A stretch of DNA of 64,000 bases from Pseudorhodoplanes sp. (GTDB taxonomy: Bacteria; Pseudomonadota; Alphaproteobacteria; Rhizobiales; Xanthobacteraceae), in assembly GCA_032027085.1 (NCBI GenBank), contig JAVSMS010000001.1, forward strand, positions 715,711 through 779,710, in the 5' to 3' direction. Under the pieces are notes generated by a model that was not told the DNA's origin, made no database searches, and saw nothing but the letters and a program-made list of their open reading frames with translations. A program made the translations under genes and the position numbers. Shown here in pieces: positions 1 to 64,000 of the stretch. The first letter of the stretch is position 1; the number at the start of each line of letters is the position of its first letter.

Positions 1-3000
1 GAAGCGGCGGATAATAGTGGCGAAGACATCGTCGGGCTGGGCATGGGACGGCAAATTCATGCGGAAGCCGGCGAGATGCATCAAGTCACGCAGCAATTGC
101 TCCTCAAACGCACCTTGGTCGGCAAGCTTGTCGGGAGGTCGGGCACCTGACACGAACAAATGATGTGGCCGATATGGCGTCGTGTGCACAAGCCGGCGTG
201 TGGTCTCATACATTGTGAGCCCGCCGAGACAATGCCCGAAAAAGGCGAAAGGCCGATCCAGCCTGCCCTCAAGCTCCGACACCACATGGTCGACGAATTC
301 ATCAATGTCGCTGACGGCCTCTTCCGAGATGCGATTCAGCCGGCCCGGCGGCTCCGTCGCGATGACTTCAATATCCTTGTCAATGGATGGCACCCATGTG
401 CGGTAGACTGCCGACCCGCCGCCGGCAAAAGGAAAGCAGAACAATCGAAAGCGCGGATCGTTGCGCGGACCAATCGGCGTCAGCCACCTCCCGCTTTCCG
501 CTTGCGGCTGCGTCGGCTCATCTGCTTGCACGCCGGCAAATGCCCCGCCGGTTCCAGCCATGATGCCATCGACCAATTCGTTCAGGCTCGGCCCGCGGAT
601 CAGCTTTGCCATCGGAATGCGCGTGCCCAATGCGCTTTCCAGCCGGTTGATCAACGTGATCGACATCAATGAATCGAGACCATATTGCTGCAGTGAGCGC
701 GCAGGATCGATCGATCCTGCAATGCCCAACGTGCTCGCAACCGCCTTCGCAGTAAAATCCGCCAGCAGCGCGCGCTGCTCTGGAGCCGTCGCCTTCGCCA
801 GGTGCGCGCGCAGATCGGCAGCATCGCGTTCGGGCTGCGCAGCAGGCGCGGCGGCGGAAAACTCGCGCCGCAACTCATCATAGAGCGGCGGCACGTTCTT
901 GAATTGACGGAAAAACACTGGCCAGTCGGTGATGGTAATCGCCGCATGCCCCTGGCATTTGCCGATCAATGCATCGAACGCGGCCCAAGCCTCATTCGTC
1001 TCGATATATTGCGTTCCGCGGGCGCGCCACAAGGCGCGTCCCTTGTCGCCGGAGGCGGTCGCCAGTCCCTCTGCGGCCCACGGCCCCCAGTTCAAGGCAA
1101 GGCTCGCAAGCCCCTCCTGCCGGCGGCGGGCGGCAAGCGCATCGAGGAACGTGTTGGCCGCGACGTAATTGGCCTGCCCGGCCGAACCCATGAGGCTGAG
1201 TACAGACGAAAACAATACGAAATGCTCGAGCGGATATTTGCGGGTGAGCTTGTCCAGAAGCCAGGCGCCGACGACTTTCGCCTCCATCACGCGCCAGAAT
1301 TTCCGCCAATCCATCTGCGCAAGAATGCCGTCGTCGAGCGATCCGGCGCAGTGGAACACGCCCTTGACGGGCTTGCTTCTGTCCAGCTTCGCAAACAGCA
1401 CCTTCAGGTCGCGTTCGCTTGTGACGTCGGCCTGACGCACAATGACCTCTGCGCCCAAGGTCGTCAGTTCGTTACAAAGCATTGGCGCGCGCGGATCGCC
1501 CTCGCCTTGCCGGCTGACCAGTACGAGATGCCTGATCTTGTGCCGCGTCACCAGCCACTTTGCGAGTTCGGAGCCAACAGCGCCAAGCCCTCCCGTAATG
1601 AGATAGCAAGCATCGGGATCGAAATGCGCCTGAACGCCAGGCGCTGGCATGCGGACCAGACGCGCTGCGAAACGCTTGCCGTCGCGCATGGCAGCCTGGT
1701 CTTCGCGCCCGCCATTCAGGATGTGCTCAAACACCGTTTCGGCCGCTATCCGCGCTGAAGCCTGTGGGTCAAGATCAATCAGCCCACCCCAGGCATTCGG
1801 ATGCTCCAACGCGGCGCTGCGGCCCAATCCCCAGATCGTGGCGCCCATCGGATCGACAGGTGCACCATCTCCCTGGACGGCAACGACGCCCCGCGTCACC
1901 AGCCACACGCGCGCTGCCGCAGATTGCGACACGGGCGCTTGCGCAAGCGCGCGGAATACGGCGGCAGCGCCTCCCACAATCCTGTGCTGCAGACGGTCGA
2001 TATCCGCCGCGCTCCTGATCCTCTCGTCTATGTCCAAATGGCGGAGATCGATAACTCCCCGCAAGGGCGGCGTCTCGGCGTCCGACATGGCGTTCATTGT
2101 GCGCTCAAGAGACGCAATCATGTCATCGATCAGCGAGGCCGGCTGAACCTGCCGGTCGAGATGGTCTGCATGAAGCAGCTGGCAGGCATCGCCCCGTCTG
2201 GTCAATTGTGCGGCGAGTTCCCCTCCCACACCCCGTCTGTCGGCAAGGATCAGCCAGGACGAACGCGGCACGCCGGCTTTTTCGGGAAAGGCGTCTCTGT
2301 CATAGGAGGACCATTCAAGCCGATAGAACCACTTCTTCGTATCCGGCTCACGATCGCCGGCCAAAGCAGCCGCGGGCAAGATTTTCAGCAGCAACCCGTC
2401 CATCACGGCGACGCTGCGACCGTCGTCGTCAAGAACGTTTATATCGACGGTCAATGTTTGCTGTTGCGGATCCTGCTCGCGTCGCCGCGCGTGAACCCAG
2501 ACATCGCGACGCGGCGGGCCGGACAGAACAAAGCGTTCGAGCCCGACGGGCAAATATGTGGATTGCGCATCCGGCTCTACATCCAGCTCGCCGTATTCCT
2601 CGGCGAGGGCCGGATAGACGTGCAGGCAGGCATCGAGCAAGGCCGGATGCTGGCCGGCGCCCGGCAGCGACAGATGCGGAGGAAGGCTCACCCGGGTCAG
2701 CGTCTCGCCGGTGCCGCGGTAGAGTTTTGCAATGCCGCGAAACGATGGGCCGTATTGAAGGCCCAATGCCCGAAGGAATGCGTAACAGGCTTCCCCCTCA
2801 ATCTCCGTCGCGCATCGCGCCTTGATCGCGTCAACGGATGTGGAGATCGTGATCCTTCGATTGTCGGCTGTGTCGAGCCGTACCTGACCCGCGATGTGCG
2901 ATTGCCACTGTTCCCCGACAAAACTGGCAAGACGAATGTTCCTCCCACCATTGTCGGCAGGCGAAAGAATGATCTGCACATCGCATCTCTCTTCCTCCGG

Positions 3001-5883
3001 AACAATCATGGCCCTGTGATACTGGACATTCGCCAATTGAACCTGGCCCGACAAACCAAGCCCGCGCGCGGCGTCCGACATCGCCGCCAGTGCGGCGACG
3101 AATGGCAAGACCGGAAACCCGTAGATGCGGTGATCGCTCAGATAGGGAAAGTCACGGAGAGAAAAGGTCTGTTCGAAGATCGCATCGTTCGAGGCCGAGG
3201 GCAGACGCCGTCCCGCCAGACTTCCGACCGGCGCCGAAACACCGTCTTCGGGTCTGCCATGTCCGTCGATCCAGTATCGATGACGCTCGAAGGGATAGGT
3301 TGGCAGCGATATACGACGACCTCCGGCGCCAGCGTTGAAGGCGGTCCAGTCAATATCGTGGGCGCGCGTGTACAATTCACCGACACTTTCAAGAAGCGTC
3401 CGGACCTCCCGCCCCTTGCGCAAGGACGGGAGCCATGCCGACTGCACGTCGGCGGCGCATTGGCGGCCCAACGCAAGCAGCACATCGCCCGGACCGATCT
3501 CGACATATTGCATTATGCCGCGTCCCGTCGCGACGGACAGCGACTCGTTGAAGCGCACCGGCTTGATGGCATGCTCAACCCAGTAATCGGCGGACGGCGC
3601 TTCCGACATCAGATTTCCGGTCACCGTCGATATCCAGCCGATCTTGGGCGCCGAAGACGGAATGCGCGAAGCGGCGTCCTTGAATGCAGCCATGGCAGGA
3701 AGCATGAGCGGTGAATGGAAGGCATGCGACACCGACAGCTTTTGACCGGCCACGCCACGCTGTTCGAGAGCGGTGAGCATCTGCATCACGCTCTCGTCGG
3801 AGCCCGAAATGACCGTGCTCTCAGGCGCGTTCAGCGCCGCGATCGCCAGGTCCTCGCATTGCAGCTCGTTCATTGCGGCAGAGACACACTGCTGATCTGC
3901 GGCGATGGCCGCCATGCTGCCCGGCCGCAGCGACTGCATCAGCTCGGATCGCCGGAGGATGAGCGACAGTCCGTCCTCCAGCGTATAGGCGCCGGCGCAG
4001 AATGCGGCGGCAAATTCGCCGACGCTGTGCCCCAGCACAATGTCCGGCACGACGCCCCAGGATTGCCACAGATTGACCAGCGCGCACTGAACGGCATAGA
4101 GCGCAGGCTGGGTGTTGCAGGTCTGATCGAGTCGCGTGCGATCACCCGATCCGAACACGATGTCCTTCAATCTATAGCCGCGGGTCGCGGCAAAGATTTC
4201 GTCGCAGCGGTCAAAAGTCTCGCGGAAAAGCGGTTCACGGCGGTAAAGCTCCGCCCCCATTCCGGGATATTGCGAGGCCTGTCCGGAGAACAGGAATGCA
4301 AGGCCGGGCGCTTCGTCCTGCGGCGCAGGAAAGGACAAGGATGCAGCGGCGCGCAATTTGTCTCTCAGTTCCGGCATCGCATCGGCGACGACGGCAAACC
4401 GAAAGGGGAAATGCTGCCTGCCTTCTGTCAGGGTCCGGCTGGCATCCGCAAGCGAGATATCGGAGCTCTCATTGGTAAAAGCTGCGTGGTTGTGAAGCGA
4501 TGCCTTCAATGCGTCTGCTGTCTTTGCGGAGAAGACGAACAGAAGCGGCTGGGACGCAGATTGAGTCTTACCTTTAACAGGAGGCGCCTCTTCCAGAACC
4601 GCGAAGGCGTTAGTGCCGCCCAACCCAAGCGAATTCACTGCGGCATGGCGCCGGCGCCCCTTGCCGGACCAGTCGCGGCATTCGGTGTTCACGAAAAAGG
4701 CGCTGGCGGCCAAGTCAAACTTCGGATTTGGCCTGAGAAAGTGAAGACTCGGCGGAATCTTTTTATGATGCAGCGCGAGCGCAGTCTTGATCAATCCCGC
4801 CATGCCGGCGCATTGCTCGAGATGGCCAAAATTGGTCTTGACCGAACCGATGGCGCAGAATTGACGCTTGTCCGTCGCGGTGCGAAATGCCCGCGACAAT
4901 GCGCCAAGTTCGAGGGGATCGCCGACGACCGTTCCGGTGCCGTGACATTCAACATAGCCGATATCGCCTGCGTCGACTTGCGCAACATTCATGGCCTCGA
5001 CCATGGCATTGGCCTGGCCCTGAACGCTTGACGCCGTATAGCTCACCTTGTCTGCGCCGTCGTTGTTGATCGCCGATCCGCGAATAACGGCATAAATCCG
5101 GTCGCGATCCTCCAGCGCCCGGCTCACGTCCTTGAGGAGGACAGCGCCGACACCGCTGCCAAAGAGTGTTCCTGTCGCGTCCGCGTCAAACGCACGGCAA
5201 CGCCCGTCGCGAGACAGGATGCCACCCTTGATGCTCTGATAGCCGACCTTCTGCGGGACCCGCACCGTACTTGCGCCCGCCAGCGCCATGTCGCATTCGC
5301 CGGACAGAATCGACTGACAGGCCAGGTGCACTGCCACCAGCGACGTCGAGCATGCCGTCTGCACATTGATGCTCGGCCCGGTCAGGTTGAGTTTGTAGGA
5401 GATGCGCGTACTGACAAAGTCCTTGTCGTTGCCAAGATGTGACAGGCTGCCGGTATACCCCCGCAGGTCGCTGCTCGCGGCAATGCGGTCGAGCAGATAG
5501 GAGCTGGCGATGCCGCCGCAGCCGACAAAGACGCCCGTTGCCCCGCCCGGCCGATAGCCGGCATCCTCGAAGGCCTCCCAGGCGACTTCCAGCAGCAGCC
5601 GTTGCTGCGGGTCCATGAGCCGCGCCTCGCCCGGCGAATATTCAAAGAAAGGCGCGTCGAAATATTCGATATGGTCTAGAAGAGGGGCGGCTTTTACATA
5701 GTCCGGGTTGCGGATTGTCTCCTGCGGGACGCCGGCGCTCAACAGATCCCTGTCGGAAATCTGCGTGATGGATTCGACGCCGGCGATCAGATTGTTCCAG
5801 AAGGCGTGGCAATTGGGCGCGCCGGGAAACCGGCAAGACATTCCGATGATGGCGACCCCCGGCTGATCCGACCGGGGTTTCAC
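1..5883 (-). CDS. Type I polyketide synthase, KS-AT-DH-KR-ACP-TE (3' end outside window)
   Basis: Single-module modular polyketide synthase; 1961 residues are visible and the frame is still open at the window edge. KS has Cys178 (TACSTS), His314 (HGTGT) and His354 (NFGH). AT has Ser620 (GHSVGE) and the HAFH signature usually linked to malonyl-CoA. DH has His918 (HxxxGxxxxP) and Asp1084. KR has a GGLGAVG nucleotide loop and Tyr1573 (NYVAAN). ACP carries Ser1738 (GLDSL), followed by a thioesterase domain. No ER or methyltransferase is seen, so one extension to an enoyl or hydroxyl product is predicted. The TE nucleophile is Cys1885 (GHCLGG), where Ser is usual. The GTG start overlaps the ACP gene stop (GTGA), indicating translational coupling. 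Product unknown. Confidence 0.95.
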   Translation of the reverse strand, partial: MKPRSDQPGVAIIGMSCRFPGAPNCHAFWNNLIAGVESITQISDRDLLSAGVPQETIRNPDYVKAAPLLDHIEYFDAPFFEYSPGEARLMDPQQRLLLEVAWEAFEDAGYRPGGATGVFVGCGGIASSYLLDRIAASSDLRGYTGSLSHLGNDKDFVSTRISYKLNLTGPSINVQTACSTSLVAVHLACQSILSGECDMALAGASTVRVPQKVGYQSIKGGILSRDGRCRAFDADATGTLFGSGVGAVLLKDVSRALEDRDRIYAVIRGSAINNDGADKVSYTASSVQGQANAMVEAMNVAQVDAGDIGYVECHGTGTVVGDPLELGALSRAFRTATDKRQFCAIGSVKTNFGHLEQCAGMAGLIKTALALHHKKIPPSLHFLRPNPKFDLAASAFFVNTECRDWSGKGRRRHAAVNSLGLGGTNAFAVLEEAPPVKGKTQSASQPLLFVFSAKTADALKASLHNHAAFTNESSDISLADASRTLTEGRQHFPFRFAVVADAMPELRDKLRAAASLSFPAPQDEAPGLAFLFSGQASQYPGMGAELYRREPLFRETFDRCDEIFAATRGYRLKDIVFGSGDRTRLDQTCNTQPALYAVQCALVNLWQSWGVVPDIVLGHSVGEFAAAFCAGAYTLEDGLSLILRRSELMQSLRPGSMAAIAADQQCVSAAMNELQCEDLAIAALNAPESTVISGSDESVMQMLTALEQRGVAGQKLSVSHAFHSPLMLPAMAAFKDAASRIPSSAPKIGWISTVTGNLMSEAPSADYWVEHAIKPVRFNESLSVATGRGIMQYVEIGPGDVLLALGRQCAADVQSAWLPSLRKGREVRTLLESVGELYTRAHDIDWTAFNAGAGGRRISLPTYPFERHRYWIDGHGRPEDGVSAPVGSLAGRRLPSASNDAIFEQTFSLRDFPYLSDHRIYGFPVLPFVAALAAMSDAARGLGLSGQVQLANVQYHRAMIVPEEERCDVQIILSPADNGGRNIRLASFVGEQWQSHIAGQVRLDTADNRRITISTSVDAIKARCATEIEGEACYAFLRALGLQYGPSFRGIAKLYRGTGETLTRVSLPPHLSLPGAGQHPALLDACLHVYPALAEEYGELDVEPDAQSTYLPVGLERFVLSGPPRRDVWVHARRREQDPQQQTLTVDINVLDDDGRSVAVMDGLLLKILPAAALAGDREPDTKKWFYRLEWSSYDRDAFPEKAGVPRSSWLILADRRGVGGELAAQLTRRGDACQLLHADHLDRQVQPASLIDDMIASLERTMNAMSDAETPPLRGVIDLRHLDIDERIRSAADIDRLQHRIVGGAAAVFRALAQAPVSQSAAARVWLVTRGVVAVQGDGAPVDPMGATIWGLGRSAALEHPNAWGGLIDLDPQASARIAAETVFEHILNGGREDQAAMRDGKRFAARLVRMPAPGVQAHFDPDACYLITGGLGAVGSELAKWLVTRHKIRHLVLVSRQGEGDPRAPMLCNELTTLGAEVIVRQADVTSERDLKVLFAKLDRSKPVKGVFHCAGSLDDGILAQMDWRKFWRVMEAKVVGAWLLDKLTRKYPLEHFVLFSSVLSLMGSAGQANYVAANTFLDALAARRRQEGLASLALNWGPWAAEGLATASGDKGRALWRARGTQYIETNEAWAAFDALIGKCQGHAAITITDWPVFFRQFKNVPPLYDELRREFSAAAPAAQPERDAADLRAHLAKATAPEQRALLADFTAKAVASTLGIAGSIDPARSLQQYGLDSLMSITLINRLESALGTRIPMAKLIRGPSLNELVDGIMAGTGGAFAGVQADEPTQPQAESGRWLTPIGPRNDPRFRLFCFPFAGGGSAVYRTWVPSIDKDIEVIATEPPGRLNRISEEAVSDIDEFVDHVVSELEGRLDRPFAFFGHCLGGLTMYETTRRLVHTTPYRPHHLFVSGARPPDKLADQGAFEEQLLRDLMHLAGFRMNLPSHAQPDDVFATIIRRF

Positions 5884-6233
5884 TTTTTCCTCCGCGTCCG
5901 CCGCAGATGCGCCCGTGCCATGGCCGGCGACAGGTCCTGCCCGCGATGAACCAATGCGTCCCCCGGCTGCAAAGCCAGCCGATAGGCCTGCACCAGATCG
6001 CCAACGGTTCGCAGGTTGGTCACGGGAACCAGTTCGGCAAACGGATCTGCGTCGAGCGCCAGTTCAAGCTCGGAGATCAGCGTCGCAAGATCGAGCGAAG
6101 ACAGACCTAATGTGTCGCTCAGCTTGTCCTTGGCGGAGAGCTTCGGCACATCGCGCGACTGCTCTCTCAGAATGGCGTGGATCTGCTCATGCACGATCGC
6201 TTCGACGCGGGCAGATTTATCAGCCGTCAACAT
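5880..6233 (-). CDS. Discrete acyl carrier protein
   Basis: 117-residue phosphopantetheine-type carrier protein. The attachment serine lies in the LGLSSLDLATL stretch, a variant of the usual DSL motif, followed by the helix expected in ACPs. It overlaps the upstream reductase by 7 bp and the downstream PKS by 4 bp. It probably carries a starter or intermediate loaded by the neighbouring AMP-ligase and hands it to the PKS ketosynthase; this is inferred from context. The C-terminal tail after the ACP fold is basic (RRTRRKK). Confidence 0.85.
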   Translation of the reverse strand: MLTADKSARVEAIVHEQIHAILREQSRDVPKLSAKDKLSDTLGLSSLDLATLISELELALDADPFAELVPVTNLRTVGDLVQAYRLALQPGDALVHRGQDLSPAMARAHLRRTRRKK

Positions 6234-6985
6234 GTCAGCCCCCCGTCGACCGCAATGACCTGACCGGTAACAAAGGCCGCCTGGTCCGACGCCAGAAAGT
6301 GGACGGCATTGGCAATGTCTACCGTGCGGCCGAGCCGACCCATCGGCGTCCGCCTTGCGATCTGCTGGCGCGTCTTGTCGGAAACGCCGGCCACCATCCG
6401 ACTTTCGAAATATCCGGGCGCGACGGAATTGACCCGGATGTTGCGCGGGCCGAGTTCGCGCGCCAGGCTCCGCGTCAGTCCGTCAACGCCCGCTTTCGCG
6501 GCGCTGTAAATACAGACGCCCGCATGGCCACGCAGCGCATTCACCGACGAGATATTGATGATGCAGCCCGATGCCTGCCGCAGCATGACGCGGGAGCACG
6601 CTTGTGCGAGCAACGCCGCCGCCGTCAGATTGGCGCTGATGCAGTCGCGGATATCCTGCACGCGCATGGTCGCAAGAACGCCTTCCGCGCCGACGCCGGC
6701 GTTGTTGACAAGGACGTCGATACGGTCGAACTTCGCAATGACCTCCTTCACAAAGGCGCGCACGGCCTCGGCATCCTGGCCATCCACGGCGGCCCAGAGG
6801 AAGTCCCTTCCGCGCGGGTCCTTTGTCTGCATTCTTTCGATGAAGGACGTGGCGGACCGGCTGATCGTCGCAATGCGGTAGCCGCGTTCCTGAAAGCCGG
6901 TGACGAGCTCTGCGCCGAGACCACGGCTACCGCCGCTGATGAGCGCGACCGGCTTCCGGCTTGCAACCCGTTTGGCCATGACCAT
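6227..6985 (-). CDS. Short-chain dehydrogenase/reductase (FabG-like)
   Basis: 252-residue classical SDR. It has the N-terminal cofactor loop GGSRGLG, the NNAG motif, a serine in INISSVNA and the catalytic pair in YSAAK, and ends with the DGGLTC type of tail common in 3-oxoacyl-ACP reductases. NADPH-dependent reduction of an ACP- or CoA-bound ketone is the family expectation. It lies between the AMP-ligase and the discrete ACP in the PKS operon, so it may modify a starter unit before the PKS acts. Start at ATG 6985; a second ATG six bases downstream is possible. Confidence 0.88.
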   Translation of the reverse strand: MVMAKRVASRKPVALISGGSRGLGAELVTGFQERGYRIATISRSATSFIERMQTKDPRGRDFLWAAVDGQDAEAVRAFVKEVIAKFDRIDVLVNNAGVGAEGVLATMRVQDIRDCISANLTAAALLAQACSRVMLRQASGCIINISSVNALRGHAGVCIYSAAKAGVDGLTRSLARELGPRNIRVNSVAPGYFESRMVAGVSDKTRQQIARRTPMGRLGRTVDIANAVHFLASDQAAFVTGQVIAVDGGLTC

Positions 6986-6992
6986 TTCACCA

Positions 6993-8360
6993 CTAAGAAC
7001 GCAATGAAAGCCCCGCAGAACTGCGCAATTTCTTAAATCGATACGAATGCTGATCTTCGCCGGTCACTTCCACCGCGACCGGAATCTTGTAAGGCTGCAG
7101 GCGATCCTTGCAGAAAGCGCGCAGCCGCTGCTTGAGGATGCCGGCATCTTCGTGCCTTTGCAGCGTGACACGCGCACAGACCACCTGCCCGGTCATCGGA
7201 TTCGGCCGGCCGAACACCGTTGCGTCGCGGATATTGCTCATTGTCAGCAGGACGTTCTCGACTTCAGCCGGATGCACTTTCTCTCCGCCGACATTGATAA
7301 ACTCGGTCTTGCGGCCGAGAATGCGCAGATAATCCCCCCTGATCTCGACCGCATCCTGCGTATTGAACCAGCCGTCCTCGATGAACGGGGACGGGGCGTT
7401 CAGGTAGCCGAGCATCGCTGTCGGCGATTTGATCCAAAGCACGCCATCGACCACCCGGACATTGAAACCATCGGACCCTAGTCTGATCCAGGTCGAGTCC
7501 GTCGTCTCCGAACGGCTTGGCAGAATTCCCAGTTCCGAAAGACCATAGGTCTGCTTCAAACGCACCCACGGCATGGCCTGCCGCACGGCCGCGAGCGTGG
7601 AATCCGGCATCGGCTCGGTGCCGTACGTCACCATGGTGAGCGAACGCAGGCTGTAACGGCGTGCGGCATCCGCAATCAGCATCATCCTGAGAAAGGTCGG
7701 CGTCGTGGGGAGAAGCTCGACGCCTTCCGCATCGATCGCGGCGCAAACCGCATCGACGGTTCGGCCGTGCGCGGTGACCAGCGTTCCACCGTTGCACAAC
7801 ACGTGCAGCATGGTGTTGATGCCACCGATGTGATCGAGCTGGAGAAATACCAGCGTTCGCAAAGCCGGACGTGGCTGCTTGAATCGTGTCAGCAGCCTGT
7901 CGAGGTCAAGCAGCACCGCCTTGCCGGCGCCGGTCGAACCGGAGGTGAACAGGATCAGGCCTGCGGCCTCATTGGCTGCGATCTGCCGCAACAAGGGATG
8001 CGCAGTCTCTCGCCTGTGCAGCGTCGCAAGGCGCGGCTGGTCCTGCTCATCAAACTCAACCTGAGCGGAGACTTGCGCGATCTCTTTGAATCTACCGTGA
8101 GCGTCGGAGGTCGCCGCCGTCAGCGGCACAATGATGTTTCTGTTGACAATCGCCGCGATGAAGAGAGCGCAGGTGTTCGGCGAATAATCGCCGGACATGG
8201 CCAAAACCTGGCCGGCACCGATGCCGGCGCCTTTCAGCGCGTCAAGTTGTTGGACGGCTTTCTCGCAAAGGATTCGATAGCTGAATGTCCGACCCTGCCA
8301 AATCAGCGCCGGCCTGTCGCCAAAGCCTGCCAGACGTTTGAACACCCAATGAGACGACAT
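6993..8360 (-). CDS. AMP-dependent acyl ligase (ANL superfamily) of PKS operon
   Basis: 455-residue adenylate-forming enzyme. Core motifs are the phosphate loop TSGSTGAGKAVLLD (unusual GAGK in place of GxPK), the QTYGLSE aromatic motif, and GGEKVHPAEVENVL in the hinge/C-terminal domain. A lysine-containing RFKKLR stretch is near the end, where the catalytic lysine normally sits. It is shorter than typical acyl-CoA synthetases. Next to a discrete ACP and a PKS, the likely role is activating a carboxylic acid starter for loading on the ACP or on CoA; the acid cannot be predicted. Confidence 0.85.
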   Translation of the reverse strand: MSSHWVFKRLAGFGDRPALIWQGRTFSYRILCEKAVQQLDALKGAGIGAGQVLAMSGDYSPNTCALFIAAIVNRNIIVPLTAATSDAHGRFKEIAQVSAQVEFDEQDQPRLATLHRRETAHPLLRQIAANEAAGLILFTSGSTGAGKAVLLDLDRLLTRFKQPRPALRTLVFLQLDHIGGINTMLHVLCNGGTLVTAHGRTVDAVCAAIDAEGVELLPTTPTFLRMMLIADAARRYSLRSLTMVTYGTEPMPDSTLAAVRQAMPWVRLKQTYGLSELGILPSRSETTDSTWIRLGSDGFNVRVVDGVLWIKSPTAMLGYLNAPSPFIEDGWFNTQDAVEIRGDYLRILGRKTEFINVGGEKVHPAEVENVLLTMSNIRDATVFGRPNPMTGQVVCARVTLQRHEDAGILKQRLRAFCKDRLQPYKIPVAVEVTGEDQHSYRFKKLRSSAGLSLRS

Positions 8361-8401
8361 GGCACGTGATCACATCAATAATACAAATCCATTGCTTCCG
8401 A

Positions 8402-8920
8402 TCAGGTGTGGCGCTCCCCCATGGCCGCGTCCCGGTAGGACTGCAGCGCGTCCAGCGCGTTCATGGCATGCAATACAGAATCGATGACGTGCGATGGAAA
8501 TTCCCGCTCTTCGAGAACCGCCTTGACCTTGAGCTTGTCTTCCGGACTGACCTGCAAGCCCGAAAGCCCGCCGGACTTGCTTACATGCGCCGCCTGGTGC
8601 GCCATGGCGGCGAGCGCCTCGAATGAATGGTGCCAGAAGTCTCCGCGCGTCGCGGCGAAGCGCGCCATCGATTCCAGCATGTTCGGGCTGGATTGCGGCG
8701 TCGAGAAAAGCCACGATAGCATCCAGGCCAGCATCATCGGCGCGGCTGCGGGCAGCGTGGTGGGCGCCGGCGGGGGCGGCATGGCAAAGGCGCCGCTGAA
8801 CGATGTCGCCTTCGGCCTCTCGGCAGATCGCTTCAGCACCCGGAGTTCTTTCTCCAGGGATTGAATTCGCTTCAGTAGATCGGCGTCACCCGCCGCGCCT
8901 CGGTCGTGCTGCTCGCTCAT
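8402..8920 (-). CDS. Unknown protein, first gene of the PKS operon
   Basis: 172-residue protein I do not recognise. The N-terminus (about 15-40) is a charged, probably coiled-coil segment rich in Lys, Glu and Leu. A proline/alanine-rich linker follows, then a hydrophobic stretch (MMLAWMLSWLF), then an amphipathic alpha-helical C-terminal half. No signal peptide is evident. It ends 41 bp before the AMP-ligase start and is co-oriented with the PKS genes, so it is probably co-transcribed. A structural or granule/synthase partner role is possible but not supported by any motif. Confidence 0.7.
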   Translation of the reverse strand: MSEQHDRGAAGDADLLKRIQSLEKELRVLKRSAERPKATSFSGAFAMPPPPAPTTLPAAAPMMLAWMLSWLFSTPQSSPNMLESMARFAATRGDFWHHSFEALAAMAHQAAHVSKSGGLSGLQVSPEDKLKVKAVLEEREFPSHVIDSVLHAMNALDALQSYRDAAMGERHT

Positions 8921-9068
8921 GATCGGCTCCGTTTAACTCGATCAGTCACAAACAAGATGTCGAAATCGAAGGCTGTCCCTGAATGAAGTCTTATCGTGCA
9001 TCTTCTCACCAAAGACGGTGTCCGTCCATAGCGGAAACCTGCGATGCGGACGCCGCGCCAGCCAATGG

Positions 9069-9100
9069 AAATGCCGGCGAATAATGATCCGCCGGCATTT
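9069..9100 (-). terminator. Hairpin downstream of small secreted protein gene
   Basis: Perfect 11-bp inverted repeat (AAATGCCGGCG / CGCCGGCATTT) with a 10-nt loop. It lies just past the stop of the 9135-9317 gene and directly beside the 9101-9120 palindrome. The trailing U-run on the minus strand is short (UUU), so it may be a weak terminator or only an RNA hairpin. Confidence 0.5.
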
Positions 9101-9120
9101 GGACAACCGATCGGTTGTCC
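9101..9120. promoter_or_regulatory. Perfect 20-bp palindrome, candidate operator of PKS operon
   Basis: Both strands read identically across 20 bp, with core ACCGATCGGT. It lies about 180 bp upstream of the first gene of the PKS operon and 14 bp past the stop of the preceding small gene. Size and core resemble operators of TetR-family repressors, but no such regulator lies in this window, so the binding protein is unknown. Confidence 0.5.
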
Positions 9121-9134
9121 CGCGCTCCCAGGCC

Positions 9135-9317
9135 TTACGGGGTAAACCGGTCGTTCTCGTCGCGTGCGAAGGGGGCAGCCTTGGTGACATCCCACTGATT
9201 GGCCTGGCTGATGCCGCCGCCGCCCTGCGCCCTGTATTCATGCGCATTGGCGGAGAAAGCAAACAGCGCGACCGTGACGGCGGCGATGGCGACGATGGCG
9301 GCTCGAATGTTCAACAT
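9135..9317 (-). CDS. Small secreted protein A
   Basis: 60-residue protein with a clear signal peptide (MLNIR, hydrophobic AIVAIAAVTVALFAF, cleavage after SANA). The mature part of about 35 residues is glycine- and asparagine-containing and ends DRFTP. Start chosen at ATG 9317, seven bases after a strong AGGAGG; ATG 9323 is too close to it. The same frame stays open upstream to an ATG at 9609, giving a 157-residue alternative, but that would place the signal peptide in mid-protein. It shares its leader sequence with the gene at 9676-9897. Function unknown. Confidence 0.65.
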   Translation of the reverse strand: MLNIRAAIVAIAAVTVALFAFSANAHEYRAQGGGGISQANQWDVTKAAPFARDENDRFTP

Positions 9318-9635
9318 GTTCATTCCTCCTCTGTTGGCGATGCCAAGGGTGACATCAGCGCATGGACGATGCCGCGGCGCGCCGAGGATGTATGTGATCT
9401 GGTCCACATTCCAGATTGGCGTTCGTGCGGCCGGCTTACGCGTTGGCAGGTCGTGCTTGGCCTGCCATTTCGGACCGGGACCGCGCATATAGTGCAGTTC
9501 GGGCCGGTAAGGCTGGAAGAGCTTGCGCAGCTCGATGGCGAATGCGGCCAGTTCGGCGTGGAAGCTCACTGATGTGTTCGGATGTGGATGTAAGGTGCAG
9601 TCGGTCATGACACTCGCTCTCCTGATCGGGAGCGC
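9318..9635 (-). other. Open frame upstream of small protein A
   Basis: About 320 bases with no clearly supported gene. The minus-strand frame of small protein A continues open through it from ATG 9609, which has an AGGAG ten bases upstream. The encoded sequence (MTDCTLHPHPN..., then RKLFQPYRPELHYM) looks moderately protein-like, so a separate or translationally fused short protein is possible. It begins just after the terminator at 9636-9672, so any transcript would need its own promoter here; I could not identify one with confidence. Confidence 0.3.
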
Positions 9636-9672
9636 CAAAAAAGCGGGCCGGCTCCGCAGAAACCGGCCCGTT
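9636..9672 (-). terminator. Rho-independent terminator of small protein B gene
   Basis: On the minus strand, arms CGGGCCGG and CCGGCCCG flank an 11-nt loop and are followed by a run of six T (complement of 9637-9642). It sits directly after the stop of the 9676-9897 gene. Confidence 0.8.
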
Positions 9673-9675
9673 CAG

Positions 9676-9897
9676 TCAGTCGATCTCCCAGTTACGTTCG
9701 ATCACATGCCGCTCGCCCGTCGGTAGGGGCCTGATCCCATGCGTCTCCCAGCGCATATCCTGCGCGTGGAGCGCACGCCTGTGTGCTCCGCCTGGATGCG
9801 GGCAACACATGTCGGTATCGAGCTCTTTGCCCGCCGACAATTGCGTCGAACCCATAAGAACGATGAGCGCAATAGCCACACTGGCTTTGGACATCAT
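9676..9897 (-). CDS. Small secreted protein B
   Basis: 73-residue protein with a signal peptide (MMSKAS, hydrophobic VAIALIVLMGS, likely cleavage around SAG). The mature part has a Cys-Cys pair, several histidines and a charged C-terminus ending ERNWEID. ATG 9897 lies seven bases after AGGAGG. The Shine-Dalgarno lies in a strong inverted repeat (9903-9948), so translation may be controlled by RNA folding. It is followed by its own terminator, so it is probably monocistronic or the end of a DUF1150 transcript. Function unknown; the His/Cys content could suit metal binding, which is only a guess. Confidence 0.65.
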   Translation of the reverse strand: MMSKASVAIALIVLMGSTQLSAGKELDTDMCCPHPGGAHRRALHAQDMRWETHGIRPLPTGERHVIERNWEID

Positions 9898-9902
9898 GAT
9901 CG

Positions 9903-9948
9903 TTCCTCCTCTGTTGGCGACGCCCTCGAAAGGGCGTCGCAGGAGGAA
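9903..9948 (-). promoter_or_regulatory. Shine-Dalgarno-sequestering hairpin in leader of small protein B
   Basis: In the minus-strand RNA, an inner perfect 10-bp stem (GCGACGCCCT / AGGGCGTCGC) is closed by a UUCG loop. It is flanked by an outer 8-bp stem pairing UUCCUCCU with AGGAGGAA. The latter is the ribosome binding site of the 9676-9897 gene, 7 nt from its ATG. A 6-nt bulge (CAACAG) separates the stems on the 3' side. Folding would hide the ribosome binding site. Confidence 0.6.
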
Positions 9949-10082
9949 GGCTAGGCGCAGATCATGCAGGATGACTGTAAGCGGGGTCACACGCCGATCA
10001 TGCGCGGCATTACGACGGCGCAAGCAAAACAGGTTGAATTGGAAGGCGGCGGGACGCCGGTTCGCTGTCGCGCGATCGATTT

Positions 10083-10325
10083 TCAGGTGATGTACATCGC
10101 GTCCAGATGGCTGTCGGCGGCATTCGCCACGGCGGATTCCCTGCTGCCGGTTACCAGGACCGGCCGGCCGTCGGCCGAATGCAGCACGAAGACGACGTAG
10201 CCCGGCGGCAACATCGGCGCTTCGGCGCAGAGAAATGCGACCCGTTCCGAAGGAATGCGCCTGATGTAAGCAAGCCGACCCTTGCCAAAGGTTGCAAATT
10301 CCGGATCAGAAAGGCCTGGCCGCAT
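10083..10325 (-). CDS. DUF1150 family protein
   Basis: 80-residue protein matching the alphaproteobacterial DUF1150 pattern: an N-terminal FATFGKGRLAYIRRI stretch, then FLCAEAP, then VVFVLHSADGRPVLVTGSRE and a closing alanine-rich helix. Start chosen at ATG 10325 because GGAGG lies eight bases before it; a longer frame to 10361 lacks this. In Rhizobiales, DUF1150 genes often sit near small heat-shock protein genes. None is present here, but the neighbouring RNA hairpin may reflect a stress-responsive setting. Biochemical function unknown. Confidence 0.8.
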   Translation of the reverse strand: MRPGLSDPEFATFGKGRLAYIRRIPSERVAFLCAEAPMLPPGYVVFVLHSADGRPVLVTGSRESAVANAADSHLDAMYIT

Positions 10326-10485
10326 GACGTCCTCCGAAGGCCGATGTGGGATCATCGGCATTCGAAAACTAATCCTTGCCCAGCCAGCCGAATGTGAGCC
10401 GGATTACATTGCAGGCAGATCGAAAGGAGATGACACGATTTTGCTGAAACTTTTTGGTTCTTATCTGAATGGACTGAGAGCGTAT

Positions 10486-10537
10486 CCGTCATCCTAAGGT
10501 GCGAGCCGCGTCAGCGGCGAGCCTCGACGTGACGGCC
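10486..10537. repeat. Intergenic palindromic repeat of Rhizobiales type
   Basis: The segment CCGTCATCCTAAGGTGCGAG ... GCGAGCCTCGACGTGACGGCC resembles the dispersed intergenic repeats of Bradyrhizobium/Rhodopseudomonas genomes (CGTCATCCT-GAGGTGCGAGC...GAGCCTCG-...GACGG). Terminal CCGTCA/TGACGG arms are inverted. Identification is from memory of such elements, and only one copy is in the window. The remaining bases between 10326 and 10579 show no gene. Confidence 0.45.
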
Positions 10538-10579
10538 ATAGTCAGAAGGCTGTTTCGATCGAACGCAACCGCGCACTAG

Positions 10580-11695
10580 CTAAATGCCGCACCAGTCCCG
10601 CGCCAGTCGCGAATAAAGCTCGGTCGCCTGTTCAATATTGGATACGAGACAATATTCATCCGTCTGATGCGCCAGCGCCAGTTCACCGGGGCCGAGGATC
10701 ACGGTCGGCGGCGCCCCCAACATGGGCGTCAGCACCGACGCATCGGTGAAATACGGCGCACTTCCCAGCCTGCCGTCGAAACCCGTTATGTCCCGCGCGG
10801 TGCGAAACACATCCCTGATCCAGGTATCGTCAGGATTGGTCCAGACACCTTGTGCATCGAGTAGCGGCTTGAACGTCACCTCCGTTCCCAGATAACTCGC
10901 GAGTTGCTCGCGCAGCTTCGCGTGGCTTTGCCCCGGGATCGTGCGGATATCGATGCCGATCGCCGCGCGGTCCGGCACCGAATTGACGTTGATGCCTCCG
11001 TGAACGGTGCCGACATTGAGCGTTGGACCGCCGAGCACATCGTGGCGCGCTACGTTGAAATCAAATCCCTCCAGCGCCGTCACCGCACGTGCGGCCTTGT
11101 AGACAGCGTTGACGCCCTTGTCAGGCATCGATCCGTGCGCGGTGACACCCCTCGTTTCCGCTTCGAGCCAGAGCGCGCCCTTGTGTCCAACCAGCGGCTT
11201 GTTGCCGGTCGGCTCCGCCACGATGAAGGCTCCGGCCTTGCCGATATCGGCGGCGGGAATCGCTGCCGCGCCTTCACACCCTGTCTCTTCGCCGGCGGTG
11301 ATCACAAGCAGAACGCCGGGACTTGCCGCCAGCCTATCGGCGAGTGCGATGCAGGTGGTGACGAAGGCGGCGACACCGCTCTTCATGTCGGAGGAGCCGC
11401 GGCCATAGAGCCTGCCGTCTGCGATCTCGCCGGCGAAAGGATCAACCGACCAGGGCTGCGCGCCAAGCGGCACGGTGTCGAGATGGCCGGTGAAGGCGAG
11501 CGGCAGGCGGTCCGCCCGGCCGCCGATGCGCGCGATCAGTTGCGCCCTTCCCTCGCCGAAGGAAAGTAGCTTGACCCCGAAACCGGCAGCTTCCAGCAGC
11601 GCCGCGAGATGCTCCGCACAGGGACGTTCCGCGCCCGGCGGATTGATGGTGTTGAAGCGAACGAGTTCCTGCGTCAGCGTGACGGATGACAACAT
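10580..11695 (-). CDS. M20 family metallopeptidase/deacylase (ArgE/DapE-like)
   Basis: 371-residue zinc-dependent M20 hydrolase that releases acyl groups or cleaves dipeptides. Metal ligands and catalytic residues are visible: His71 with Asp73 (GHLDTVP), Asp103 (GRGSSDMKSG) and the Glu136-Glu137 pair (TAGEETGCEG). The dimerisation domain and C-terminal GPG(E) and His-containing segment follow. It is the last gene of the Liv transporter operon, 3 bp after the livF-like gene, so it probably processes an imported N-acyl amino acid, peptide or related conjugate in the cytoplasm. Acetylornithine deacetylase and succinyl-diaminopimelate desuccinylase are alternatives, but the transporter context favours catabolism. 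Confidence 0.88.
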   Translation of the reverse strand: MLSSVTLTQELVRFNTINPPGAERPCAEHLAALLEAAGFGVKLLSFGEGRAQLIARIGGRADRLPLAFTGHLDTVPLGAQPWSVDPFAGEIADGRLYGRGSSDMKSGVAAFVTTCIALADRLAASPGVLLVITAGEETGCEGAAAIPAADIGKAGAFIVAEPTGNKPLVGHKGALWLEAETRGVTAHGSMPDKGVNAVYKAARAVTALEGFDFNVARHDVLGGPTLNVGTVHGGINVNSVPDRAAIGIDIRTIPGQSHAKLREQLASYLGTEVTFKPLLDAQGVWTNPDDTWIRDVFRTARDITGFDGRLGSAPYFTDASVLTPMLGAPPTVILGPGELALAHQTDEYCLVSNIEQATELYSRLARDWCGI

Positions 11696-11698
11696 GAT

Positions 11699-12412
11699 CT
11701 ACCCGAAATAGGCCGCCCGCACTTCTTCGCGGGCCGCGAGTTCTGATGGCGTGCCGCTGGTGGCAACGCGGCCTTTCGACAATACAAAGCCGAAGTGGGA
11801 AATGGCCAGCGTCTGATGCACATTTTGCTCGACAAGCAGCACGGTGATGCCGCGCTCGTTGATCTGCTGGATAATATTGAAGTTTTCCTTCACGAATAGC
11901 GGCGACAAGCCCAGCGAGGGCTCGTCGATCAGAAGAAGCTTGGGCGCGCACATCAGCCCCCGCCCGATCGAAACCATGGCTTGCTCGCCGCCCGACATCG
12001 TTCCCGCAAGCTGGTCGCGCCGCTCGGCCAGGCGCGGAAATATCTCGAATATCTCGGCCATGCGGGCGCGCATGAGCCTGTCGGAAGGCTCCTGATAGGC
12101 GCCGACGCGCAAATTCTCCTCGACCGTCAGCTTGGGGAAGACCTTGCGGCCTTCCGGGATACAGGCAATGCCGGTCGCGATGATCTTGTGCGTCGACAGG
12201 CGGGTAATATCGACGCCATTGAACACGATCCGGCCCGCGCGCGCGGGCGTGAGCCCGAGAATCGAGCGCACCAGCGTCGTTTTGCCTGAGCCGTTCGAGC
12301 CGAGCAGGCAAGTGATGCTGCCCTGTCGAACGGTGAGCGACACCCCCTGCAGCACGTCGGCCTTGTCGTAGGCTGTCGTGACGCTGTCGAGTTCGAGGAT
12401 TGCCGTCATCAT
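11699..12412 (-). CDS. livF: Branched-chain-type ABC transporter ATP-binding protein (LivF-like)
   Basis: 237-residue ATPase with Walker A (GSNGSGKTT), Q-loop region, signature MSGGEQ and Walker B LLLIDEPSLGLSP. Start at ATG 12412, overlapping the livG-like stop as ATGA. A frame extending further upstream lies inside livG and is not credible. Pairs with the LivG-like subunit to energise uptake through LivH/LivM. Confidence 0.92.
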   Translation of the reverse strand: MMTAILELDSVTTAYDKADVLQGVSLTVRQGSITCLLGSNGSGKTTLVRSILGLTPARAGRIVFNGVDITRLSTHKIIATGIACIPEGRKVFPKLTVEENLRVGAYQEPSDRLMRARMAEIFEIFPRLAERRDQLAGTMSGGEQAMVSIGRGLMCAPKLLLIDEPSLGLSPLFVKENFNIIQQINERGITVLLVEQNVHQTLAISHFGFVLSKGRVATSGTPSELAAREEVRAAYFG

Positions 12413-13182
12413 GCCACCCCGAGATAGGCTTCCTGGACCTGCCGGTCTGCAGCGACCTCGCGGTAGGGACCTTCGGCAATCTTGCGGCCGAAATTGAGGA
12501 CAACGCAACGATCGGTGATGCGCTCGATCACACCCATTTCATGCTCAACGATCACGATGGTCAAATTCTTGTTGCGTTCGCGCACCAGCAGAATGTCGTC
12601 CATCAGTTCGGCGGTCTCGTCATGCGTCATGCCTGCGGACGGCTCATCCAGCAGCAGCAGCTTCGGCGCGCTGATGAGCGCACGGCAGATCTCGATGCGC
12701 CGGCGGTCGATCATCGGCAGGCCGGCGACCGGCTCGAACATGCGATCGGCCAGCTGCGGCTCGAAGACCTCCATCAGCAGCCGGGCGGCATGATAGTTCT
12801 CCTCGAATTCGCGCTTGAAATCGCCGCGCCGGACGAGATTGAACCAGAGTCCCTGATTGAGGCGCTTGTGATTGCCGATCATGATGTTGTCGAAGATCGA
12901 CAACGGCAGCGACAGGCGGGACCGCTGGAAGGTGCGGGAAATGCCGGACTGATAGACCGCGCGCGGCGCCGCGTTGGTGATGTCGGCGCCATCGAAGGTG
13001 ATCGAGCCTGCATTGGCGCTGTAGATGCCGGTGGCGACGTTGAAGAACGTCGTCTTGCCGGACCCGTTCGGGCCGATGAGCCCGAGGATCTCGTTCGGCT
13101 GCACAACGAGGTCGAGATTATCGAGCGCCACCACGCCGCCGAATCGCCGCACCAAGCCGCGCGCTTCGAGCAAGGCGGTCAT
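12409..13182 (-). CDS. livG: Branched-chain-type ABC transporter ATP-binding protein (LivG-like)
   Basis: 257-residue ATPase with Walker A (GPNGSGKTTFFN), Walker B (LLLLDEPSAGMTHDE) and the longer LivG-type insertion between Q-loop and signature. In place of the usual LSGGQ signature region it reads VAGLPMIDRRRIEI, a degenerate form common among LivG proteins. Start ATG 13182 overlaps the livM stop (ATGA); ATG 13191 is an alternative. Confidence 0.9.
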   Translation of the reverse strand: MTALLEARGLVRRFGGVVALDNLDLVVQPNEILGLIGPNGSGKTTFFNVATGIYSANAGSITFDGADITNAAPRAVYQSGISRTFQRSRLSLPLSIFDNIMIGNHKRLNQGLWFNLVRRGDFKREFEENYHAARLLMEVFEPQLADRMFEPVAGLPMIDRRRIEICRALISAPKLLLLDEPSAGMTHDETAELMDDILLVRERNKNLTIVIVEHEMGVIERITDRCVVLNFGRKIAEGPYREVAADRQVQEAYLGVA

Positions 13183-14354
13183 GGGCGCCATCCCGGGAAA
13201 TAGCGGCGGACCGGCCGCGGCAGCAGGCCTTCCGGCCGGAACAGCAGCACGCCGATGACCATCAGCGCGTAGAGCAGGAAGCGGTATTCCTGAATCGTCT
13301 GCAGCTTTTCGGGCACCACGACAACGATGAAGGTCGCAACCACAAGGCCCCAGGGGTTGCCGATCCCGCCGAGCAAGAGGATGGACACGAGGATCAGCGA
13401 GTCGGCGAAGGTGTAGTTGTTCGGGGCGACGAAGCCGCCGACCATGCCGAACAGCGCGCCGGCGATGCCGATCAGAAAATTGCCGATCAGGAAGGCGGTG
13501 ATCTTCCAGCGCGTGACATTGAGGCCGAAACAGCTAGCGGCGGTCTCGTCCAGCCGCAAGGCATCCAGATTGAGGCCGATCCAAGAGCGTTCCAGCCGCC
13601 GCACCAGCACGAATGCTACCGCCAGCAAGGCGAGGCTGAGCACGAAGTAATTCATGTAGAACGACAGGGTGATGTTGCCGATCTCGACATTGTCGTTGAA
13701 CGACCAGCCGAACAGCGACATGCCCTTCACCTGCATGCCCTGCGGACCGCCGAGGACGTCGTTGACCTCAAGAAACGTCTTCAACAGCAGCGCAAAGGCG
13801 ATGGTCACCACCGCGGCGTAATGGCCGCGCGTGCGCAAGACCGGCAGCAACAGCAGGGAGCCGATCAGAGCGGCCAGCAGGCCGCCGATCAGCAGCACGA
13901 GCAAATGCGGCATCGCTGTGTTGTTGAGCACCGCCGACGTGTAGGCGCCGATGCCGAAAAACGAGGCACCGGCGAAATTCAGCACGCCGGCATATCCGAA
14001 CTGGATATTCAGCCCCAGCGTCGCCACCGTGTAGAGCAGCACGGTGATGATCAACAGAAGGACGAAGTGATCCTCGCGAAAGAAGCCGGCGAGAGCCAGC
14101 GCCGCCACGATCGCGACGCCGCCCATGGCGTTCTCGTGATCGGCAAAGGAGCGGCTGACCCGATCGAGCAAGCCAAGCCAGCCGGCGCCGATGACAACGA
14201 TGACTCCGGCCGCCAGCAGTGAAATGATCATGCTCTGCTTTTCCGCCGCCAGCAGGACGGCGAGATAAGCGGCGGCAATGGCGACTCCGGCGACCCCCGG
14301 CCACATCCCTGCGGCCTTCCTGTCTTTCCTCCCCATTGCGTCAAACCCGCTCAC
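13179..14354 (-). CDS. livM: Branched-chain-type ABC transporter permease (LivM-like)
   Basis: 391-residue integral membrane permease with about ten hydrophobic segments. The LivM hallmark NIQFGYAGVLNFAGASFFGIGAY is near residues 115-140, and an EAA-like cytoplasmic loop is present (RLDETAASCFGLNVTRWK). GTG 14354 has an AGGAAA-type ribosome site just upstream and overlaps the livH stop by 14 bp; ATG 14336 is an alternative. Forms the channel with LivH. Confidence 0.9.
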   Translation of the reverse strand: MSGFDAMGRKDRKAAGMWPGVAGVAIAAAYLAVLLAAEKQSMIISLLAAGVIVVIGAGWLGLLDRVSRSFADHENAMGGVAIVAALALAGFFREDHFVLLLIITVLLYTVATLGLNIQFGYAGVLNFAGASFFGIGAYTSAVLNNTAMPHLLVLLIGGLLAALIGSLLLLPVLRTRGHYAAVVTIAFALLLKTFLEVNDVLGGPQGMQVKGMSLFGWSFNDNVEIGNITLSFYMNYFVLSLALLAVAFVLVRRLERSWIGLNLDALRLDETAASCFGLNVTRWKITAFLIGNFLIGIAGALFGMVGGFVAPNNYTFADSLILVSILLLGGIGNPWGLVVATFIVVVVPEKLQTIQEYRFLLYALMVIGVLLFRPEGLLPRPVRRYFPGWRP

Positions 14355-15261
14355 TGATCTTTTCCTGGATCAGGCCGGTCGGCCGCCAGGCCATGATGGC
14401 AATGACAATGGCGAAGGCGAAAACATCCTTGTAGGCGCTGGCGAATGGCAGCAATACCGTGCCGATGATCTGCAGTGCGGCAAAGAGGAAGCCGCCCAGG
14501 ATGGCGCCATAGATGCTGCCGAGACCGCCGATGATCGCGGCGGAGAAGCCGACCACACCGAGATAAAGTCCGATCCCGAAATTGATCTCGCTGTAATAGA
14601 GCCCGTTCATCACGCCGGCATAGGCCGCGAGGCCCGATCCGATGGCGAAAGTGACGAGAACGATGGCCGTGAAATTAATCCCCATGGTGCGGGCGGTTTC
14701 CTCATCCTGTGCGACCGCACGGATTGCGAGGCCAAGCTTGGTGCGATTGAGCAGGAATTGAAGCCCGACTATCACAAGCACGCCCGCCCCGAGCATGAGT
14801 ACATTGTCGAGTCGCAAATTGAATCCGCCGATATCGACCGAACCGCGCGGCAGCAACGCGGGAAACGGCTTCGGATTGGCTCCCTGCGGATAGAACAGTC
14901 GCACGCTTTCACGCAGCACCGTACCGAGCATCAAGGTGATCAGCAGCGTATTAAGCGCCGGGGCCGAACGCAGCGGCATCACGAGATAGCGCGCGATCAG
15001 CATCCCGAGCAGCGCCATCGTCAGAATCGCGATCACCAAAATGACGATGAGCGTGATCCAATGCGACTTCAGGCCGAGTAGATTGAGACCCGCAAAGACC
15101 GCCAGCGCCGTGAAGGCCCCGACCGTAAGCACGTCGCCATGCGAAAACTTGATGATGTCAAGTACGCCGAAGAACAGCGTGAAACCGACCGCAACCAGAG
15201 CATACATCATGCCGAGCATCAGCCCGTTCATGACGTACTGGGCAAGCAAACCAGCGTCCAT
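14341..15261 (-). CDS. livH: Branched-chain-type ABC transporter permease (LivH-like)
   Basis: 306-residue integral membrane permease with the typical LivH N-terminus (GLMLGMMYALVAVGFTLFFGVLDIIKFSHGD) and the loop QDEETARTMGIN expected to contact the ATPases. It follows the substrate-binding protein gene after a 76-bp spacer that contains a GC-rich hairpin. Confidence 0.92.
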   Translation of the reverse strand: MDAGLLAQYVMNGLMLGMMYALVAVGFTLFFGVLDIIKFSHGDVLTVGAFTALAVFAGLNLLGLKSHWITLIVILVIAILTMALLGMLIARYLVMPLRSAPALNTLLITLMLGTVLRESVRLFYPQGANPKPFPALLPRGSVDIGGFNLRLDNVLMLGAGVLVIVGLQFLLNRTKLGLAIRAVAQDEETARTMGINFTAIVLVTFAIGSGLAAYAGVMNGLYYSEINFGIGLYLGVVGFSAAIIGGLGSIYGAILGGFLFAALQIIGTVLLPFASAYKDVFAFAIVIAIMAWRPTGLIQEKISERV

Positions 15262-15298
15262 GATGTGTATTGGTCCGAGGTGAGATCAGCGTGAAACA

Positions 15299-15325
15299 GG
15301 GGCCGCGCGCTTGGCGGGCGGCCCC
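15299..15325 (-). terminator. Hairpin between binding-protein and permease genes
   Basis: GGGGCCGC and GCGGCCCC form an 8-bp GC stem with an 11-nt loop and no long T-run. Such intercistronic hairpins in ABC operons commonly stabilise the upstream binding-protein mRNA or reduce read-through to the permease genes. That role here is inferred. Confidence 0.5.
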
Positions 15326-15337
15326 TACTGCACAATG

Positions 15338-16510
15338 CTATTTTTGCCCCGGCAGCTTGCGCTTGCCACTGGCATATTCGCTGTCGTCCCACTCGACGAA
15401 TTTGCCGTCCTGAACCACATATTTGGTGATTACCGGCACGGTATTCTGCCCGTGATCGTCGAACGTGATCTTGCCGACGATTGAATCGCGATCCTTGACC
15501 TTGGCGAGCTCGGCAATAAACTTCTTCCGGTCAGGTCCGACTTTCTCAATCGTGTCGAGGATCATGTCCATCGCCGCAAACGCGAAGGGGCCGTAGGCCT
15601 CCGGCGGATTGTCGTATTTCTGGGCGGCGTATTTCTCCATGAAGAACTTGCCGCCCGGCAATTTCTCGACCGGCGCGCCTTCACGGAAGGCGAGCGAGCC
15701 TTCGGCCAGCGGGCCAAGCCCCTGAATAAAGGCATCGGACACAATGCCGGAGGTACCGTCGAACAGGGCCTTGATGCCGAGCTTGTCCATCTGCGAACGG
15801 ATGCGCACGCCGATTGGCGTCAGCCCGCCGAAGTAGATCACGTCGGGATTGAGTGCCTTTATCTTGGTCAGTTCGGTGGCGAAATCCTGCTGATCGGCGG
15901 TGACGCCGAAGGTACCGACGATCTTCGCCTTGCCGATCTTGGCGAGCGCCTTGCTGAAATACTCGTTATGGCCCTTGCCGTAGTCGGTGGTGTCATGGAT
16001 GACGGCCACGGTCTTGTAGCCGAGCTTCGAGATCAACTCCGCATTGGCGTCGTTCTGGTTGATCATCGTGCCGTTGACGCGATGAATTTCCGCGTACTTG
16101 TTGCGATAGGTGATATCGGGCAGCACCGCGCCCCAGACGATCACCGGAAAACCGAACTTGTGATAGACGTCGACGGTGGCAATCGCCGCCGCCGAACAAT
16201 AATGCGTAGCGCCGGCGATGATCTCCCTGTCGGCCGCCATCTTGGTCGCAACCTGCACCGCCACGTTCGGCTTGCACTCGTCGTCGAGCACGACCAGTTC
16301 GTATTCATATTTGGACTTCGGATCGGCGTTGCGCAGCTTCACCGCCAGATCGGCGGAGTTGCGGCCGCCGATACCGTTGACGGAGACGCCGCCGGTCAGC
16401 GGTCCGATGAAGCCGACCTTGACCTTGTCCTTCGCCTCGGCATCCGCCCAGGCCATGCTGAGAAGCACGGCTGCAATGCCGGTAGCCGCCCATTTGCTCG
16501 CAGTCCTCAT
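15338..16510 (-). CDS. Periplasmic substrate-binding protein of Liv-type ABC transporter
   Basis: 390-residue type I periplasmic binding protein (Peripla_BP_6). A signal peptide covers about residues 1-26 (ends WADAEA), followed by KVKVGFIGPLTGGVSVNGIG, the typical ligand-cleft opening. Two Rossmann-like lobes follow. ATG 16510 has GGGGAG nine bases upstream. The first gene of the transporter operon; with a terminal M20 deacylase in the same operon, an amino-acid-like conjugate is a plausible ligand, but the sequence does not identify it. Confidence 0.92.
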   Translation of the reverse strand: MRTASKWAATGIAAVLLSMAWADAEAKDKVKVGFIGPLTGGVSVNGIGGRNSADLAVKLRNADPKSKYEYELVVLDDECKPNVAVQVATKMAADREIIAGATHYCSAAAIATVDVYHKFGFPVIVWGAVLPDITYRNKYAEIHRVNGTMINQNDANAELISKLGYKTVAVIHDTTDYGKGHNEYFSKALAKIGKAKIVGTFGVTADQQDFATELTKIKALNPDVIYFGGLTPIGVRIRSQMDKLGIKALFDGTSGIVSDAFIQGLGPLAEGSLAFREGAPVEKLPGGKFFMEKYAAQKYDNPPEAYGPFAFAAMDMILDTIEKVGPDRKKFIAELAKVKDRDSIVGKITFDDHGQNTVPVITKYVVQDGKFVEWDDSEYASGKRKLPGQK

Positions 16511-16847
16511 TATTTGTTACTCCCCTAGTCGTGATGCCCCATCGAGCGCCATCCCTCACGCTGACAGTAGACATGGTTGCGCTTCGCGACGCCTGCGGCA
16601 AGTAGGTAATTACAGGTCGCCTGTGCGAATGCCCTCCAAAGGATGAGAGCACCACATGCTCCTGCAATCGCAATGCCAAGTTGCAATCGCAATGCCAATT
16701 GCGCCGGCAGAATCGCCTCCGGTCAGCCAGTCGGAGGAATGTTCTGCTCGCAGACCGCCGCCGGCGGGCAATTTTGACATTTTCGGTTGACAATGCGTGC
16801 CTGCCCTCGGCTGTGCCGTCACACCTGTCCGAGACCGTTTTTCATGG
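16511..16847. other. Intergenic region with promoter of Liv operon and a direct repeat
   Basis: No gene seen in about 340 bases. Two copies of the 17-mer TGCAATCGCAATGCCAA lie at 16663-16679 and 16682-16698 (19-bp period), roughly 160 bp upstream of the substrate-binding protein start. They may be operator half-sites. The binding protein is unknown; the neighbouring Lrp-type regulator is one candidate. Confidence 0.45.
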
Positions 16848-17327
16848 TCACGGTGACGCAGTGATCGGCAAAACGTTGCTGTATTTGACCTGTTGCAGTG
16901 CAAAGCTCGATTCGATCGACGCAATGCCCTCGATACGTGTCAGTTTCTGCTTCACAAAGCGCTCGTAGGCGTCCAGATCCGGGACGACGACACGCAGCCA
17001 ATAGTCGCGCGAGCCAGTCATCAGATAGCATTCCAGAATTTCCGGCCAGCGCTGGATCGCCTTCTCGAACCGGTCGAGCGATTCCTGTTTCTGCTTTTCC
17101 AGCTTGATCGAAACGAAGACGCTGACGGGCAGTCCAACCGCGCGCTGATCCAGCAGCGCGACGTACCGCGAAATCACGCCCGCTTTTTCCAGGTTACGCA
17201 CCCGCCGCAGGCAAGGGGACGGCGAAAGTCCCACCTTGGCCGCGAGGTCGGCAACGCTGATACGCCCGTCGGCCTGCAGACTTTCGAGGATTTTCCGGTC
17301 GAGCGCATCCAGATTTGGAGTTGACAT
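16848..17327 (-). CDS. Lrp/AsnC family transcriptional regulator
   Basis: 159-residue regulator with an N-terminal helix-turn-helix (LDRKILESLQADGRISVADLAAKVGLSPSPCLRRV) and a C-terminal RAM ligand-binding domain including the glycine-containing YLMTGSRDYWLRV turn. ATG 17327 is preceded by AGGTG. It is divergent from a homodimeric 2-oxoacid dehydrogenase E1 gene, with palindromes in the shared promoter. This layout resembles Pseudomonas putida mdeR-mdeAB, where an Lrp-type regulator controls 2-oxobutyrate oxidation. An amino acid is the likely effector. Confidence 0.92.
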   Translation of the reverse strand: MSTPNLDALDRKILESLQADGRISVADLAAKVGLSPSPCLRRVRNLEKAGVISRYVALLDQRAVGLPVSVFVSIKLEKQKQESLDRFEKAIQRWPEILECYLMTGSRDYWLRVVVPDLDAYERFVKQKLTRIEGIASIESSFALQQVKYSNVLPITASP

Positions 17328-17351
17328 CTTTCACCTAATTCGTGGCTCACC

Positions 17352-17408
17352 TTGGCAGGATTCGCCAATTTTCCATGGAAAGATAGCTGATTTTGGCAGG
17401 TTCTGCCA
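17352..17408. promoter_or_regulatory. Paired palindromes, candidate Lrp-type operator
   Basis: TTGGC-N7-GCCAA at 17352-17368 and TGGCAG-GTT-CTGCCA at 17394-17408 lie between the divergent regulator and E1 genes. Both begin with the same TTGGCAGGwTTC motif and their centres are 41 bp apart, close to four helical turns. This suits an Lrp-type octamer binding on one DNA face. Confidence 0.6.
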
Positions 17409-17424
17409 TATTGTCAGGCGCATA

Positions 17425-19875
17425 ATGCGGCGCTTGGCAAAGCGAGCGAACGCCATGGGCCGTCAGCAAAAAGCATCCCACGAACAACTGCGCATTCTCG
17501 GCGAGCTCGAACGCAAGGTGCTTTGGCTCGCCAGCTGGATGATCCACAACGCCAATCATCTGCGCGAGAACACGGACGGCCTGAAGGTCGGCGGTCACCA
17601 GGCTTCCTCCGCCTCGGTGGCAACAATCCTCACAGCGCTCTATTTCCATGTTCTGCGGGCGCAGGACCGCGTCGCGGTGAAGCCGCATGCCTCGCCGATC
17701 TATCATGCGATCCAGTATCTGCTCGGCCGGCAGACACGCGAGGCACTGGAGAACTTTCGCGGCTACAAGGGTGCGCAAAGCTATCCTTCGCGCACCAAGG
17801 ATACGGATGACGTGGATTTCTCCACCGGTTCGGTCGGGCTCGGCGGTGCGCAGACGCTCTTTTCATCGCTGGTGCAGGATTACATACGCGCCCACGGCTG
17901 GGGGATGGATCGCCCTGAAGGGCGGATGATCGCACTGGTCGGCGACGCCGAACTCGACGAAGGCAATATCTTTGAAGCGTTGCTTGAGGGCTGGAAGCAG
18001 GGGCTGCGCAATTGCTGGTGGATCATCGACTACAACCGTCAGAGTCTCGACGCCGTGGTGCGCGAGGGATTGTGGGAGCGTTACGAACAGCTCTTCAGGA
18101 ATTTCGGCTGGGATGTGACGATCGTAAAATACGGTTCATTGCAGGAAGCCGCATTCCGTGAGCCCGGCGGCGAAGCGCTGCGACGCTGGATCGACACGTG
18201 TCCCAATCAGCTTTACTCGGCGCTGGTGTTTCAGGGCGGCGCGGCCTGGCGCAAGCGTCTGCTCGACGACATCGGAGATCAGGGTGACGTGACGACGCTG
18301 ATCGAGTCGCGCTCCGATGAGCAGCTAGCCTGCCTGATGAACAATCTCGGAGGCCATGATCTGCCGGCCCTGCTCAATGCTTTTGACAGAATCGACCACG
18401 ACCGGCCCACCTGCTTCATCTGTTACACCGTGAAAGGCTTTGGCCTGCCCTTCGCCGGTCACAAGGACAATCACGCCGGGCTGATGACGCCCGCGCAGAT
18501 GGAAAGCTTTCGCGCGGCGATGAATATTCGGCCGGGTCATGAATGGGACGGGTTCGAAGGCTTGCAGACGGACCATTCGCAAATCCAGGCCTTCCTTGAC
18601 GCCGTGCCGTTCGCGCAAAAAGGCCCTCGCCGCCTCACCGCACCGCGGATCGAGGTGCCGGATCAACTCAAGGTGACGATCTCGCCGGAGATGTCGACAC
18701 AAACCGGATTCGGAGCGCTACTCAATGAGCTGGCGCGCGAGAAGACCGTGCTTGCCGAGCGCATCGTGACCGCCTCGCCGGACGTCACGGTCTCGACCAA
18801 TCTCGGCCCATGGGTGAACCGGCGCGGCCTGTTCGCGCATGAGCGGATGCCCGACACCTTCAGGAACGAGCGCATCCCCTCCACCTTCAACTGGGAGTTC
18901 TCACCCAAAGGTCAGCATATCGAGCTCGGCATCGCCGAGATGAATTTGTTCATCCTTCTGTCCGCGCTCGGGCTGTCGCACACGATCAACGGCGAGCGCC
19001 TGCTGCCGATCGGAACGCTCTATGATCCGTTCATTGCGCGCGGCCTCGATGCGCTGAACTACGCCTGCTATCAGGATGCGCGTTTCATTGTCGTGGCAAC
19101 GCCTTCGGGTATTACGCTGGCGCCGGAGGGAGGCGCCCATCAATCGATCGCGCAGCCGCTGATCGGCATGGCGCAAGACGGGCTTGCTGCATTCGAGCCG
19201 GCCTATGTCGACGAGCTTGCGGAAATTCTTCGCTTCTCTCTCGACTACATCCAGAGGGATGGCGACGGCGCCGCGTCGGAGCGCAACTGGCTGCGCGACG
19301 CGACCGGCGGCTCGGTTTATCTGCGGCTGTCCACCCGACCGATCGAACAAATCCGCCGGACGATGACACCGGAACTACAGCAGGGCATCGTCGATGGCGC
19401 CTACTGGTTGCGCGAGCCCGGCCCCAATTGCCAGGTCGTCGTGGCTTTTACCGGCGCAGTTGCGCCCGAGGCGATCCAGGCTGTGGGGCTTATGAGCGAG
19501 GACCGGCGCGATGTCGGTCTTCTGGCCGTTACGTCGGCCGACCGTCTCAATGCAGGCTGGATGGCGGCGCAGCGGGCGCGCGAGCGCGGGCTTGCGCACG
19601 CGCGTTCTCACATCGAACGTCTGTTGATGAGCGTGCCGGACCATTGCGGCCTGGTGACTGTCCTCGACGGACATCCGGCGACTCTCGCCTGGCTGGGCGC
19701 GGTCTGCGGCCATCGCGTTCGCGCGCTCGGCGTTGAACATTTCGGCCAGACTGGTTCGATCGCTGACCTCTACCGGCATTACGGCATTGATGCGAATGCG
19801 ATCGTGGCGGCGGCGCAGCAGATCGCGCCCGGCGCCCCAATTCGCCATCTGCGGCCGTTGCGGTCAGCCATATAG
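17425..19875 (+). CDS. Homodimeric 2-oxoacid dehydrogenase E1 (AceE/MdeB-like)
   Basis: 816-residue thiamine-diphosphate enzyme of the AceE family, decarboxylating a 2-oxoacid and passing the acyl group to an E2 lipoyl protein. The N-terminal half has HQASSAS, SFPGHKDNH-like FAGHKDNHAG and the cofactor motif GDAELDEGN...DYNRQSLD. The second transketolase-like half contains the ELGIAEMNLF region. It is about 70 residues shorter than Escherichia coli AceE. ATG 17425 is chosen; ATG 17455 is possible, and the upstream open frame overlaps the regulator. No E2 or E3 gene is nearby. Substrate could be pyruvate, but the Lrp neighbour favours an amino-acid-derived 2-oxoacid such as 2-oxobutyrate. Confidence 0.85.
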   Translation: MRRLAKRANAMGRQQKASHEQLRILGELERKVLWLASWMIHNANHLRENTDGLKVGGHQASSASVATILTALYFHVLRAQDRVAVKPHASPIYHAIQYLLGRQTREALENFRGYKGAQSYPSRTKDTDDVDFSTGSVGLGGAQTLFSSLVQDYIRAHGWGMDRPEGRMIALVGDAELDEGNIFEALLEGWKQGLRNCWWIIDYNRQSLDAVVREGLWERYEQLFRNFGWDVTIVKYGSLQEAAFREPGGEALRRWIDTCPNQLYSALVFQGGAAWRKRLLDDIGDQGDVTTLIESRSDEQLACLMNNLGGHDLPALLNAFDRIDHDRPTCFICYTVKGFGLPFAGHKDNHAGLMTPAQMESFRAAMNIRPGHEWDGFEGLQTDHSQIQAFLDAVPFAQKGPRRLTAPRIEVPDQLKVTISPEMSTQTGFGALLNELAREKTVLAERIVTASPDVTVSTNLGPWVNRRGLFAHERMPDTFRNERIPSTFNWEFSPKGQHIELGIAEMNLFILLSALGLSHTINGERLLPIGTLYDPFIARGLDALNYACYQDARFIVVATPSGITLAPEGGAHQSIAQPLIGMAQDGLAAFEPAYVDELAEILRFSLDYIQRDGDGAASERNWLRDATGGSVYLRLSTRPIEQIRRTMTPELQQGIVDGAYWLREPGPNCQVVVAFTGAVAPEAIQAVGLMSEDRRDVGLLAVTSADRLNAGWMAAQRARERGLAHARSHIERLLMSVPDHCGLVTVLDGHPATLAWLGAVCGHRVRALGVEHFGQTGSIADLYRHYGIDANAIVAAAQQIAPGAPIRHLRPLRSAI

Positions 19876-19906
19876 CCGTCCAAGCGCGCTCGGATGGCCG
19901 CATTTC

Positions 19907-21793
19907 CTACGCGGATTTGGCACTTGTGACGTCATCGTTGACGCGGCGGATAAACATTCTTTCTATTTTTTCTCGCTCGATCGGTTTCTGAATGACCGGA
20001 ATATGCCTGAAACGGGAACTAATGCTCTCCGGGCCATATCCAGTCACGAATACAAAAGGTATGTCCCTCTTGGAGAGCACATCCGCGACACGATAGATCA
20101 TTTGTCCGTCGACATTCACATCGAGGATCGCAGCCTCGAAATCCAATGCCTCGGTGGCATGGACGGCGTCGCCAAGATTGCCGAATGGTCCGATCACCTC
20201 GAAACCCAGCTCATGCAGAAGATCGCAGAGGGCCAAGGCGACAATTGCCTCATCCTCAACAACCAGGATTCGATTTCCGGATAAGGCAATCAGCCGCTCA
20301 ATGTCGCTGTTGCTGCTGTCTTGCATACCCTTGACGAGAAGGTCGGCAATCCCGGTTTTCTCTCCGCAAGGCACGGCAAATTCGCATCGTAATCCATCCT
20401 GCCGCCAATCAAATGTGATACGCCCACCCAGCTGCCGCTCGATACTTGTCCGTATGATCCGGGAGCCAAATCCATACGTCGCGGGCTCCGTTACCGATGG
20501 CCCACCGGTTTCGGTCCAATTGAGAAACAAGTCACCGTCCTTCAGATCCCATGCGACAGCCAATTTGCCCGCGAGTGAAGACAGGGCTCCGTACTTTGCT
20601 GCATTTGTCGTGAGCTCATGCAGCGCCAATGCAAGACTCTGCGCGGCGGCCGGTTGCAATACGATTTCCGGGCCGCTGGCTTTGATCCGGCCTGGATCGC
20701 CAGTCTTGTACGGAGCGAACTCCTCCTCCACCAGTCTTTGAAGATTGGCGCCTTGCCAACGTGACTGCGCCAGGACGTTATGGGCTTTCGACAGCGCTCG
20801 GATGCGCCCCTCCACCGCGGCTATATACGCCTGCTGATCGTTAGCTTTTGTCAGCCTGATAATGGATTGAACAAGCGCCAGCGCATTCTTGGCGCGATGA
20901 TCGACTTCCCGCGCGAGCAAGGCCTGCCGTTCCTCCGCCTTTTTGCGATCGGTGATGTCTATGGTTACACCGCTGATGCGGCTGCGCGTCCCCGAAGCCT
21001 CGCTGGTGGCGGCGGTCCCAATGCACCAGCGTGTTTGACCATTGGGGCGCACCACTCTGAATTCGCCTTGGTGATGCTCTCCCCGAGCGATGAGGCGTTC
21101 GAGTCCGATCTGCAGGTTCATCCAGTCGTCAGGGTGAATCCGACTTCGGATGTTCTCCGAGGTGAGTTCAAAAGTGCCGGGGTCTACGCCGAAGATGCGA
21201 TACTGACCTTCATCCCATACATACTGATCAGCCTCGCGGTCCCATTCCCATGACCCCATGTTCCCTGCTGCGAGGGCCAAACTGCGGCGCCGCTCACTTT
21301 CAACGAGTTTCTCCGCGGCACTTTCCAGTTCCATTGTCCGTTCCGCCACCCGCTTTTCCAGATCGAGATTGAGCAATTCCAGTTGACGCGTTTTTCGGTA
21401 GAGATCACAGAACACCCGAACTTTGGCGCACAGCACCTCCGGTATCACCGGCACCGGAACGTAGTCGACCGCGCCCATTTCGTAACCGCGCAGACGGTCC
21501 ATATCGCTCAAATGGATCGCTGAAATAAAGATGATAGCGGTCTTCTGAAAGCGCGGGTGCTCGCGGATCATGGCTGCGAGTTGAAAGCCGTCCAGGTCCG
21601 GCATACACACGTCAACCAGGATGACGGCTACATCGTTTTTCAGCAGATGCTCGAGAGCCTCCCGCCCGGATGCAGCTCTCAACAGCTTCTCGTTGAGGTC
21701 GTGCAGGATCGCTTCATAAGTCAATAGCTTCCCCGGCTGATCGTCGACCAGAAGGATGTTAACCGGATCCTGTAGCGACATGGCCATACTCAT
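19907..21793 (-). CDS. HWE-family hybrid histidine kinase (REC-PAS-HWE_HK-REC)
   Basis: 628-residue soluble signalling protein. Domains in order: receiver with Asp61 (ILVDVCMPD), short coiled coil (about 135-170), PAS (about 175-285), HWE kinase with His299 (EVDHRAKN), N-box HELTTNAAKYGA and the family WTETGGP motif, then a C-terminal receiver with phosphoacceptor in AILDVNVDG. No membrane segment. The start ATG 21793 overlaps the stop of the upstream poly-HAMP kinase by one base (TGATG), so the two are translated together; a longer frame lies inside that gene. Probably receives phosphate or a signal from the partner kinase through its N-terminal receiver. Confidence 0.9.
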   Translation of the reverse strand: MSMAMSLQDPVNILLVDDQPGKLLTYEAILHDLNEKLLRAASGREALEHLLKNDVAVILVDVCMPDLDGFQLAAMIREHPRFQKTAIIFISAIHLSDMDRLRGYEMGAVDYVPVPVIPEVLCAKVRVFCDLYRKTRQLELLNLDLEKRVAERTMELESAAEKLVESERRRSLALAAGNMGSWEWDREADQYVWDEGQYRIFGVDPGTFELTSENIRSRIHPDDWMNLQIGLERLIARGEHHQGEFRVVRPNGQTRWCIGTAATSEASGTRSRISGVTIDITDRKKAEERQALLAREVDHRAKNALALVQSIIRLTKANDQQAYIAAVEGRIRALSKAHNVLAQSRWQGANLQRLVEEEFAPYKTGDPGRIKASGPEIVLQPAAAQSLALALHELTTNAAKYGALSSLAGKLAVAWDLKDGDLFLNWTETGGPSVTEPATYGFGSRIIRTSIERQLGGRITFDWRQDGLRCEFAVPCGEKTGIADLLVKGMQDSSNSDIERLIALSGNRILVVEDEAIVALALCDLLHELGFEVIGPFGNLGDAVHATEALDFEAAILDVNVDGQMIYRVADVLSKRDIPFVFVTGYGPESISSRFRHIPVIQKPIEREKIERMFIRRVNDDVTSAKSA

Positions 21794-24700
21794 CACCGGT
21801 GCAGCCACATTCGCAAAGCGGATAGCAACTGCTCGATGTTGACTGGCTTGGCCAGATAGTCGGAGGCACCCGCCTCCAGGCATTTCTCCCGATCACCTTT
21901 CATTGCCTTGGCCGTGAGCGCAATGATCGGAAGGCGCCGGCACTTGGGACTGGCACGGATGACATTCATGGTCTGGTAGCCGTCCATGTGCGGCATCATG
22001 ATGTCCATGAGAACGATCGCAATGTCCGGGCAGGACTCGACAAGATCGACCGCTTCTCGGCCCGTTGTCGCTGTCAGCACATGCATGCCGCGGCGTTCGA
22101 GAACGCTGCTCAGCGCAAAGATGTTGCGCGCGTCATCGTCAACCAGGAGCGCGGTCTTGCCGACCAGATCCTCGTCGGAACTGGTGAGGCGTTCCAGCAT
22201 CTGGCGCTTGCTGGCGGGCAGATCGGTGATGACGCGATGCAGGAACAAGGCGGTTTCATCCAGCAGCCGTTCCGGCGACTCGACGCCCTTGACGACGATG
22301 CTGCGCGCCATGCTGTGCAGACGCGCGTCTTCCTCGGGCGATAATTCCCGTCCGGTGAACACGATGACCGGAACGTCGGACAATTGTTGATCGGAACGAA
22401 TCTCCTCCAGTACGTCAAATCCGCTCATGTCGGGAAGACGAAGATCGAGGACGACACAGTCGCACGAACTGTTGCGCAATGTCGCAAGTGCCTCACTGCC
22501 GGTATCGGTGATGACAATCTCGATATCGTCATGCCCGAGCAGTTCGCGGATACTCAGTTGTTCGGCCGCATTGTCTTCGACAACAAGCAACCGCTTGCGG
22601 CGCGACTGCACGTAATCCCTGATCTTGCGGATCGCCAGCTCAACGCCTTCCGGCGTCGTCGGTTTGTTGACGAAGGAGAATGCTCCCTGCGCCAACGCAT
22701 GCTGGCGGTCTTCGTCATGCGTGACCACCTGCACGGGAATATGGCGGGTGAGAGGATTCTGCTTGAGCTGGCTGAGGACGGCCCAGCCGAGCATGTCCGG
22801 CAAAAACACATCGAGCGAAACCGCCGTCGGCAGATATTGTTTGGCGAGGTCCAAAGCATCGGCACCGCGCGCCGCGACGATCCCCTTGAAACCGCTATCG
22901 CGGGCGAGATCCAGAATAATCCTTGCGAAATGCGGGTCGTCCTCGACGATAAGCAGAATGGAATCGCCGGGCTCGATTTGCAGCCGGTCATCGGCGATCT
23001 GCTCTACAGGCTTCTCGGGCAGAGCGGGCTGTAATATCGCTGACACCGCCGGTTGCGAGACAACGTCGTTTTCACTTGAGACCATGCGTACGGTACTGGA
23101 TGGGCCGGCATAGGCCAGCGGCAGGAAGAGCGTGAAAGTGCTCCCCTGCCCGGCAACGCTGCGCAACTGAATTTCTCCACCGAGCAGACTGGCGAGTTCG
23201 CGACTGATGGCGAGGCCAAGGCCGGTCCCGCCGTATTTCCGACTGGTGCTGGCATCAGCCTGCTGAAACGCCTCGAATATGATTCGCTGCTTGTCGGCCG
23301 GAATCCCGATGCCCGTGTCGGTCACCTCGAAGGCAACCACCGCGGAGGACGTACTGAGCACCGGGTGATCGAAGCTCCATCCTCCTATCGCAGACGACAC
23401 CGACAACCGCACGCCGCCATGTTGGGTGAACTTGAACGCGTTCGACAGAAGATTCTTGAGTATCTGCTGGAGCCGTTTGGCGTCCGTCGTGATGTTGCGG
23501 TTCAGATGTGGATCGATTTGCGTTTCGAACGACAATTGCCGCCCTTCCGCCTCGTGTCGGAAGGGGCGGCCGATAGTCTCCAGCAGGTTGGCAAGCGGCA
23601 CCTCCTCCGCGTCGACCGTCACCGTTCCGGATTCGATCTTCGACAGATCAAGGATATCACTGATCAGGTTGAGCAGATCGGTACCGGCGCCATGAATTGT
23701 TCTTGCAAACTCGACCTGCCGAGCGGTCAGATTGCCGTCCGGATTTTCGGTCAATTGCTGACCGAGGATCAGAATGCTGTTGAGTGGCGTCCGCAGTTCA
23801 TGCGACATGTTGGCAAGGAACTCGGACTTGTACTTCGACGTCAGCGCAAGCTCGCCGGCCTTTTCTTCAAGTGCGCGCCGCGCCTGCTCAATTTCCTGAT
23901 TCTTGCGTTCCACCTCCACATTGCGTTCAGCGAGCTGCTGCGCCTTCTGCTCGAGTTGGTCGTTGGTCTGCTGCAGCTCCGCCTGCTGGGTCTGCAGTTC
24001 CGCCGCCAGCTGCTGGGACTGTTGCAGCAGCCCCTCGGTCTGCATCGTCGCCTCGATTGAATTGAGCACAATGCCGATGCTGGTGGTCAGGTGCTCGAGA
24101 AACGTGATCTGCAGATTGGTGAAGTTGGAGACGGAGGCGAGTTCGATAACGGCCTTGACCTGGTTTTCGAACAGCACCGGGAGAACAATGACATTTTGCG
24201 GCAGTGCCTTGAACAGCGCTGAGCCGATGGGGACGGCATAGGGCGGCATGTCGGTGATCAGCAGCCTGCGCTTGTCGGCCGCGCATTGGCCGACCAGCCC
24301 TTCGCCCACATTCAACACCTGCGGGTGTCCGCCGGTCCCGTCATCGGCATAGGCGGAGAGAAGGCGGAGCGTGCGGTTGTCTTCGCCCGCGAGCTGATAA
24401 ATGACGCCCATCTGCGCGTTCACCAGCGGCGTCAATTCAGACAGCAGCAGCCGACCGACTGTCGAAAGATCGCGCTGGCCCTGCAGCATATTGGTGAACT
24501 TGGCGAGGTTGGTCTTAAGCCAGTCCTGTTCCGTATTGCGGTCTGTCGTCAGCCGCAGGTTATCGATCATCGTGTTGATGTTGTCTTTCAGCTCGGCCAC
24601 CTCGCCCCGGGCGTCGACGTCGATTGAGCGCGTCAGGTCACCCTTGGTCACGGCCGTCGCCACTTCCGCGATCGCTCGCACTTGAGTTGTCAGGTTGGCG

Positions 24701-27516
24701 GCGAGAAGATTGACGTTGCCCGTCAGATCCTTCCACGTTCCTGATGCGCCCGGCACGTTGGCTTGGCCGCCAAGACGGCCTTCGACGCCGACCTCGCGCG
24801 CAACACTCGTGACCTGGTCCGCGAATGTCGCAAGCGTCTGAGTCATGTTGTTGATCGTTTCGGCGAGCGCGGCGACCTCGCCTTTCGATTTCACCGTCAG
24901 GTTCTGCTTGAGATCACCGTTGGCGACGGCGGTCACGACCTTCACGATACCGCGCACCTGCTCCGTCAGATTCGCCGCCATGACGTTGACGGTGTCGGTC
25001 AGGTCTTTCCAGGTGCCGGCGACGCCCGACACTTGCGCCTGACCGCCAAGCTTGCCTTCCGTGCCCACTTCGCGGGCAACGCGCGTCACTTCCGAGGCGA
25101 AAGCATTGAGCTGGTCCACCATCGTATTGATGGTGTTTTTCAGCTCCAGGATTTCACCCTTCACATCAACAGTGATCTTGCGCGACAGGTCGCCGCGTGC
25201 CACCGCCGTCGTCACTTCCGCGATATTGCGGACTTGCGTTGTGAGGTTCGCGGCGAGAAGATTGACGTTGTCGGTGAGGTCCTTCCACGTGCCGGCCGCG
25301 CCTGGCACGTTGGCCTGCCCGCCAAGACGCCCTTCCGTACCGACTTCGCGCGCCACACGCGTCACCTCACCAGCAAATGAGCGGAGCTGGTCTGTGGTGG
25401 TATTCAGCGTTTCCTTCAGTTGCAGCAGCTCGCCGCGGACATCGACGGTGATCTTTTTCGAGAGATCGCCGCTGGCAATCGCGGTCGCCACTTCGGCGAT
25501 ATTGCGAACCTGCGCCGTCAAATTCGAGGCCATGAAATTGACGTTGTCGGTGAGGTCCTTCCAGGTGCCGGCGACGCCCGGAACCTCGGCCTGGCCGCCG
25601 AGCTTGCCTTCGGTGCCCACCTCGCGTGCAACACGCGTCACCTCAGAGGCAAACGCGTTGAGCTGATCAACCATCGTGTTGATGGTGTTCTTCAGTTCGA
25701 GAATTTCACCCTTTACGTCCACCGTGATCTTGCGCGAGAGATCGCCGCTCGCCACCGCGGTTGTCACTTCAGCAATGTTTCGTACCTGCCCCGTCAGGTT
25801 GGACGCCATCGAATTGACGTTGTCGGTGAGGTCCTTCCAGGTGCCGCCGACGCCGCGCACAACCGCTTGGCCGCCGAGCTTACCCTCCGTACCTACCTCG
25901 CGCGCCACGCGGGTCACTTCGCCCGCAAAGGCGTTGAGCTGGTCCACCATCGTATTGATGGTGTCCTTCAATTCGAGAATTTCGCCCTTCACGTCTACGG
26001 TGATCTTCTTCGACAAGTCCCCGCTCGCAATTGCCGTCGACACCTCAGCGATGTTGCGTACTTGGGCGGTTAGATTACTGGCCATGGAATTGACGTTGTC
26101 GGTCAGGTCTTTCCATGTGCCGGCGACACCCGGCACTTCGGCCTGACCGCCCAGCCGGCCTTCGGTGCCGACCTCGCGCGCGACGCGCGTCACTTCGCCG
26201 GCAAAGGCATTAAGCTGGTCCACCATCGTGTTGATGGTGTCTTTCAGTTCAAGGATTTCGCCCTTCACATCCACGGTGATCTTGCGCGAGAGATCGCCGC
26301 GCGCCACCGCTGTCGTCACTTCCGCGATGTTGCGGACCTGCGCGGTCAGGTTCGACGCCATGAAGTTGACGTTGTCGGTAAGATCTTTCCAGGTGCCGCC
26401 GACGCCCGGGACCTGCGCTTGGCCGCCGAGCTTGCCCTCGGTACCGACTTCGCGCGCGACGCGGGTGACTTCCGAGGCAAAGGCGTTGAGCTGATCCACC
26501 ATGGTGTTGATGGTGTCCTTCAGCTCGAGCACCTCGCCCTTCACGTCCACGGTAATCTTGCGCGAGAGGTCGCCGCGCGCAACCGCGGTTGTCACCTGCG
26601 CGATATTGCGGACCTGGGTTGTCAGATTGCCGGCGAGCAGATTGACGTTGTCGGTCAGATCCTTCCAGGTTCCGGCAACTCCCGGCACGATCGCTTGACC
26701 GCCAAGCTTGCCGTCGGTGCCCACTTCGCGCGCTACGCGGGTCACTTCCGAGGCAAAGGAGCGAAGCTGATCCACCATCGTGTTGATGGCTTCCTTCAAT
26801 TGCAGAATTTCGCCGCGGACATCGACGGTGATCTTCTTTGACAGATCTCCGTTCGCGACCGCGATCGTCACCTCGGCGATATTGCGAACCTGACCCGTCA
26901 GGTTCGACGCCATCGAGTTCACGTTTTCGGTCAGATCTTTCCAGACCCCGGTCATCTCAGGCACCTGTGCCTGGCCGCCGAGCTTGCCCTCGGTCCCGAC
27001 TTCGCGCGCAACGCGCGTCACTTCCGACGTGAACACGCCAAGCTGCTTGATCATCGTGTTGACGATGTTGGCGGAGCGCAGAAATTCGCCTTTCAGCGGC
27101 CGGCCGTCGACGTCGAGACGCACAGTCTTGAGCAGGTCGCCTTGCGCCACCGCCGCTACCGCGTTCGTGACTTCCGCCGTCGGCCACAGCAGATCGTCAA
27201 TCAAAGCGTTGACGGAGCTTTCCATTTCGCCCCACGCGCCATGGCCAGAACCAAATTTCACGCGGTGCTTGGTCTTTCCGTCCCGACCAACCGCCTGACC
27301 GGCACGTTCGAGCTCCCTGGCTATGCGTTCGTTCGAAGCGACGATGGCATTGAAAACGTCGGCGATCTTTCCGTCGATGCCGGTCGTGTCTGACGGCAAT
27401 CGCACCGAAAAATCTCCTGCGCGAACTCCTTCCAGAGCACGCAGCAACACACTTGGACTGAGGATGAATTCCGCTGCCGAACCGGGCTTGGCAACGGCTG
27501 TTTCGATCTTGGTCAC
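21793..27516 (-). CDS. Soluble poly-HAMP hybrid histidine kinase with three receivers
   Basis: 1907-residue hybrid kinase. About eleven HAMP units occupy residues 25-1020, nine in a near-identical 92-residue repeat containing [11 protein letters not shown] and [18 protein letters not shown] domain, a coiled coil, HisKA with His1239 ([10 protein letters not shown]), HATPase ([25 protein letters not shown]) and receivers with Asp1569, Asp1691 and Asp1838 follow. No transmembrane segment or signal peptide is seen, so it is cytoplasmic. The architecture resembles fungal group III (Nik1-type) osmosensing kinases and their bacterial relatives. GTG 27516 follows a GGGGGGA site; a 17-residue longer form is possible. 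Signal unknown. Confidence 0.92.
24600..27110 (-). repeat. Tandem 276-bp coding repeats (poly-HAMP array)
   Basis: The HAMP-encoding units recur every 276 bp. The WKDLT-coding segment appears near 24736, 25012, 25288, 25564, 25840, 26116, 26392, 26668 and 26945. Copies differ mainly at synonymous positions. Such an array can contract or expand by recombination and can be collapsed in assemblies. Confidence 0.85.
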
Positions 27517-27810
27517 GATTCCCCCCAGTGCGATCCGAGGCCGCCAAACCCGCCTCGCGCAAAACAATTAATGTAGATATTTCAAATACTTGATGGCACT
27601 TTGTCGCACACACCCTCCCGCATGCGGGCCGCCTATCCAATGCATGGCCATCGCACGGCCAGCGGTAAAACTGACCACAAACCCAGCAGCCGTGGATTGG
27701 TTCCACATGGAAAGACGTTTGCTGCGTCAATTGGACCGCCAGTCAGGGTTGCTTCCGATGATCCAGGCGGACATACAGGGTGGGCTCCCACAAGCATTCG
27801 GGAATCCTCC

Positions 27811-28179
27811 GTGGACGAAGAAGAGACTCTCCTCTTCATTCAATCGAATTTGTCATCGGTCTGGGGATTGGAGCTCTTGCTGCTTCTATCTCGCAGCGCT
27901 CCACGCGGTTGGAGCCGCCAGGAGCTTATTCGCGAGTTGCGCGGCAGTGAATCGGCCGTCAACACAGCCATCCAAGGCCTTCATAAAATTGGACTCATCG
28001 CCGAGGATCAACCGGACCAGGTCGCTTACCGGCCTGCAAATGGAGTCCTGAATGACATAGTATCGTCCGTTGATCGGATTTATACGACACATCCAATGAC
28101 TGTGATCAAGGTCATCACCGGGGCTCCAACTGACAAGCTGAAACTGCTCTCCGACGCTTTCAAGTTGAGAGACAGATGA
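27811..28179 (+). CDS. Small winged-helix protein
   Basis: 122-residue protein from GTG 27811. It has a helix-turn-helix-like core, LELLLLLSRSAPRGWSRQELIRELRGSESAVNTAIQGLHKIGLIAED, of the MarR/GntR winged-helix kind, followed by a short alpha-helical tail. The frame is open upstream to 27601, but that part is not protein-like, so the later start is preferred. It is divergent from the poly-HAMP kinase gene and may be its regulator or an output partner. No ligand domain is visible. Confidence 0.6.
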   Translation: MDEEETLLFIQSNLSSVWGLELLLLLSRSAPRGWSRQELIRELRGSESAVNTAIQGLHKIGLIAEDQPDQVAYRPANGVLNDIVSSVDRIYTTHPMTVIKVITGAPTDKLKLLSDAFKLRDR

Positions 28180-28350
28180 TGCTGATGGCGATTGATGCAG
28201 GCCCGTTCTTTCTGTTTGGGCCGTCGGCCCTCGAAATCGCAACCGGTATTGGGAGGAAACTGCATCCTGATCTCTTCGCGAATAGCTCTTCCCTAAATGT
28301 CGACTCGCAGATCAGAAAGTGCCTGCCTGCCTCCAAAATTTGCCTGAAGC

Positions 28351-28767
28351 TTATCCGCCGGTCAGCGACTCGAGCAATTGTTTCGGCCACGGTAGCGCCT
28401 TCACCCGCCCCTGCAAGGGATCGAACGCGGTGAGCACGCGCGTCTCGTCGCATTCAACGGCGAGCGTGCCGGAATTGAAAATACGGTGACGGATATCGAA
28501 GGCGCAGCGATGCAGCTTGATCACGCTCGTTTCGATGAGCAGTTCGTCGCCCCATCGGGACGGCGCCAGAAATCTGACCTTGTATTCGGCGACCGGGATG
28601 CCGTCGATACCGAATTCGGCGATGGCCTTTTTCAGACTGATGCCGCCATGCGTCAGCAGGGCATGGACGGAGACATCGAACCAGATGAAGAAATTTGGAT
28701 TGTAGACGATCCCCGACGGATCGCAGTGGCCAAATTCGACGGTAACGGCACGGGTATTGGTGAGCAT
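28351..28767 (-). CDS. Hotdog-fold acyl-CoA thioesterase (4-hydroxybenzoyl-CoA thioesterase/YbgC type)
   Basis: 138-residue single hotdog domain. The catalytic segment FGHCDPSGIVYNPNFF (Asp16) is the hallmark of the Pseudomonas-type 4-hydroxybenzoyl-CoA thioesterase and YbgC. Hydrolyses an aryl- or acyl-CoA to free acid and CoA. ATG 28767 overlaps the stop of the zinc-ribbon gene (TAATG). It is the last gene of an operon headed by an aryl-acid ligase, so an aromatic CoA thioester is the likely substrate. Confidence 0.88.
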   Translation of the reverse strand: MLTNTRAVTVEFGHCDPSGIVYNPNFFIWFDVSVHALLTHGGISLKKAIAEFGIDGIPVAEYKVRFLAPSRWGDELLIETSVIKLHRCAFDIRHRIFNSGTLAVECDETRVLTAFDPLQGRVKALPWPKQLLESLTGG

Positions 28768-28979
28768 TAGTGACCTGTGGTCCGCGACGTCCGCGTCGTG
28801 TCAACGACAATCCCCTTTGCGACGTGGAAATCGCGCAGAGTACGCAAATAATCGCTCAGCTCTTCTTGCGATACCGGCGTCCCGCATTCGTAGCAGGAAT
28901 TGGTCTGACGATCGTACCAGCGGCAACCGCATTCGTTGCATGCGAGTTCCGGCGCACCTTTGGGATTGCGGAAGATCAT
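28767..28979 (-). CDS. Small zinc-ribbon/rubredoxin-like protein
   Basis: 70-residue protein with two Cys-x2-Cys knuckles (CNECGC and CYECG, about 15 residues apart) forming a zinc-ribbon or rubredoxin-like metal site. A helical C-terminus ends in a basic tail. It lies between an unknown protein gene and the thioesterase, and its stop overlaps the thioesterase start. It may be a structural zinc protein or an electron carrier for the flavoprotein upstream; the sequence does not decide. Confidence 0.7.
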   Translation of the reverse strand: MIFRNPKGAPELACNECGCRWYDRQTNSCYECGTPVSQEELSDYLRTLRDFHVAKGIVVDTTRTSRTTGH

Positions 28980-29023
28980 CGACTCTCTTGCCTCCCTTGG
29001 CTTCTGCCGGCCCGGACACCACC

Positions 29024-29437
29024 CTAGCGGCAGGCGCCCATGAACACGACGCCCATGGATTGTAGTACGTCCTCATAGCCGGCTTCGACAAGATCGCATT
29101 GCGTCCGCATCAGGAAGCAGACAAAGCCGCCCTGGCGCACCTGCTCCTTCAACGCCGGCAGGCCCTCCCCGTCGAGATTCTGCGCGACCTCATCCACGGC
29201 CGCATCGTCGCCCACCAGCATGACGTCGAGCGACCGGTCACCATAGCCGCCGAACGGCATCCGCTCCGCGTAGAGCCGGCCGCGCCGCGCTTCCCACACG
29301 ACGATGCTGGCATCATCGCGGGAGAGATCGGAGCGGCGCCCGACGCCGATGCGCGAACCCGAGCGTAAATTGCCGAAAGCCGCGCCGTAGCGGTCCAGCA
29401 TGCCCTGCCAGGCGTCCGGATCGGGCAGCGCCCTCAT
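29024..29437 (-). CDS. Unknown protein in aryl-CoA operon
   Basis: 137-residue protein I do not recognise. It appears globular, mixed alpha/beta (IVVWEARRGRLYAERMPFGGYGDRSLDVMLVGDD, then a helix and FVCFLMRTQCDLVEAGYEDVLQSMGVVFMG). No signal peptide. ATG 29437 overlaps the stop of the flavoprotein gene as ATGA, so it is tightly coupled to it and may be a subunit or accessory. A start nine bases upstream (GTG) is less likely. Confidence 0.65.
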   Translation of the reverse strand: MRALPDPDAWQGMLDRYGAAFGNLRSGSRIGVGRRSDLSRDDASIVVWEARRGRLYAERMPFGGYGDRSLDVMLVGDDAAVDEVAQNLDGEGLPALKEQVRQGGFVCFLMRTQCDLVEAGYEDVLQSMGVVFMGACR

Positions 29438-31404
29438 ATGCGGCACCCGAGACGATAGCCGTCATGGATCGACTGGCCGAGCCCGCGCGGCACCACCGCG
29501 TCGCCGCAGACATGCAGCTCGTCGATCATCCATTCGAAGTCGTGCATCAGCGAGCGGCTTGCGATGCGCGGCGACGCCGCGATCACCGTGTCGGCGGCGA
29601 CGATCCGGTTTTCGCCCTTGCCGTCGACGACATGCACGCCATCAGCCGCCACCTTGAGCGTGCGCGCCCCGGTGATGGACGCGATCTTGAGCTCTTCGAC
29701 CCATGCGCTATGCCGCCACTTGAACGAGGGCATAACGTCGCCCGCCAGCCGTTTCTGCGCCTCAATGATGGTGACGGTGTGCCCCTGCGTGGCAAGCGAT
29801 TCCGCGATCGTCAAACCGACCTTGCCGCCGCCCAGCACGGCCACCGTTCCGGTTGCCCTCTCCTTCCCGAGCGCAACATCGAGCGCATCGAGAATCTTGC
29901 GGCCGTCCTCACAGGGCGGCAACGCCGCGCGATGCAGTACCGTGCCTGTGGCAATCACCGCCACGTCGTAGGTATGCAGCATCTCGCGCATTAGCCGCGG
30001 ATCGACCGTCGTGCCAAGCCGCAGCTCGACGCCCTGCTTCCTCGCCATGGTCTCGTAGTAGGAAATCACCGAGAGAAGATCGTTACGGTTGGCGAGATCG
30101 TTGGCGGCATAGCCGAGCAGCGCGCCGCCGACCTTGTCCGACTTGTCGAACACGGTGACCTCGTGGCCGCGCTGCGAGGCAGTGATCGCGAATTCCATGC
30201 CGGCTGGACCAGCGCCGACCACCATGATCTGCTTCTTCACCGCGGCGGGCGTGATCGCATATTCCGGCTCGACCTCATGCCCGAGCGCCGGATTCATCGT
30301 GCAGGTGTAAGGTAGATCGCGGAACAGCCGCGAGAGGCAGTTCAGCGAGCCGACGCAGCGGCGCACCTCGTCCATCCGGTCTTCCGCCGCCTTGTGCAGC
30401 ATCTGTGGATCGGCCAGCAAAGGACGGCACACTTCCCAGAAATCAAACTCGCCGTTTTTGATGCATTCGTTGGCCATCGCCGGATCCGGCAGACGCACGC
30501 CGAAGGCGATCGGCGTATTCGGCAGAAGTTTCTTGGCGCGCGCGGCGAGCCGGTTCCAGTGGCCGGGCGGAATATCGCGGCCGATGGAGGAATCCGGCGC
30601 CTCCTGCCAGCCCACGGTGACACTGATCATGTCGACACCGCAGGAGGCGGCCTGCTGCATCAGCTCGAAGCACTCGTCCTCGGAATTGCCGCCCCAGCGG
30701 TCCATCAGCTCGGCACCGTTGAGGCGCACGATCAGCGGATTATCCGGCGTCGCCTGCTTGATGCTGTCGATCAGCTCGCGCATGAAGCGGCCGCGATTCT
30801 CGATGGAGCCGCCATATTCATCGGTGCGCTGGTTGGTAAAGCGAGAATTGAAGGTCGCGAGCAGATAGCCCATGAAGCTCGTGACCTCGGTGCCGTGGAA
30901 TCCCGCCTTGACGGCGCGAACGGCGGCTTCGGCATGCTCTTTGATCGTCTGCCGGATCTGCTCTTTGGTGATTTCCCGGGGTGGCCGGAAGTGCGGCAGC
31001 GTCTGCGGCACGACGGACGGCTGGATGCAATAGCCGAGATCAATGCCGCCATAGCGGCCCGCATGCAGGATTTGCTGGATCGCAATGCCGCCATTGTCGC
31101 GGATCATGCGCGCGATGACTTCGAACTGCGGCAGGAACTTGTCGTCAAAGATCGCCACCTGCCGGAAATAGGCTTTGCCCTCGCCATGCGGATCGGGATA
31201 GGCGCCCTGGTTGGTGATCATCCCGCAGCCGGTCTCGGCGATTACCTTGGTGCGCGCCAGCTCGCGCGGCGTAATGAAACCGTCGCGGGTGTTGTAGTTG
31301 GACACGCAGCAGGCGCCGTACTTGACACGGTTCTTCAGTTCGAACCGTCCCCACTTGGCGCGTTGGAACAGATGGGACAGCTTCACTTCACCCGGCTTGG
31401 TCAT
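29434..31404 (-). CDS. NADH:flavin oxidoreductase with FAD domain (trimethylamine dehydrogenase/2,4-dienoyl-CoA reductase family)
   Basis: 656-residue two-domain flavoprotein: an N-terminal FMN TIM barrel (about 1-340), an iron-sulfur linker (about 340-370), and a C-terminal FAD/NAD part (VVGAGPAGMEF near 395, VAVLGGGKVG near 530). Relatives carry one [4Fe-4S] cluster on four cysteines. Here the linker reads CVGSLNCLSR...YTCTMNP, so the second cysteine is serine. The substrate-site motif normally ending AHGYL reads TSFMGYL, so the usual histidines are also absent. It follows the aryl-acid ligase by 12 bp and probably reduces or oxidises an aryl-CoA; start ATG 31404 has AGGTG upstream. Confidence 0.88.
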   Translation of the reverse strand: MTKPGEVKLSHLFQRAKWGRFELKNRVKYGACCVSNYNTRDGFITPRELARTKVIAETGCGMITNQGAYPDPHGEGKAYFRQVAIFDDKFLPQFEVIARMIRDNGGIAIQQILHAGRYGGIDLGYCIQPSVVPQTLPHFRPPREITKEQIRQTIKEHAEAAVRAVKAGFHGTEVTSFMGYLLATFNSRFTNQRTDEYGGSIENRGRFMRELIDSIKQATPDNPLIVRLNGAELMDRWGGNSEDECFELMQQAASCGVDMISVTVGWQEAPDSSIGRDIPPGHWNRLAARAKKLLPNTPIAFGVRLPDPAMANECIKNGEFDFWEVCRPLLADPQMLHKAAEDRMDEVRRCVGSLNCLSRLFRDLPYTCTMNPALGHEVEPEYAITPAAVKKQIMVVGAGPAGMEFAITASQRGHEVTVFDKSDKVGGALLGYAANDLANRNDLLSVISYYETMARKQGVELRLGTTVDPRLMREMLHTYDVAVIATGTVLHRAALPPCEDGRKILDALDVALGKERATGTVAVLGGGKVGLTIAESLATQGHTVTIIEAQKRLAGDVMPSFKWRHSAWVEELKIASITGARTLKVAADGVHVVDGKGENRIVAADTVIAASPRIASRSLMHDFEWMIDELHVCGDAVVPRGLGQSIHDGYRLGCRI

Positions 31405-31416
31405 CGTTGGCACCTG

Positions 31417-33069
31417 TTACGAAGAAAGGGACTGTTCGTTGCGTAGCTTGGTTTCGATCATCTCGCGCAATGTGCGGCGCAAGATCTTGCCGGCGCCCGA
31501 GACCGGGAATTCCGCGAGGATTTCCAGGCGTTCGGGCAGCTTGAATTTCGCAATCCGCTGCGTGAGCAGAAACCGGCTCAGTTCCTCGAATGTCAGCGTC
31601 GTGCCCGGATTGAGCACGACGAAAGCGCAGGCGCGTTCGCCGAAAGCCGGATCCGGCATCGCCACGATTGCAACGCTGCGGACGGCCGGATGCTTGAGAA
31701 TCAAATTCTCGACTTCGTCGACGCTGATCTTTTCGCCGCCGCGGTTGATCAGGTCGTTCTTTCGACCTTCGACGGTCACATAGCGCCCCGATTTGCGAAC
31801 ATAATCCCCCATCCGGTAGAAGCCGTCCGCCGTGAAGGCCCGAGCGTTGATCTGCGGCGCATTGTAATAGCCACGAATCGTATAGGGCCCGCGCGCGACG
31901 AGCTCGCCGACCTCGCCATCGGCGACTTCGTTTCCTTTCTCGTCGAGCACCTTGATCTCGTCGTCGTCGCAAATCGGCGCGCCGGAACTGTGCAGAACGA
32001 CGTCGTCGGGATCGTCGAGCCGCGTCAGATTGAGCAAACCTTCCGCCGTTCCATAATCTTCCTGGAACTGACAGCCGAGCCGCTTACGCAGGCGGTCGCG
32101 TAATTCGGACGACAGCCGCGCTCCGCCCTGCTGCACCACCTTCAGCGACGAGAGATCGAAGCGATCAAGCGCCGGATCGTTGAGCCAGTTGACGATAAGC
32201 GGCACCGCCGCCTGGATGACGGTGACGCGCTCTTTCTCGACCAGTGAGAAGACAGTGCTGCAGTCACCGCGTGGGGCGATGATGACGCGCCCGCCCAGCG
32301 CGAGCGCGCCCAGCATTCCCGGCGAACCCAGATTGTAATTGTGCGCCAGAGGCAACGTCAGCAGCAGCACGGTATCCGGACCGAGGCCGGCAACGCGCGC
32401 GCTCTGCGAAAAGTTGTAGATATAGTCGTTGTGAGTCCGCGGAATGAGCTTGGGCAATGCGGTGGTTCCGCCGGAGAGCAGCATGAAAGCGACGTCGCCG
32501 GGATCATGCTCGATCCGGTCGATGGCAGCCACATCGTTGGCATCCGCGCGACGCGCCATTAGCGCATTGAGCGAGACATCCTGCTCGCGGGCTTCGCCAA
32601 GAACGAAGACGTTTTGCAGCAATGGCGCTTCGGCTTTGACAGCGTCGGCCATCTGTCTGAAGTCGAATTCCTTGATCCGGTCGGGGATCAGAAGAGAAGA
32701 CGACTCCGCCGATCTGATATAATGAGCGATTTCGGTTTGTCGGTGCGACGGCAGCGCCATCACCGGGATGACACCGACGCGTAGCAGCGCCAGGAAAGCA
32801 ATCAGGAATTCGGCGCCGTTCGGCAACTGAAAGACCGCGCGCTGGCGAGACTGCAGGCCAAGGCCGCGAAAGTGCGCGGCCAACTGCCCGCTCTGCTCCC
32901 AAAGCTGGCCGAGGCTTATGCGGCGTTCGCCGTCGACGATAGCAAGGCGCTCAGGCGCAGCGCCGGCAAGGCGCGCGAAATACTGCGGGATTGAAACGTC
33001 GAGCCAATAGCCCTTGCGGCGATACTCACGCCCGAGCTCTTCGGGCCACGGAACGCACCCCGGCAGCAT
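31417..33069 (-). CDS. Aryl-acid AMP/CoA ligase (EntE/DhbE-like)
   Basis: 550-residue adenylate-forming enzyme. It opens with the EntE-like PWPEELGREYRRKGYW, followed by LSGGTTALPKLIPRTHNDY (phosphate loop). LPLAHNYNLGSPG contains the His-Asn-Tyr set used by 2,3-dihydroxybenzoate/salicylate ligases to read an ortho-hydroxyl, and GRKNDLINRGGEKIS and SGAGKILRR lie near the C-terminus. ATG 33069 follows GGGAG; a 30-residue upstream extension is unlikely. No siderophore NRPS is nearby; with a thioesterase and flavoprotein downstream, activation of a salicylate- or anthranilate-like acid to its CoA thioester for degradation is more likely. Confidence 0.88.
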   Translation of the reverse strand: MLPGCVPWPEELGREYRRKGYWLDVSIPQYFARLAGAAPERLAIVDGERRISLGQLWEQSGQLAAHFRGLGLQSRQRAVFQLPNGAEFLIAFLALLRVGVIPVMALPSHRQTEIAHYIRSAESSSLLIPDRIKEFDFRQMADAVKAEAPLLQNVFVLGEAREQDVSLNALMARRADANDVAAIDRIEHDPGDVAFMLLSGGTTALPKLIPRTHNDYIYNFSQSARVAGLGPDTVLLLTLPLAHNYNLGSPGMLGALALGGRVIIAPRGDCSTVFSLVEKERVTVIQAAVPLIVNWLNDPALDRFDLSSLKVVQQGGARLSSELRDRLRKRLGCQFQEDYGTAEGLLNLTRLDDPDDVVLHSSGAPICDDDEIKVLDEKGNEVADGEVGELVARGPYTIRGYYNAPQINARAFTADGFYRMGDYVRKSGRYVTVEGRKNDLINRGGEKISVDEVENLILKHPAVRSVAIVAMPDPAFGERACAFVVLNPGTTLTFEELSRFLLTQRIAKFKLPERLEILAEFPVSGAGKILRRTLREMIETKLRNEQSLSS

Positions 33070-33229
33070 CGACTCTCCCTTACATTTTATTTTATTGCCT
33101 TTTGTGCAAGTGTTTTTCCAATATCCAAACTGGGGCCGGGCAGACATGACCAAGGTCAAGCCCGGGATCGTGGCGCTGTTTCAATGAATCGCACAAAGAA
33201 CGGTGGACGCGCCGGAGCAGGCCGCGAGC

Positions 33230-34063
33230 ATGGCTAAGCGCTCCAGAAGCGGACAGCGGCGGACAGCGACGCCGGCACTGCGCCGCGCGCCCGCAACCGT
33301 GCTGGTCCGCCGCGGTATCCAGTCGGCGGGAATTGCTTTTGACGTGCTCTCAGCGCTGGCCGCCGAACCAGAGGCCGCCGGGCTGACCGCGGTGGCGCGG
33401 CGCGCGGGCCTTTCTGCCTCGCAGACGCATCGCTATCTGGCGAGCCTGATCCGCGCCGGCTTCGCACGGCAGAATCCGGATTCGGGATTGTACGACCTGG
33501 GTCCGGAGGCCATCCAGATCGGCTTGGCCGCCCTGGCGCGCACGGATGTGTTCGCGCTCGCCGACCCGGCGATCGCCGAATTCACACGCACGACAGGTCG
33601 CAGTTCACTGCTCGCTGCGCGCGGCCCGCTCGGCCCGACGGTCGTGCGGTGGCACGCCGGGCGCATCCCGGTGATCACCTCGGTCTCTGTCGGATCCGTG
33701 CTGCCCTACCTGCGCTCGGCCACCGGTCGCGTATTTCTGTCTTTCCTGCCGGAAAACGAGACCGCAAAGGAAGTCTCCCGCGAGCTTACGACGGCGCGCA
33801 TGCAGAAGCCATTCAACATTCGCGCTATCCGCGCGCGGGTGCGCGCCGACATGAGTGCGTCGGTCGACGAGCTCTTGATCGCCGGATTGCGGGCAACAGC
33901 CGCACCTATTCTTGACATCCAGGGACGCGTCGCTCTGGTCGCCACCGTCATGGCGACACGCGCTTTCGATCCCGCCGAGGACGCGGCCATTATAGAACAG
34001 CTCAAAACGCTCTGCCGCCGGCTCACCGAAAATATCGGAGGACGTTGGTCGGCATCAGGTTGA
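33230..34063 (+). CDS. IclR family transcriptional regulator
   Basis: 277-residue regulator. The N-terminal winged helix (about 25-85) has FDVLSALAAEPEAAGLTAVARRAGLSASQTHRYLASL. The C-terminal GAF-like effector domain contains SSLLAARGPLGPTVVRWHAG and TAAPILDIQGRVALV. It is divergent from the aryl-acid ligase operon and likely controls it; IclR proteins often respond to aromatic acids or their metabolites. ATG 33230 preferred; GTG 33203 is possible. In the shared 160-bp spacer, CTTTTGTGC near 33098 and GCACAAAG near 33191 are nearly inverted and could be part of the operator. Confidence 0.9.
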   Translation: MAKRSRSGQRRTATPALRRAPATVLVRRGIQSAGIAFDVLSALAAEPEAAGLTAVARRAGLSASQTHRYLASLIRAGFARQNPDSGLYDLGPEAIQIGLAALARTDVFALADPAIAEFTRTTGRSSLLAARGPLGPTVVRWHAGRIPVITSVSVGSVLPYLRSATGRVFLSFLPENETAKEVSRELTTARMQKPFNIRAIRARVRADMSASVDELLIAGLRATAAPILDIQGRVALVATVMATRAFDPAEDAAIIEQLKTLCRRLTENIGGRWSASG

Positions 34064-34324
34064 TGGGTTTTGCGTTGCCAAACACTCGATCGACGCGATC
34101 ACGGATCTCAGATTCAGTTTCTGCGAATGCCAACGTTCCGGATGCGCAAGATCAGAACGTTGTCTGATTCCGCGACGCAGCAACGCATGTGTTTTGAAAA
34201 ATATTGATCTTCACAGACCAACGATGCTGTGAGGTCTCACTCACCATTGACCAAAGTCAAGGACGTCTAGCCGACCGATTTCAAGTATCCCGTATACAGG
34301 ACACAGGCATCGGGACGCGACGTC
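34064..34324. promoter_or_regulatory. Promoter region of the large catabolic operon
   Basis: About 260 bases without a gene, upstream of the GntR-type regulator. GTATCCCGTATAC at 34285-34297 is an imperfect palindrome (GTAT/ATAC arms) 27 bp before the start. FCD-type GntR regulators often bind GTATAC-containing palindromes, so this is a candidate autoregulatory operator. Confidence 0.4.
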
Positions 34325-35020
34325 ATGTTACTGGGTGCAATTGATCGGCCCCAATCGTTGACTGATCGCGTCTATCAGACCTTGCGCGAGCATGTCTGTT
34401 CCGGACGATTGCCAAGCGGACAACCGCTTCAGGAAGCAGCCCTCGCCGCGCAGCTTGGCGTATCGCGCACTCCCGTCAGAGAAGCACTTGGCAGGCTTGC
34501 CAGCGAGGGACTGCTCGACACTCTGGGACGCAGTCTCATCGTTCCATCGCTGTCAGAAGCTGATATCAACGACATCTATGAACTGCGCCTCCTGCTCGAG
34601 CCGGAGGCGCTTCGGCAGGTCGCTCTCTGTGTCGATGCGGCCAAAACCTTGATGCCGCTGCGCCACGAACTGGCCAGCATGGCGGCTGCTCACTCCAACA
34701 GCGATGCGAGCGCATTTATGCAGGCCAATTATCGCTATCGAGCGGCATGGCTGGCGCTCGTTCCAAATCAAAGGCTTTTGCGTGCCATCGAGCTCTATGC
34801 GGATCACGTCCGTTACTTACGAGCGCTGACACTCGGAAAGCCGCAAACGCGGCAGGTCGTGCTGCATGGCCTCGAACGCCTGGCCACAGCGCTTTCTTCG
34901 AGAGACGCGGACGCCGCTGCCGCCGCCATGCGCCATCACCTGTCGGAGGCGAAGCGTATTCTGCAGGAGCTTCTCAGCCGACGGGACAAGGGAGAGAACG
35001 GCCGTGGCATACCGGGCTGA
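34325..35020 (+). CDS. GntR family regulator, FCD subfamily
   Basis: 231-residue regulator. The N-terminal winged helix contains VYQTLREHVCSGRLPSGQPLQEAALAAQLGVSRTPVREALGRLASEGLL. The C-terminal FCD helical bundle begins with the family motif DINDIYELRLLLEPEALR and carries histidine metal-ligand positions (MRHHL). It is the first gene of the catabolic cluster and overlaps the thiolase start by 17 bp, so it probably senses a pathway acid or CoA intermediate and controls the operon. Confidence 0.92.
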   Translation: MLLGAIDRPQSLTDRVYQTLREHVCSGRLPSGQPLQEAALAAQLGVSRTPVREALGRLASEGLLDTLGRSLIVPSLSEADINDIYELRLLLEPEALRQVALCVDAAKTLMPLRHELASMAAAHSNSDASAFMQANYRYRAAWLALVPNQRLLRAIELYADHVRYLRALTLGKPQTRQVVLHGLERLATALSSRDADAAAAAMRHHLSEAKRILQELLSRRDKGENGRGIPG

Positions 35021-36209
35021 GATTCCATACGGCGCTTATTGGAGCACGCCGTTCGCACGCTGGCAGGGTGCATTCTCCAACCTGCATGCCATCGAGTTCG
35101 CCGCCTTCGTCGCAAAAGGAGAAATGGCTCGACGCGGGATTGCCGGCGAGGCAATCGATTACGGCGTACTCGGCATGAGCGTTCCGCAAAAGCATTCGTT
35201 CTATGGCATGCCTTGGCTTTGCGGGCTTGCCGGCCTTGGGCATGTTGGCGGACCGACCGTCATGCAGGCCTGCGCAACGGGTGCGCGCGTGCTGCTGACG
35301 GCGGCCGAGGAGGTCGGCGCCGGGAGATCGGCGGTAACGCTCGCCGTGACGTGCGATCGCACCTCGAATGGGCCGCATCTCTACTACCCTAATCCACGCG
35401 GACCCGGCGGCACCGGAGGGCACGAAGACTGGGTGATGGACAATTTCGGCTGTGACCCGCTCGGTCCCCACTCGATGCTGAGCACGGCTGAGAATGTCGC
35501 CACCAAACACCAGATCTCGACGGCCGAGCAGCATGACGTCGTGTTGATGCGCGAGGCGCAGTACCGCGATGCACTGGCGGATGATTGCGCCTTCCAGAAA
35601 CGCTTCCTGACTCTGCCGTTCGAGGTGCCCGATCCATCGTATCGGAAATCGGTCGCGAGCCTGCCGTCGGATGAAGGCGTCAAGCTCTCAACAGCCGAAG
35701 TTCTTGCCAAACTCAAGCCGGTGGTTGATGGCGGCAGCGTGACATTCGGCGGGCAGACCCATCCTGCCGATGGCAACGCGGCGATCATCGTTGCCGCTCC
35801 TGAGCGCGCCCGCGAGCTCAGCCGTGATCCGAAGATTCGCATTCGGCTGCGCGGCTTCGGCGCGGTGCGCGCGGCGCTTGCCCATATGCCGGAGGCGCCC
35901 ATTCCGGCGGCCCGGCGCGCGCTCGACGCGGCTGGGCTCAGCATTGAGCAGATGGACGCGATCAAGACTCATAATCCCTTCGCGGTGAACGATGTTCTGT
36001 TCGCGCGTCAGACCGGCGTCGATCTCGCGCGCATGAACAATTTCGGATGCTCGCTGGTCTGGGGCCATCCTCAGGCTCCCATGGGAACGCGCGCCATCAT
36101 CGAACTTATTGAGGAACTGGCCAGCCGCGGTGGTGGCCTTGGTCTGTTTACAGGGTGCGCGGCCGGCGACACGGCAATGGCGGCGGTGATCGAGGTAGGC
36201 GACGAGTAG
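35004..36209 (+). CDS. Thiolase family protein
   Basis: 401-residue thiolase-fold enzyme. Nucleophile Cys90 lies in MQACATGARVLL, the catalytic histidine in VWGHPQAPMGTR (normally GHP.GASG), and the second cysteine in FTGCAAGDTAMA near the C-terminus (normally CxGGG). The departures at the last two motifs mark an unusual subfamily. Expected to cleave a 3-oxoacyl-CoA with CoA, or catalyse the reverse condensation. GTG 35004 has GGGAGAG upstream; a longer frame lies inside the regulator gene. First enzyme gene of the operon. Confidence 0.85.
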   Translation: MAYRAEIPYGAYWSTPFARWQGAFSNLHAIEFAAFVAKGEMARRGIAGEAIDYGVLGMSVPQKHSFYGMPWLCGLAGLGHVGGPTVMQACATGARVLLTAAEEVGAGRSAVTLAVTCDRTSNGPHLYYPNPRGPGGTGGHEDWVMDNFGCDPLGPHSMLSTAENVATKHQISTAEQHDVVLMREAQYRDALADDCAFQKRFLTLPFEVPDPSYRKSVASLPSDEGVKLSTAEVLAKLKPVVDGGSVTFGGQTHPADGNAAIIVAAPERARELSRDPKIRIRLRGFGAVRAALAHMPEAPIPAARRALDAAGLSIEQMDAIKTHNPFAVNDVLFARQTGVDLARMNNFGCSLVWGHPQAPMGTRAIIELIEELASRGGGLGLFTGCAAGDTAMAAVIEVGDE

Positions 36210-36219
36210 GTCAACGAAA

Positions 36220-37737
36220 ATGGATCTCGCCCATTGGATCGAGCGGCACGCGGCGTTCTCGCCTGAAAGGCCTGCGATCCGCTTTGGCGGTGGCGCCCTG
36301 ACCTACGCGGCTTTTGCACGGCGTATTCGACAGGCTGTCGCGCGGCTCGGCGCACTCGGCGTCGCAGAGGGCGACATCGTCGCGTTTCTCGGCCACAACA
36401 GTCCGGACATGCTGGTGGCTTTGTTCGCATGCGCGCGACTGGGCGCGATGCTGATGCCGCTCAACTGGCGCCTCGCTTTGCCGGAACATGCGCGCGTGCT
36501 CGGACAGTGCACGCCCTGCATGGTCCTGATCGAGGAAGCGTTCCTCGCGAGCAGCCAGGAGCTGCGCGATGCGCACCCCGACGTCATTTGGACAGTTGTC
36601 GACGATCTCTTGGCGGCGGATCGGGCTTGGGAAAGCCTCCAGGAGAAGCCTGGACCTGCGCAGACGCGCACCTCGGCCGATGAGGCCGATCTCCCGGTCT
36701 TGTTGTGTCAGACCTCCGGATCGACCGGCGCCCCCAAGGGGGTCGCGCTCACCCAGGGCGCGTTGTTCTGGAATTCGGTCAACAGCGCGCACATGCACGA
36801 TCTGACCAGTGCCGACCGCGTGCTGACGACGCTTCCCATGTTTCATGTCGGCGGGCTCAATATCCAGACCTTGCCGGCTTTGCGTGCGGGTGCCTGCGTG
36901 ACGCTGCATGCGCGATTCGATCCTCTGGCTACAATCGAGACCATCGAACGCGATCGTATCACCCTGACCGTGCTGGTTCCCGCGCAGCTCATAGCGATGA
37001 TGGAGCATCCGCGCTGGGCAGAGGCTGATTTGTCGAGCCTGCGCTCGATCACCACCGGTTCAACGATCGTACCTGAATCGTTCGTGCGGCGCGTCAATGC
37101 TCGCGGGCTGCGGCTCATTCAGGTTTATGGCTCCACCGAGACCTGCCCGATTGCAGCCTATCTGCGCGCCGAGGAGTCCGATCGCAAAGCCGGCGCTGCT
37201 GGGCTGCCGGCGCTGCACTGCGAGGTGCGTGTGGTCGATGACGACGGCAACGAACTTGCGCCTGGTTGTGACGGCGAGATCGTGGTGCGCGGACCCAATG
37301 TGATGCACGGCTATTGGAACGCGCCGCCAGCCACTGCCGCCGCGCTGCGCGGCGGTTGGTACCGCTCGAGTGATATCGGGCACTTCGACGATGAAGGCTA
37401 TCTGCACGTTGTGTCGCGCAAGAGCGACATGATCATTTCCGGCGGCGAAAACATCTACCCGGCCGAGCTCGAGACCATCCTCGCCGAATGCCCGGCCATC
37501 CGCGAGGCCTGCGTCGTCGGCCAGCAGGACCAGCATTGGGGAGAGATTGTCGTGGCGTTCGTGGCGCTGCAGCCGTCTGCATCCATGAACGAAGCGGATG
37601 TACTCGCGCTCTTTGCCGGCCGCATAGCCCGCTACAAGCATCCACGCGCCGTGCGCTTCGTGGACGCCTTGCCGCGCACCGAGCTCGGCAAGATCAAGCG
37701 GTCGGCGCTGCAAGCCGTTGAACCGGCGATGGCATGA
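36220..37737 (+). CDS. Acyl-CoA synthetase (AMP-forming) of the catabolic operon
   Basis: 505-residue ANL enzyme with the phosphate loop LLCQTSGSTGAPKGVALT, the motif QVYGSTETCP, GWYRSSDIGHFD and YLHVVSRKSDMIISGGENIYP, and the terminal catalytic lysine in ELGKIKRSALQ. Activates a carboxylic acid to its CoA thioester. Its stop overlaps the hyuA start (ATGA). Class is like medium/long-chain or aryl-CoA ligases; substrate not predictable. Confidence 0.9.
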   Translation: MDLAHWIERHAAFSPERPAIRFGGGALTYAAFARRIRQAVARLGALGVAEGDIVAFLGHNSPDMLVALFACARLGAMLMPLNWRLALPEHARVLGQCTPCMVLIEEAFLASSQELRDAHPDVIWTVVDDLLAADRAWESLQEKPGPAQTRTSADEADLPVLLCQTSGSTGAPKGVALTQGALFWNSVNSAHMHDLTSADRVLTTLPMFHVGGLNIQTLPALRAGACVTLHARFDPLATIETIERDRITLTVLVPAQLIAMMEHPRWAEADLSSLRSITTGSTIVPESFVRRVNARGLRLIQVYGSTETCPIAAYLRAEESDRKAGAAGLPALHCEVRVVDDDGNELAPGCDGEIVVRGPNVMHGYWNAPPATAAALRGGWYRSSDIGHFDDEGYLHVVSRKSDMIISGGENIYPAELETILAECPAIREACVVGQQDQHWGEIVVAFVALQPSASMNEADVLALFAGRIARYKHPRAVRFVDALPRTELGKIKRSALQAVEPAMA

Positions 37738-39887
37738 ACGGGATGCGGAACGTAACCATGGCACTCAAGATTGGCATCGACGTCGGCGGCACCTTCACCG
37801 ACTTCATCGTCGCCGGACACGGCGCCGAACCGCTCATTCACAAAATCTTGTCCTCGCCGAACGACCCGTCAATCGCGGTGATTGCTGGCTTACGCGAACT
37901 CGCCGAAAGGCTGGCGCCGGGCGAGACTTTCGAACGCTTCGTCGGCTCGATCGGCACAATCGTTCACGGCACGACGGTGACGACCAATGCAACGCTTACG
38001 CACACCGGCGCGCGTTCTGCCCTTCTCACGACGAGCGGCGTCCGCGACGCGCTGGAAATGCGTCGCGGCATTCGCGAATGCCAATACGACAACCGCTACA
38101 CCAACGTGCTGCCGCTGGTCCCGCGCTATCTGCGGATTGGCGTTGGCGGGCGGCTGGACCGCAACGGCCGCGAGATAGAGCCGCTCTCGCTCGCCGACAT
38201 CCGTCAAGCCATCGCGCTGTTCAAGGCGGAGAAGGTTGAGGCGATCTCCATTTGCTTCATGAATGCCTTCGCATCCCCACAACACGAGCGTGCCGCAGCA
38301 GACCTTGTGCGCCGGGAGCTTCCGGATGCCTATCTGACGGTATCGACGGCGCTGCTGCCAACCATCCGCTTCTACGAACGGGTAAGCACGACTGCGCTCA
38401 ATTCCTATGTCGGACCGAAACTGAATCGCTATCTCGACCGGTTGGTCATCAGCCTGAAGGAGGTCGGCTTCGGCGGCATCCTGCTGATCATGCAATCAAA
38501 CGGCGGTGTGATGTCACCGCAAATTGCCCGAGAAAAAGCTGCGCTCACGCTGCTGTCGGGACCGGCCGGTGGACCGGCGGCCGGGCTGTTCTACGCGGGG
38601 GCGCATGGCATCGACAAATGCATCACGACCGACATGGGCGGCACTAGCTTTGAGGCGTCGGTGTCGTTTGGCACTCCCGCGTTGGTCAACGATGGCGAGA
38701 TCGCCCGCCACAAGATCGCGCTGCCGATGCTCGACATCCACACCATCGGCGCGGGCGGCGGCTCGATCGGCTGGCTCGACGAGGGCGGCCTGCTGCGCAT
38801 GGGTCCACAGAGCGCAGGCGCGGCGCCAGGTCCGGCCTGCTACGGCCAGGGCGGCACCGTGCCGACGGTGACCGATGCCAATCTGGTCCTCGGCTACCTC
38901 GACGCAGGTTATTTTGCGGGCGGCAAGATCAGGCTCGATCCGGAAGCCGCGCGCCGCGCCATCCGCGAGCACATCGCCGAGCGCATGAAGCTGACCATCG
39001 AGCAGGCCGCCGCCGGCATGTATCGCGTCGCCTGCAACAACATGGCGCAGGGCGTGCGGGAAGTGACGATCAAGCGCGGCTATGACCCGCGCGAATTCCC
39101 GCTCATCGCCGCCGGTGGCGCCGGTCCAATTCACTCGTGCCTGATCTGCAACGAGTTGGAAATCCCACTCCAGATCGTGCCGCGCTCCTCATCGGTTCTG
39201 TGCGCGTTCGGTATGCTGCTGTCGGAACTCAAGCACGACTATGTCCGCACCTTCGTGTCGCGCCTCGACTCCCTCGACTGGCAGCGCCTTGAAGCGGTGT
39301 TGTCCGAGTTGCGGCGCGAGGGCGAAAGCGTGCTGGAAGAAGAGCGCATACCCCAGTCGCGACGACGGTTCGCCGTTCGATTCGATTGCCGCTATGCGAA
39401 GCAGTATCACGAGGTTTCCTTTGCGGTGACGCAGTCCGCGCTCGACCGCCGCGATACCAAGTCGATCGCACGCGATTTCCATGCCGAGCACAACAGGCTC
39501 TACGGCTATTCGCTGGAGTCGGAAGGCACACCGATCGAGCTCATCAACGTGCGGCTGCAAGCGATTGGAGCCGTCGAAGGCCGCGAGCATGCCGAGGAGC
39601 CTTATCATCGCGGAAGTGCCGGCCATGCCCTGAAGAGCCTCCGCTCCGTCTACGTGCCGGAAAAGGCCTCGTTCGATGACGTTGGCGTTTACGACGGCCA
39701 CGCCCTGCGCCACGGCAACCGGATCACCGGCCCCGCCTTGATCGAAACGGTCACAACCACTGTACTTGTTTCGGCGAATTTTGACTGCGTGGTCGATGGC
39801 TACGGGTCGTTCGTTCTCTATCAAAAAGGCCGCGAGGACCTCGTCCGCCATTGCCTTCGGCGCGAGGAAGCGGAGGCTCTGGCATGA
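37734..39887 (+). CDS. hyuA: Hydantoinase/oxoprolinase family protein, subunit A
   Basis: 717-residue HyuA family protein with the N-terminal actin-like ATPase motif KIGIDVGGTFTDFIV, TVTTNATLT, DMGGTSFEASV and IGAGGGSIGW. It phosphorylates or activates its substrate with ATP and acts with the B subunit. Family members include N-methylhydantoinase, 5-oxoprolinase, caprolactamase and the acetone/acetophenone carboxylases, so the reaction is either ATP-driven lactam opening or ATP-driven carboxylation. The start overlaps the ligase stop (ATGA); ATG 37758 is an alternative. No third small subunit as in acetone carboxylase is present. Confidence 0.92.
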   Translation: MNGMRNVTMALKIGIDVGGTFTDFIVAGHGAEPLIHKILSSPNDPSIAVIAGLRELAERLAPGETFERFVGSIGTIVHGTTVTTNATLTHTGARSALLTTSGVRDALEMRRGIRECQYDNRYTNVLPLVPRYLRIGVGGRLDRNGREIEPLSLADIRQAIALFKAEKVEAISICFMNAFASPQHERAAADLVRRELPDAYLTVSTALLPTIRFYERVSTTALNSYVGPKLNRYLDRLVISLKEVGFGGILLIMQSNGGVMSPQIAREKAALTLLSGPAGGPAAGLFYAGAHGIDKCITTDMGGTSFEASVSFGTPALVNDGEIARHKIALPMLDIHTIGAGGGSIGWLDEGGLLRMGPQSAGAAPGPACYGQGGTVPTVTDANLVLGYLDAGYFAGGKIRLDPEAARRAIREHIAERMKLTIEQAAAGMYRVACNNMAQGVREVTIKRGYDPREFPLIAAGGAGPIHSCLICNELEIPLQIVPRSSSVLCAFGMLLSELKHDYVRTFVSRLDSLDWQRLEAVLSELRREGESVLEEERIPQSRRRFAVRFDCRYAKQYHEVSFAVTQSALDRRDTKSIARDFHAEHNRLYGYSLESEGTPIELINVRLQAIGAVEGREHAEEPYHRGSAGHALKSLRSVYVPEKASFDDVGVYDGHALRHGNRITGPALIETVTTTVLVSANFDCVVDGYGSFVLYQKGREDLVRHCLRREEAEALA

Positions 39888-41551
39888 AGGTCGATCCGAT
39901 CCTGCTGTCGGTCTATGCACGCACCTTCAGATCGATCACCGACGAGATGTCGATCTCGATGACGCGCACCACCCGATCGCCCATTCTGTGCGAGGCGAAG
40001 GATTTCGTTACCGGCCTTTATGATGCCGAGGGCCGGATGCTCGAGCAGACGGAAAATCTGCCGATCCTCGCCTTCTCGCTCGCACCGGTCTGCAAGCACA
40101 TACGCTCGTATTTTGGCGATGATATCCATCCCGGCGACGTCATCTTTCATAATGACGTCTTCTCGCTCGGCAATCAGAACAACGACGTCGCGGTCTACAA
40201 ACCGGTCTTCTTCGAGGATGAACTGGTCGCCTGGACCGCGGTCAAGGGTCATCAAGCCGACATCGGCGGCGCGGTTGCCGGCGGTTACAACCCCAACGCC
40301 GTCGAGGTGTGGCAGGAGGCGCTGCGCATCCCCCCAGTCAAGGTCTATGAGCGCGGCAAGCTGCGCAAGGACGTCTGGGACCTGATCTTCGCCAATATTC
40401 GCTTCGATATCGTGCAGCACGACATGAAGGCCGAGATCGGCGCCTGCCGCGTCGGCGAGCGGCGTGTCATCGAGCTCTTGAAGAAATACGGCCGCGAAAG
40501 CTTCGAACTTCACAAGCAGGCACTGTTCGAGGCGACGCGTAAGATGATGGAAGCGGAAATCGCGACCATCCCCAACGGTACCTACAAAGGCGAAGGCTCG
40601 GTCTACTACGACGGCCGCCATCCGGACTCACAGTTTAAGGTGAGGGTCAAGATCACGGTCGAGGACAAGCGCATCACGTTCGACTATTCGGAATCCGATC
40701 CGCAGACCAACGGCTTCGTCAACGGCACGTTCACCTCCAGCGCGTCGGCTACCATTCTGACGCTGCTGCAGATGGTCAATCCCGACATCCCGCACAATGA
40801 GGGAATGGTTGAGCCGATCGAGATCGTCATTCCGCAAGGCACCATCCTCAACGCCGCCTATCCCAAGGCCACAACCTTCGGCAACCATCTCTGTCCGCCC
40901 AACGCCGACGCCATCCAGCGCGCACTGGCGCCGGTCATGCCGGAGCGTGTCACCGCTGGCTGGAACAACCTCCTCTGCTCGCTCACCACCGGCATCGATC
41001 CCCAGAAGAATGAGAAATACGTCGACATCGGTTTCATGGGCCTCAAAGGAGGCTCGGGCGCCATGCGCGGCACCGACGGCTATGACCATATCGGCATGAT
41101 CGACGCGTCCGGCGGCGTGCTCGATCAGGACTACGAGATGTTCGAGCAGCAGACGCCGCATCGGCTGATCAAGCACGAATATCTGTGCGACTCGGCCGGC
41201 CCCGGCCAGTGGCGCGGCGGCCTCGGCGTCGAGACGATCTTCGAGATCGGCTCCGATGACACCCAGTTGGTGACCTTCGGCGACGGCGATTTCGAGCCTG
41301 CCTTCGGCCTGTTCGGCGGCGGGCCCGGCACGCTCAATTTCATCCGCCTCACCTACCCGGACGGTACCGTGCGCACACCGCGCAACAAGGACCTGATCAC
41401 CGGCGTGCCCGCCGGCACCCGCTATCACCAGCAGGCGGGCGGCGGCGGCGGCTACGGCGATCCGAAGCTGCGCGATCGTGTGAAGCTCGCCGAGGAGGTG
41501 CGCGACGGGGTCATTTCCGAGGATGCCGCGCGGAGGTTCTATGGACTTTGA
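39884..41551 (+). CDS. hyuB: Hydantoinase/oxoprolinase family protein, subunit B
   Basis: 555-residue HyuB family protein. It has the N-terminal MKVDPILLSVYARTFRSITDEMSISMTRT, the conserved NDVFSLGNQNNDVAV and KGHQADIGG segments that contain likely metal ligands, and the C-terminal GGGGGYGDPK typical of the family. Start ATG 39884 overlaps the hyuA stop (ATGA). Partner of the preceding subunit; the two-subunit form is like hydantoinases and caprolactamase, and lacks the gamma subunit of acetone carboxylase. Confidence 0.92.
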   Translation: MKVDPILLSVYARTFRSITDEMSISMTRTTRSPILCEAKDFVTGLYDAEGRMLEQTENLPILAFSLAPVCKHIRSYFGDDIHPGDVIFHNDVFSLGNQNNDVAVYKPVFFEDELVAWTAVKGHQADIGGAVAGGYNPNAVEVWQEALRIPPVKVYERGKLRKDVWDLIFANIRFDIVQHDMKAEIGACRVGERRVIELLKKYGRESFELHKQALFEATRKMMEAEIATIPNGTYKGEGSVYYDGRHPDSQFKVRVKITVEDKRITFDYSESDPQTNGFVNGTFTSSASATILTLLQMVNPDIPHNEGMVEPIEIVIPQGTILNAAYPKATTFGNHLCPPNADAIQRALAPVMPERVTAGWNNLLCSLTTGIDPQKNEKYVDIGFMGLKGGSGAMRGTDGYDHIGMIDASGGVLDQDYEMFEQQTPHRLIKHEYLCDSAGPGQWRGGLGVETIFEIGSDDTQLVTFGDGDFEPAFGLFGGGPGTLNFIRLTYPDGTVRTPRNKDLITGVPAGTRYHQQAGGGGGYGDPKLRDRVKLAEEVRDGVISEDAARRFYGL

Positions 41552-42674
41552 CCTCAGCCCCGAGCAGCGCGCGATCCGCGAAACCTTCGCCCGCTTCTGT
41601 GACGAACGCATCGCCCCGCAAGCGGCCGCGCTCGATGCCGCGCACGCGTTTCCACGCGCGCTGTTCGGCGAGCTTGCCGCCCTGGGGCTCTTCAGCATGC
41701 GCTATCCGGAGGAGGACGGCGGCTCCGGGCTCGCCCTCACCGAATTCTGCCTTGCGCTCGAAGAGATCGCGCGCGGCTCCATGTCGGTGGCCGGCTGCGT
41801 CGCCATGCAATCGCTGATGGCGACAAAATTTCTGCACATGCTCGGCAACGCCGACATTCGCGAGCGCCTGTTCAGACCGGCACTCAAGGGCGAAAAGATC
41901 GGCGCCATCTGCATGACCGAGCCGAATGCCGGCAGCGATCTCAACGGGATCGCGACCAGGGCATCCAGGGTCGATGGCGGCTACCTGCTCAACGGCCAGA
42001 AGACCTGGGTGACTTCGGCGCCGGTCGCCGACTTCTTCACGGTGTTCGCCAAGGCGGGGAACGAGAAGAAGCTGACGATCTTCCTCGTCGAGCGGAACTT
42101 CCGCGGACTCACGATCGGACGCAGCATCGAAAAGATGGGGGTCTGGGCTCTGCCGACCTCGGAAGTCGCATTCTCCGATTGCTTCGTGCCGGAAAGCCAC
42201 CGCCTGTCGCAGGAAGAGGGCGACGGCGAGGTGCACCTGCGCAAGACACTGGCCGAAATCCGCATCATCACCGGCGCGATGTCGAACGGAATCGCGCGTG
42301 CAGCGCTCGACGCAGCGGTGCACTACGCGGCGGAGCGCAAGCAATTCGGCAAGCCGATCGACCGCTATCAGGCGACCCAGATGAAACTGGCCGAGATGGC
42401 GACCAATCTCAAAGCCGCGACCCATCTCGTTCACCATGCTGCTTGGCTGCGCGACAATGGCAGGCCGCACCACAAGGAAGCGGCCATGGCCAAGCTGTTT
42501 GCCAGCGAAGCGGCGGCGCGCATCTGCGACCGCGCGGCGCGCATTTTCGCCTCCTACGGCTACGCGATGGAATACCCGGCGCAGCGCTTCCTTCGCGACG
42601 TTCGCTTCACACTGATCGGTGGCGGAACCAGTGAAATCCTCCAGCTTGTTATCGCCAAGGAGGTCTGCGCATGA
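41541..42674 (+). CDS. Acyl-CoA dehydrogenase
   Basis: 377-residue FAD-dependent acyl-CoA dehydrogenase: N-terminal helices, beta domain with CMTEPNAGSDL and NGQKTWVTSA, C-terminal helices with RKQFGKPIDRYQA. The usual catalytic Glu before GTxEI is Gly here (IGGGTSEI). A candidate alternative base, Glu239 in KTLAEIRIITG, aligns with the isovaleryl-CoA dehydrogenase type. This hints at an alpha/beta-branched or bulky acyl-CoA. ATG 41541 has CGGAGG upstream and overlaps hyuB by 11 bp; its stop overlaps the next gene. Confidence 0.92.
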   Translation: MDFDLSPEQRAIRETFARFCDERIAPQAAALDAAHAFPRALFGELAALGLFSMRYPEEDGGSGLALTEFCLALEEIARGSMSVAGCVAMQSLMATKFLHMLGNADIRERLFRPALKGEKIGAICMTEPNAGSDLNGIATRASRVDGGYLLNGQKTWVTSAPVADFFTVFAKAGNEKKLTIFLVERNFRGLTIGRSIEKMGVWALPTSEVAFSDCFVPESHRLSQEEGDGEVHLRKTLAEIRIITGAMSNGIARAALDAAVHYAAERKQFGKPIDRYQATQMKLAEMATNLKAATHLVHHAAWLRDNGRPHHKEAAMAKLFASEAAARICDRAARIFASYGYAMEYPAQRFLRDVRFTLIGGGTSEILQLVIAKEVCA

Positions 42675-43069
42675 CGCGCACGAGCCCAATCCGCATATTG
42701 CTCGCCAAGCCTGGCCTCGACGGACATGACCAGGGCGCCAAGGTCGTGGCGCGCGCGTTGATGGAGGCCGGATTCGAGGTCATCTACACCGGTCTTCGCC
42801 AAACTCCGGAGGCAGTGGTGCGCGCCGCCAAGGACAATGACGCGGATGTCATCGCGTTGTCCTCGATGGCGGGTTCGCACGTGCCGTTCTGCGAGAAGTT
42901 GACGCCGCTTCTGGAAAAAGCGGGGCTTGCCGACCGCCTTTGCATCATCGGCGGCAATTTGCCCAAGCGCGATCACGATCATCTGCGGCAGCTCGGTTTT
43001 CGCGGCATCTTTCCGTCGAGCTCGCGACTCGACGACATCGTCAACTACGTCCGGGCGAACGTGCCATGA
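42671..43069 (+). CDS. B12-binding small subunit of acyl-CoA mutase
   Basis: 132-residue cobalamin-binding Rossmann domain. The lower axial ligand motif DxHxxG is Asp17-His19-Gly22 (LDGHDQG); ALSSMAG and CIIGGN provide the other B12 contacts. Corresponds to the C-terminal domain of methylmalonyl-CoA mutase as a separate subunit, as in isobutyryl- and 2-hydroxyisobutyryl-CoA mutases and archaeal enzymes. Followed 10 bp later by the catalytic subunit. Confidence 0.95.
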   Translation: MTRTSPIRILLAKPGLDGHDQGAKVVARALMEAGFEVIYTGLRQTPEAVVRAAKDNDADVIALSSMAGSHVPFCEKLTPLLEKAGLADRLCIIGGNLPKRDHDHLRQLGFRGIFPSSSRLDDIVNYVRANVP

Positions 43070-43079
43070 GTAACGTGCC

Positions 43080-44693
43080 ATGAGTGACGAGCGTCGTTCA
43101 AACACTCGCCGGGTGGTCAATGAATCCGGCATCGAGATCAAGCCGGTCTATACGCCGGCCGACGTGGAGCAGAGCGGCGGCTTCTCATTCATCGGCGAGC
43201 CCGGCGCCTACCCCTTCGTGCGCGGCATCCATCCGCTGATGTACCGCCACCGGCCCTATACCATGCGGCAATATACCGGCTTCGGGAATGCCGCCGATAC
43301 CAATGCCCGCTTCAAATACCTGATTGCCAACGGCCAGACCGGGCTCAATGTCGCCTTCGATCTGCCGACCCAATGCGGGCTCGACTCCGACGACCCGCTT
43401 GCGCATGGAGAGATCGGCCGCGTCGGCATGGCGGTCGATACCTTGCGCGATTTCGAAATCGCCTTCGATGGCATCGACCTCGACAAGATCACGGTCTCGC
43501 TCACCATCAACGGCGCGGCGCCCCAGCTCATCGCCATGTATCTCGCAATGGCGCAAAAGCGCGGCTACGACGTGCGCAAGCTGCGCGGCACAGCGCAGAA
43601 CGACATCCTCAAGGAATTCATTGGACGCGGCACCTGGATCTACCCGGTCGAACCGTCGGTCAGGCTCGTCGGTGATACGATTGAGTACTGCGCGCAGCAC
43701 GCTCCGAAATACAGCCCGGTTTCGGTCTGCGGCTATCACATCCGCGAATCCGGCGCGAACCCGATCCAGGAAATGGCCTACGGCTTTTGCATCGCCAAGG
43801 CCTATGCCGACGAGGTGGTCGCGCGCGGTCTCGACATTGACGAATTCGCCGGTCGCCTGTCGTTCAACTTCAACGTCTTCGGCAACATCTTCGAGCAGGT
43901 GGCGAAGTTTCGCGCCGGCCGCGGCCTGTGGGCGAAGATCATCAAGGAGCAATATGGCGCGCAAAAGCCGGAATCGCTGTGGCTGCGGATGCTGGCCGGC
44001 GGCGGCGGCGGCGGACTGACCTTCGAGCAGCCGGAAATCAATATCGTTCGTGGCGCCTACTACGGGCTGATCGCCGCACTTTCCGGCGCGCAGACCACGG
44101 CTTTGTGCTGCTTCGACGAGGCCTACACGATTCCGAGCGAATATGCCCAGCGCATATCGCTCCGCACCTTGCAATTGCTCATCACGGAGATGGGACTGGC
44201 CGACACCGTCGATCCGCTGGGCGGCTCCTGGTACGTCGAGACGCTGACCAACCAGATGCGTCAGCGCATGGAAGAGGTGATGGCGGAGTTAGATGCGGAG
44301 GGCGGCATCAAGGCGCTCATCGCCGATGGTACTATCCAGGCCAGGGTCTCCGCGCAGGCCTATAGCACCCAGCGCGCGATTGAATCCGGCGAGTTTCCCA
44401 AGGTTGGCGTCAATTGCTACCGCAACGAAACCGCCGAGGATATCGACGTGGAGATGCATCCTTACGACGAGGAGGACGGCGCACGGCAGATTGCCGATCT
44501 GAACGCGACGCGGCGCAGCCGCGACGCAACGTGCGTCCGCGACACACTCGCGCGCCTGCGCAGCGATGCGCAGGCTGGCCGCAATGTGATGCCCGCCATC
44601 GTCGAAGCGGTGAATGCCTACGCGTCAGTCGGAGAGATCACCACGGAGCTTGCGGCAGTGTACGGGCGTTACCGCGAGCCGGTGAAGTTCTAG
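43080..44693 (+). CDS. Catalytic large subunit of B12-dependent acyl-CoA mutase
   Basis: 537-residue TIM-barrel catalytic subunit of the methylmalonyl-CoA mutase family, which moves a thioester carbonyl group by a radical mechanism. Tyr65 (RQYTGF) and Arg183 (EFIGRGTW) match Tyr89 and Arg207 of the Propionibacterium enzyme with the same 118-residue spacing; they bind the substrate carboxylate. Isobutyryl-CoA mutase has Phe and Gln there. The rest of the sequence is closer in style to the split mutases (GFGNAADTNARFKYLI). A dicarboxylic acyl-CoA is therefore favoured over a simple one. No MeaB-type GTPase or epimerase gene is nearby. Confidence 0.92.
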   Translation: MSDERRSNTRRVVNESGIEIKPVYTPADVEQSGGFSFIGEPGAYPFVRGIHPLMYRHRPYTMRQYTGFGNAADTNARFKYLIANGQTGLNVAFDLPTQCGLDSDDPLAHGEIGRVGMAVDTLRDFEIAFDGIDLDKITVSLTINGAAPQLIAMYLAMAQKRGYDVRKLRGTAQNDILKEFIGRGTWIYPVEPSVRLVGDTIEYCAQHAPKYSPVSVCGYHIRESGANPIQEMAYGFCIAKAYADEVVARGLDIDEFAGRLSFNFNVFGNIFEQVAKFRAGRGLWAKIIKEQYGAQKPESLWLRMLAGGGGGGLTFEQPEINIVRGAYYGLIAALSGAQTTALCCFDEAYTIPSEYAQRISLRTLQLLITEMGLADTVDPLGGSWYVETLTNQMRQRMEEVMAELDAEGGIKALIADGTIQARVSAQAYSTQRAIESGEFPKVGVNCYRNETAEDIDVEMHPYDEEDGARQIADLNATRRSRDATCVRDTLARLRSDAQAGRNVMPAIVEAVNAYASVGEITTELAAVYGRYREPVKF

Positions 44694-44703
44694 GGGTTCA
44701 TGC

Positions 44704-45570
44704 ATGTCGGATATCAACAATTACGTCGCCCCACGCTCGCTTGATGAAGCCGCAGAAGCGCTGCGCGCGGGCAATGTCACACTTCTTGCCGGCGGAACCG
44801 ACCTGATGCCGCAGAGCCGCAGCGGCCGTACACCATTGCGGCCGACGCTGGTGAACATCCGGCGCATTCCGGAATTGCGTGGCCTCTCGGAATCCGGCGG
44901 CACGATCCGGATCGGACCGCTTGCCACCATCACCGAGCTGCGCGACTCAGCTCTCGTGCGCGAACGCCTGCAGGCGCTGTGGCAGGCATGCGACAGCTTC
45001 GCCAGCGACCAGGTCCGCAACGCCGCGACCATTGGAGGCAACATCTGCAATGCCTCGCCGGCCGGCGACACGCTCGTGCCTCTCCTTGTTCTCGATGCGC
45101 AAGTAGAACTCGCGAGCAAGCCGAACGGCGCGCTTGCGAAGCGTGCCCTGCCCCTTGCGGATTTCGTGCTCGGGCCCGGCCAGACCGCCCGTGCCTCAAC
45201 CGAGCTCCTCTCCGGCATCGTCGTTGCGTCGTCGCCTGAGGATTTCATCAGCTCATTCTTCAAGTTCGGAACGCGGCCGGCGCTCGATATTTCGATGATC
45301 TCAATTGGGTTTGCGGCACGGCGCGCCGGAAAGACGCTGCGTGATGTTCGCGTTGCCTTCGGCGCCGTGGCGCCGCGGCCGATCCGGGCACCGGCGACCG
45401 AGGCTGCGCTCGAGGGCAAGGCGCTCGACGACAATGTCATCGGCGCTGCGGCAAAGGCGGCCGACGCGGAAATTCATCCGATCAGCGATGTGCGCGCTTC
45501 CGACTGGTACCGACGCGAGATGGTGAGAAACATGTTCACGAGGATGCTGACCCATGTCCGCGACCATTGA
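44704..45570 (+). CDS. Molybdenum hydroxylase FAD-binding subunit (CoxM-like)
   Basis: 288-residue FAD subunit of the xanthine dehydrogenase/CO dehydrogenase family. FAD contacts are LLAGGTDLMPQ and RNAATIGGNICNASPAGDT. It lacks the extra 4Fe-4S insertion of 4-hydroxybenzoyl-CoA reductase beta subunits, so an oxidative hydroxylase is more likely than a reductase. It overlaps the 2Fe-2S subunit gene by 17 bp. Confidence 0.93.
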   Translation: MSDINNYVAPRSLDEAAEALRAGNVTLLAGGTDLMPQSRSGRTPLRPTLVNIRRIPELRGLSESGGTIRIGPLATITELRDSALVRERLQALWQACDSFASDQVRNAATIGGNICNASPAGDTLVPLLVLDAQVELASKPNGALAKRALPLADFVLGPGQTARASTELLSGIVVASSPEDFISSFFKFGTRPALDISMISIGFAARRAGKTLRDVRVAFGAVAPRPIRAPATEAALEGKALDDNVIGAAAKAADAEIHPISDVRASDWYRREMVRNMFTRMLTHVRDH

Positions 45571-46036
45571 TATCCGATTCCGGCTCAACGGCGTCGACAC
45601 CGAGGTGTCGGTGCCGGCGACCATGAGCGCGCTGGAAATGCTGCGTGATCGTCTTGACCTGACCGGCACCAAGTACGCCTGCGGCGAGGGCGAGTGCGGC
45701 GCCTGCACCATCAGTGTGGATGGCGTCACGGTCAATTCGTGCCTGATGTTTGCAGCCGACTGCGACGGGCGCGAGCTGATGACCATCGAGGGACTTGCAG
45801 CGAGCTCAGTCGGCGAGGCGCTCAGGGCGAGCTTCACCAGGAACGGGGCCGTGCAGTGTGGATTCTGCACGCCTGGCATCATGATGCAGGCGCACAGCGT
45901 ATTGCAAAAGCACGGGAGCTGCGAGCCCGCCGATCTGAAGCGCACGATCGAAGGCAACCTGTGCCGGTGCACCGGCTACGTAAAGATCATCGATTCGATG
46001 GCCGAGGCGTGCGTGGCCGCGGATGAAGGAGCCTGA
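45554..46036 (+). CDS. Molybdenum hydroxylase 2Fe-2S subunit (CoxS-like)
   Basis: 160-residue subunit with two [2Fe-2S] sites. The N-terminal plant-ferredoxin-type cluster uses the cysteines in CGEGECGACT plus a later Cys (NSCLMF). The C-terminal helical cluster uses CGFCTPG and CRCTGY. It transfers electrons from the molybdenum subunit to FAD. Confidence 0.95.
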   Translation: MSATIDIRFRLNGVDTEVSVPATMSALEMLRDRLDLTGTKYACGEGECGACTISVDGVTVNSCLMFAADCDGRELMTIEGLAASSVGEALRASFTRNGAVQCGFCTPGIMMQAHSVLQKHGSCEPADLKRTIEGNLCRCTGYVKIIDSMAEACVAADEGA

Positions 46037-46037
46037 C

Positions 46038-48425
46038 ATGGGTGTGGCGTTGGACATCACTCGAGGTGAAACGCTGATCGGCAAGCGCGTCCCCAAGATG
46101 GACGCGCCGGAGAAGGCGAGCGGCAAGACCCGCTACATCCACGACATCAACCTGCCGGGTCAGCTTCATGCCAAGATCCTGCACGCCGGCGTCGTTCACG
46201 CCCGGATTGTTTCGATCGACACCAGCGCCGCCAGGGCGCTGCCGGGCGTGCACGCGGTGATCACCGCAGCCGACGTGCCCTGGCAACGGCCGATCGGCGT
46301 CGCCAAGGATCATCTGCCGCTTAAGACAGACCGCGTGCGTAGCCCGCGCGACGAGATCGCCGCGGTTGCGGCCGACAGCGCGGAAATTGCCGAAGCCGCG
46401 CTCAACCTGATCAAGGTTGTATATGACCCCCTCCCCATCGTGAGCAGTGCCGAGGACGCCCTGCAACCAGGCGCGCCGCTCCTGCACGGCGAGGAGCTGG
46501 CATGGACGTCACCTGACGGGCGCCGCGAAGTGCTGCACGCGCCCTCGCTTGACAACGTCGCCATGACATTCAACTACGCACAGGGCGATGTGACGTACGG
46601 CGAAGCGGAGTCCGACGCGGTCGTCGAGGACGTCTTCTGGCTGCATTACGTCACGCATTGCTGCATGGGTGTCTCCGGCGTCATCGCCGAGTTCGAAGCC
46701 AATGAAAACCTGCGGCTCTACTCGAACACGCAAGTACCGTTCCTGCACAAGCGCGAATTTGCCGAACTTCTCGGTATTGATCCGGGCCGGGTCCGTATCA
46801 TCCAGCCGCCCATCGGCGGCGGTTTCGGTTCTAAACTCGATATCTATCCGTTTGAACCGATTGCGATCTTCCTGGCGAAGATCACGCGGCGACCGATCAA
46901 GCTTGTCTTTACGCGCGAAGAGGAATTCATGGCCTCTCCGACGCGCCAGCCTGTCTTGCTCAGGCTCCGTTCCGGCTGCAAGCGCGACGGCACCTTGACC
47001 TTCCGCACCATTGATACGCTGCATGATAACGGCGCGTATACGTCCTGGGGGGCGACGACGCCCTTCGTGATGATGCAGACGTTTTCATCGCTGTACCGCG
47101 TGCCGCATTGCCAATATCGCACACGTGCAGTGTACACCAACAATCCTTACGCCGGCTCCTTCCGCGGCTACGGCAACCTGCAGGCGACGTTCGCGGTCGA
47201 AGCGCATATGGACAAGCTTGCCGATGCGATCGGCATGGACCCCCTCGCCTTCCGCTTCAAGAACGCGCAGGAACCGGGCGAGGTCACGCCGCAAGGCATG
47301 TTGTTCAAATCCTGCGGCTTCAAGGACTGTCTGGAGACGGCGGCCTTGCGCAGCGATTACAGCCGCAAGCACGCCGAATACCGGGCGAAATGGCACGACG
47401 GGAATCCAGTCAAGCGCGGCGTCGGCATGGCCTCGATGCTGCATGTCGCCGGGGGCGCAAAAATCTATCCGTCCGATGGCTGCGGCACGATCCTCAAGAT
47501 CGATGACTTCGCGCATGTGACCCTGATCACCGGGGCCTCGGAGATCGGTCAGGGCTCCGAAACGGTGCTGGCGCAACTCGTTTGCGAGGAGTTGGCCCTG
47601 CCTCTGTCAGCCGTGACGGTGGTCAACAACGACACCGATATCACACCCTGGGACGTGGGCGTGCACGCATCGCGCACCACCTTCATCGCCGGCAATTCGG
47701 CGATCGGCGCAGCGCGCAAGGCGAAGGCAAAGATTCTCGCTGCGGCTTCGGCAAAGTTCGAGCTGCCGGTCGATCGCCTCGAACTGCGCGCCGGCCACAT
47801 CGTGGAGAAGGACAGCGGCAACAGATTCATCGAGATCGGCAAGCTGATCCGCTCGCTCCACTTCTCCGACAAGGCTGAGCTGGTCATGACGACGCATTAT
47901 TACGAGCCGCCGAGCCAGCATCAGGATCGTGAATTCAAGGGCGACGTATCCGCGGCTTATGCCTGGGCCACGCAGGTCGTCGAGGTCGAGGTCGACACGA
48001 TGACCGGCATCGTGCGGCTGCTCCGCGTCACCGGCGCGCATGACGTCGGGCGCGTGCTTAACCGCCTCGGCATCGAGGGCCAGATCGAGGGCGGCATCGT
48101 CATGGGACAGGGCTATGCCACGACCGAAGACCTGATCGTTGAGAATGGCGTCGTGCGCAACCCCAGCTTCCGCGACTACAAGCTTGTCACCGCGCCCGAG
48201 ATTCCTGAAATCGACATTTCGTTCATTGAGACGATGGACGGCGAGGGTCCGCAGGGCGCCAAGGGCGTCGGCGAAGCACCAGCCATCTGTGTTGCGGCGG
48301 CGGTCGCCAACGCGATCTACAACGCCACCGGCGTCAGGCTCTATGCCTTGCCGTTCACGCCGGAAAATGTCTATCGGGCGCTCAAGCAGCAGGCGCGGCC
48401 GCCGGTCTGGAGGGTCGCGCCGTGA
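46038..48425 (+). CDS. Molybdenum hydroxylase large subunit (XdhB/CoxL-like)
   Basis: 795-residue molybdopterin-binding subunit. Motifs include GGGFGSK (pterin contact), [15 protein letters not shown] (where CO dehydrogenase has AYRCSFR) and the catalytic glutamate in KGVGEAP near the C-terminus. This is a xanthine-dehydrogenase-type hydroxylase, not CO dehydrogenase. It would insert a water-derived hydroxyl into its substrate. ATG 46038 follows AAGGAG. Embedded between the mutase and a CoA-transferase, it probably acts on the pathway substrate; no dedicated maturation (XdhC-type) gene is seen. Confidence 0.93.
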
Positions 48426-49612
48426 AACGCTACACCGTGCTGAGCATGGAGCAGGCTCTGTCGCTGCCATCGGCGACACTGCGCTTTGCTCAGCTTGGAT
48501 GGCGCGTGATCCGCATCGAAGCCACGCCTTCCGGCAACGGCCTGCCCGGTGATCCCAACCGCTATATCGGCAGCCGGATCGCCGACGACGACCGGCGCAG
48601 CTATTTCATTGCACCGAATGTCGGCAAGGAAGCGATCGCTCTCAACCTGAAGGATCAGACCGCGCAGGAGGTGTTGCGGCGGCTGATCACGGCGCTCGAT
48701 GTCGATGTGTTCTGCTGCAACACCGTGCCGTCGCGCTACCAGTCGCTCGGCATCGACTATGCGACCTTGTCGGCGGCGAAGCCGGACCTGATCTGGGCGG
48801 GTATTTCGGCCATGGGGCCGGCTTATCCCAATGCACCGGGCTATGACCCGGTGATCCAGGCGATGTGCGGTTACATGGAAGTGACGGGTCATCCGGAGGG
48901 CACGCCGACAGTGATGGGATTGCCGGTGATCGACCTGAAAGCCGGCGACGAGGTCTATTCCAACATCCTGCTCGCCTTGCTCGAACGCAGCGCGACGGGG
49001 CGTGGCAAAGAGATCAATATCTCCATGCTGCAAGCGGCCGCGTCCTGGCTGATCACCGTGCTGCCCCTCATCGATTTCGGGTGTCAGCCGAACGAGATCA
49101 CGCGCGCCGGCAACGAGCATCGCAAATTCATTCCGACCAACGTCTATCCGGCCAAGGACGGCTTCATCTATCTGGCGATCGGCAGCGATGTTCAGTGGCG
49201 ACGGCTTACCGGATCGGAGAAATTCAAGAGTCTCGCCAACGACGTGCGCGCGACCAACGAGGGACGCCATATCGAGCGCAACTCGATTCACCGCGACATG
49301 GCGGCGGTGACGATCAACTACATGGCCGACGAGCTCCTGTCGGACTTGCGTGCTGCCACAATTCCGGCGACGAAAATCTTCGATATCCGGCAGGTCCGCG
49401 AATTGCCGCAGCTTGCCGACAAGCTGACGCGCACCGCCCTGCCGGATGGCCGTGTTGTGCACATGCAGCCGATGGCGGTCGACATCCCGAACGCCTCTCT
49501 CGATCTGCCCTTCCCGCCGAAATACGGAGACGATACCCGCAAGGTTCTGGCTGAAGCGGGATACACCACAGGCGAGATCGACGCGCTCGCCGCATCGGGT
49601 GCTGTTGCATGA
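48422..49612 (+). CDS. Class III CoA-transferase (CaiB/BaiF family)
   Basis: 396-residue family III CoA-transferase. It has [18 protein letters not shown], the [31 protein letters not shown] segment and the probable catalytic aspartate in [16 protein letters not shown], followed by [17 protein letters not shown]. Transfers CoA between a pathway acyl-CoA and a free acid. Overlaps the molybdenum subunit gene and the V4R gene by 4 bp each, so it is in the same transcript. It offers a second way, besides the ligase, to activate substrate. Confidence 0.92.
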
Positions 49613-50169
49613 GCGCATCGGCTTCATTCAGGGAGCGGTTGACATTCGACGAACACCGCGGCGAATGGCGCGACGGCGATGCGCGCTATTTGATGATCCG
49701 TCACGATTCGCTGACGGGCATGTTTGGCCTGTTGCCCGCGGCAACGCGGCAAGCCGCGCTTGATGCATTTGCCGAATCGGTGGCGAGCCACGGTCGTCGC
49801 TCGGTTGAAAACTATTGCCAAACAGCTCCGGCGACCGAGTCACTCATGGACGTGATTGCGGAAACCGCAGCACAGCTCGGCTGGGGGCGCTGGCGCTTCG
49901 AGCGCGCCGCCGAAGATGAGATCCGTCTTGTCGTGACGAACAGCCCGTTCGCTGCCGGCGCGGGAGAAGCGCAAGAACCGGTCTGCGCTGCGGTTATCGG
50001 CATGCTGCGTGCAGTTGGCGGAACGATCTTCGGAATGCCGGCGGTTGCGGAGGAGATTTCGTGCGCCGCAGCCGGCCGCAGCGACACCTGCCGGTTTGTC
50101 GTGCGTCCGCACACGTCCAGGCCCGAGCGTCTGCCGATTTCTGGTCATGATCCGCCATGGCCGACGTGA
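49609..50169 (+). CDS. V4R-domain (4-vinyl reductase-like) small-molecule-binding protein
   Basis: 186-residue protein. Its C-terminal half fits the V4R domain pattern ([29 protein letters not shown]) found in bacteriochlorophyll protein BchJ and in effector domains of XylR/DmpR-type regulators. No DNA-binding or AAA+ domain is attached. It overlaps the CoA-transferase start by 4 bp. It may bind a hydrophobic pathway intermediate or the transporter ligand; enzymatic activity is not predicted. Confidence 0.75.
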
Positions 50170-50287
50170 TCGCGTCTCTGATCGCATCTGCGAACGGACA
50201 CGATACCTGCTTCGCGCATCGCGCGGGGTCCCAAAGCACAGAAATGCATCGCATGAACGATGCAGCTACCTAGAGGAGGAAATGACA

Positions 50288-51427
50288 ATGTCGAGACGCA
50301 GTTTTCTGCTGGCATCCGCCCTGCTCGCCTCGCTCGCCTGTGCGGCGTCGGCGCAGGAAGTAACCGTTGGCGTTACGCTCGGGGCAACCGGTCCGGGCGC
50401 GTCGCTCGGTATCCATTACAAGAACGCCTTCCAGCTCTTTCCGAAAACCTTGGGCGGCCATCCCGTCAAGTACATCATCCTTGAAGACGCGACCGATCCG
50501 GCCAATGCAGCGAAGAACGCGCGCAAGCTGATCGCCGAAGACAAGGTCGACGTCATCATGGGATCGGTGTCCGTTCCCTCCACGACGCAGGTGGCACAGA
50601 TCGCAACCGAAGCGAAAACGCCAATGATTGCGCTTTCACCGGTGGCCTTGCCGCCTGACAAGCTTGAGTGGACGTTTGTCGTGCCGCAACCGGTCCCGCT
50701 GATGATGAGCGCGGTCGTCGAGCACATGAAGACCAAAGGCGTCAAAACGGTTGGCTATGTCGGCTTCTCGGATTCCTGGGGAGATCTCGTGCTGAAGGCG
50801 CTGGAACAGCACGCGAATCCCGCGGGCATCAAGGTTGTGACGAACGAACGCTATGCGCGTGCCGATACCAGCGTGACCGGACAGGTGATCAAGGTTCTGG
50901 CAGCAAACCCTGATGCCGTCGTCGTCGGCGGCTCAGGTACAGGCGGCGCCCTGCCCCATCTCGGTTTGGTGGAACGAGGCTACAAAAAGCAAATCTATCA
51001 CAATCACGGAACGGTGAATCGCGAATTCATCAAGGTGGGCTCCAAGGCAGTCGAGGGCGCCATCGCGCCGACCGGGCCGCTGATCGTTCCGGAAGAATTG
51101 CCCGCCGACAATCCGATCAAGAAAGTGGCCGGCGAATTCATCCAGCGCTATGAGCAGACATTCGGCGCAGGAAGCCGCAATGCCTTCGCCGGCTACAGCT
51201 ATGACGGCTTTCTGCTCTTGAATGCGGCCGTGCCTGGTGCCATGGCGAAAGCCAAGCCAGGAACGCCGGAATTCCGGTCAGCACTGCGCGACGCCATCGA
51301 ATCGGCGAAGAACGTCGTCGGAGCGCACGGCATCTACAACATGACAGCCAAGGATCACACCGGCCTTGACAATCGGGCGCGCGTGCTCGTGCAGGTAAAG
51401 GACGGAGCCTGGCGCCTGATGAAATAA
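50288..51427 (+). CDS. Periplasmic substrate-binding protein of second Liv-type transporter
   Basis: 379-residue type I binding protein. Signal peptide MSRRSFLLASALLASLACAASA precedes QEVTVGVTLGATGPGASLGI. A lobe contains DKVDVIMGSVSVPSTTQVAQIA. ATG 50288 lies seven bases after GAGGAGG; ATG 50282 is too close to it, and a longer frame overlaps the V4R gene. It probably captures the compound degraded by the upstream enzymes. Confidence 0.92.
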   Translation: MSRRSFLLASALLASLACAASAQEVTVGVTLGATGPGASLGIHYKNAFQLFPKTLGGHPVKYIILEDATDPANAAKNARKLIAEDKVDVIMGSVSVPSTTQVAQIATEAKTPMIALSPVALPPDKLEWTFVVPQPVPLMMSAVVEHMKTKGVKTVGYVGFSDSWGDLVLKALEQHANPAGIKVVTNERYARADTSVTGQVIKVLAANPDAVVVGGSGTGGALPHLGLVERGYKKQIYHNHGTVNREFIKVGSKAVEGAIAPTGPLIVPEELPADNPIKKVAGEFIQRYEQTFGAGSRNAFAGYSYDGFLLLNAAVPGAMAKAKPGTPEFRSALRDAIESAKNVVGAHGIYNMTAKDHTGLDNRARVLVQVKDGAWRLMK

Positions 51428-51442
51428 GGGAAAGCGGAGCAG

Positions 51443-51470
51443 CGGAAGGAGGCGCGATCGCCTCCTTCCG
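51443..51470 (+). terminator. Hairpin between binding-protein and permease genes
   Basis: Perfect 12-bp inverted repeat (CGGAAGGAGGCG / CGCCTCCTTCCG) with a CGAT loop, without a T-run. Same position as the hairpin in the first Liv operon; likely partial termination or mRNA stabilisation favouring the binding protein. Confidence 0.6.
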
Positions 51471-51487
51471 GCCCCGCGACCGGCGTC

Positions 51488-52528
51488 ATGACGATCGATA
51501 TCGCGCTCTGGCTGACTCAGGACGCCGTGACCAACGGCGCCGTGTACGCATTGCTCGCGCTGGCGCTTGTGCTTGTCTACACGGTGACGCGCGTCATCTT
51601 TGTTCCGCAGGGCGAGTTTATTTCTTTTGCGGCGCTGTCGCTTGCCACCTTGCAGGCAGGCAAAGTGCCGGGCACCGTCTACCTTCTGATAGCGGGTGGC
51701 GCTCTCGTAGCCCTTCTTGATGGCGCGGCAGCCTTTCGGTCCGGTCATCTGCGACGGCTGTTCGGGATCGGACTCCTTAACATCGGGTTGCCGGCGTTAG
51801 TCGCCGCTGCTGCCTGGTTTGCGGCGCAACGTCCCGATAATCTATGGCTTCAAATGCTGGTGACGCTTGCGATCGTAACCCCATTCGGACCGATTATCTA
51901 TCGCCTGGCGTTTCAGCCGCTCGCCGAAATGTCGGTCCTTGTCCTTCTCATCGTCGCCGTCGCCGTCCATTACCTATTGACCGGTCTCGGATTGGTGTTC
52001 TTCGGCGGTGAGGGACTGCGTTCGTCTCCCTGGTCCGATTTCTCTCTCCACGTCGGCGTCCTCAACATCACGGCGCAGAGCCTGTGGGTGATCTTTTCCA
52101 GTTTCGTTCTAATCTTCGCGCTCTGGCTGTTGTTCGAACGCACGCTCTATGGCAAGGCGTTGCGCGCGACTGCGATTAACCGCGTCGGCGCGCGGCTCGT
52201 CGGCATATCGGCGGCGTTCGCAGGCTCGCTCAGCTTCACCCTCGCCGCGCTGATCGGGGCAATTGCCGGAATTCTGATCTCGCCGATCACCACAATCTAT
52301 TACGACACCGGCTTTCTGATCAGCCTCAAGGGATTCGTCGGAGCCATCATCGGTGGCATGGTCAGCTACCCGCTGGCCGCGGCCGGCGCGCTGCTGGTCG
52401 GATTTCTGGAGTCGTTCTCCTCATTCTGGTGGAGCGCGTTCAAGGAATCGATCGTGTTCACCCTGATCATCCCGGTGCTGCTGTGGCGATCGCTGACGAC
52501 GCGCCACATCGAAGAGGACGATGAGTGA
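51488..52528 (+). CDS. Second Liv-type ABC transporter permease (LivH-like)
   Basis: 346-residue membrane permease with about nine hydrophobic segments. It opens with the LivH pattern [30 protein letters not shown] and carries the ATPase-contact loop [16 protein letters not shown]. It is longer than LivH by about 40 residues, with an insertion around residues 65-125 that includes extra hydrophobic sequence. Its stop overlaps the start of the permease-ATPase fusion by one base. Confidence 0.9.
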
Positions 52529-54300
52529 TGTCGCGGTCGGCTGCTGGAATCGCGCTGCTTGGGTTGCTGGCGGTTGCACCCTTTCTGCTGTCGGATTTTC
52601 ACGTCGCTTTGCTCAACTATATCGGGCTCGCCAGCATCGTGACGCTTGGTTTAGTGCTATTGACGGGCGTCGCCGGGCTCACCTCATTCGGACAGGCAGC
52701 CTTCGTCGGCATTGGTGCATATACCAGCGCCGTGCTCACCACCTCGTACGGCATTTCGCCGTGGCTCACGCTTCCCGCCGGTTTGGCGCTGATTGCGGTC
52801 GTCGCACTTTTCCTTGGCACAATTACGCTGCGCCTTTCTGGCCACTTTCTTCCGCTGGGCACCATCGCCTGGGGCATCGCCATCTATTTCATGTTCGGCA
52901 ACCTGGAGATACTGGGCAAATACAGCGGCATCGCCGAGATCCCTCCCATCCAGCTATTCAGCAACCCGCTCAGCGACGGGCGAGAGATCTATTATCCGAT
53001 CTGGATCGTCACGATCGGCATGATGTTTGCGGTTCGCAACTTGCTTGATTCACGCGTCGGCCGCGCAGTCCGGGCCCTGAAATCGCGCGGCACCATGGCG
53101 GAAAGTGTCGGCGTCGACACAAGCCGGCTGAAGATCATCATCTTCCTGCTCGCCGCACTCCTCGCCGGCATGTCCGGGTGGCTCTACGCACATTTCATGC
53201 GCTACGTGAACCCAACCCCTTTCAACATCAATTCCGGGATCGACTACCTGTTCATGGCTGTGATCGGCGGGTCGAGCCATGTCTGGGGCGCCGTTATCGG
53301 CGCAGGCGTTCTTACCCTGCTCAAGGAATGGCTCAAGGATATTCTGCCAAAGCTGATCGAGCACAGCGGCAACTACGAGATCGTCGTATTTGGGCTGCTG
53401 ATCGTCGTGCTCATGCACCGCACCCGCGACGGAATATTGCCGTTCCTCATGCGTCTTCTCCCAGCGGGCGAGCGTCCAAAGCCGCCTGCGGCCGCTCCGG
53501 CACTGCCCAGGCGGCCGCGGCCTGCGAACGGCGAGCGCCTGCTTGAAGTGCGCCAGGTCCAAAAGAGCTTCGAGGCACTGGCGGCAGTGCGTGACCTGTC
53601 ATTCGAATTGTATGCAGGCGAAATCCTTGGCTTGATCGGCCCGAACGGCGCCGGCAAAACCACGATGTTCAACCTCGTCAGCGGCGTGTTGCCGGCCAAT
53701 GGCGGCGAGATTTGCTTTCGGGGCGAACGCATCGACCGGCTGCATGCGCGCGAGATCGCCCGCCGCGGAATCGCCCGCACCTTTCAGCACGCCAATATTT
53801 TGCCGGGCATGACCGTGCTCGACAACGTTGCGCTCGGTGCTCATCTGCGCGGTACGGCCGGCGTCGTTTCAGCCTCGCTTAGGCTCGATCGTGCCGACGA
53901 AGCGCGCCTGTTGTGGGAAGCAAGGACGCGGATCGAGCAGGTCGGCCTAGCCGCACACATGTTCGACCATGCTGGCAATCTCTCGCTCGGATCGCAGCGA
54001 ACGGTCGAGATCGCCCGTGCGATGTGCGCGGACCCGGTGCTTCTCCTTTTGGACGAGCCGGCAGCCGGGCTGCGGCATCTCGAAAAACAAAGGCTGGCCG
54101 ACCTTCTGCGCGATCTGCGCGAAGCCGGTATCAGCATACTGCTGGTCGAGCACGACATGGATTTCGTGATGGGTCTGGTCGACCGTCTCGTGGTGATGAA
54201 TTTCGGCGAGAAGCTGAGCGAAGGCGCGCCGCACCAGGTCCAGCGCGATCCGGCGGTGATCGAGGCCTATCTGGGAGGCATCAATGAGCTTGTTGCTTGA
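52528..54300 (+). CDS. Fused Liv-type permease and ATPase (LivM-LivG)
   Basis: 590-residue fusion. Residues 1-310 are the LivM permease ([36 protein letters not shown] contact loop). A proline/alanine-rich linker (about 312-335, [16 protein letters not shown]) leads to a LivG ATPase with Walker [13 protein letters not shown], the switch region and [15 protein letters not shown]. The LivG-like signature reads [14 protein letters not shown] 52528. Such fusions occur in several proteobacterial Liv clusters. Confidence 0.92.
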
Positions 54301-55027
54301 TGTGCAAGGGCTCAGCGCCGCCTACGGCAAGGTTGAGGCCTTGCACGGCATCCATATCAACGTGCCGCGCGGCAAGATCGTCACTGTGATCGGCCCCAAC
54401 GGCGCCGGCAAGACAACGCTGCTTGCGGTCCTGATGGGATTGCTGGCGGGACGCGGGACGGTGACCTACGACGGCAATGACATTTCCGGCTGCACGACCG
54501 AGACGCGGGTGGCACAAGGACTTTGCCTTGTCCCGGAGCGGCGCGAGCTGTTCGGCGGGTTGCGGGTTGAAGACAACCTTTTGCTGGGGGCATTCCCGCG
54601 TATCGGCAAGGCGACGCAAGCCATCCGGTCCGACCTGGACGGCGTCTATCAGCGCTTCCCGCGCCTGCTTGAGCGGCGCAACCAACTCGCAGGCACGCTG
54701 TCGGGTGGTGAGCGACAGATGCTTGCCCTCGGCCGGGCGTTGATGGCCAAGCCGCAGTTGCTCATGCTGGACGAGCCGAGCCTCGGGCTCGCGCCGCGCA
54801 TCGTACGTGACACCTTTTACGCTATTGCCGATCTCAGACGCTCCGGCGTCTCGATCCTGCTCGTCGAACAAAATGCGCACGCCGCATTGCAGGTGGCCGA
54901 CTACGGCTATGTGCTCGAGACTGGCGAAGTTGTCCTTGAAGGCACCGCCTGTGCGCTGGCCAGCAATCCGCGTGTGATACAAACCTATCTCGGCCTGTCC
55001 GGGCGTTTTGCGCGTACTACGATATGA
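54284..55027 (+). CDS. Second Liv-type ABC transporter ATP-binding protein (LivF-like)
   Basis: 247-residue ATPase with Walker [13 protein letters not shown], signature LSGGERQMLALGRAL and Walker B LLMLDEPSLGLAPRIV. Overlaps the permease-ATPase fusion by 17 bp and is the last gene of the catabolic operon. It completes the second transporter with the fused LivG. Confidence 0.92.
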   Translation: MSLLLDVQGLSAAYGKVEALHGIHINVPRGKIVTVIGPNGAGKTTLLAVLMGLLAGRGTVTYDGNDISGCTTETRVAQGLCLVPERRELFGGLRVEDNLLLGAFPRIGKATQAIRSDLDGVYQRFPRLLERRNQLAGTLSGGERQMLALGRALMAKPQLLMLDEPSLGLAPRIVRDTFYAIADLRRSGVSILLVEQNAHAALQVADYGYVLETGEVVLEGTACALASNPRVIQTYLGLSGRFARTTI

Positions 55028-55064
55028 ACCAAGTTGCGGTCGGTCGAACGCATGGCCGACCTGC

Positions 55065-57077
55065 CTATCCTGTCTTTGCAAAGTCAGGGGCTCGGCGCTC
55101 CTGAAAGGCGCTGATGCCCTCGCGGACCGCGGCAGTGCATGCGCTCACTCCGAATGCGGCGTATCCGATTTCGAGCGCATCGTTCAAAGTCGGCGCCGCG
55201 GCAGCTTCGCGAATAGTATTTTCCAGGATGCGCATGACCTCAGTGCTCAGTGCCTGGCCGTCTGCGGCGACAGGCGTGATCGGATCGAAGTCAGCGATGT
55301 TCACGGAAGTCCCGTCGAGCGGCCGGACCTTGCCAGCCAGCGCATGGACTTGCGCCACCGCGGCAGCGATCAGGCCGGCGTAATCCTCCGCCAGGGCTGC
55401 GACGATGCCCATATCGTGCGCGGCTTCCGCCGTGAGCCTCTCCGCTCGGCGCAGCATGCCATGAAATACTGCCGCCGCCGCAGGCCAGCGCCGATACGGC
55501 ACCACCATGGCCCCCAATGCCGGCACCATTCCCAGCATGATCTCCGGCAACTGCAGCCACGCGCCGCGCATGGCGACGATGCGGTGGCATCGCAGCGCCA
55601 GCTCCAGACCGCCGCCAAGCGCCATGCCGTTCAAGGCGGCCACCACCGGTTTGCGCATGCCGTCCAGATGAACGAGCAACCGCGAACAGTCGCGCGCGTA
55701 TTGCGCAGCAGCGGCGGCATCGCCGAGGACGCGGGGGAAACGGCCGATGTCGGCGCCGGCAGAGAAAGCGCGCATGCCGTAGCCCGTGATCACAAAGCCC
55801 GCGACCAGGGTGGAGCTTTCGGAGGCGCGGATGACATCAAGAATCTCGTCGGTCAGTTCGTCATGCATCGCGTTGAGCGCCTCCGGCCGCCGCAACGTTA
55901 TGATCCTCACGTCGCCAACGTCATCAACGAGCACATGACGGCGAAATTGCTGATAGTCGCGGAGCGCCCGGCGCGGGACCGGCATGCCTGGTCGCTCGCG
56001 CGTGAAGCGCGCGGCGACGCGTATGACTTCGGCGTCACCGAGCTTACGCATCAGCTCAAGCGGACCGGACTTGAAGCCGAGAGCCAGCCGGCAGCCGAGT
56101 TCGAGATCTGCCGGCTCTCCGATGCCGCGGTCGAGAATGTCCCCGGTCTGCGAAATCAGGACACCAAGCAGCCGGTCGCGCACGTCAGCGGCGACCTTTG
56201 CATCGACGAGGGCCTGCTTGCCGGGCGCAACGGTGTGCCATTTCTCGACCGAACGGAAGATTGCAGCCGGCGCATAGTGCTCTCCCTCCTCATTCGCCTG
56301 CAGCGTGTTGGTTTCGACAATGATCGGATTGCCGTGCGCAAGATTGAGAACGAAGAAGGGCCCGGCATGAACAAACTCGGACGCCACGGTGTCAATCTCG
56401 GCGGCGGTCGCCCGATCGAGCATCTGCCCCGACTCGTTGCACCAATTGTCGAAAACCCGGTCCAGCATGAAGCAGACGACATCGTCGGTAACCATCGGCA
56501 CCTTGCCGGTGACGCAGAATAACCAATTGAGATAATCCACGACCCCGGTATCGACGGCCGGCGTGCGCACAACCTCGACAATTGGATTGCGCCAGGCCGG
56601 CGCGAAGAAGTGAGTGACCGTCGCGCGCCGCTTGTGAACCAGCTCCGAGAAAATTCGCGCAGCGGGCAGCGAGCTGGTGTTCGATGTAATCAGCGCATGT
56701 GGCGATACAACGGCTTCCACGCGCGCAAAAATCTTCCGCTTGAGCGCAAGATCCTCGGTGGCGGCCTCGATCACCCAATCGGCCTCTCGGATGGAATCAT
56801 AATCGAGCGTGGCATTCAGTCTTTCGGTTACCTGACGCGCCTGCGCCTCGCTCATCTTGCCGCGCTCCGTCGCCTTGCGCGCGTAATCGTGAAACCGCTG
56901 AACGGCGCGATCGAGCTGTGGCTGCGCCACGTCAACAAGATGCAACGTGAGGTTAGGAATCGCGGCCTTGAGGTAATAGCCGATATCGGGACCGATCGTG
57001 CCGGCGCCAATCACCGCTACTGTCTTCGGCAGACCGCGGCCGGGTTTGTACAGGAGTGGATTAGCAAAGCTCGTCAT
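55065..57077 (-). CDS. 3-hydroxyacyl-CoA dehydrogenase/enoyl-CoA hydratase fusion
   Basis: 670-residue bifunctional enzyme. The N-terminal part is the NAD-dependent 3-hydroxyacyl-CoA dehydrogenase (AVIGAGTIGPDIG; SNTSSLP; catalytic His in VTHFFAPAW). The C-terminal part is a crotonase domain with both catalytic glutamates (GGGLELAL and LPEIMLG). The domain order is the reverse of FadB/FadJ and like archaeal crotonyl-CoA hydratase/3-hydroxybutyryl-CoA dehydrogenase fusions. Convergent with the catabolic operon, so on a separate transcript, but likely serving the same acyl-CoA breakdown. ATG 57077 preferred. Confidence 0.9.
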   Translation of the reverse strand: MTSFANPLLYKPGRGLPKTVAVIGAGTIGPDIGYYLKAAIPNLTLHLVDVAQPQLDRAVQRFHDYARKATERGKMSEAQARQVTERLNATLDYDSIREADWVIEAATEDLALKRKIFARVEAVVSPHALITSNTSSLPAARIFSELVHKRRATVTHFFAPAWRNPIVEVVRTPAVDTGVVDYLNWLFCVTGKVPMVTDDVVCFMLDRVFDNWCNESGQMLDRATAAEIDTVASEFVHAGPFFVLNLAHGNPIIVETNTLQANEEGEHYAPAAIFRSVEKWHTVAPGKQALVDAKVAADVRDRLLGVLISQTGDILDRGIGEPADLELGCRLALGFKSGPLELMRKLGDAEVIRVAARFTRERPGMPVPRRALRDYQQFRRHVLVDDVGDVRIITLRRPEALNAMHDELTDEILDVIRASESSTLVAGFVITGYGMRAFSAGADIGRFPRVLGDAAAAAQYARDCSRLLVHLDGMRKPVVAALNGMALGGGLELALRCHRIVAMRGAWLQLPEIMLGMVPALGAMVVPYRRWPAAAAVFHGMLRRAERLTAEAAHDMGIVAALAEDYAGLIAAAVAQVHALAGKVRPLDGTSVNIADFDPITPVAADGQALSTEVMRILENTIREAAAAPTLNDALEIGYAAFGVSACTAAVREGISAFQERRAPDFAKTG

Positions 57078-57290
57078 CACTGATTCACCGCGGATGCGTT
57101 GCCCAAAAAAGCAAATAATTATCGATGCCCGGCAACTCGCTTAATTGACCAAAGGCAAATTTGATCTCGAAATTGACCGCATAATTCGCTGACTCTTTGA
57201 GGAACAGATACGCCCGTAGACCGCCAATCTTGCGAGAATGGATCCAGGACAAACAGCGGCTTCGAAGCGGGCCGCGACCGGAGGCATGAC

Positions 57291-58823
57291 GTGACGGCAC
57301 AAATGCCCTTCGCGCACGAAACCGTGGTGCACATGCTGCGCGACGCCGCGCTTCGCAGCCCGGACGCAACCGCGCTGGTTTGTGAAGGCGAAAGGCTGAG
57401 CTATGGCGAATATGCAACCTGCGTCGCCGGGCTCGCGCAGGAGCTTAGCGCACTAGGTGCAGCTGGCGGCCGCGTGGCACTGCTGATGGCCAACTCGATC
57501 GACATCGCAGTGGCAACATTCGCCGTCCAATCGGCCGGCGCCCAGGTGGTTCCGTTAAATCCGGCCTATACCAGCCATGAGTTGGCACCAATCCTCCAGA
57601 ATGCCGCGCCCACGGTCTTGATACACGACACTGCCATTGCAGACATGATCGAAGATCTCGCACAGCGCGTCGCCCTGCCTCAACGGATAGCCGTGGGTCC
57701 ATGCGCGCAGCGATTCACCGAATGGCGCGCGCGAACCGATCTCGCTCGCACGATCCAGCTACCCGATCCGGATTCGCTGTCCACCCTACAATATACAGGC
57801 GGCACCACCGGTCGCCCGAAAGGCGCAGATCTTTCGCATCGCAGCATATCAATCAACGTGGCGCAACGCGAAGCATTGCTTCCGACCGAACCTGAGCGCG
57901 AGCGCATTCTCGCCATCACTCCGCTCTTTCACGTCTATGCCGTGGCCATGGGACTTTATCTCGCCGCCTATTGCCGGAGCGCGTTGTTCATCCTCCCTCG
58001 CTACCGAGCCGATCTTGTGCTCGAGGCAATTGAAAATAACAGGATTACATTATTGTCCGGCAGCCCAACGATCTACACGGGATTGTTGGCGCATGAGCGT
58101 TTCGGCGCAACCGATTTGAGTTCGCTGCGACTGTGTTTCTCCGGCGCATCGGCGCTTTCGGAGGAGACGTTGCGTCGCTGGGAGGCCGCTACGGCATGCC
58201 CGGTCTGCGAAGGTTATGGTCAAAGCGAAGCCGGACCTGTGCTCACCTTCAATCCCCGCAATGGCCGGCGCAAGGCTGGATCGGTCGGCGTGGTCGTTCC
58301 GGCGACGAATATCCAGATTGTCGATGCAGCGACCGGTACACGCGCGCTCGGTATTGGCGAGGCGGGTGAGATACGTGCGCGCGGGCCGCAGATCATGCGT
58401 GGCTATCGCGGTCTTGCCAGGGAAACTGACGAGGCATTGCGCGACGGCTGGCTCTATACTGGAGATATCGGCGAACTTGACGCGGACGGTTATCTCTATA
58501 TCCGCGACCGCAAGAAGGACATGGTGATCGTCAGCGGGTTCAACGTCTATCCGCGCGAAGTCGAGGAAGTTCTTTACGCTCATCCCGCCGTGCTAGAGGC
58601 CGCGGTTGTCGGCGTGCCTGATTCCTATCGCGGTGAAGCACTGGTCGGATTTGTCGTTCCGGCCGGGCTGCCGGCGCAACCCGATGACCTGCGTGCCTAT
58701 CTTGCTGAGCGACTCGTGCACTACAAGGTCCCGTGCGAAATCCGTATCGTCGAGTCGCTCCCGAAGACGACAGTCGGGAAGGTCGACAAGAGACTATTGC
58801 GGGGAATGAGCAGCAATCCCTAG
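57291..58823 (+). CDS. Acyl-CoA synthetase (AMP-forming), 4-coumarate ligase-like
   Basis: 510-residue ANL enzyme with LQYTGGTTGRPKGADLSH, CEGYGQSEAGP, GWLYTGDIGELD, YIRDRKKDMVIVSGFNVYPREVEEV and the terminal lysine in PKTTVGKVDKRLLR. The GTG start follows GGAGG by seven bases. Divergent from the dehydrogenase/hydratase fusion with about 210 bp between them. Activates an unknown acid; a second ligase possibly for a side-chain or alternative substrate of the cluster. Confidence 0.9.
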   Translation: MTAQMPFAHETVVHMLRDAALRSPDATALVCEGERLSYGEYATCVAGLAQELSALGAAGGRVALLMANSIDIAVATFAVQSAGAQVVPLNPAYTSHELAPILQNAAPTVLIHDTAIADMIEDLAQRVALPQRIAVGPCAQRFTEWRARTDLARTIQLPDPDSLSTLQYTGGTTGRPKGADLSHRSISINVAQREALLPTEPERERILAITPLFHVYAVAMGLYLAAYCRSALFILPRYRADLVLEAIENNRITLLSGSPTIYTGLLAHERFGATDLSSLRLCFSGASALSEETLRRWEAATACPVCEGYGQSEAGPVLTFNPRNGRRKAGSVGVVVPATNIQIVDAATGTRALGIGEAGEIRARGPQIMRGYRGLARETDEALRDGWLYTGDIGELDADGYLYIRDRKKDMVIVSGFNVYPREVEEVLYAHPAVLEAAVVGVPDSYRGEALVGFVVPAGLPAQPDDLRAYLAERLVHYKVPCEIRIVESLPKTTVGKVDKRLLRGMSSNP

Positions 58824-59020
58824 GCTTGGACAGACAAAGGTCGGCGGCGACCTAACGCCAAGCGCAATCACATCCGCAATGATGACGTCGTTCGCGATCC
58901 GGTGAGTGACGTAGTGAGTGCTGCAGTCGGGACTGCTGATGGCTTGCCGCGCAGCTGTCTGGCAAACGCGTTCAACTTACCGATCACGGCAAAAAGGTCT
59001 CTATTTTATCCGGACCATAG

Positions 59021-59037
59021 TGGCGCTCCCTAGGGGA
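59021..59037 (-). other. Putative attachment site, 3' end of tRNA-Glu
   Basis: The minus strand reads TCCCCTAGGGAGCGCCA, which equals the 3' end of alphaproteobacterial tRNA-Glu including CCA as I recall it (T-arm ...TTCGATTCCCCTAGGGAGCGCCA). The preceding T-loop sequence is not tRNA-like (GCGCAG), so this is a 17-nt fragment, not a gene. Such duplications are left by tyrosine integrases at tRNA 3' ends. Confidence 0.5.
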
Positions 59038-59074
59038 CTGCGCAGAGCTATATAAATCAAGAGCTTATGGAAAA

Positions 59075-59137
59075 GTGGGACACGACATCGTTCCACGTAA
59101 TTCCAATGCTTTTTGCCCTTAGTGTCCCACCGATGTC
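59075..59137. repeat. Inverted boxes near attachment site
   Basis: GTGGGACAC followed by GACATCG (59075-59090), and GTGTCCCAC followed by CGATGTC (59122-59137). Each half is inverted relative to its partner, with 31 bp between the 9-bp arms. Could be binding sites for an element-encoded protein. Confidence 0.4.
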
Positions 59138-59209
59138 GCGCTGCTAATCTAATCAATTAACCTCGTGTACACGCGAATCACGCAGACTCGCCATTGTCCA
59201 CGATTGCAG

Positions 59210-59237
59210 CCCGGCGCCGAAAGGCGGCCGGGTTTTT
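59210..59237 (+). terminator. Rho-independent terminator-like hairpin
   Basis: CCCGGCGCC, loop GAAA, GGCGGCCGGG (one bulged base) followed by TTTTT. It lies 16 bp before the helicase start and would block transcription entering from the ligase gene. Confidence 0.6.
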
Positions 59238-59252
59238 CGTTTGGAATATCCC

Positions 59253-60770
59253 GTGACTGACACCACCCAAGCGCTAGAAGCCGCCAATCGTATCGCGGAT
59301 ATGATCGAAGCGGAGGAAACCGCTTCAGATGCCCCGGCAGCCGCTGAGCGGCCGTCTGCAGCCGAAAGCGATGCGCCCGCCACGCCACGAGCAATGGGTT
59401 TTGATGTTGCGGAAATCAACCGCGAGCACGCGCTTGTCCTGATGGGGTCCAAGGCCGTTGTCGTGAAAGAGCAGCCGGCCGGACCGATCGAAGATCGGGT
59501 CCGCGTCCTGTCCATTGAGGCGTTTCGGGCGTGGTACAGCAATCGTCCGACCGAGGTGGTTGGATCAGATGGGAAGATCAAGGCGACGAACTGGGGCGCG
59601 GCCTGGCTTACCCATAAACGCCGCCGGCAATATGCCGGGATCGAGTTTTTTCCCAATCCGGACGGCGCCGAAGGCACACACGACTATCTCAATCTATGGC
59701 GCGGCTATGGAGTCGAGTCTGCTAGAGCGGGAAGTTACGCGATCTTTCGCGATCATCTGTTCAACAACGTGTGCGACGGCGATCCCGAGATATTTGCTTA
59801 CGTGTGGGCGTGGTTTGCTCACATTTTTCAGAGGCCGCGTGAGCGCATTGGGACGGCGCTCGTCCTGAGGGGGCGCATGGGTTCCGGAAAAACAAAGGTT
59901 GGCGAGGTCATCGGCTCGCTGATCCCGGCCCACTATTTCATGGTTGACGATCCGCGATACATCGTGGGCCAATTCAACGCTCACATGGCTAGTTGCCTCT
60001 TGCTGCAAGCGGAGGAGGCGGTTTGGGCCGGCGACAAGCATGCCGAAGGCCGATTGAAAGGCTTGATCACCGCAGAATCGCAGATGATCGAGAGCAAGGG
60101 AATCGATCCGATCCGCATCAAGAATTACGTGCGCTTGATGATGACCAGCAATGAGGATTGGGTTGTTCCGGCTGGAAAGGATGAGCGGCGATTCTGTGTG
60201 CTTGATGTTCACCCGCGCTGCGCCCAAAATCATCATTACTTTCGCGAGATGGATGAAGAACTGAACGCGGGTGGACGCGAGGCGCTGTTGCGCGACCTTC
60301 TAGATTTCGATCTCAGTACCGTCAATCTTCGCCAGATTCCGCGCACACGCGCGCTCTTGGAGCAAAAGGTTCGATCTTTCGATTCAGTCGAGAGCTGGTG
60401 GTACAATCGACTCATGGACGGCTCGCCGGTTCGGTCGCTGGATGGCTGGCCGAGTGAAATCGCAATCTCTGCCGTGTTTGACGACTATATCAAAACCTCC
60501 GATACGATCGGCGTCGGACGCAAGCGCGATCCGGCGACGTTCGGATTAAAGCTTGCGAAACTTGTGCCGGGTATTGGCAGGACGCGCCCGCGTCGCGAGG
60601 GGGATGATGGCGCCGAGCGGCGGATATGGTGCTATTCCTTGCCGCCGCTGGACGCCTGTCGCGATGCGTTCGAGGATGCGATCGGACAGTCAATCGATTG
60701 GCCGGCTTTCCAAGCGGGCGAGAGCGAAGCGCCGGCGCAGGAAGATGATCTGGACGCCGTTCCGGTCTAG
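59253..60770 (+). CDS. Mobile-element replicative helicase (DUF5906/phage primase-helicase type)
   Basis: 505-residue protein. An acidic alanine-rich N-terminus (1-50) precedes a middle domain and an SF3-like ATPase with Walker A GRMGSGKT (207-214), a Walker B-like LLLQAEEAVWAGD, and sensor region VRLMMTSNEDWVVPAGKDERRFCVLD. This matches the DUF5906 helicases of phages and integrated elements. No separate primase domain is evident. GTG 59253 is the likely start. Iteron-like repeats begin at its stop codon, suggesting it acts on an origin there. Confidence 0.85.
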   Translation: MTDTTQALEAANRIADMIEAEETASDAPAAAERPSAAESDAPATPRAMGFDVAEINREHALVLMGSKAVVVKEQPAGPIEDRVRVLSIEAFRAWYSNRPTEVVGSDGKIKATNWGAAWLTHKRRRQYAGIEFFPNPDGAEGTHDYLNLWRGYGVESARAGSYAIFRDHLFNNVCDGDPEIFAYVWAWFAHIFQRPRERIGTALVLRGRMGSGKTKVGEVIGSLIPAHYFMVDDPRYIVGQFNAHMASCLLLQAEEAVWAGDKHAEGRLKGLITAESQMIESKGIDPIRIKNYVRLMMTSNEDWVVPAGKDERRFCVLDVHPRCAQNHHYFREMDEELNAGGREALLRDLLDFDLSTVNLRQIPRTRALLEQKVRSFDSVESWWYNRLMDGSPVRSLDGWPSEIAISAVFDDYIKTSDTIGVGRKRDPATFGLKLAKLVPGIGRTRPRREGDDGAERRIWCYSLPPLDACRDAFEDAIGQSIDWPAFQAGESEAPAQEDDLDAVPV

Positions 60771-61023
60771 GCGGTCTGGGCGCGCTTTTGTCGCATAGAC
60801 CGAAACTAAGCCAATAAAATCACGGGTTGGTCCTAGCGGTCCTAGCGGTCCTAGGAGACTCGCGTGCGTGTGAGAGGTGCAGACGATGGATGGCACCGCT
60901 CCGTCCGCGATCCTACTAGTTTTTGAAAATACCTAGACCACTAGGACCGCTAGGACCAAGCGGCGCAGCATAAGGGTTTCCTTTGGTCTGGGCATTCCAT
61001 CGATGCCTAGACCGCTAGGACCA
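60765..61023. repeat. 9-bp iteron-like array with long inverted repeat, putative origin
   Basis: Copies related to GGTCCTAGC. Direct orientation: 60765-60773, three in tandem at 60829-60855, 60985-60993. Inverted: three in tandem at 60932-60958 and two at 61006-61023. The clusters 60829-60855 and 60932-60957 form a near-perfect inverted repeat (one mismatch, one indel) around a 76-bp spacer. Lies directly after a replicative helicase gene. Confidence 0.65.
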
Positions 61024-61155
61024 AAGCAAGAAAGAGGTAGTGATGACTAATCCCACACAGGAGCAGATCGTAAGCGACAAGGACATCCCATCTAGCGTAG
61101 CGGGTGGCAAAGGAGCGATGGTGGCCCTGCTATTGCGAGCGGGGTGTCAATTTTC

Positions 61156-61548
61156 ATGTCTACGCCTATGCCTGGAGATAGAAGCTTTCAGTTGATCGAG
61201 GCGGTTGCGGATCGCATCGAGGGTGCGCCAGTGGCGGGGCGCCGGCGCTGGTCGGATGCCTTCAAGGCGGAGATGGCGGCGCGGAGTTGTGAACCGGGCG
61301 CGAACGTTTCGGCGCTGGCCCGGGAGATCGGAATCAGCCCGTCGCAGTTGTTTGGATGGCGTTCGGTTTTGGTCCGGAAAGGCGCAATTGAGCGCCGTGA
61401 CGCGGCGGGTTGCGGGGTCAGCTGTGAGCCGCAAAGGGCGCCGTCGCGGGTCATTGAGATCGACGTCAACGGCATGACGGTTCGCGCTGACGCGGATGTT
61501 GACGAAGCACATTTGCGGCGTTTTCTGCGCACGGTGCGTTCGGCATGA
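61156..61548 (+). CDS. tnpA: IS66 TnpA-like accessory protein
   Basis: 130-residue protein with the helix-turn-helix ANVSALAREIGISPSQLFGWRSVLVRKG, typical of the IS66 first open frame (IS3/IS66 OrfA-like). It is needed with TnpB and TnpC for transposition in this family. ATG 61156 chosen; GTG 61144 is possible. Its stop overlaps the tnpB start (ATGA). Confidence 0.88.
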   Translation: MSTPMPGDRSFQLIEAVADRIEGAPVAGRRRWSDAFKAEMAARSCEPGANVSALAREIGISPSQLFGWRSVLVRKGAIERRDAAGCGVSCEPQRAPSRVIEIDVNGMTVRADADVDEAHLRRFLRTVRSA

Positions 61549-61889
61549 TCCCGGCAGGCGTAAAGGTTTATCTGGCGAGCCACCCGGTCGACTTCCGCAA
61601 AGGAATCGATGGTTTGCTGGCGCTGGTGCGGGATGCTGGCTCGGATCCGTTCGATGGCGCACTGTATGTGTTCCGGGCGAAACGGGCGGACCGGATCAAG
61701 ATCGTGTGGTGGGACGGCAGTGGCGCGTGTTTGTATTTGAAGCGGCTGGAGAAGGCACGATTTGTCTGGCCGCCGATCGGCCATCATCGGGTCCAGCTGC
61801 ATCATGCCCAATTGATGGCTTTGGTCGACGGGATGGATTGGAAGCGGGTCCAGGCGACACCGATGGTGCGTCCGGAATCAGTCGGCTAG
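61545..61889 (+). CDS. tnpB: IS66 TnpB accessory protein
   Basis: 114-residue protein with the IS66 Orf2 pattern: VKVYLASHPVDFRKGIDGLLALV, YVFRAKRADRIKIVWWDGSGACLYLKRLEKARFVWP. Present in full length. Overlaps tnpA by 4 bp, indicating coupled translation. Confidence 0.95.
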   Translation: MIPAGVKVYLASHPVDFRKGIDGLLALVRDAGSDPFDGALYVFRAKRADRIKIVWWDGSGACLYLKRLEKARFVWPPIGHHRVQLHHAQLMALVDGMDWKRVQATPMVRPESVG

Positions 61890-61962
61890 ATATCGCTGCG
61901 GCACAGTGAATCAGGCCGCGAAAGCAGCGGGCAAACCATCGCCGGGTGTGCTCTGATTGGAC

Positions 61963-63567
61963 ATGGGGTCCCCTGAACCTGAGCTTCCGGATGACGTCGA
62001 TGCGCTGAAGGCGATGATCCTCGCCATGGATGCGCAGCGGGCGCAGGTCGAGGCGCGGAATGTCGAACTCGAACAGCGCAACACCCATCTTGAGGCGATG
62101 ACCAAAGCCGCCGACGAGCGCATTGCGCGGCTGACGGCGACGATCAAGGTCCTGGAACGGGGCCGCTTCGGTCGCCGCTCCGAACGGCTGGGCGCCGATG
62201 CGCTGAGCGAAGAGCAGTACGCGTTGGTGTTCGATGAGATCGCAACCGGCGTGGCGGCGATCAGGGCGCAACTCGCCAAGGCGGCGGGACCGTCGAAGAA
62301 CCCGCGTGCACCGCGTCCACGCAAGAACTTTTCCGATCATCTCGAGCGAGTCGAGATCGTGATCGAGCCCGAGGTCCCGGTCGGTTGCGAGGGGCTGGAG
62401 CGTATTCTGATCGGCGAGGACGTCTCCGAACGGCTCGACGTGACGCCGGCGAAGTTCCGGGTGATCGTCACGCGCCGTCCCAGATACGTCTACAAGGGCT
62501 GGGATGGGGTTGCGCAGGCGGCTGCGCCCGCCCGCATCATCGAGAGCGGCATTCCGACGGAGGCGCTGCTGGCGCAGATCGCGGTGGCGAAGTATGCCGA
62601 TGGCCTGCCGCTTTACCGCCAGGAAGCGATCTACGCGCGCGACAAGGTCGAGATCGACCGGGCGTTGATGGCGCAGTGGATGGGTCGGATCGGCTTCGAA
62701 CTTGAGCCGCTGGCCGAACATCTGCTGCTGCGGATCAAGCAAGGCGAGCGGATTTTTGCCGATGAGACGACCTTGCCGACGCTGGCGCCGGGATCGGGAA
62801 AGACCAGGACAGCGTATCTTTGGGCGTATGTCCGGGACGATCGCCCCTTCGGCGGCAGCGACCCGCCGATGGTGGCGTATCGCTTCGAGGACAGTCGCGC
62901 CGGTGCATGCGTTGCCCGTCATCTGGATGGCTATAGCGGCATCCTGCAAGTCGATGGATATGCCGGATATCGGCGACTGGCCCGCACCGATCAGGGCAAC
63001 GACGGCGTGACGCTGGCCGCGTGCTGGTCGCACGTGCGGCGCAAGTTCTATGAACTGCACGTCGCGGACCAGTCAGCGATCGCTTCGCACACGATCGCGC
63101 TGATGGCACCGCTGTGGACCATCGAGGCGGAGGTCCGCGGCCACGATCCCGAAATACGGATGAAAACGCGCCAGGATAAGTCCGCTCCCACCGTCGCCGC
63201 TCTCTTCGCGCTGTGGGAAAAGGAATTGCCGAAACTGTCGGGCAAGTCGAAGCTCGCTGAAGCGATCCGCTACGCCGTCTCCCGGCGCGGCGCACTCGAA
63301 CGCTTCCTCACCGACGGCCGGATCGAAATCGATTCCAACACCGTCGAGCGTGCGATCCGACCGCAAACGATTACGCGCAAGAACAGCCTGTTCGCCGGCA
63401 GCGATGGCGGCGGTCAAACATGGGCGACCATCGCGACCCTGTTGGCGACAGCCAGAATGAACCAGGTCGATCCACTGGCCTGGCTCACCCGCACTCTTGA
63501 ACGCATCGCCAACGGATGGCCCAATAGCCGTATCGATAAAATCATGCCGTGGAATTATCCACGCTGA
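61963..63567 (+). CDS. tnpC: IS66 transposase TnpC
   Basis: 534-residue DDE transposase. An N-terminal coiled coil (about 25-75) precedes the ERGRFGRRSERL region, a zinc-finger-like segment and the catalytic core: ADETTLPTL (first Asp), QVDGYAGYRRL (second Asp) and NTVERAIRP (Glu), closing with the small IS66 C-terminal domain (TARMNQVDPLAWL). ATG 61963 preferred over TTG 61957. Full length. Confidence 0.95.
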   Translation: MGSPEPELPDDVDALKAMILAMDAQRAQVEARNVELEQRNTHLEAMTKAADERIARLTATIKVLERGRFGRRSERLGADALSEEQYALVFDEIATGVAAIRAQLAKAAGPSKNPRAPRPRKNFSDHLERVEIVIEPEVPVGCEGLERILIGEDVSERLDVTPAKFRVIVTRRPRYVYKGWDGVAQAAAPARIIESGIPTEALLAQIAVAKYADGLPLYRQEAIYARDKVEIDRALMAQWMGRIGFELEPLAEHLLLRIKQGERIFADETTLPTLAPGSGKTRTAYLWAYVRDDRPFGGSDPPMVAYRFEDSRAGACVARHLDGYSGILQVDGYAGYRRLARTDQGNDGVTLAACWSHVRRKFYELHVADQSAIASHTIALMAPLWTIEAEVRGHDPEIRMKTRQDKSAPTVAALFALWEKELPKLSGKSKLAEAIRYAVSRRGALERFLTDGRIEIDSNTVERAIRPQTITRKNSLFAGSDGGGQTWATIATLLATARMNQVDPLAWLTRTLERIANGWPNSRIDKIMPWNYPR

Positions 63568-64000
63568 ACGGCCTCGGCTTCTCGCTTACAGCAGATCGAC
63601 TTTGCTCACCAGATGACATCGAAACAATGGGCCGTGCTGCGATCTCTGATCATGTTCCCGTTTCCGCTCACCGCAAGCGAGCGCGGTGATCCGCTTCTGT
63701 ATGCATTGATCCGGTGTGGCCTGGCTGTTGTGACTGCCCACAGCAGAGAGGGCTGCCCGATCTGGATAGCAAGCGATGCTGGCAGAGCTATCCTCCGTGA
63801 TCTACGGCCTGACGAATGGCGTGCGATCGGTGCAGACAATTGGGCGCCGCTTTCAGCGCGCCTTGAATCGACGGGTCCTTCCCCGGCCCCCGGGGGGTGC
63901 GCCCGCGCGGCGGCCCGAGATCGCGCTAGCGACGCAGTGAAAAATCTGACCTGACACGGTTGACGCCCGGTAGCGCTGCGGCTGAATCCAAGTATCTGAC

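Follow-up and report, generated by a model that had tools for sequence, protein, structure and literature searches.

Our data indicate that a small gene on the minus strand of the window (the whole 64,000-nucleotide stretch of DNA analysed here) is preceded by a hairpin which, in RNA, is predicted to bury both the Shine-Dalgarno (SD) sequence and the start codon. At somewhat less than even confidence, we favour the view that this leader (leader A) masks its gene (gene A) in RNA begun upstream, limiting translation or insulating the gene from read-through. The hairpin is real, and SD masking by itself is moderately rare. SD-masking leaders are already known and leader A adds one, in an orphan gene; as a single case its importance is modest. 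The same SD block precedes a second gene (gene B), and the two leaders, one masked and one open, form a natural contrast pair. The features of the region are as follows.

10083–10325, minus strand: DUF1150 gene, a diverged third copy, upstream of gene A on the same strand (PF06620, E 3.3e-17)
9960–9966, minus strand: 5' arm of the outermost helix, CATGATC, pairing with GATCATG (9901–9895), which holds the start codon, in the MFE structure at 15–60 °C
9941–9948, minus strand: anti-SD arm TTCCTCCT, pairing with 9910–9903 and without counterpart in leader B
9917–9940, minus strand: 10-bp inner hairpin, GCGACGCCCT (9940–9931), TTCG (9930–9927) and AGGGCGTCGC (9926–9917), from the fold and from shuffles of the upstream part
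9911–9916, minus strand: 6-nt bulge CAACAG on the 3' side of the hairpin, within the shared block TCGCMAACAGAGGAG
9903–9910, minus strand: SD AGGAGGAA, buried, 5 nt before the ATG
9897, minus strand: ATG of gene A, after a CGATC that directly follows the SD
9676–9897, minus strand: gene A, encoding 73 aa; by eye the N-terminus resembles a signal peptide, and of six frames this one scores best for coding
9644–9670, minus strand: intrinsic terminator 3' of gene A, a 12-bp stem and T tract
9338–9357, minus strand: inner hairpin of leader B, TGATGTCA-CCCT-TGGCATCG, with no anti-SD arm beside it
9312–9344, minus strand: homologous SD block before gene B, 33 nt, 88% identical to 9892–9924, with TCGCCAACAGAGGAGGAA exactly in common
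9135–9317, minus strand: gene B, an ORF of 60 aa whose N-terminus likewise resembles a signal peptide by eye

On the minus strand, leader A reads CATGATC-tgcgcctagcc-TTCCTCCT-GCGACGCCCT-TTCG-AGGGCGTCGC-CAACAG-AGGAGGAA-C-GATCATG. Its predicted MFE fold consists of three helices, of 7 bp (at the start codon), 8 bp (TTCCTCCT with AGGAGGAA) and 10 bp (the inner stem). The MFE is -36.2 kcal/mol over 76 nt, compared with a mean of -21.5 (sd 3.3) for dinucleotide shuffles of this stretch (z -4.45), and none of 200 such shuffles was as stable. When the RNA holds both arms, the SD and AUG are predicted to be buried, with an opening cost of about 11 kcal/mol at 37 °C. The ATG of gene A lies 5 nt from AGGAGGAA and 7 nt from AGGAGG. 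The sequence-only reading had described a 10-bp stem with a UUCG loop, extended by an 8-bp SD helix, and sequence and fold place these exactly at 9903–9948. Its layout was thus correct in stems and loop, and it overlooked the 6-nt bulge and the 7-bp helix at the start codon.

Several comparisons bear on how unusual the hairpin is. Inner stems of at least 10 bp beside CAACAG were absent from 5000 shuffles of the upstream part, and stems of at least 8 bp appeared in 15 of them. The exact 8+8 arm pair, at a gap of 15–45 nt, is found at one place in the 4.97-Mb genome (none in the reversed control), and a repeat-element search of the same genome found a second copy of the leader A block only at block B. 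The opening cost of the gene A SD (11.5 kcal/mol for the 8 nt at -14 to -7) was the highest among 50 rough gene calls (mean 5.1, sd 3.0), which are heuristic, have some start codons that are surely wrong and include gene A itself; for the whole start region gene A came sixth among the 50. The fold with its z-score, this top rank and the absence of the 10-bp stem from the shuffles all support the masking reading. Against it, the SD opening cost was matched by 58 of 1000 upstream shuffles in which the SD and everything after it were fixed, and CCTCCT..AGGAGG pairs are not enriched genome-wide (8 places, against 11 for the reversed control). At three of these 8 places the pair is followed, 7 nt on, by the ATG of an ORF that looks plausible: gene A, L041 (262 aa) and L045 (a 95-aa small exported protein). 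The frame behind a fourth, at the same spacing, has 38 aa. Five 76-nt stretches were sampled at leader A, and the best of them was 258th of 15982 by raw energy in this 61% GC window. Wider conservation of an 18-mer was considered and rejected: six stretches in the genome contigs had flanks unrelated by eye, and about seven are expected by chance. As a separate observation, the 262-aa ORF L041 (G000:C1:1035956-1035989), which has the CCTCCT/AGGAGG pair around its SD, resembles by eye a ring-cleaving dioxygenase subunit.

The predicted state of leader A depends on where its RNA begins, which also favours the masking reading. The opening cost is predicted to be 9.9–10.9 kcal/mol for starts 50–100 nt before the ATG, and 1.1–4.4 kcal/mol for starts 21–45 nt before it. 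RNA begun upstream of about 9947, for example by read-through from the DUF1150 gene, would fold into the three helices, and with the SD and start codon of gene A masked it would seldom bind 30S subunits. Starts inside the hairpin, from 9942 rightwards on the minus strand, would give open RNA. Leader A would in this way limit translation and, on the pattern of phage T4 gene e, may shield its gene from transcription that enters from upstream. The sequence, the predicted fold, its change with the 5' end and the SD block common to A and B are shown here; we infer that the read-through RNA exists and is poorly translated, and likewise whether or not RNA of gene A also begins inside the hairpin.

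Phage T4 genes e and I-TevI are translated from late-promoter RNA, while their early read-through RNA is masked (PMC3014915, PMC2988022), a precedent that supports the masking reading. In these sources, the long RNA of T4 genes e, soc, 49 and I-TevI buries the SD and/or the AUG, which is likewise predicted for leader A. Leader A is also like the gene e type in that RNA without the 5' helix strand is predicted to be open. Unlike that type as described there, gene A lies on a bacterial chromosome and has no recognised internal start, and the likeness is one of predicted folds. Neither a promoter that would start RNA inside the hairpin of leader A nor, anywhere in 8850–10500, a promoter at tool threshold was recognised; the best sigma-70-like pair near gene A is weak (8/12, at 9990–9960). 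The EcfG motif described below was absent within 200 nt of gene A or B, where a much looser version matched once, at B. The lack of a promoter at threshold and of an EcfG motif near gene A argues against the masking reading.

A comparable arrangement was found in another group of small exported proteins. A 17-mer search allowing two mismatches led, within the same genome as gene A, to the leader of a 95-aa exported protein at G000:C1:4419714 (L098), which reads CCTCCTC-GCAAACA-GAGGAGG before the ATG and whose protein family occurs in 83 of 149 genomes of the bacterial family. Leaders at the loci of 30 members, with a start codon for all 30, were compared, and a GAGGAG-type SD was strongly buried in three of them: L098 (opening cost 11.7), its 80% identical orthologue L099 in G005, a genome of the same genus (13.6), and L100, from a different genus in the family (13.8). 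Out of 1000 shuffles, costs this high arose in 25, 3 and 2, respectively. The other 27 leaders had costs of 0.0–7.7, and most have a shorter SD, such that the values are not strictly comparable. L098 and L099 (TCGCAAACAGAGGAG) and L100 (TGCAAGCAGAGGAG) resemble leader A in having the SD block before the ATG and a buried SD, but differ from gene A in their arms, in an EcfG-type motif upstream (absent from A) and in belonging to a widespread protein family. The block of L100 is TGCAAGCAGAGGAGG, and its arms differ from those of L098 and L099. The exact block TCGCMAACAGAGGAG occurs four times in eight genus genomes (A, B, L098 and L099), each time ending 7–8 nt before the start codon; matches to the block with two mismatches numbered 51, against 41 for the reversed control with up to two mismatches. 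The paired positions of L098 and L099 are uninformative: 22 of 22 cells were paired with one pair changed on both sides, and 267 of 500 shuffles equalled this, which counts against the masking reading.

The general-stress motif of EcfG in Sphingomonas is GGAAC-N17-20-GTT (PMC6599016). In the 30 leaders, GGAAC-N16-20-GTT within 100 nt of the start was present in seven (L098, L099, L100, L106, L118, L120 and L124), always ending 28–32 nt before the start, whereas the reversed control gave 1 of 30, the other strand none and the shuffles a mean of 0.18 with a maximum of 2. The combination of a buried SD and this motif in L098, L099 and L100 supports the masking reading; the other four motif-bearing leaders, L106, L118, L120 and L124, have opening costs of 2.4–5.2 and their SD is not strongly buried, which argues against it. 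In L098, L099 and L100, GGAAC-N17/18-GTT ends 28–29 nt before the ATG. If RNA starts some 6–8 nt after the GTT, its first base would fall about 20–23 nt before the ATG, at the start of the block, and the anti-SD arm would not, or not wholly, be transcribed. For RNA starting 21–24 nt before the ATG, the predicted opening costs were 2.0–6.8, against 11.7–15.5 for the full leader (short versus long RNA: L098, 2.0 and 11.7; L099, about 4–5 and 13.6; L100, 6.8 and 15.5). Longer upstream RNA of these three leaders would be closed according to the folding model. For a T4-type start, the promoter motif is correctly placed in L098, L099 and L100, and its effect is a predicted one.

It may be that the arms of these three leaders serve only as promoter DNA and never enter an RNA, a possibility that weighs against the masking reading. 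Reading the arms of L098 and L099 first as promoter DNA leaves less support for a hairpin that is always transcribed and more for masking that depends on the start site. The sequence-only reading had held that a transcript starting beyond the anti-SD arm would speak against it. Judged from the promoter motif, RNA of L098 and its two relatives probably begins within the arm or beyond it; gene A has no recognised start. The data hint at promoter-embedded masks in related small exported genes. A wider logic, which we consider doubtful, would be that certain small exported proteins of this bacterial family follow a T4 gene e-like scheme on the chromosome: general-stress (EcfG) promoter DNA would double as the anti-SD arm, leaving read-through RNA silent, so that only stress-sigma RNA is translated in L098, L099 and L100, and gene A would combine this SD block with a mask of another build and an unrecognised internal start. 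If the link between promoter and masking arm in these three members holds, translation would depend on which promoter made the RNA, as described for phage T4, and the finding would gain in importance.

A covariance model (R1) built from L098 and L099 was searched against 296 genomes of the family at E up to 0.1. It gave matches in 6 of the 296, the two parents at 1e-16 or better and five others at 0.003 to 0.1; by eye, none of these five (L160–L164) has an SD in the hairpin of a plausible gene, and they were rejected. In the window R1 had four matches (E 0.12–1.6), one over block B and one over leader A on the wrong strand.

Translation had also been proposed to be off until the outer helix is opened by heat, a protein or a small RNA. 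The predicted burial of SD and AUG agrees with the first half of this proposal; heat opening does not emerge from the folding model, and no protein or sRNA trigger was found. That the full-length leader is a regulated switch, opened when CAACAG or the inner hairpin is recognised by an RNA-binding protein or an sRNA, has a very slim chance of being correct. In its favour, the CAACAG block is common to A and B, and L098 and L099 share the block with one base changed. On the other hand, no conserved binding element extends beyond the block, and neither an Rfam match nor a trigger was identified. Rfam families above threshold were absent from 8900–10500, where the sole match (9024–9104) was below the gathering score and belongs to a non-thermometer family. 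For a riboswitch in leader A, no aptamer or Rfam match and no wider conservation was found.

Heat is an unlikely opener of leader A in the model. The predicted fold is the same from 15 to 60 °C, with the SD 93% paired and falling to about 90% at 60 °C; at 42 °C it is about 93% paired, and the SD helix still holds at 70 °C. The idea of an RNA thermometer controlling a heat-linked gene, suggested earlier from the hairpin and the adjacent DUF1150 gene, is consequently hardly credible in our estimate. In fourU and ROSE RNA thermometers the SD is buried in a helix of the 5' UTR, and the paired SD and AUG of leader A resemble known thermometers in this respect. The difference is that in leader A a perfect 8-bp arm stacks on a GC stem of 10 bp, with no modelled melting at 30–60 °C, and that it has no Rfam thermometer match (8900–10500); also, gene A, which has no family match above cut-off, is not a recognised heat-shock gene. 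The supposed heat-shock neighbourhood fails as well, because the hsp20-like gene (so read from its translation) lies with two other DUF1150 copies at another locus of the genome, and because the window copy ends in DAMYIT. The copies at the hsp20-like locus end in ETVSVH and ETVSLH, and the diverged window copy shares 44 and 54% identity with them. DUF1150 corresponds to LarA, a heat-shock activator of Lon in alphaproteobacteria, which depends on valines and a histidine at its C-terminus (PMC10665427). The window copy lacks these C-terminal Val/His residues required for Lon activation. Among the eight genus genomes, three DUF1150 matches occur only in the own genome and in G005, where two are partial, overlapping pieces. 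At the start of the window copy (10325–10361, minus strand), a hairpin GCCGATG/CATCGGC (by eye) directly precedes the SD, and only one of the 50 gene calls has a start region with a higher opening cost.

The ORF of gene A does resemble a small exported protein, as the sequence-only reading had supposed, by its signal-peptide-like start seen by eye. The protein had no match above cut-off in Pfam or NCBIfam. Relatives were found in none of 60 related genomes, in no plasmid and, by a seeded scan that finds close relatives only, in none of the genome contigs; plasmid DNA matching 8900–10400 was likewise not found. Gene A is, judged by these searches, an orphan, and its lack of relatives, which leaves no covariation of the arms to draw on, counts against the masking reading. 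From the DUF1150 stop to the SD hairpin there are about 134 nt, and a terminator scan found no terminator between the DUF1150 gene and gene A, which supports masking of read-through RNA.

Upstream translation could also act on the hairpin. It might melt it, through a MICA mini-ORF (9965–9951) or an in-frame extension from GTG 9990 or TTG 10023, or gene A might itself start upstream, with the palindrome being coding; we regard this group of explanations as improbable. The mini-ORF stops 2 nt before the anti-SD arm, the frame from 10023 is open into gene A, and the extension (9898–9990) is coding-like in the frame of A (score 0.18; 0 of 500 mononucleotide shuffles), although a reverse-strand frame scores nearly the same (0.14). 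No SD was seen by eye at any of seven listed upstream starts, whereas ATG 9897 is preceded by a full SD and opens a signal-peptide-like sequence. A review of translational coupling gives RNA unfolding as one of two models (PMC12548453). In the SD-sequestering leaders treated in that review, an inhibitory helix lies at the ribosome binding site of the downstream gene, as in leader A; leader A differs from them in the distance from the DUF1150 stop given above and in that no SD-bearing upstream frame enters its hairpin.

Leader B provides the contrast. The SD block is repeated 580 nt downstream of leader A, before gene B, and proteins A and B have no similarity. Leader B has no anti-SD arm and its SD is open, with an opening cost of 2.0, or 4.75 in a longer stretch, in which 603 of 1000 shuffles were equally closed. 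That the only homologue of leader A is open argues against the masking reading. Its inner hairpin (8 bp) ends 1 nt before CAACAG; stems of at least 8 bp were found in 59 of 5000 shuffles. When the inner stems of A and B were put in register by hand, two of eight pairs were changed on both sides (C-G to U-A and C-G to A-U); the stem of B has two G-U pairs, and the comparison, being of two sequences, is one case. Lack of conservation of the arms, which the sequence-only reading had named as a refutation, is partly borne out: conservation of both arms in related leaders was not found, as gene A has no orthologue and leader B has no anti-SD arm.

The chief rival to masking is that the hairpin is a by-product of inverted copying, which we consider unlikely on balance while giving it appreciable weight. 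The left arms would have arisen at replication, when template switching copied the right arm (minus CTGTTG) in inverted orientation, and would be untranscribed or would merely dampen a weakly used young gene. Template switching is able to generate RNA stems, as described in PMC8794818. Read as its reverse complement, the left arm TTCCTCCT-GCGACGCCCT matches the right arm exactly once 6 nt of the latter are left out, the right arm is common to A and B while the anti-SD arm is not, and gene A is an orphan; the genome-wide pair count given above is also in keeping with a by-product. However, a hairpin of its own stands in leader B at the corresponding register, with the two exchanges seen in the alignment by hand, SD masking recurs in L098, L099 and L100, and the 6-nt gap means that one simple switch is insufficient. 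A DNA operator of a dimeric regulator, or an RNA 3' end of the DUF1150 message, is a very improbable role for the palindrome. In its favour, GCGACGCCCT-TTCG-AGGGCGTCGC, lying between two same-strand genes, forms a perfect inverted repeat of 10 bp, but the stem is not followed by a T tract and the terminator scan makes no call there; the G-U pairs of leader B leave no clean DNA dyad, and the genome has no second copy apart from block B.

Two further observations were made around gene B. A strong inverted repeat, AAATGCCGGCGAAT / ATCCGCCGGCATTT, lies 3' of the gene (window 9069–9100, minus strand) and is a possible terminator. A small ORF (window 9135–9608, minus strand) has a conserved LHYMRGPGPKW core without a Pfam match and continues in frame into gene B with no stop between them. 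Elsewhere in the genome the core is matched three more times, one of these matches containing a stop, and it was found in 11 of 31 genomes searched, the own genome included.
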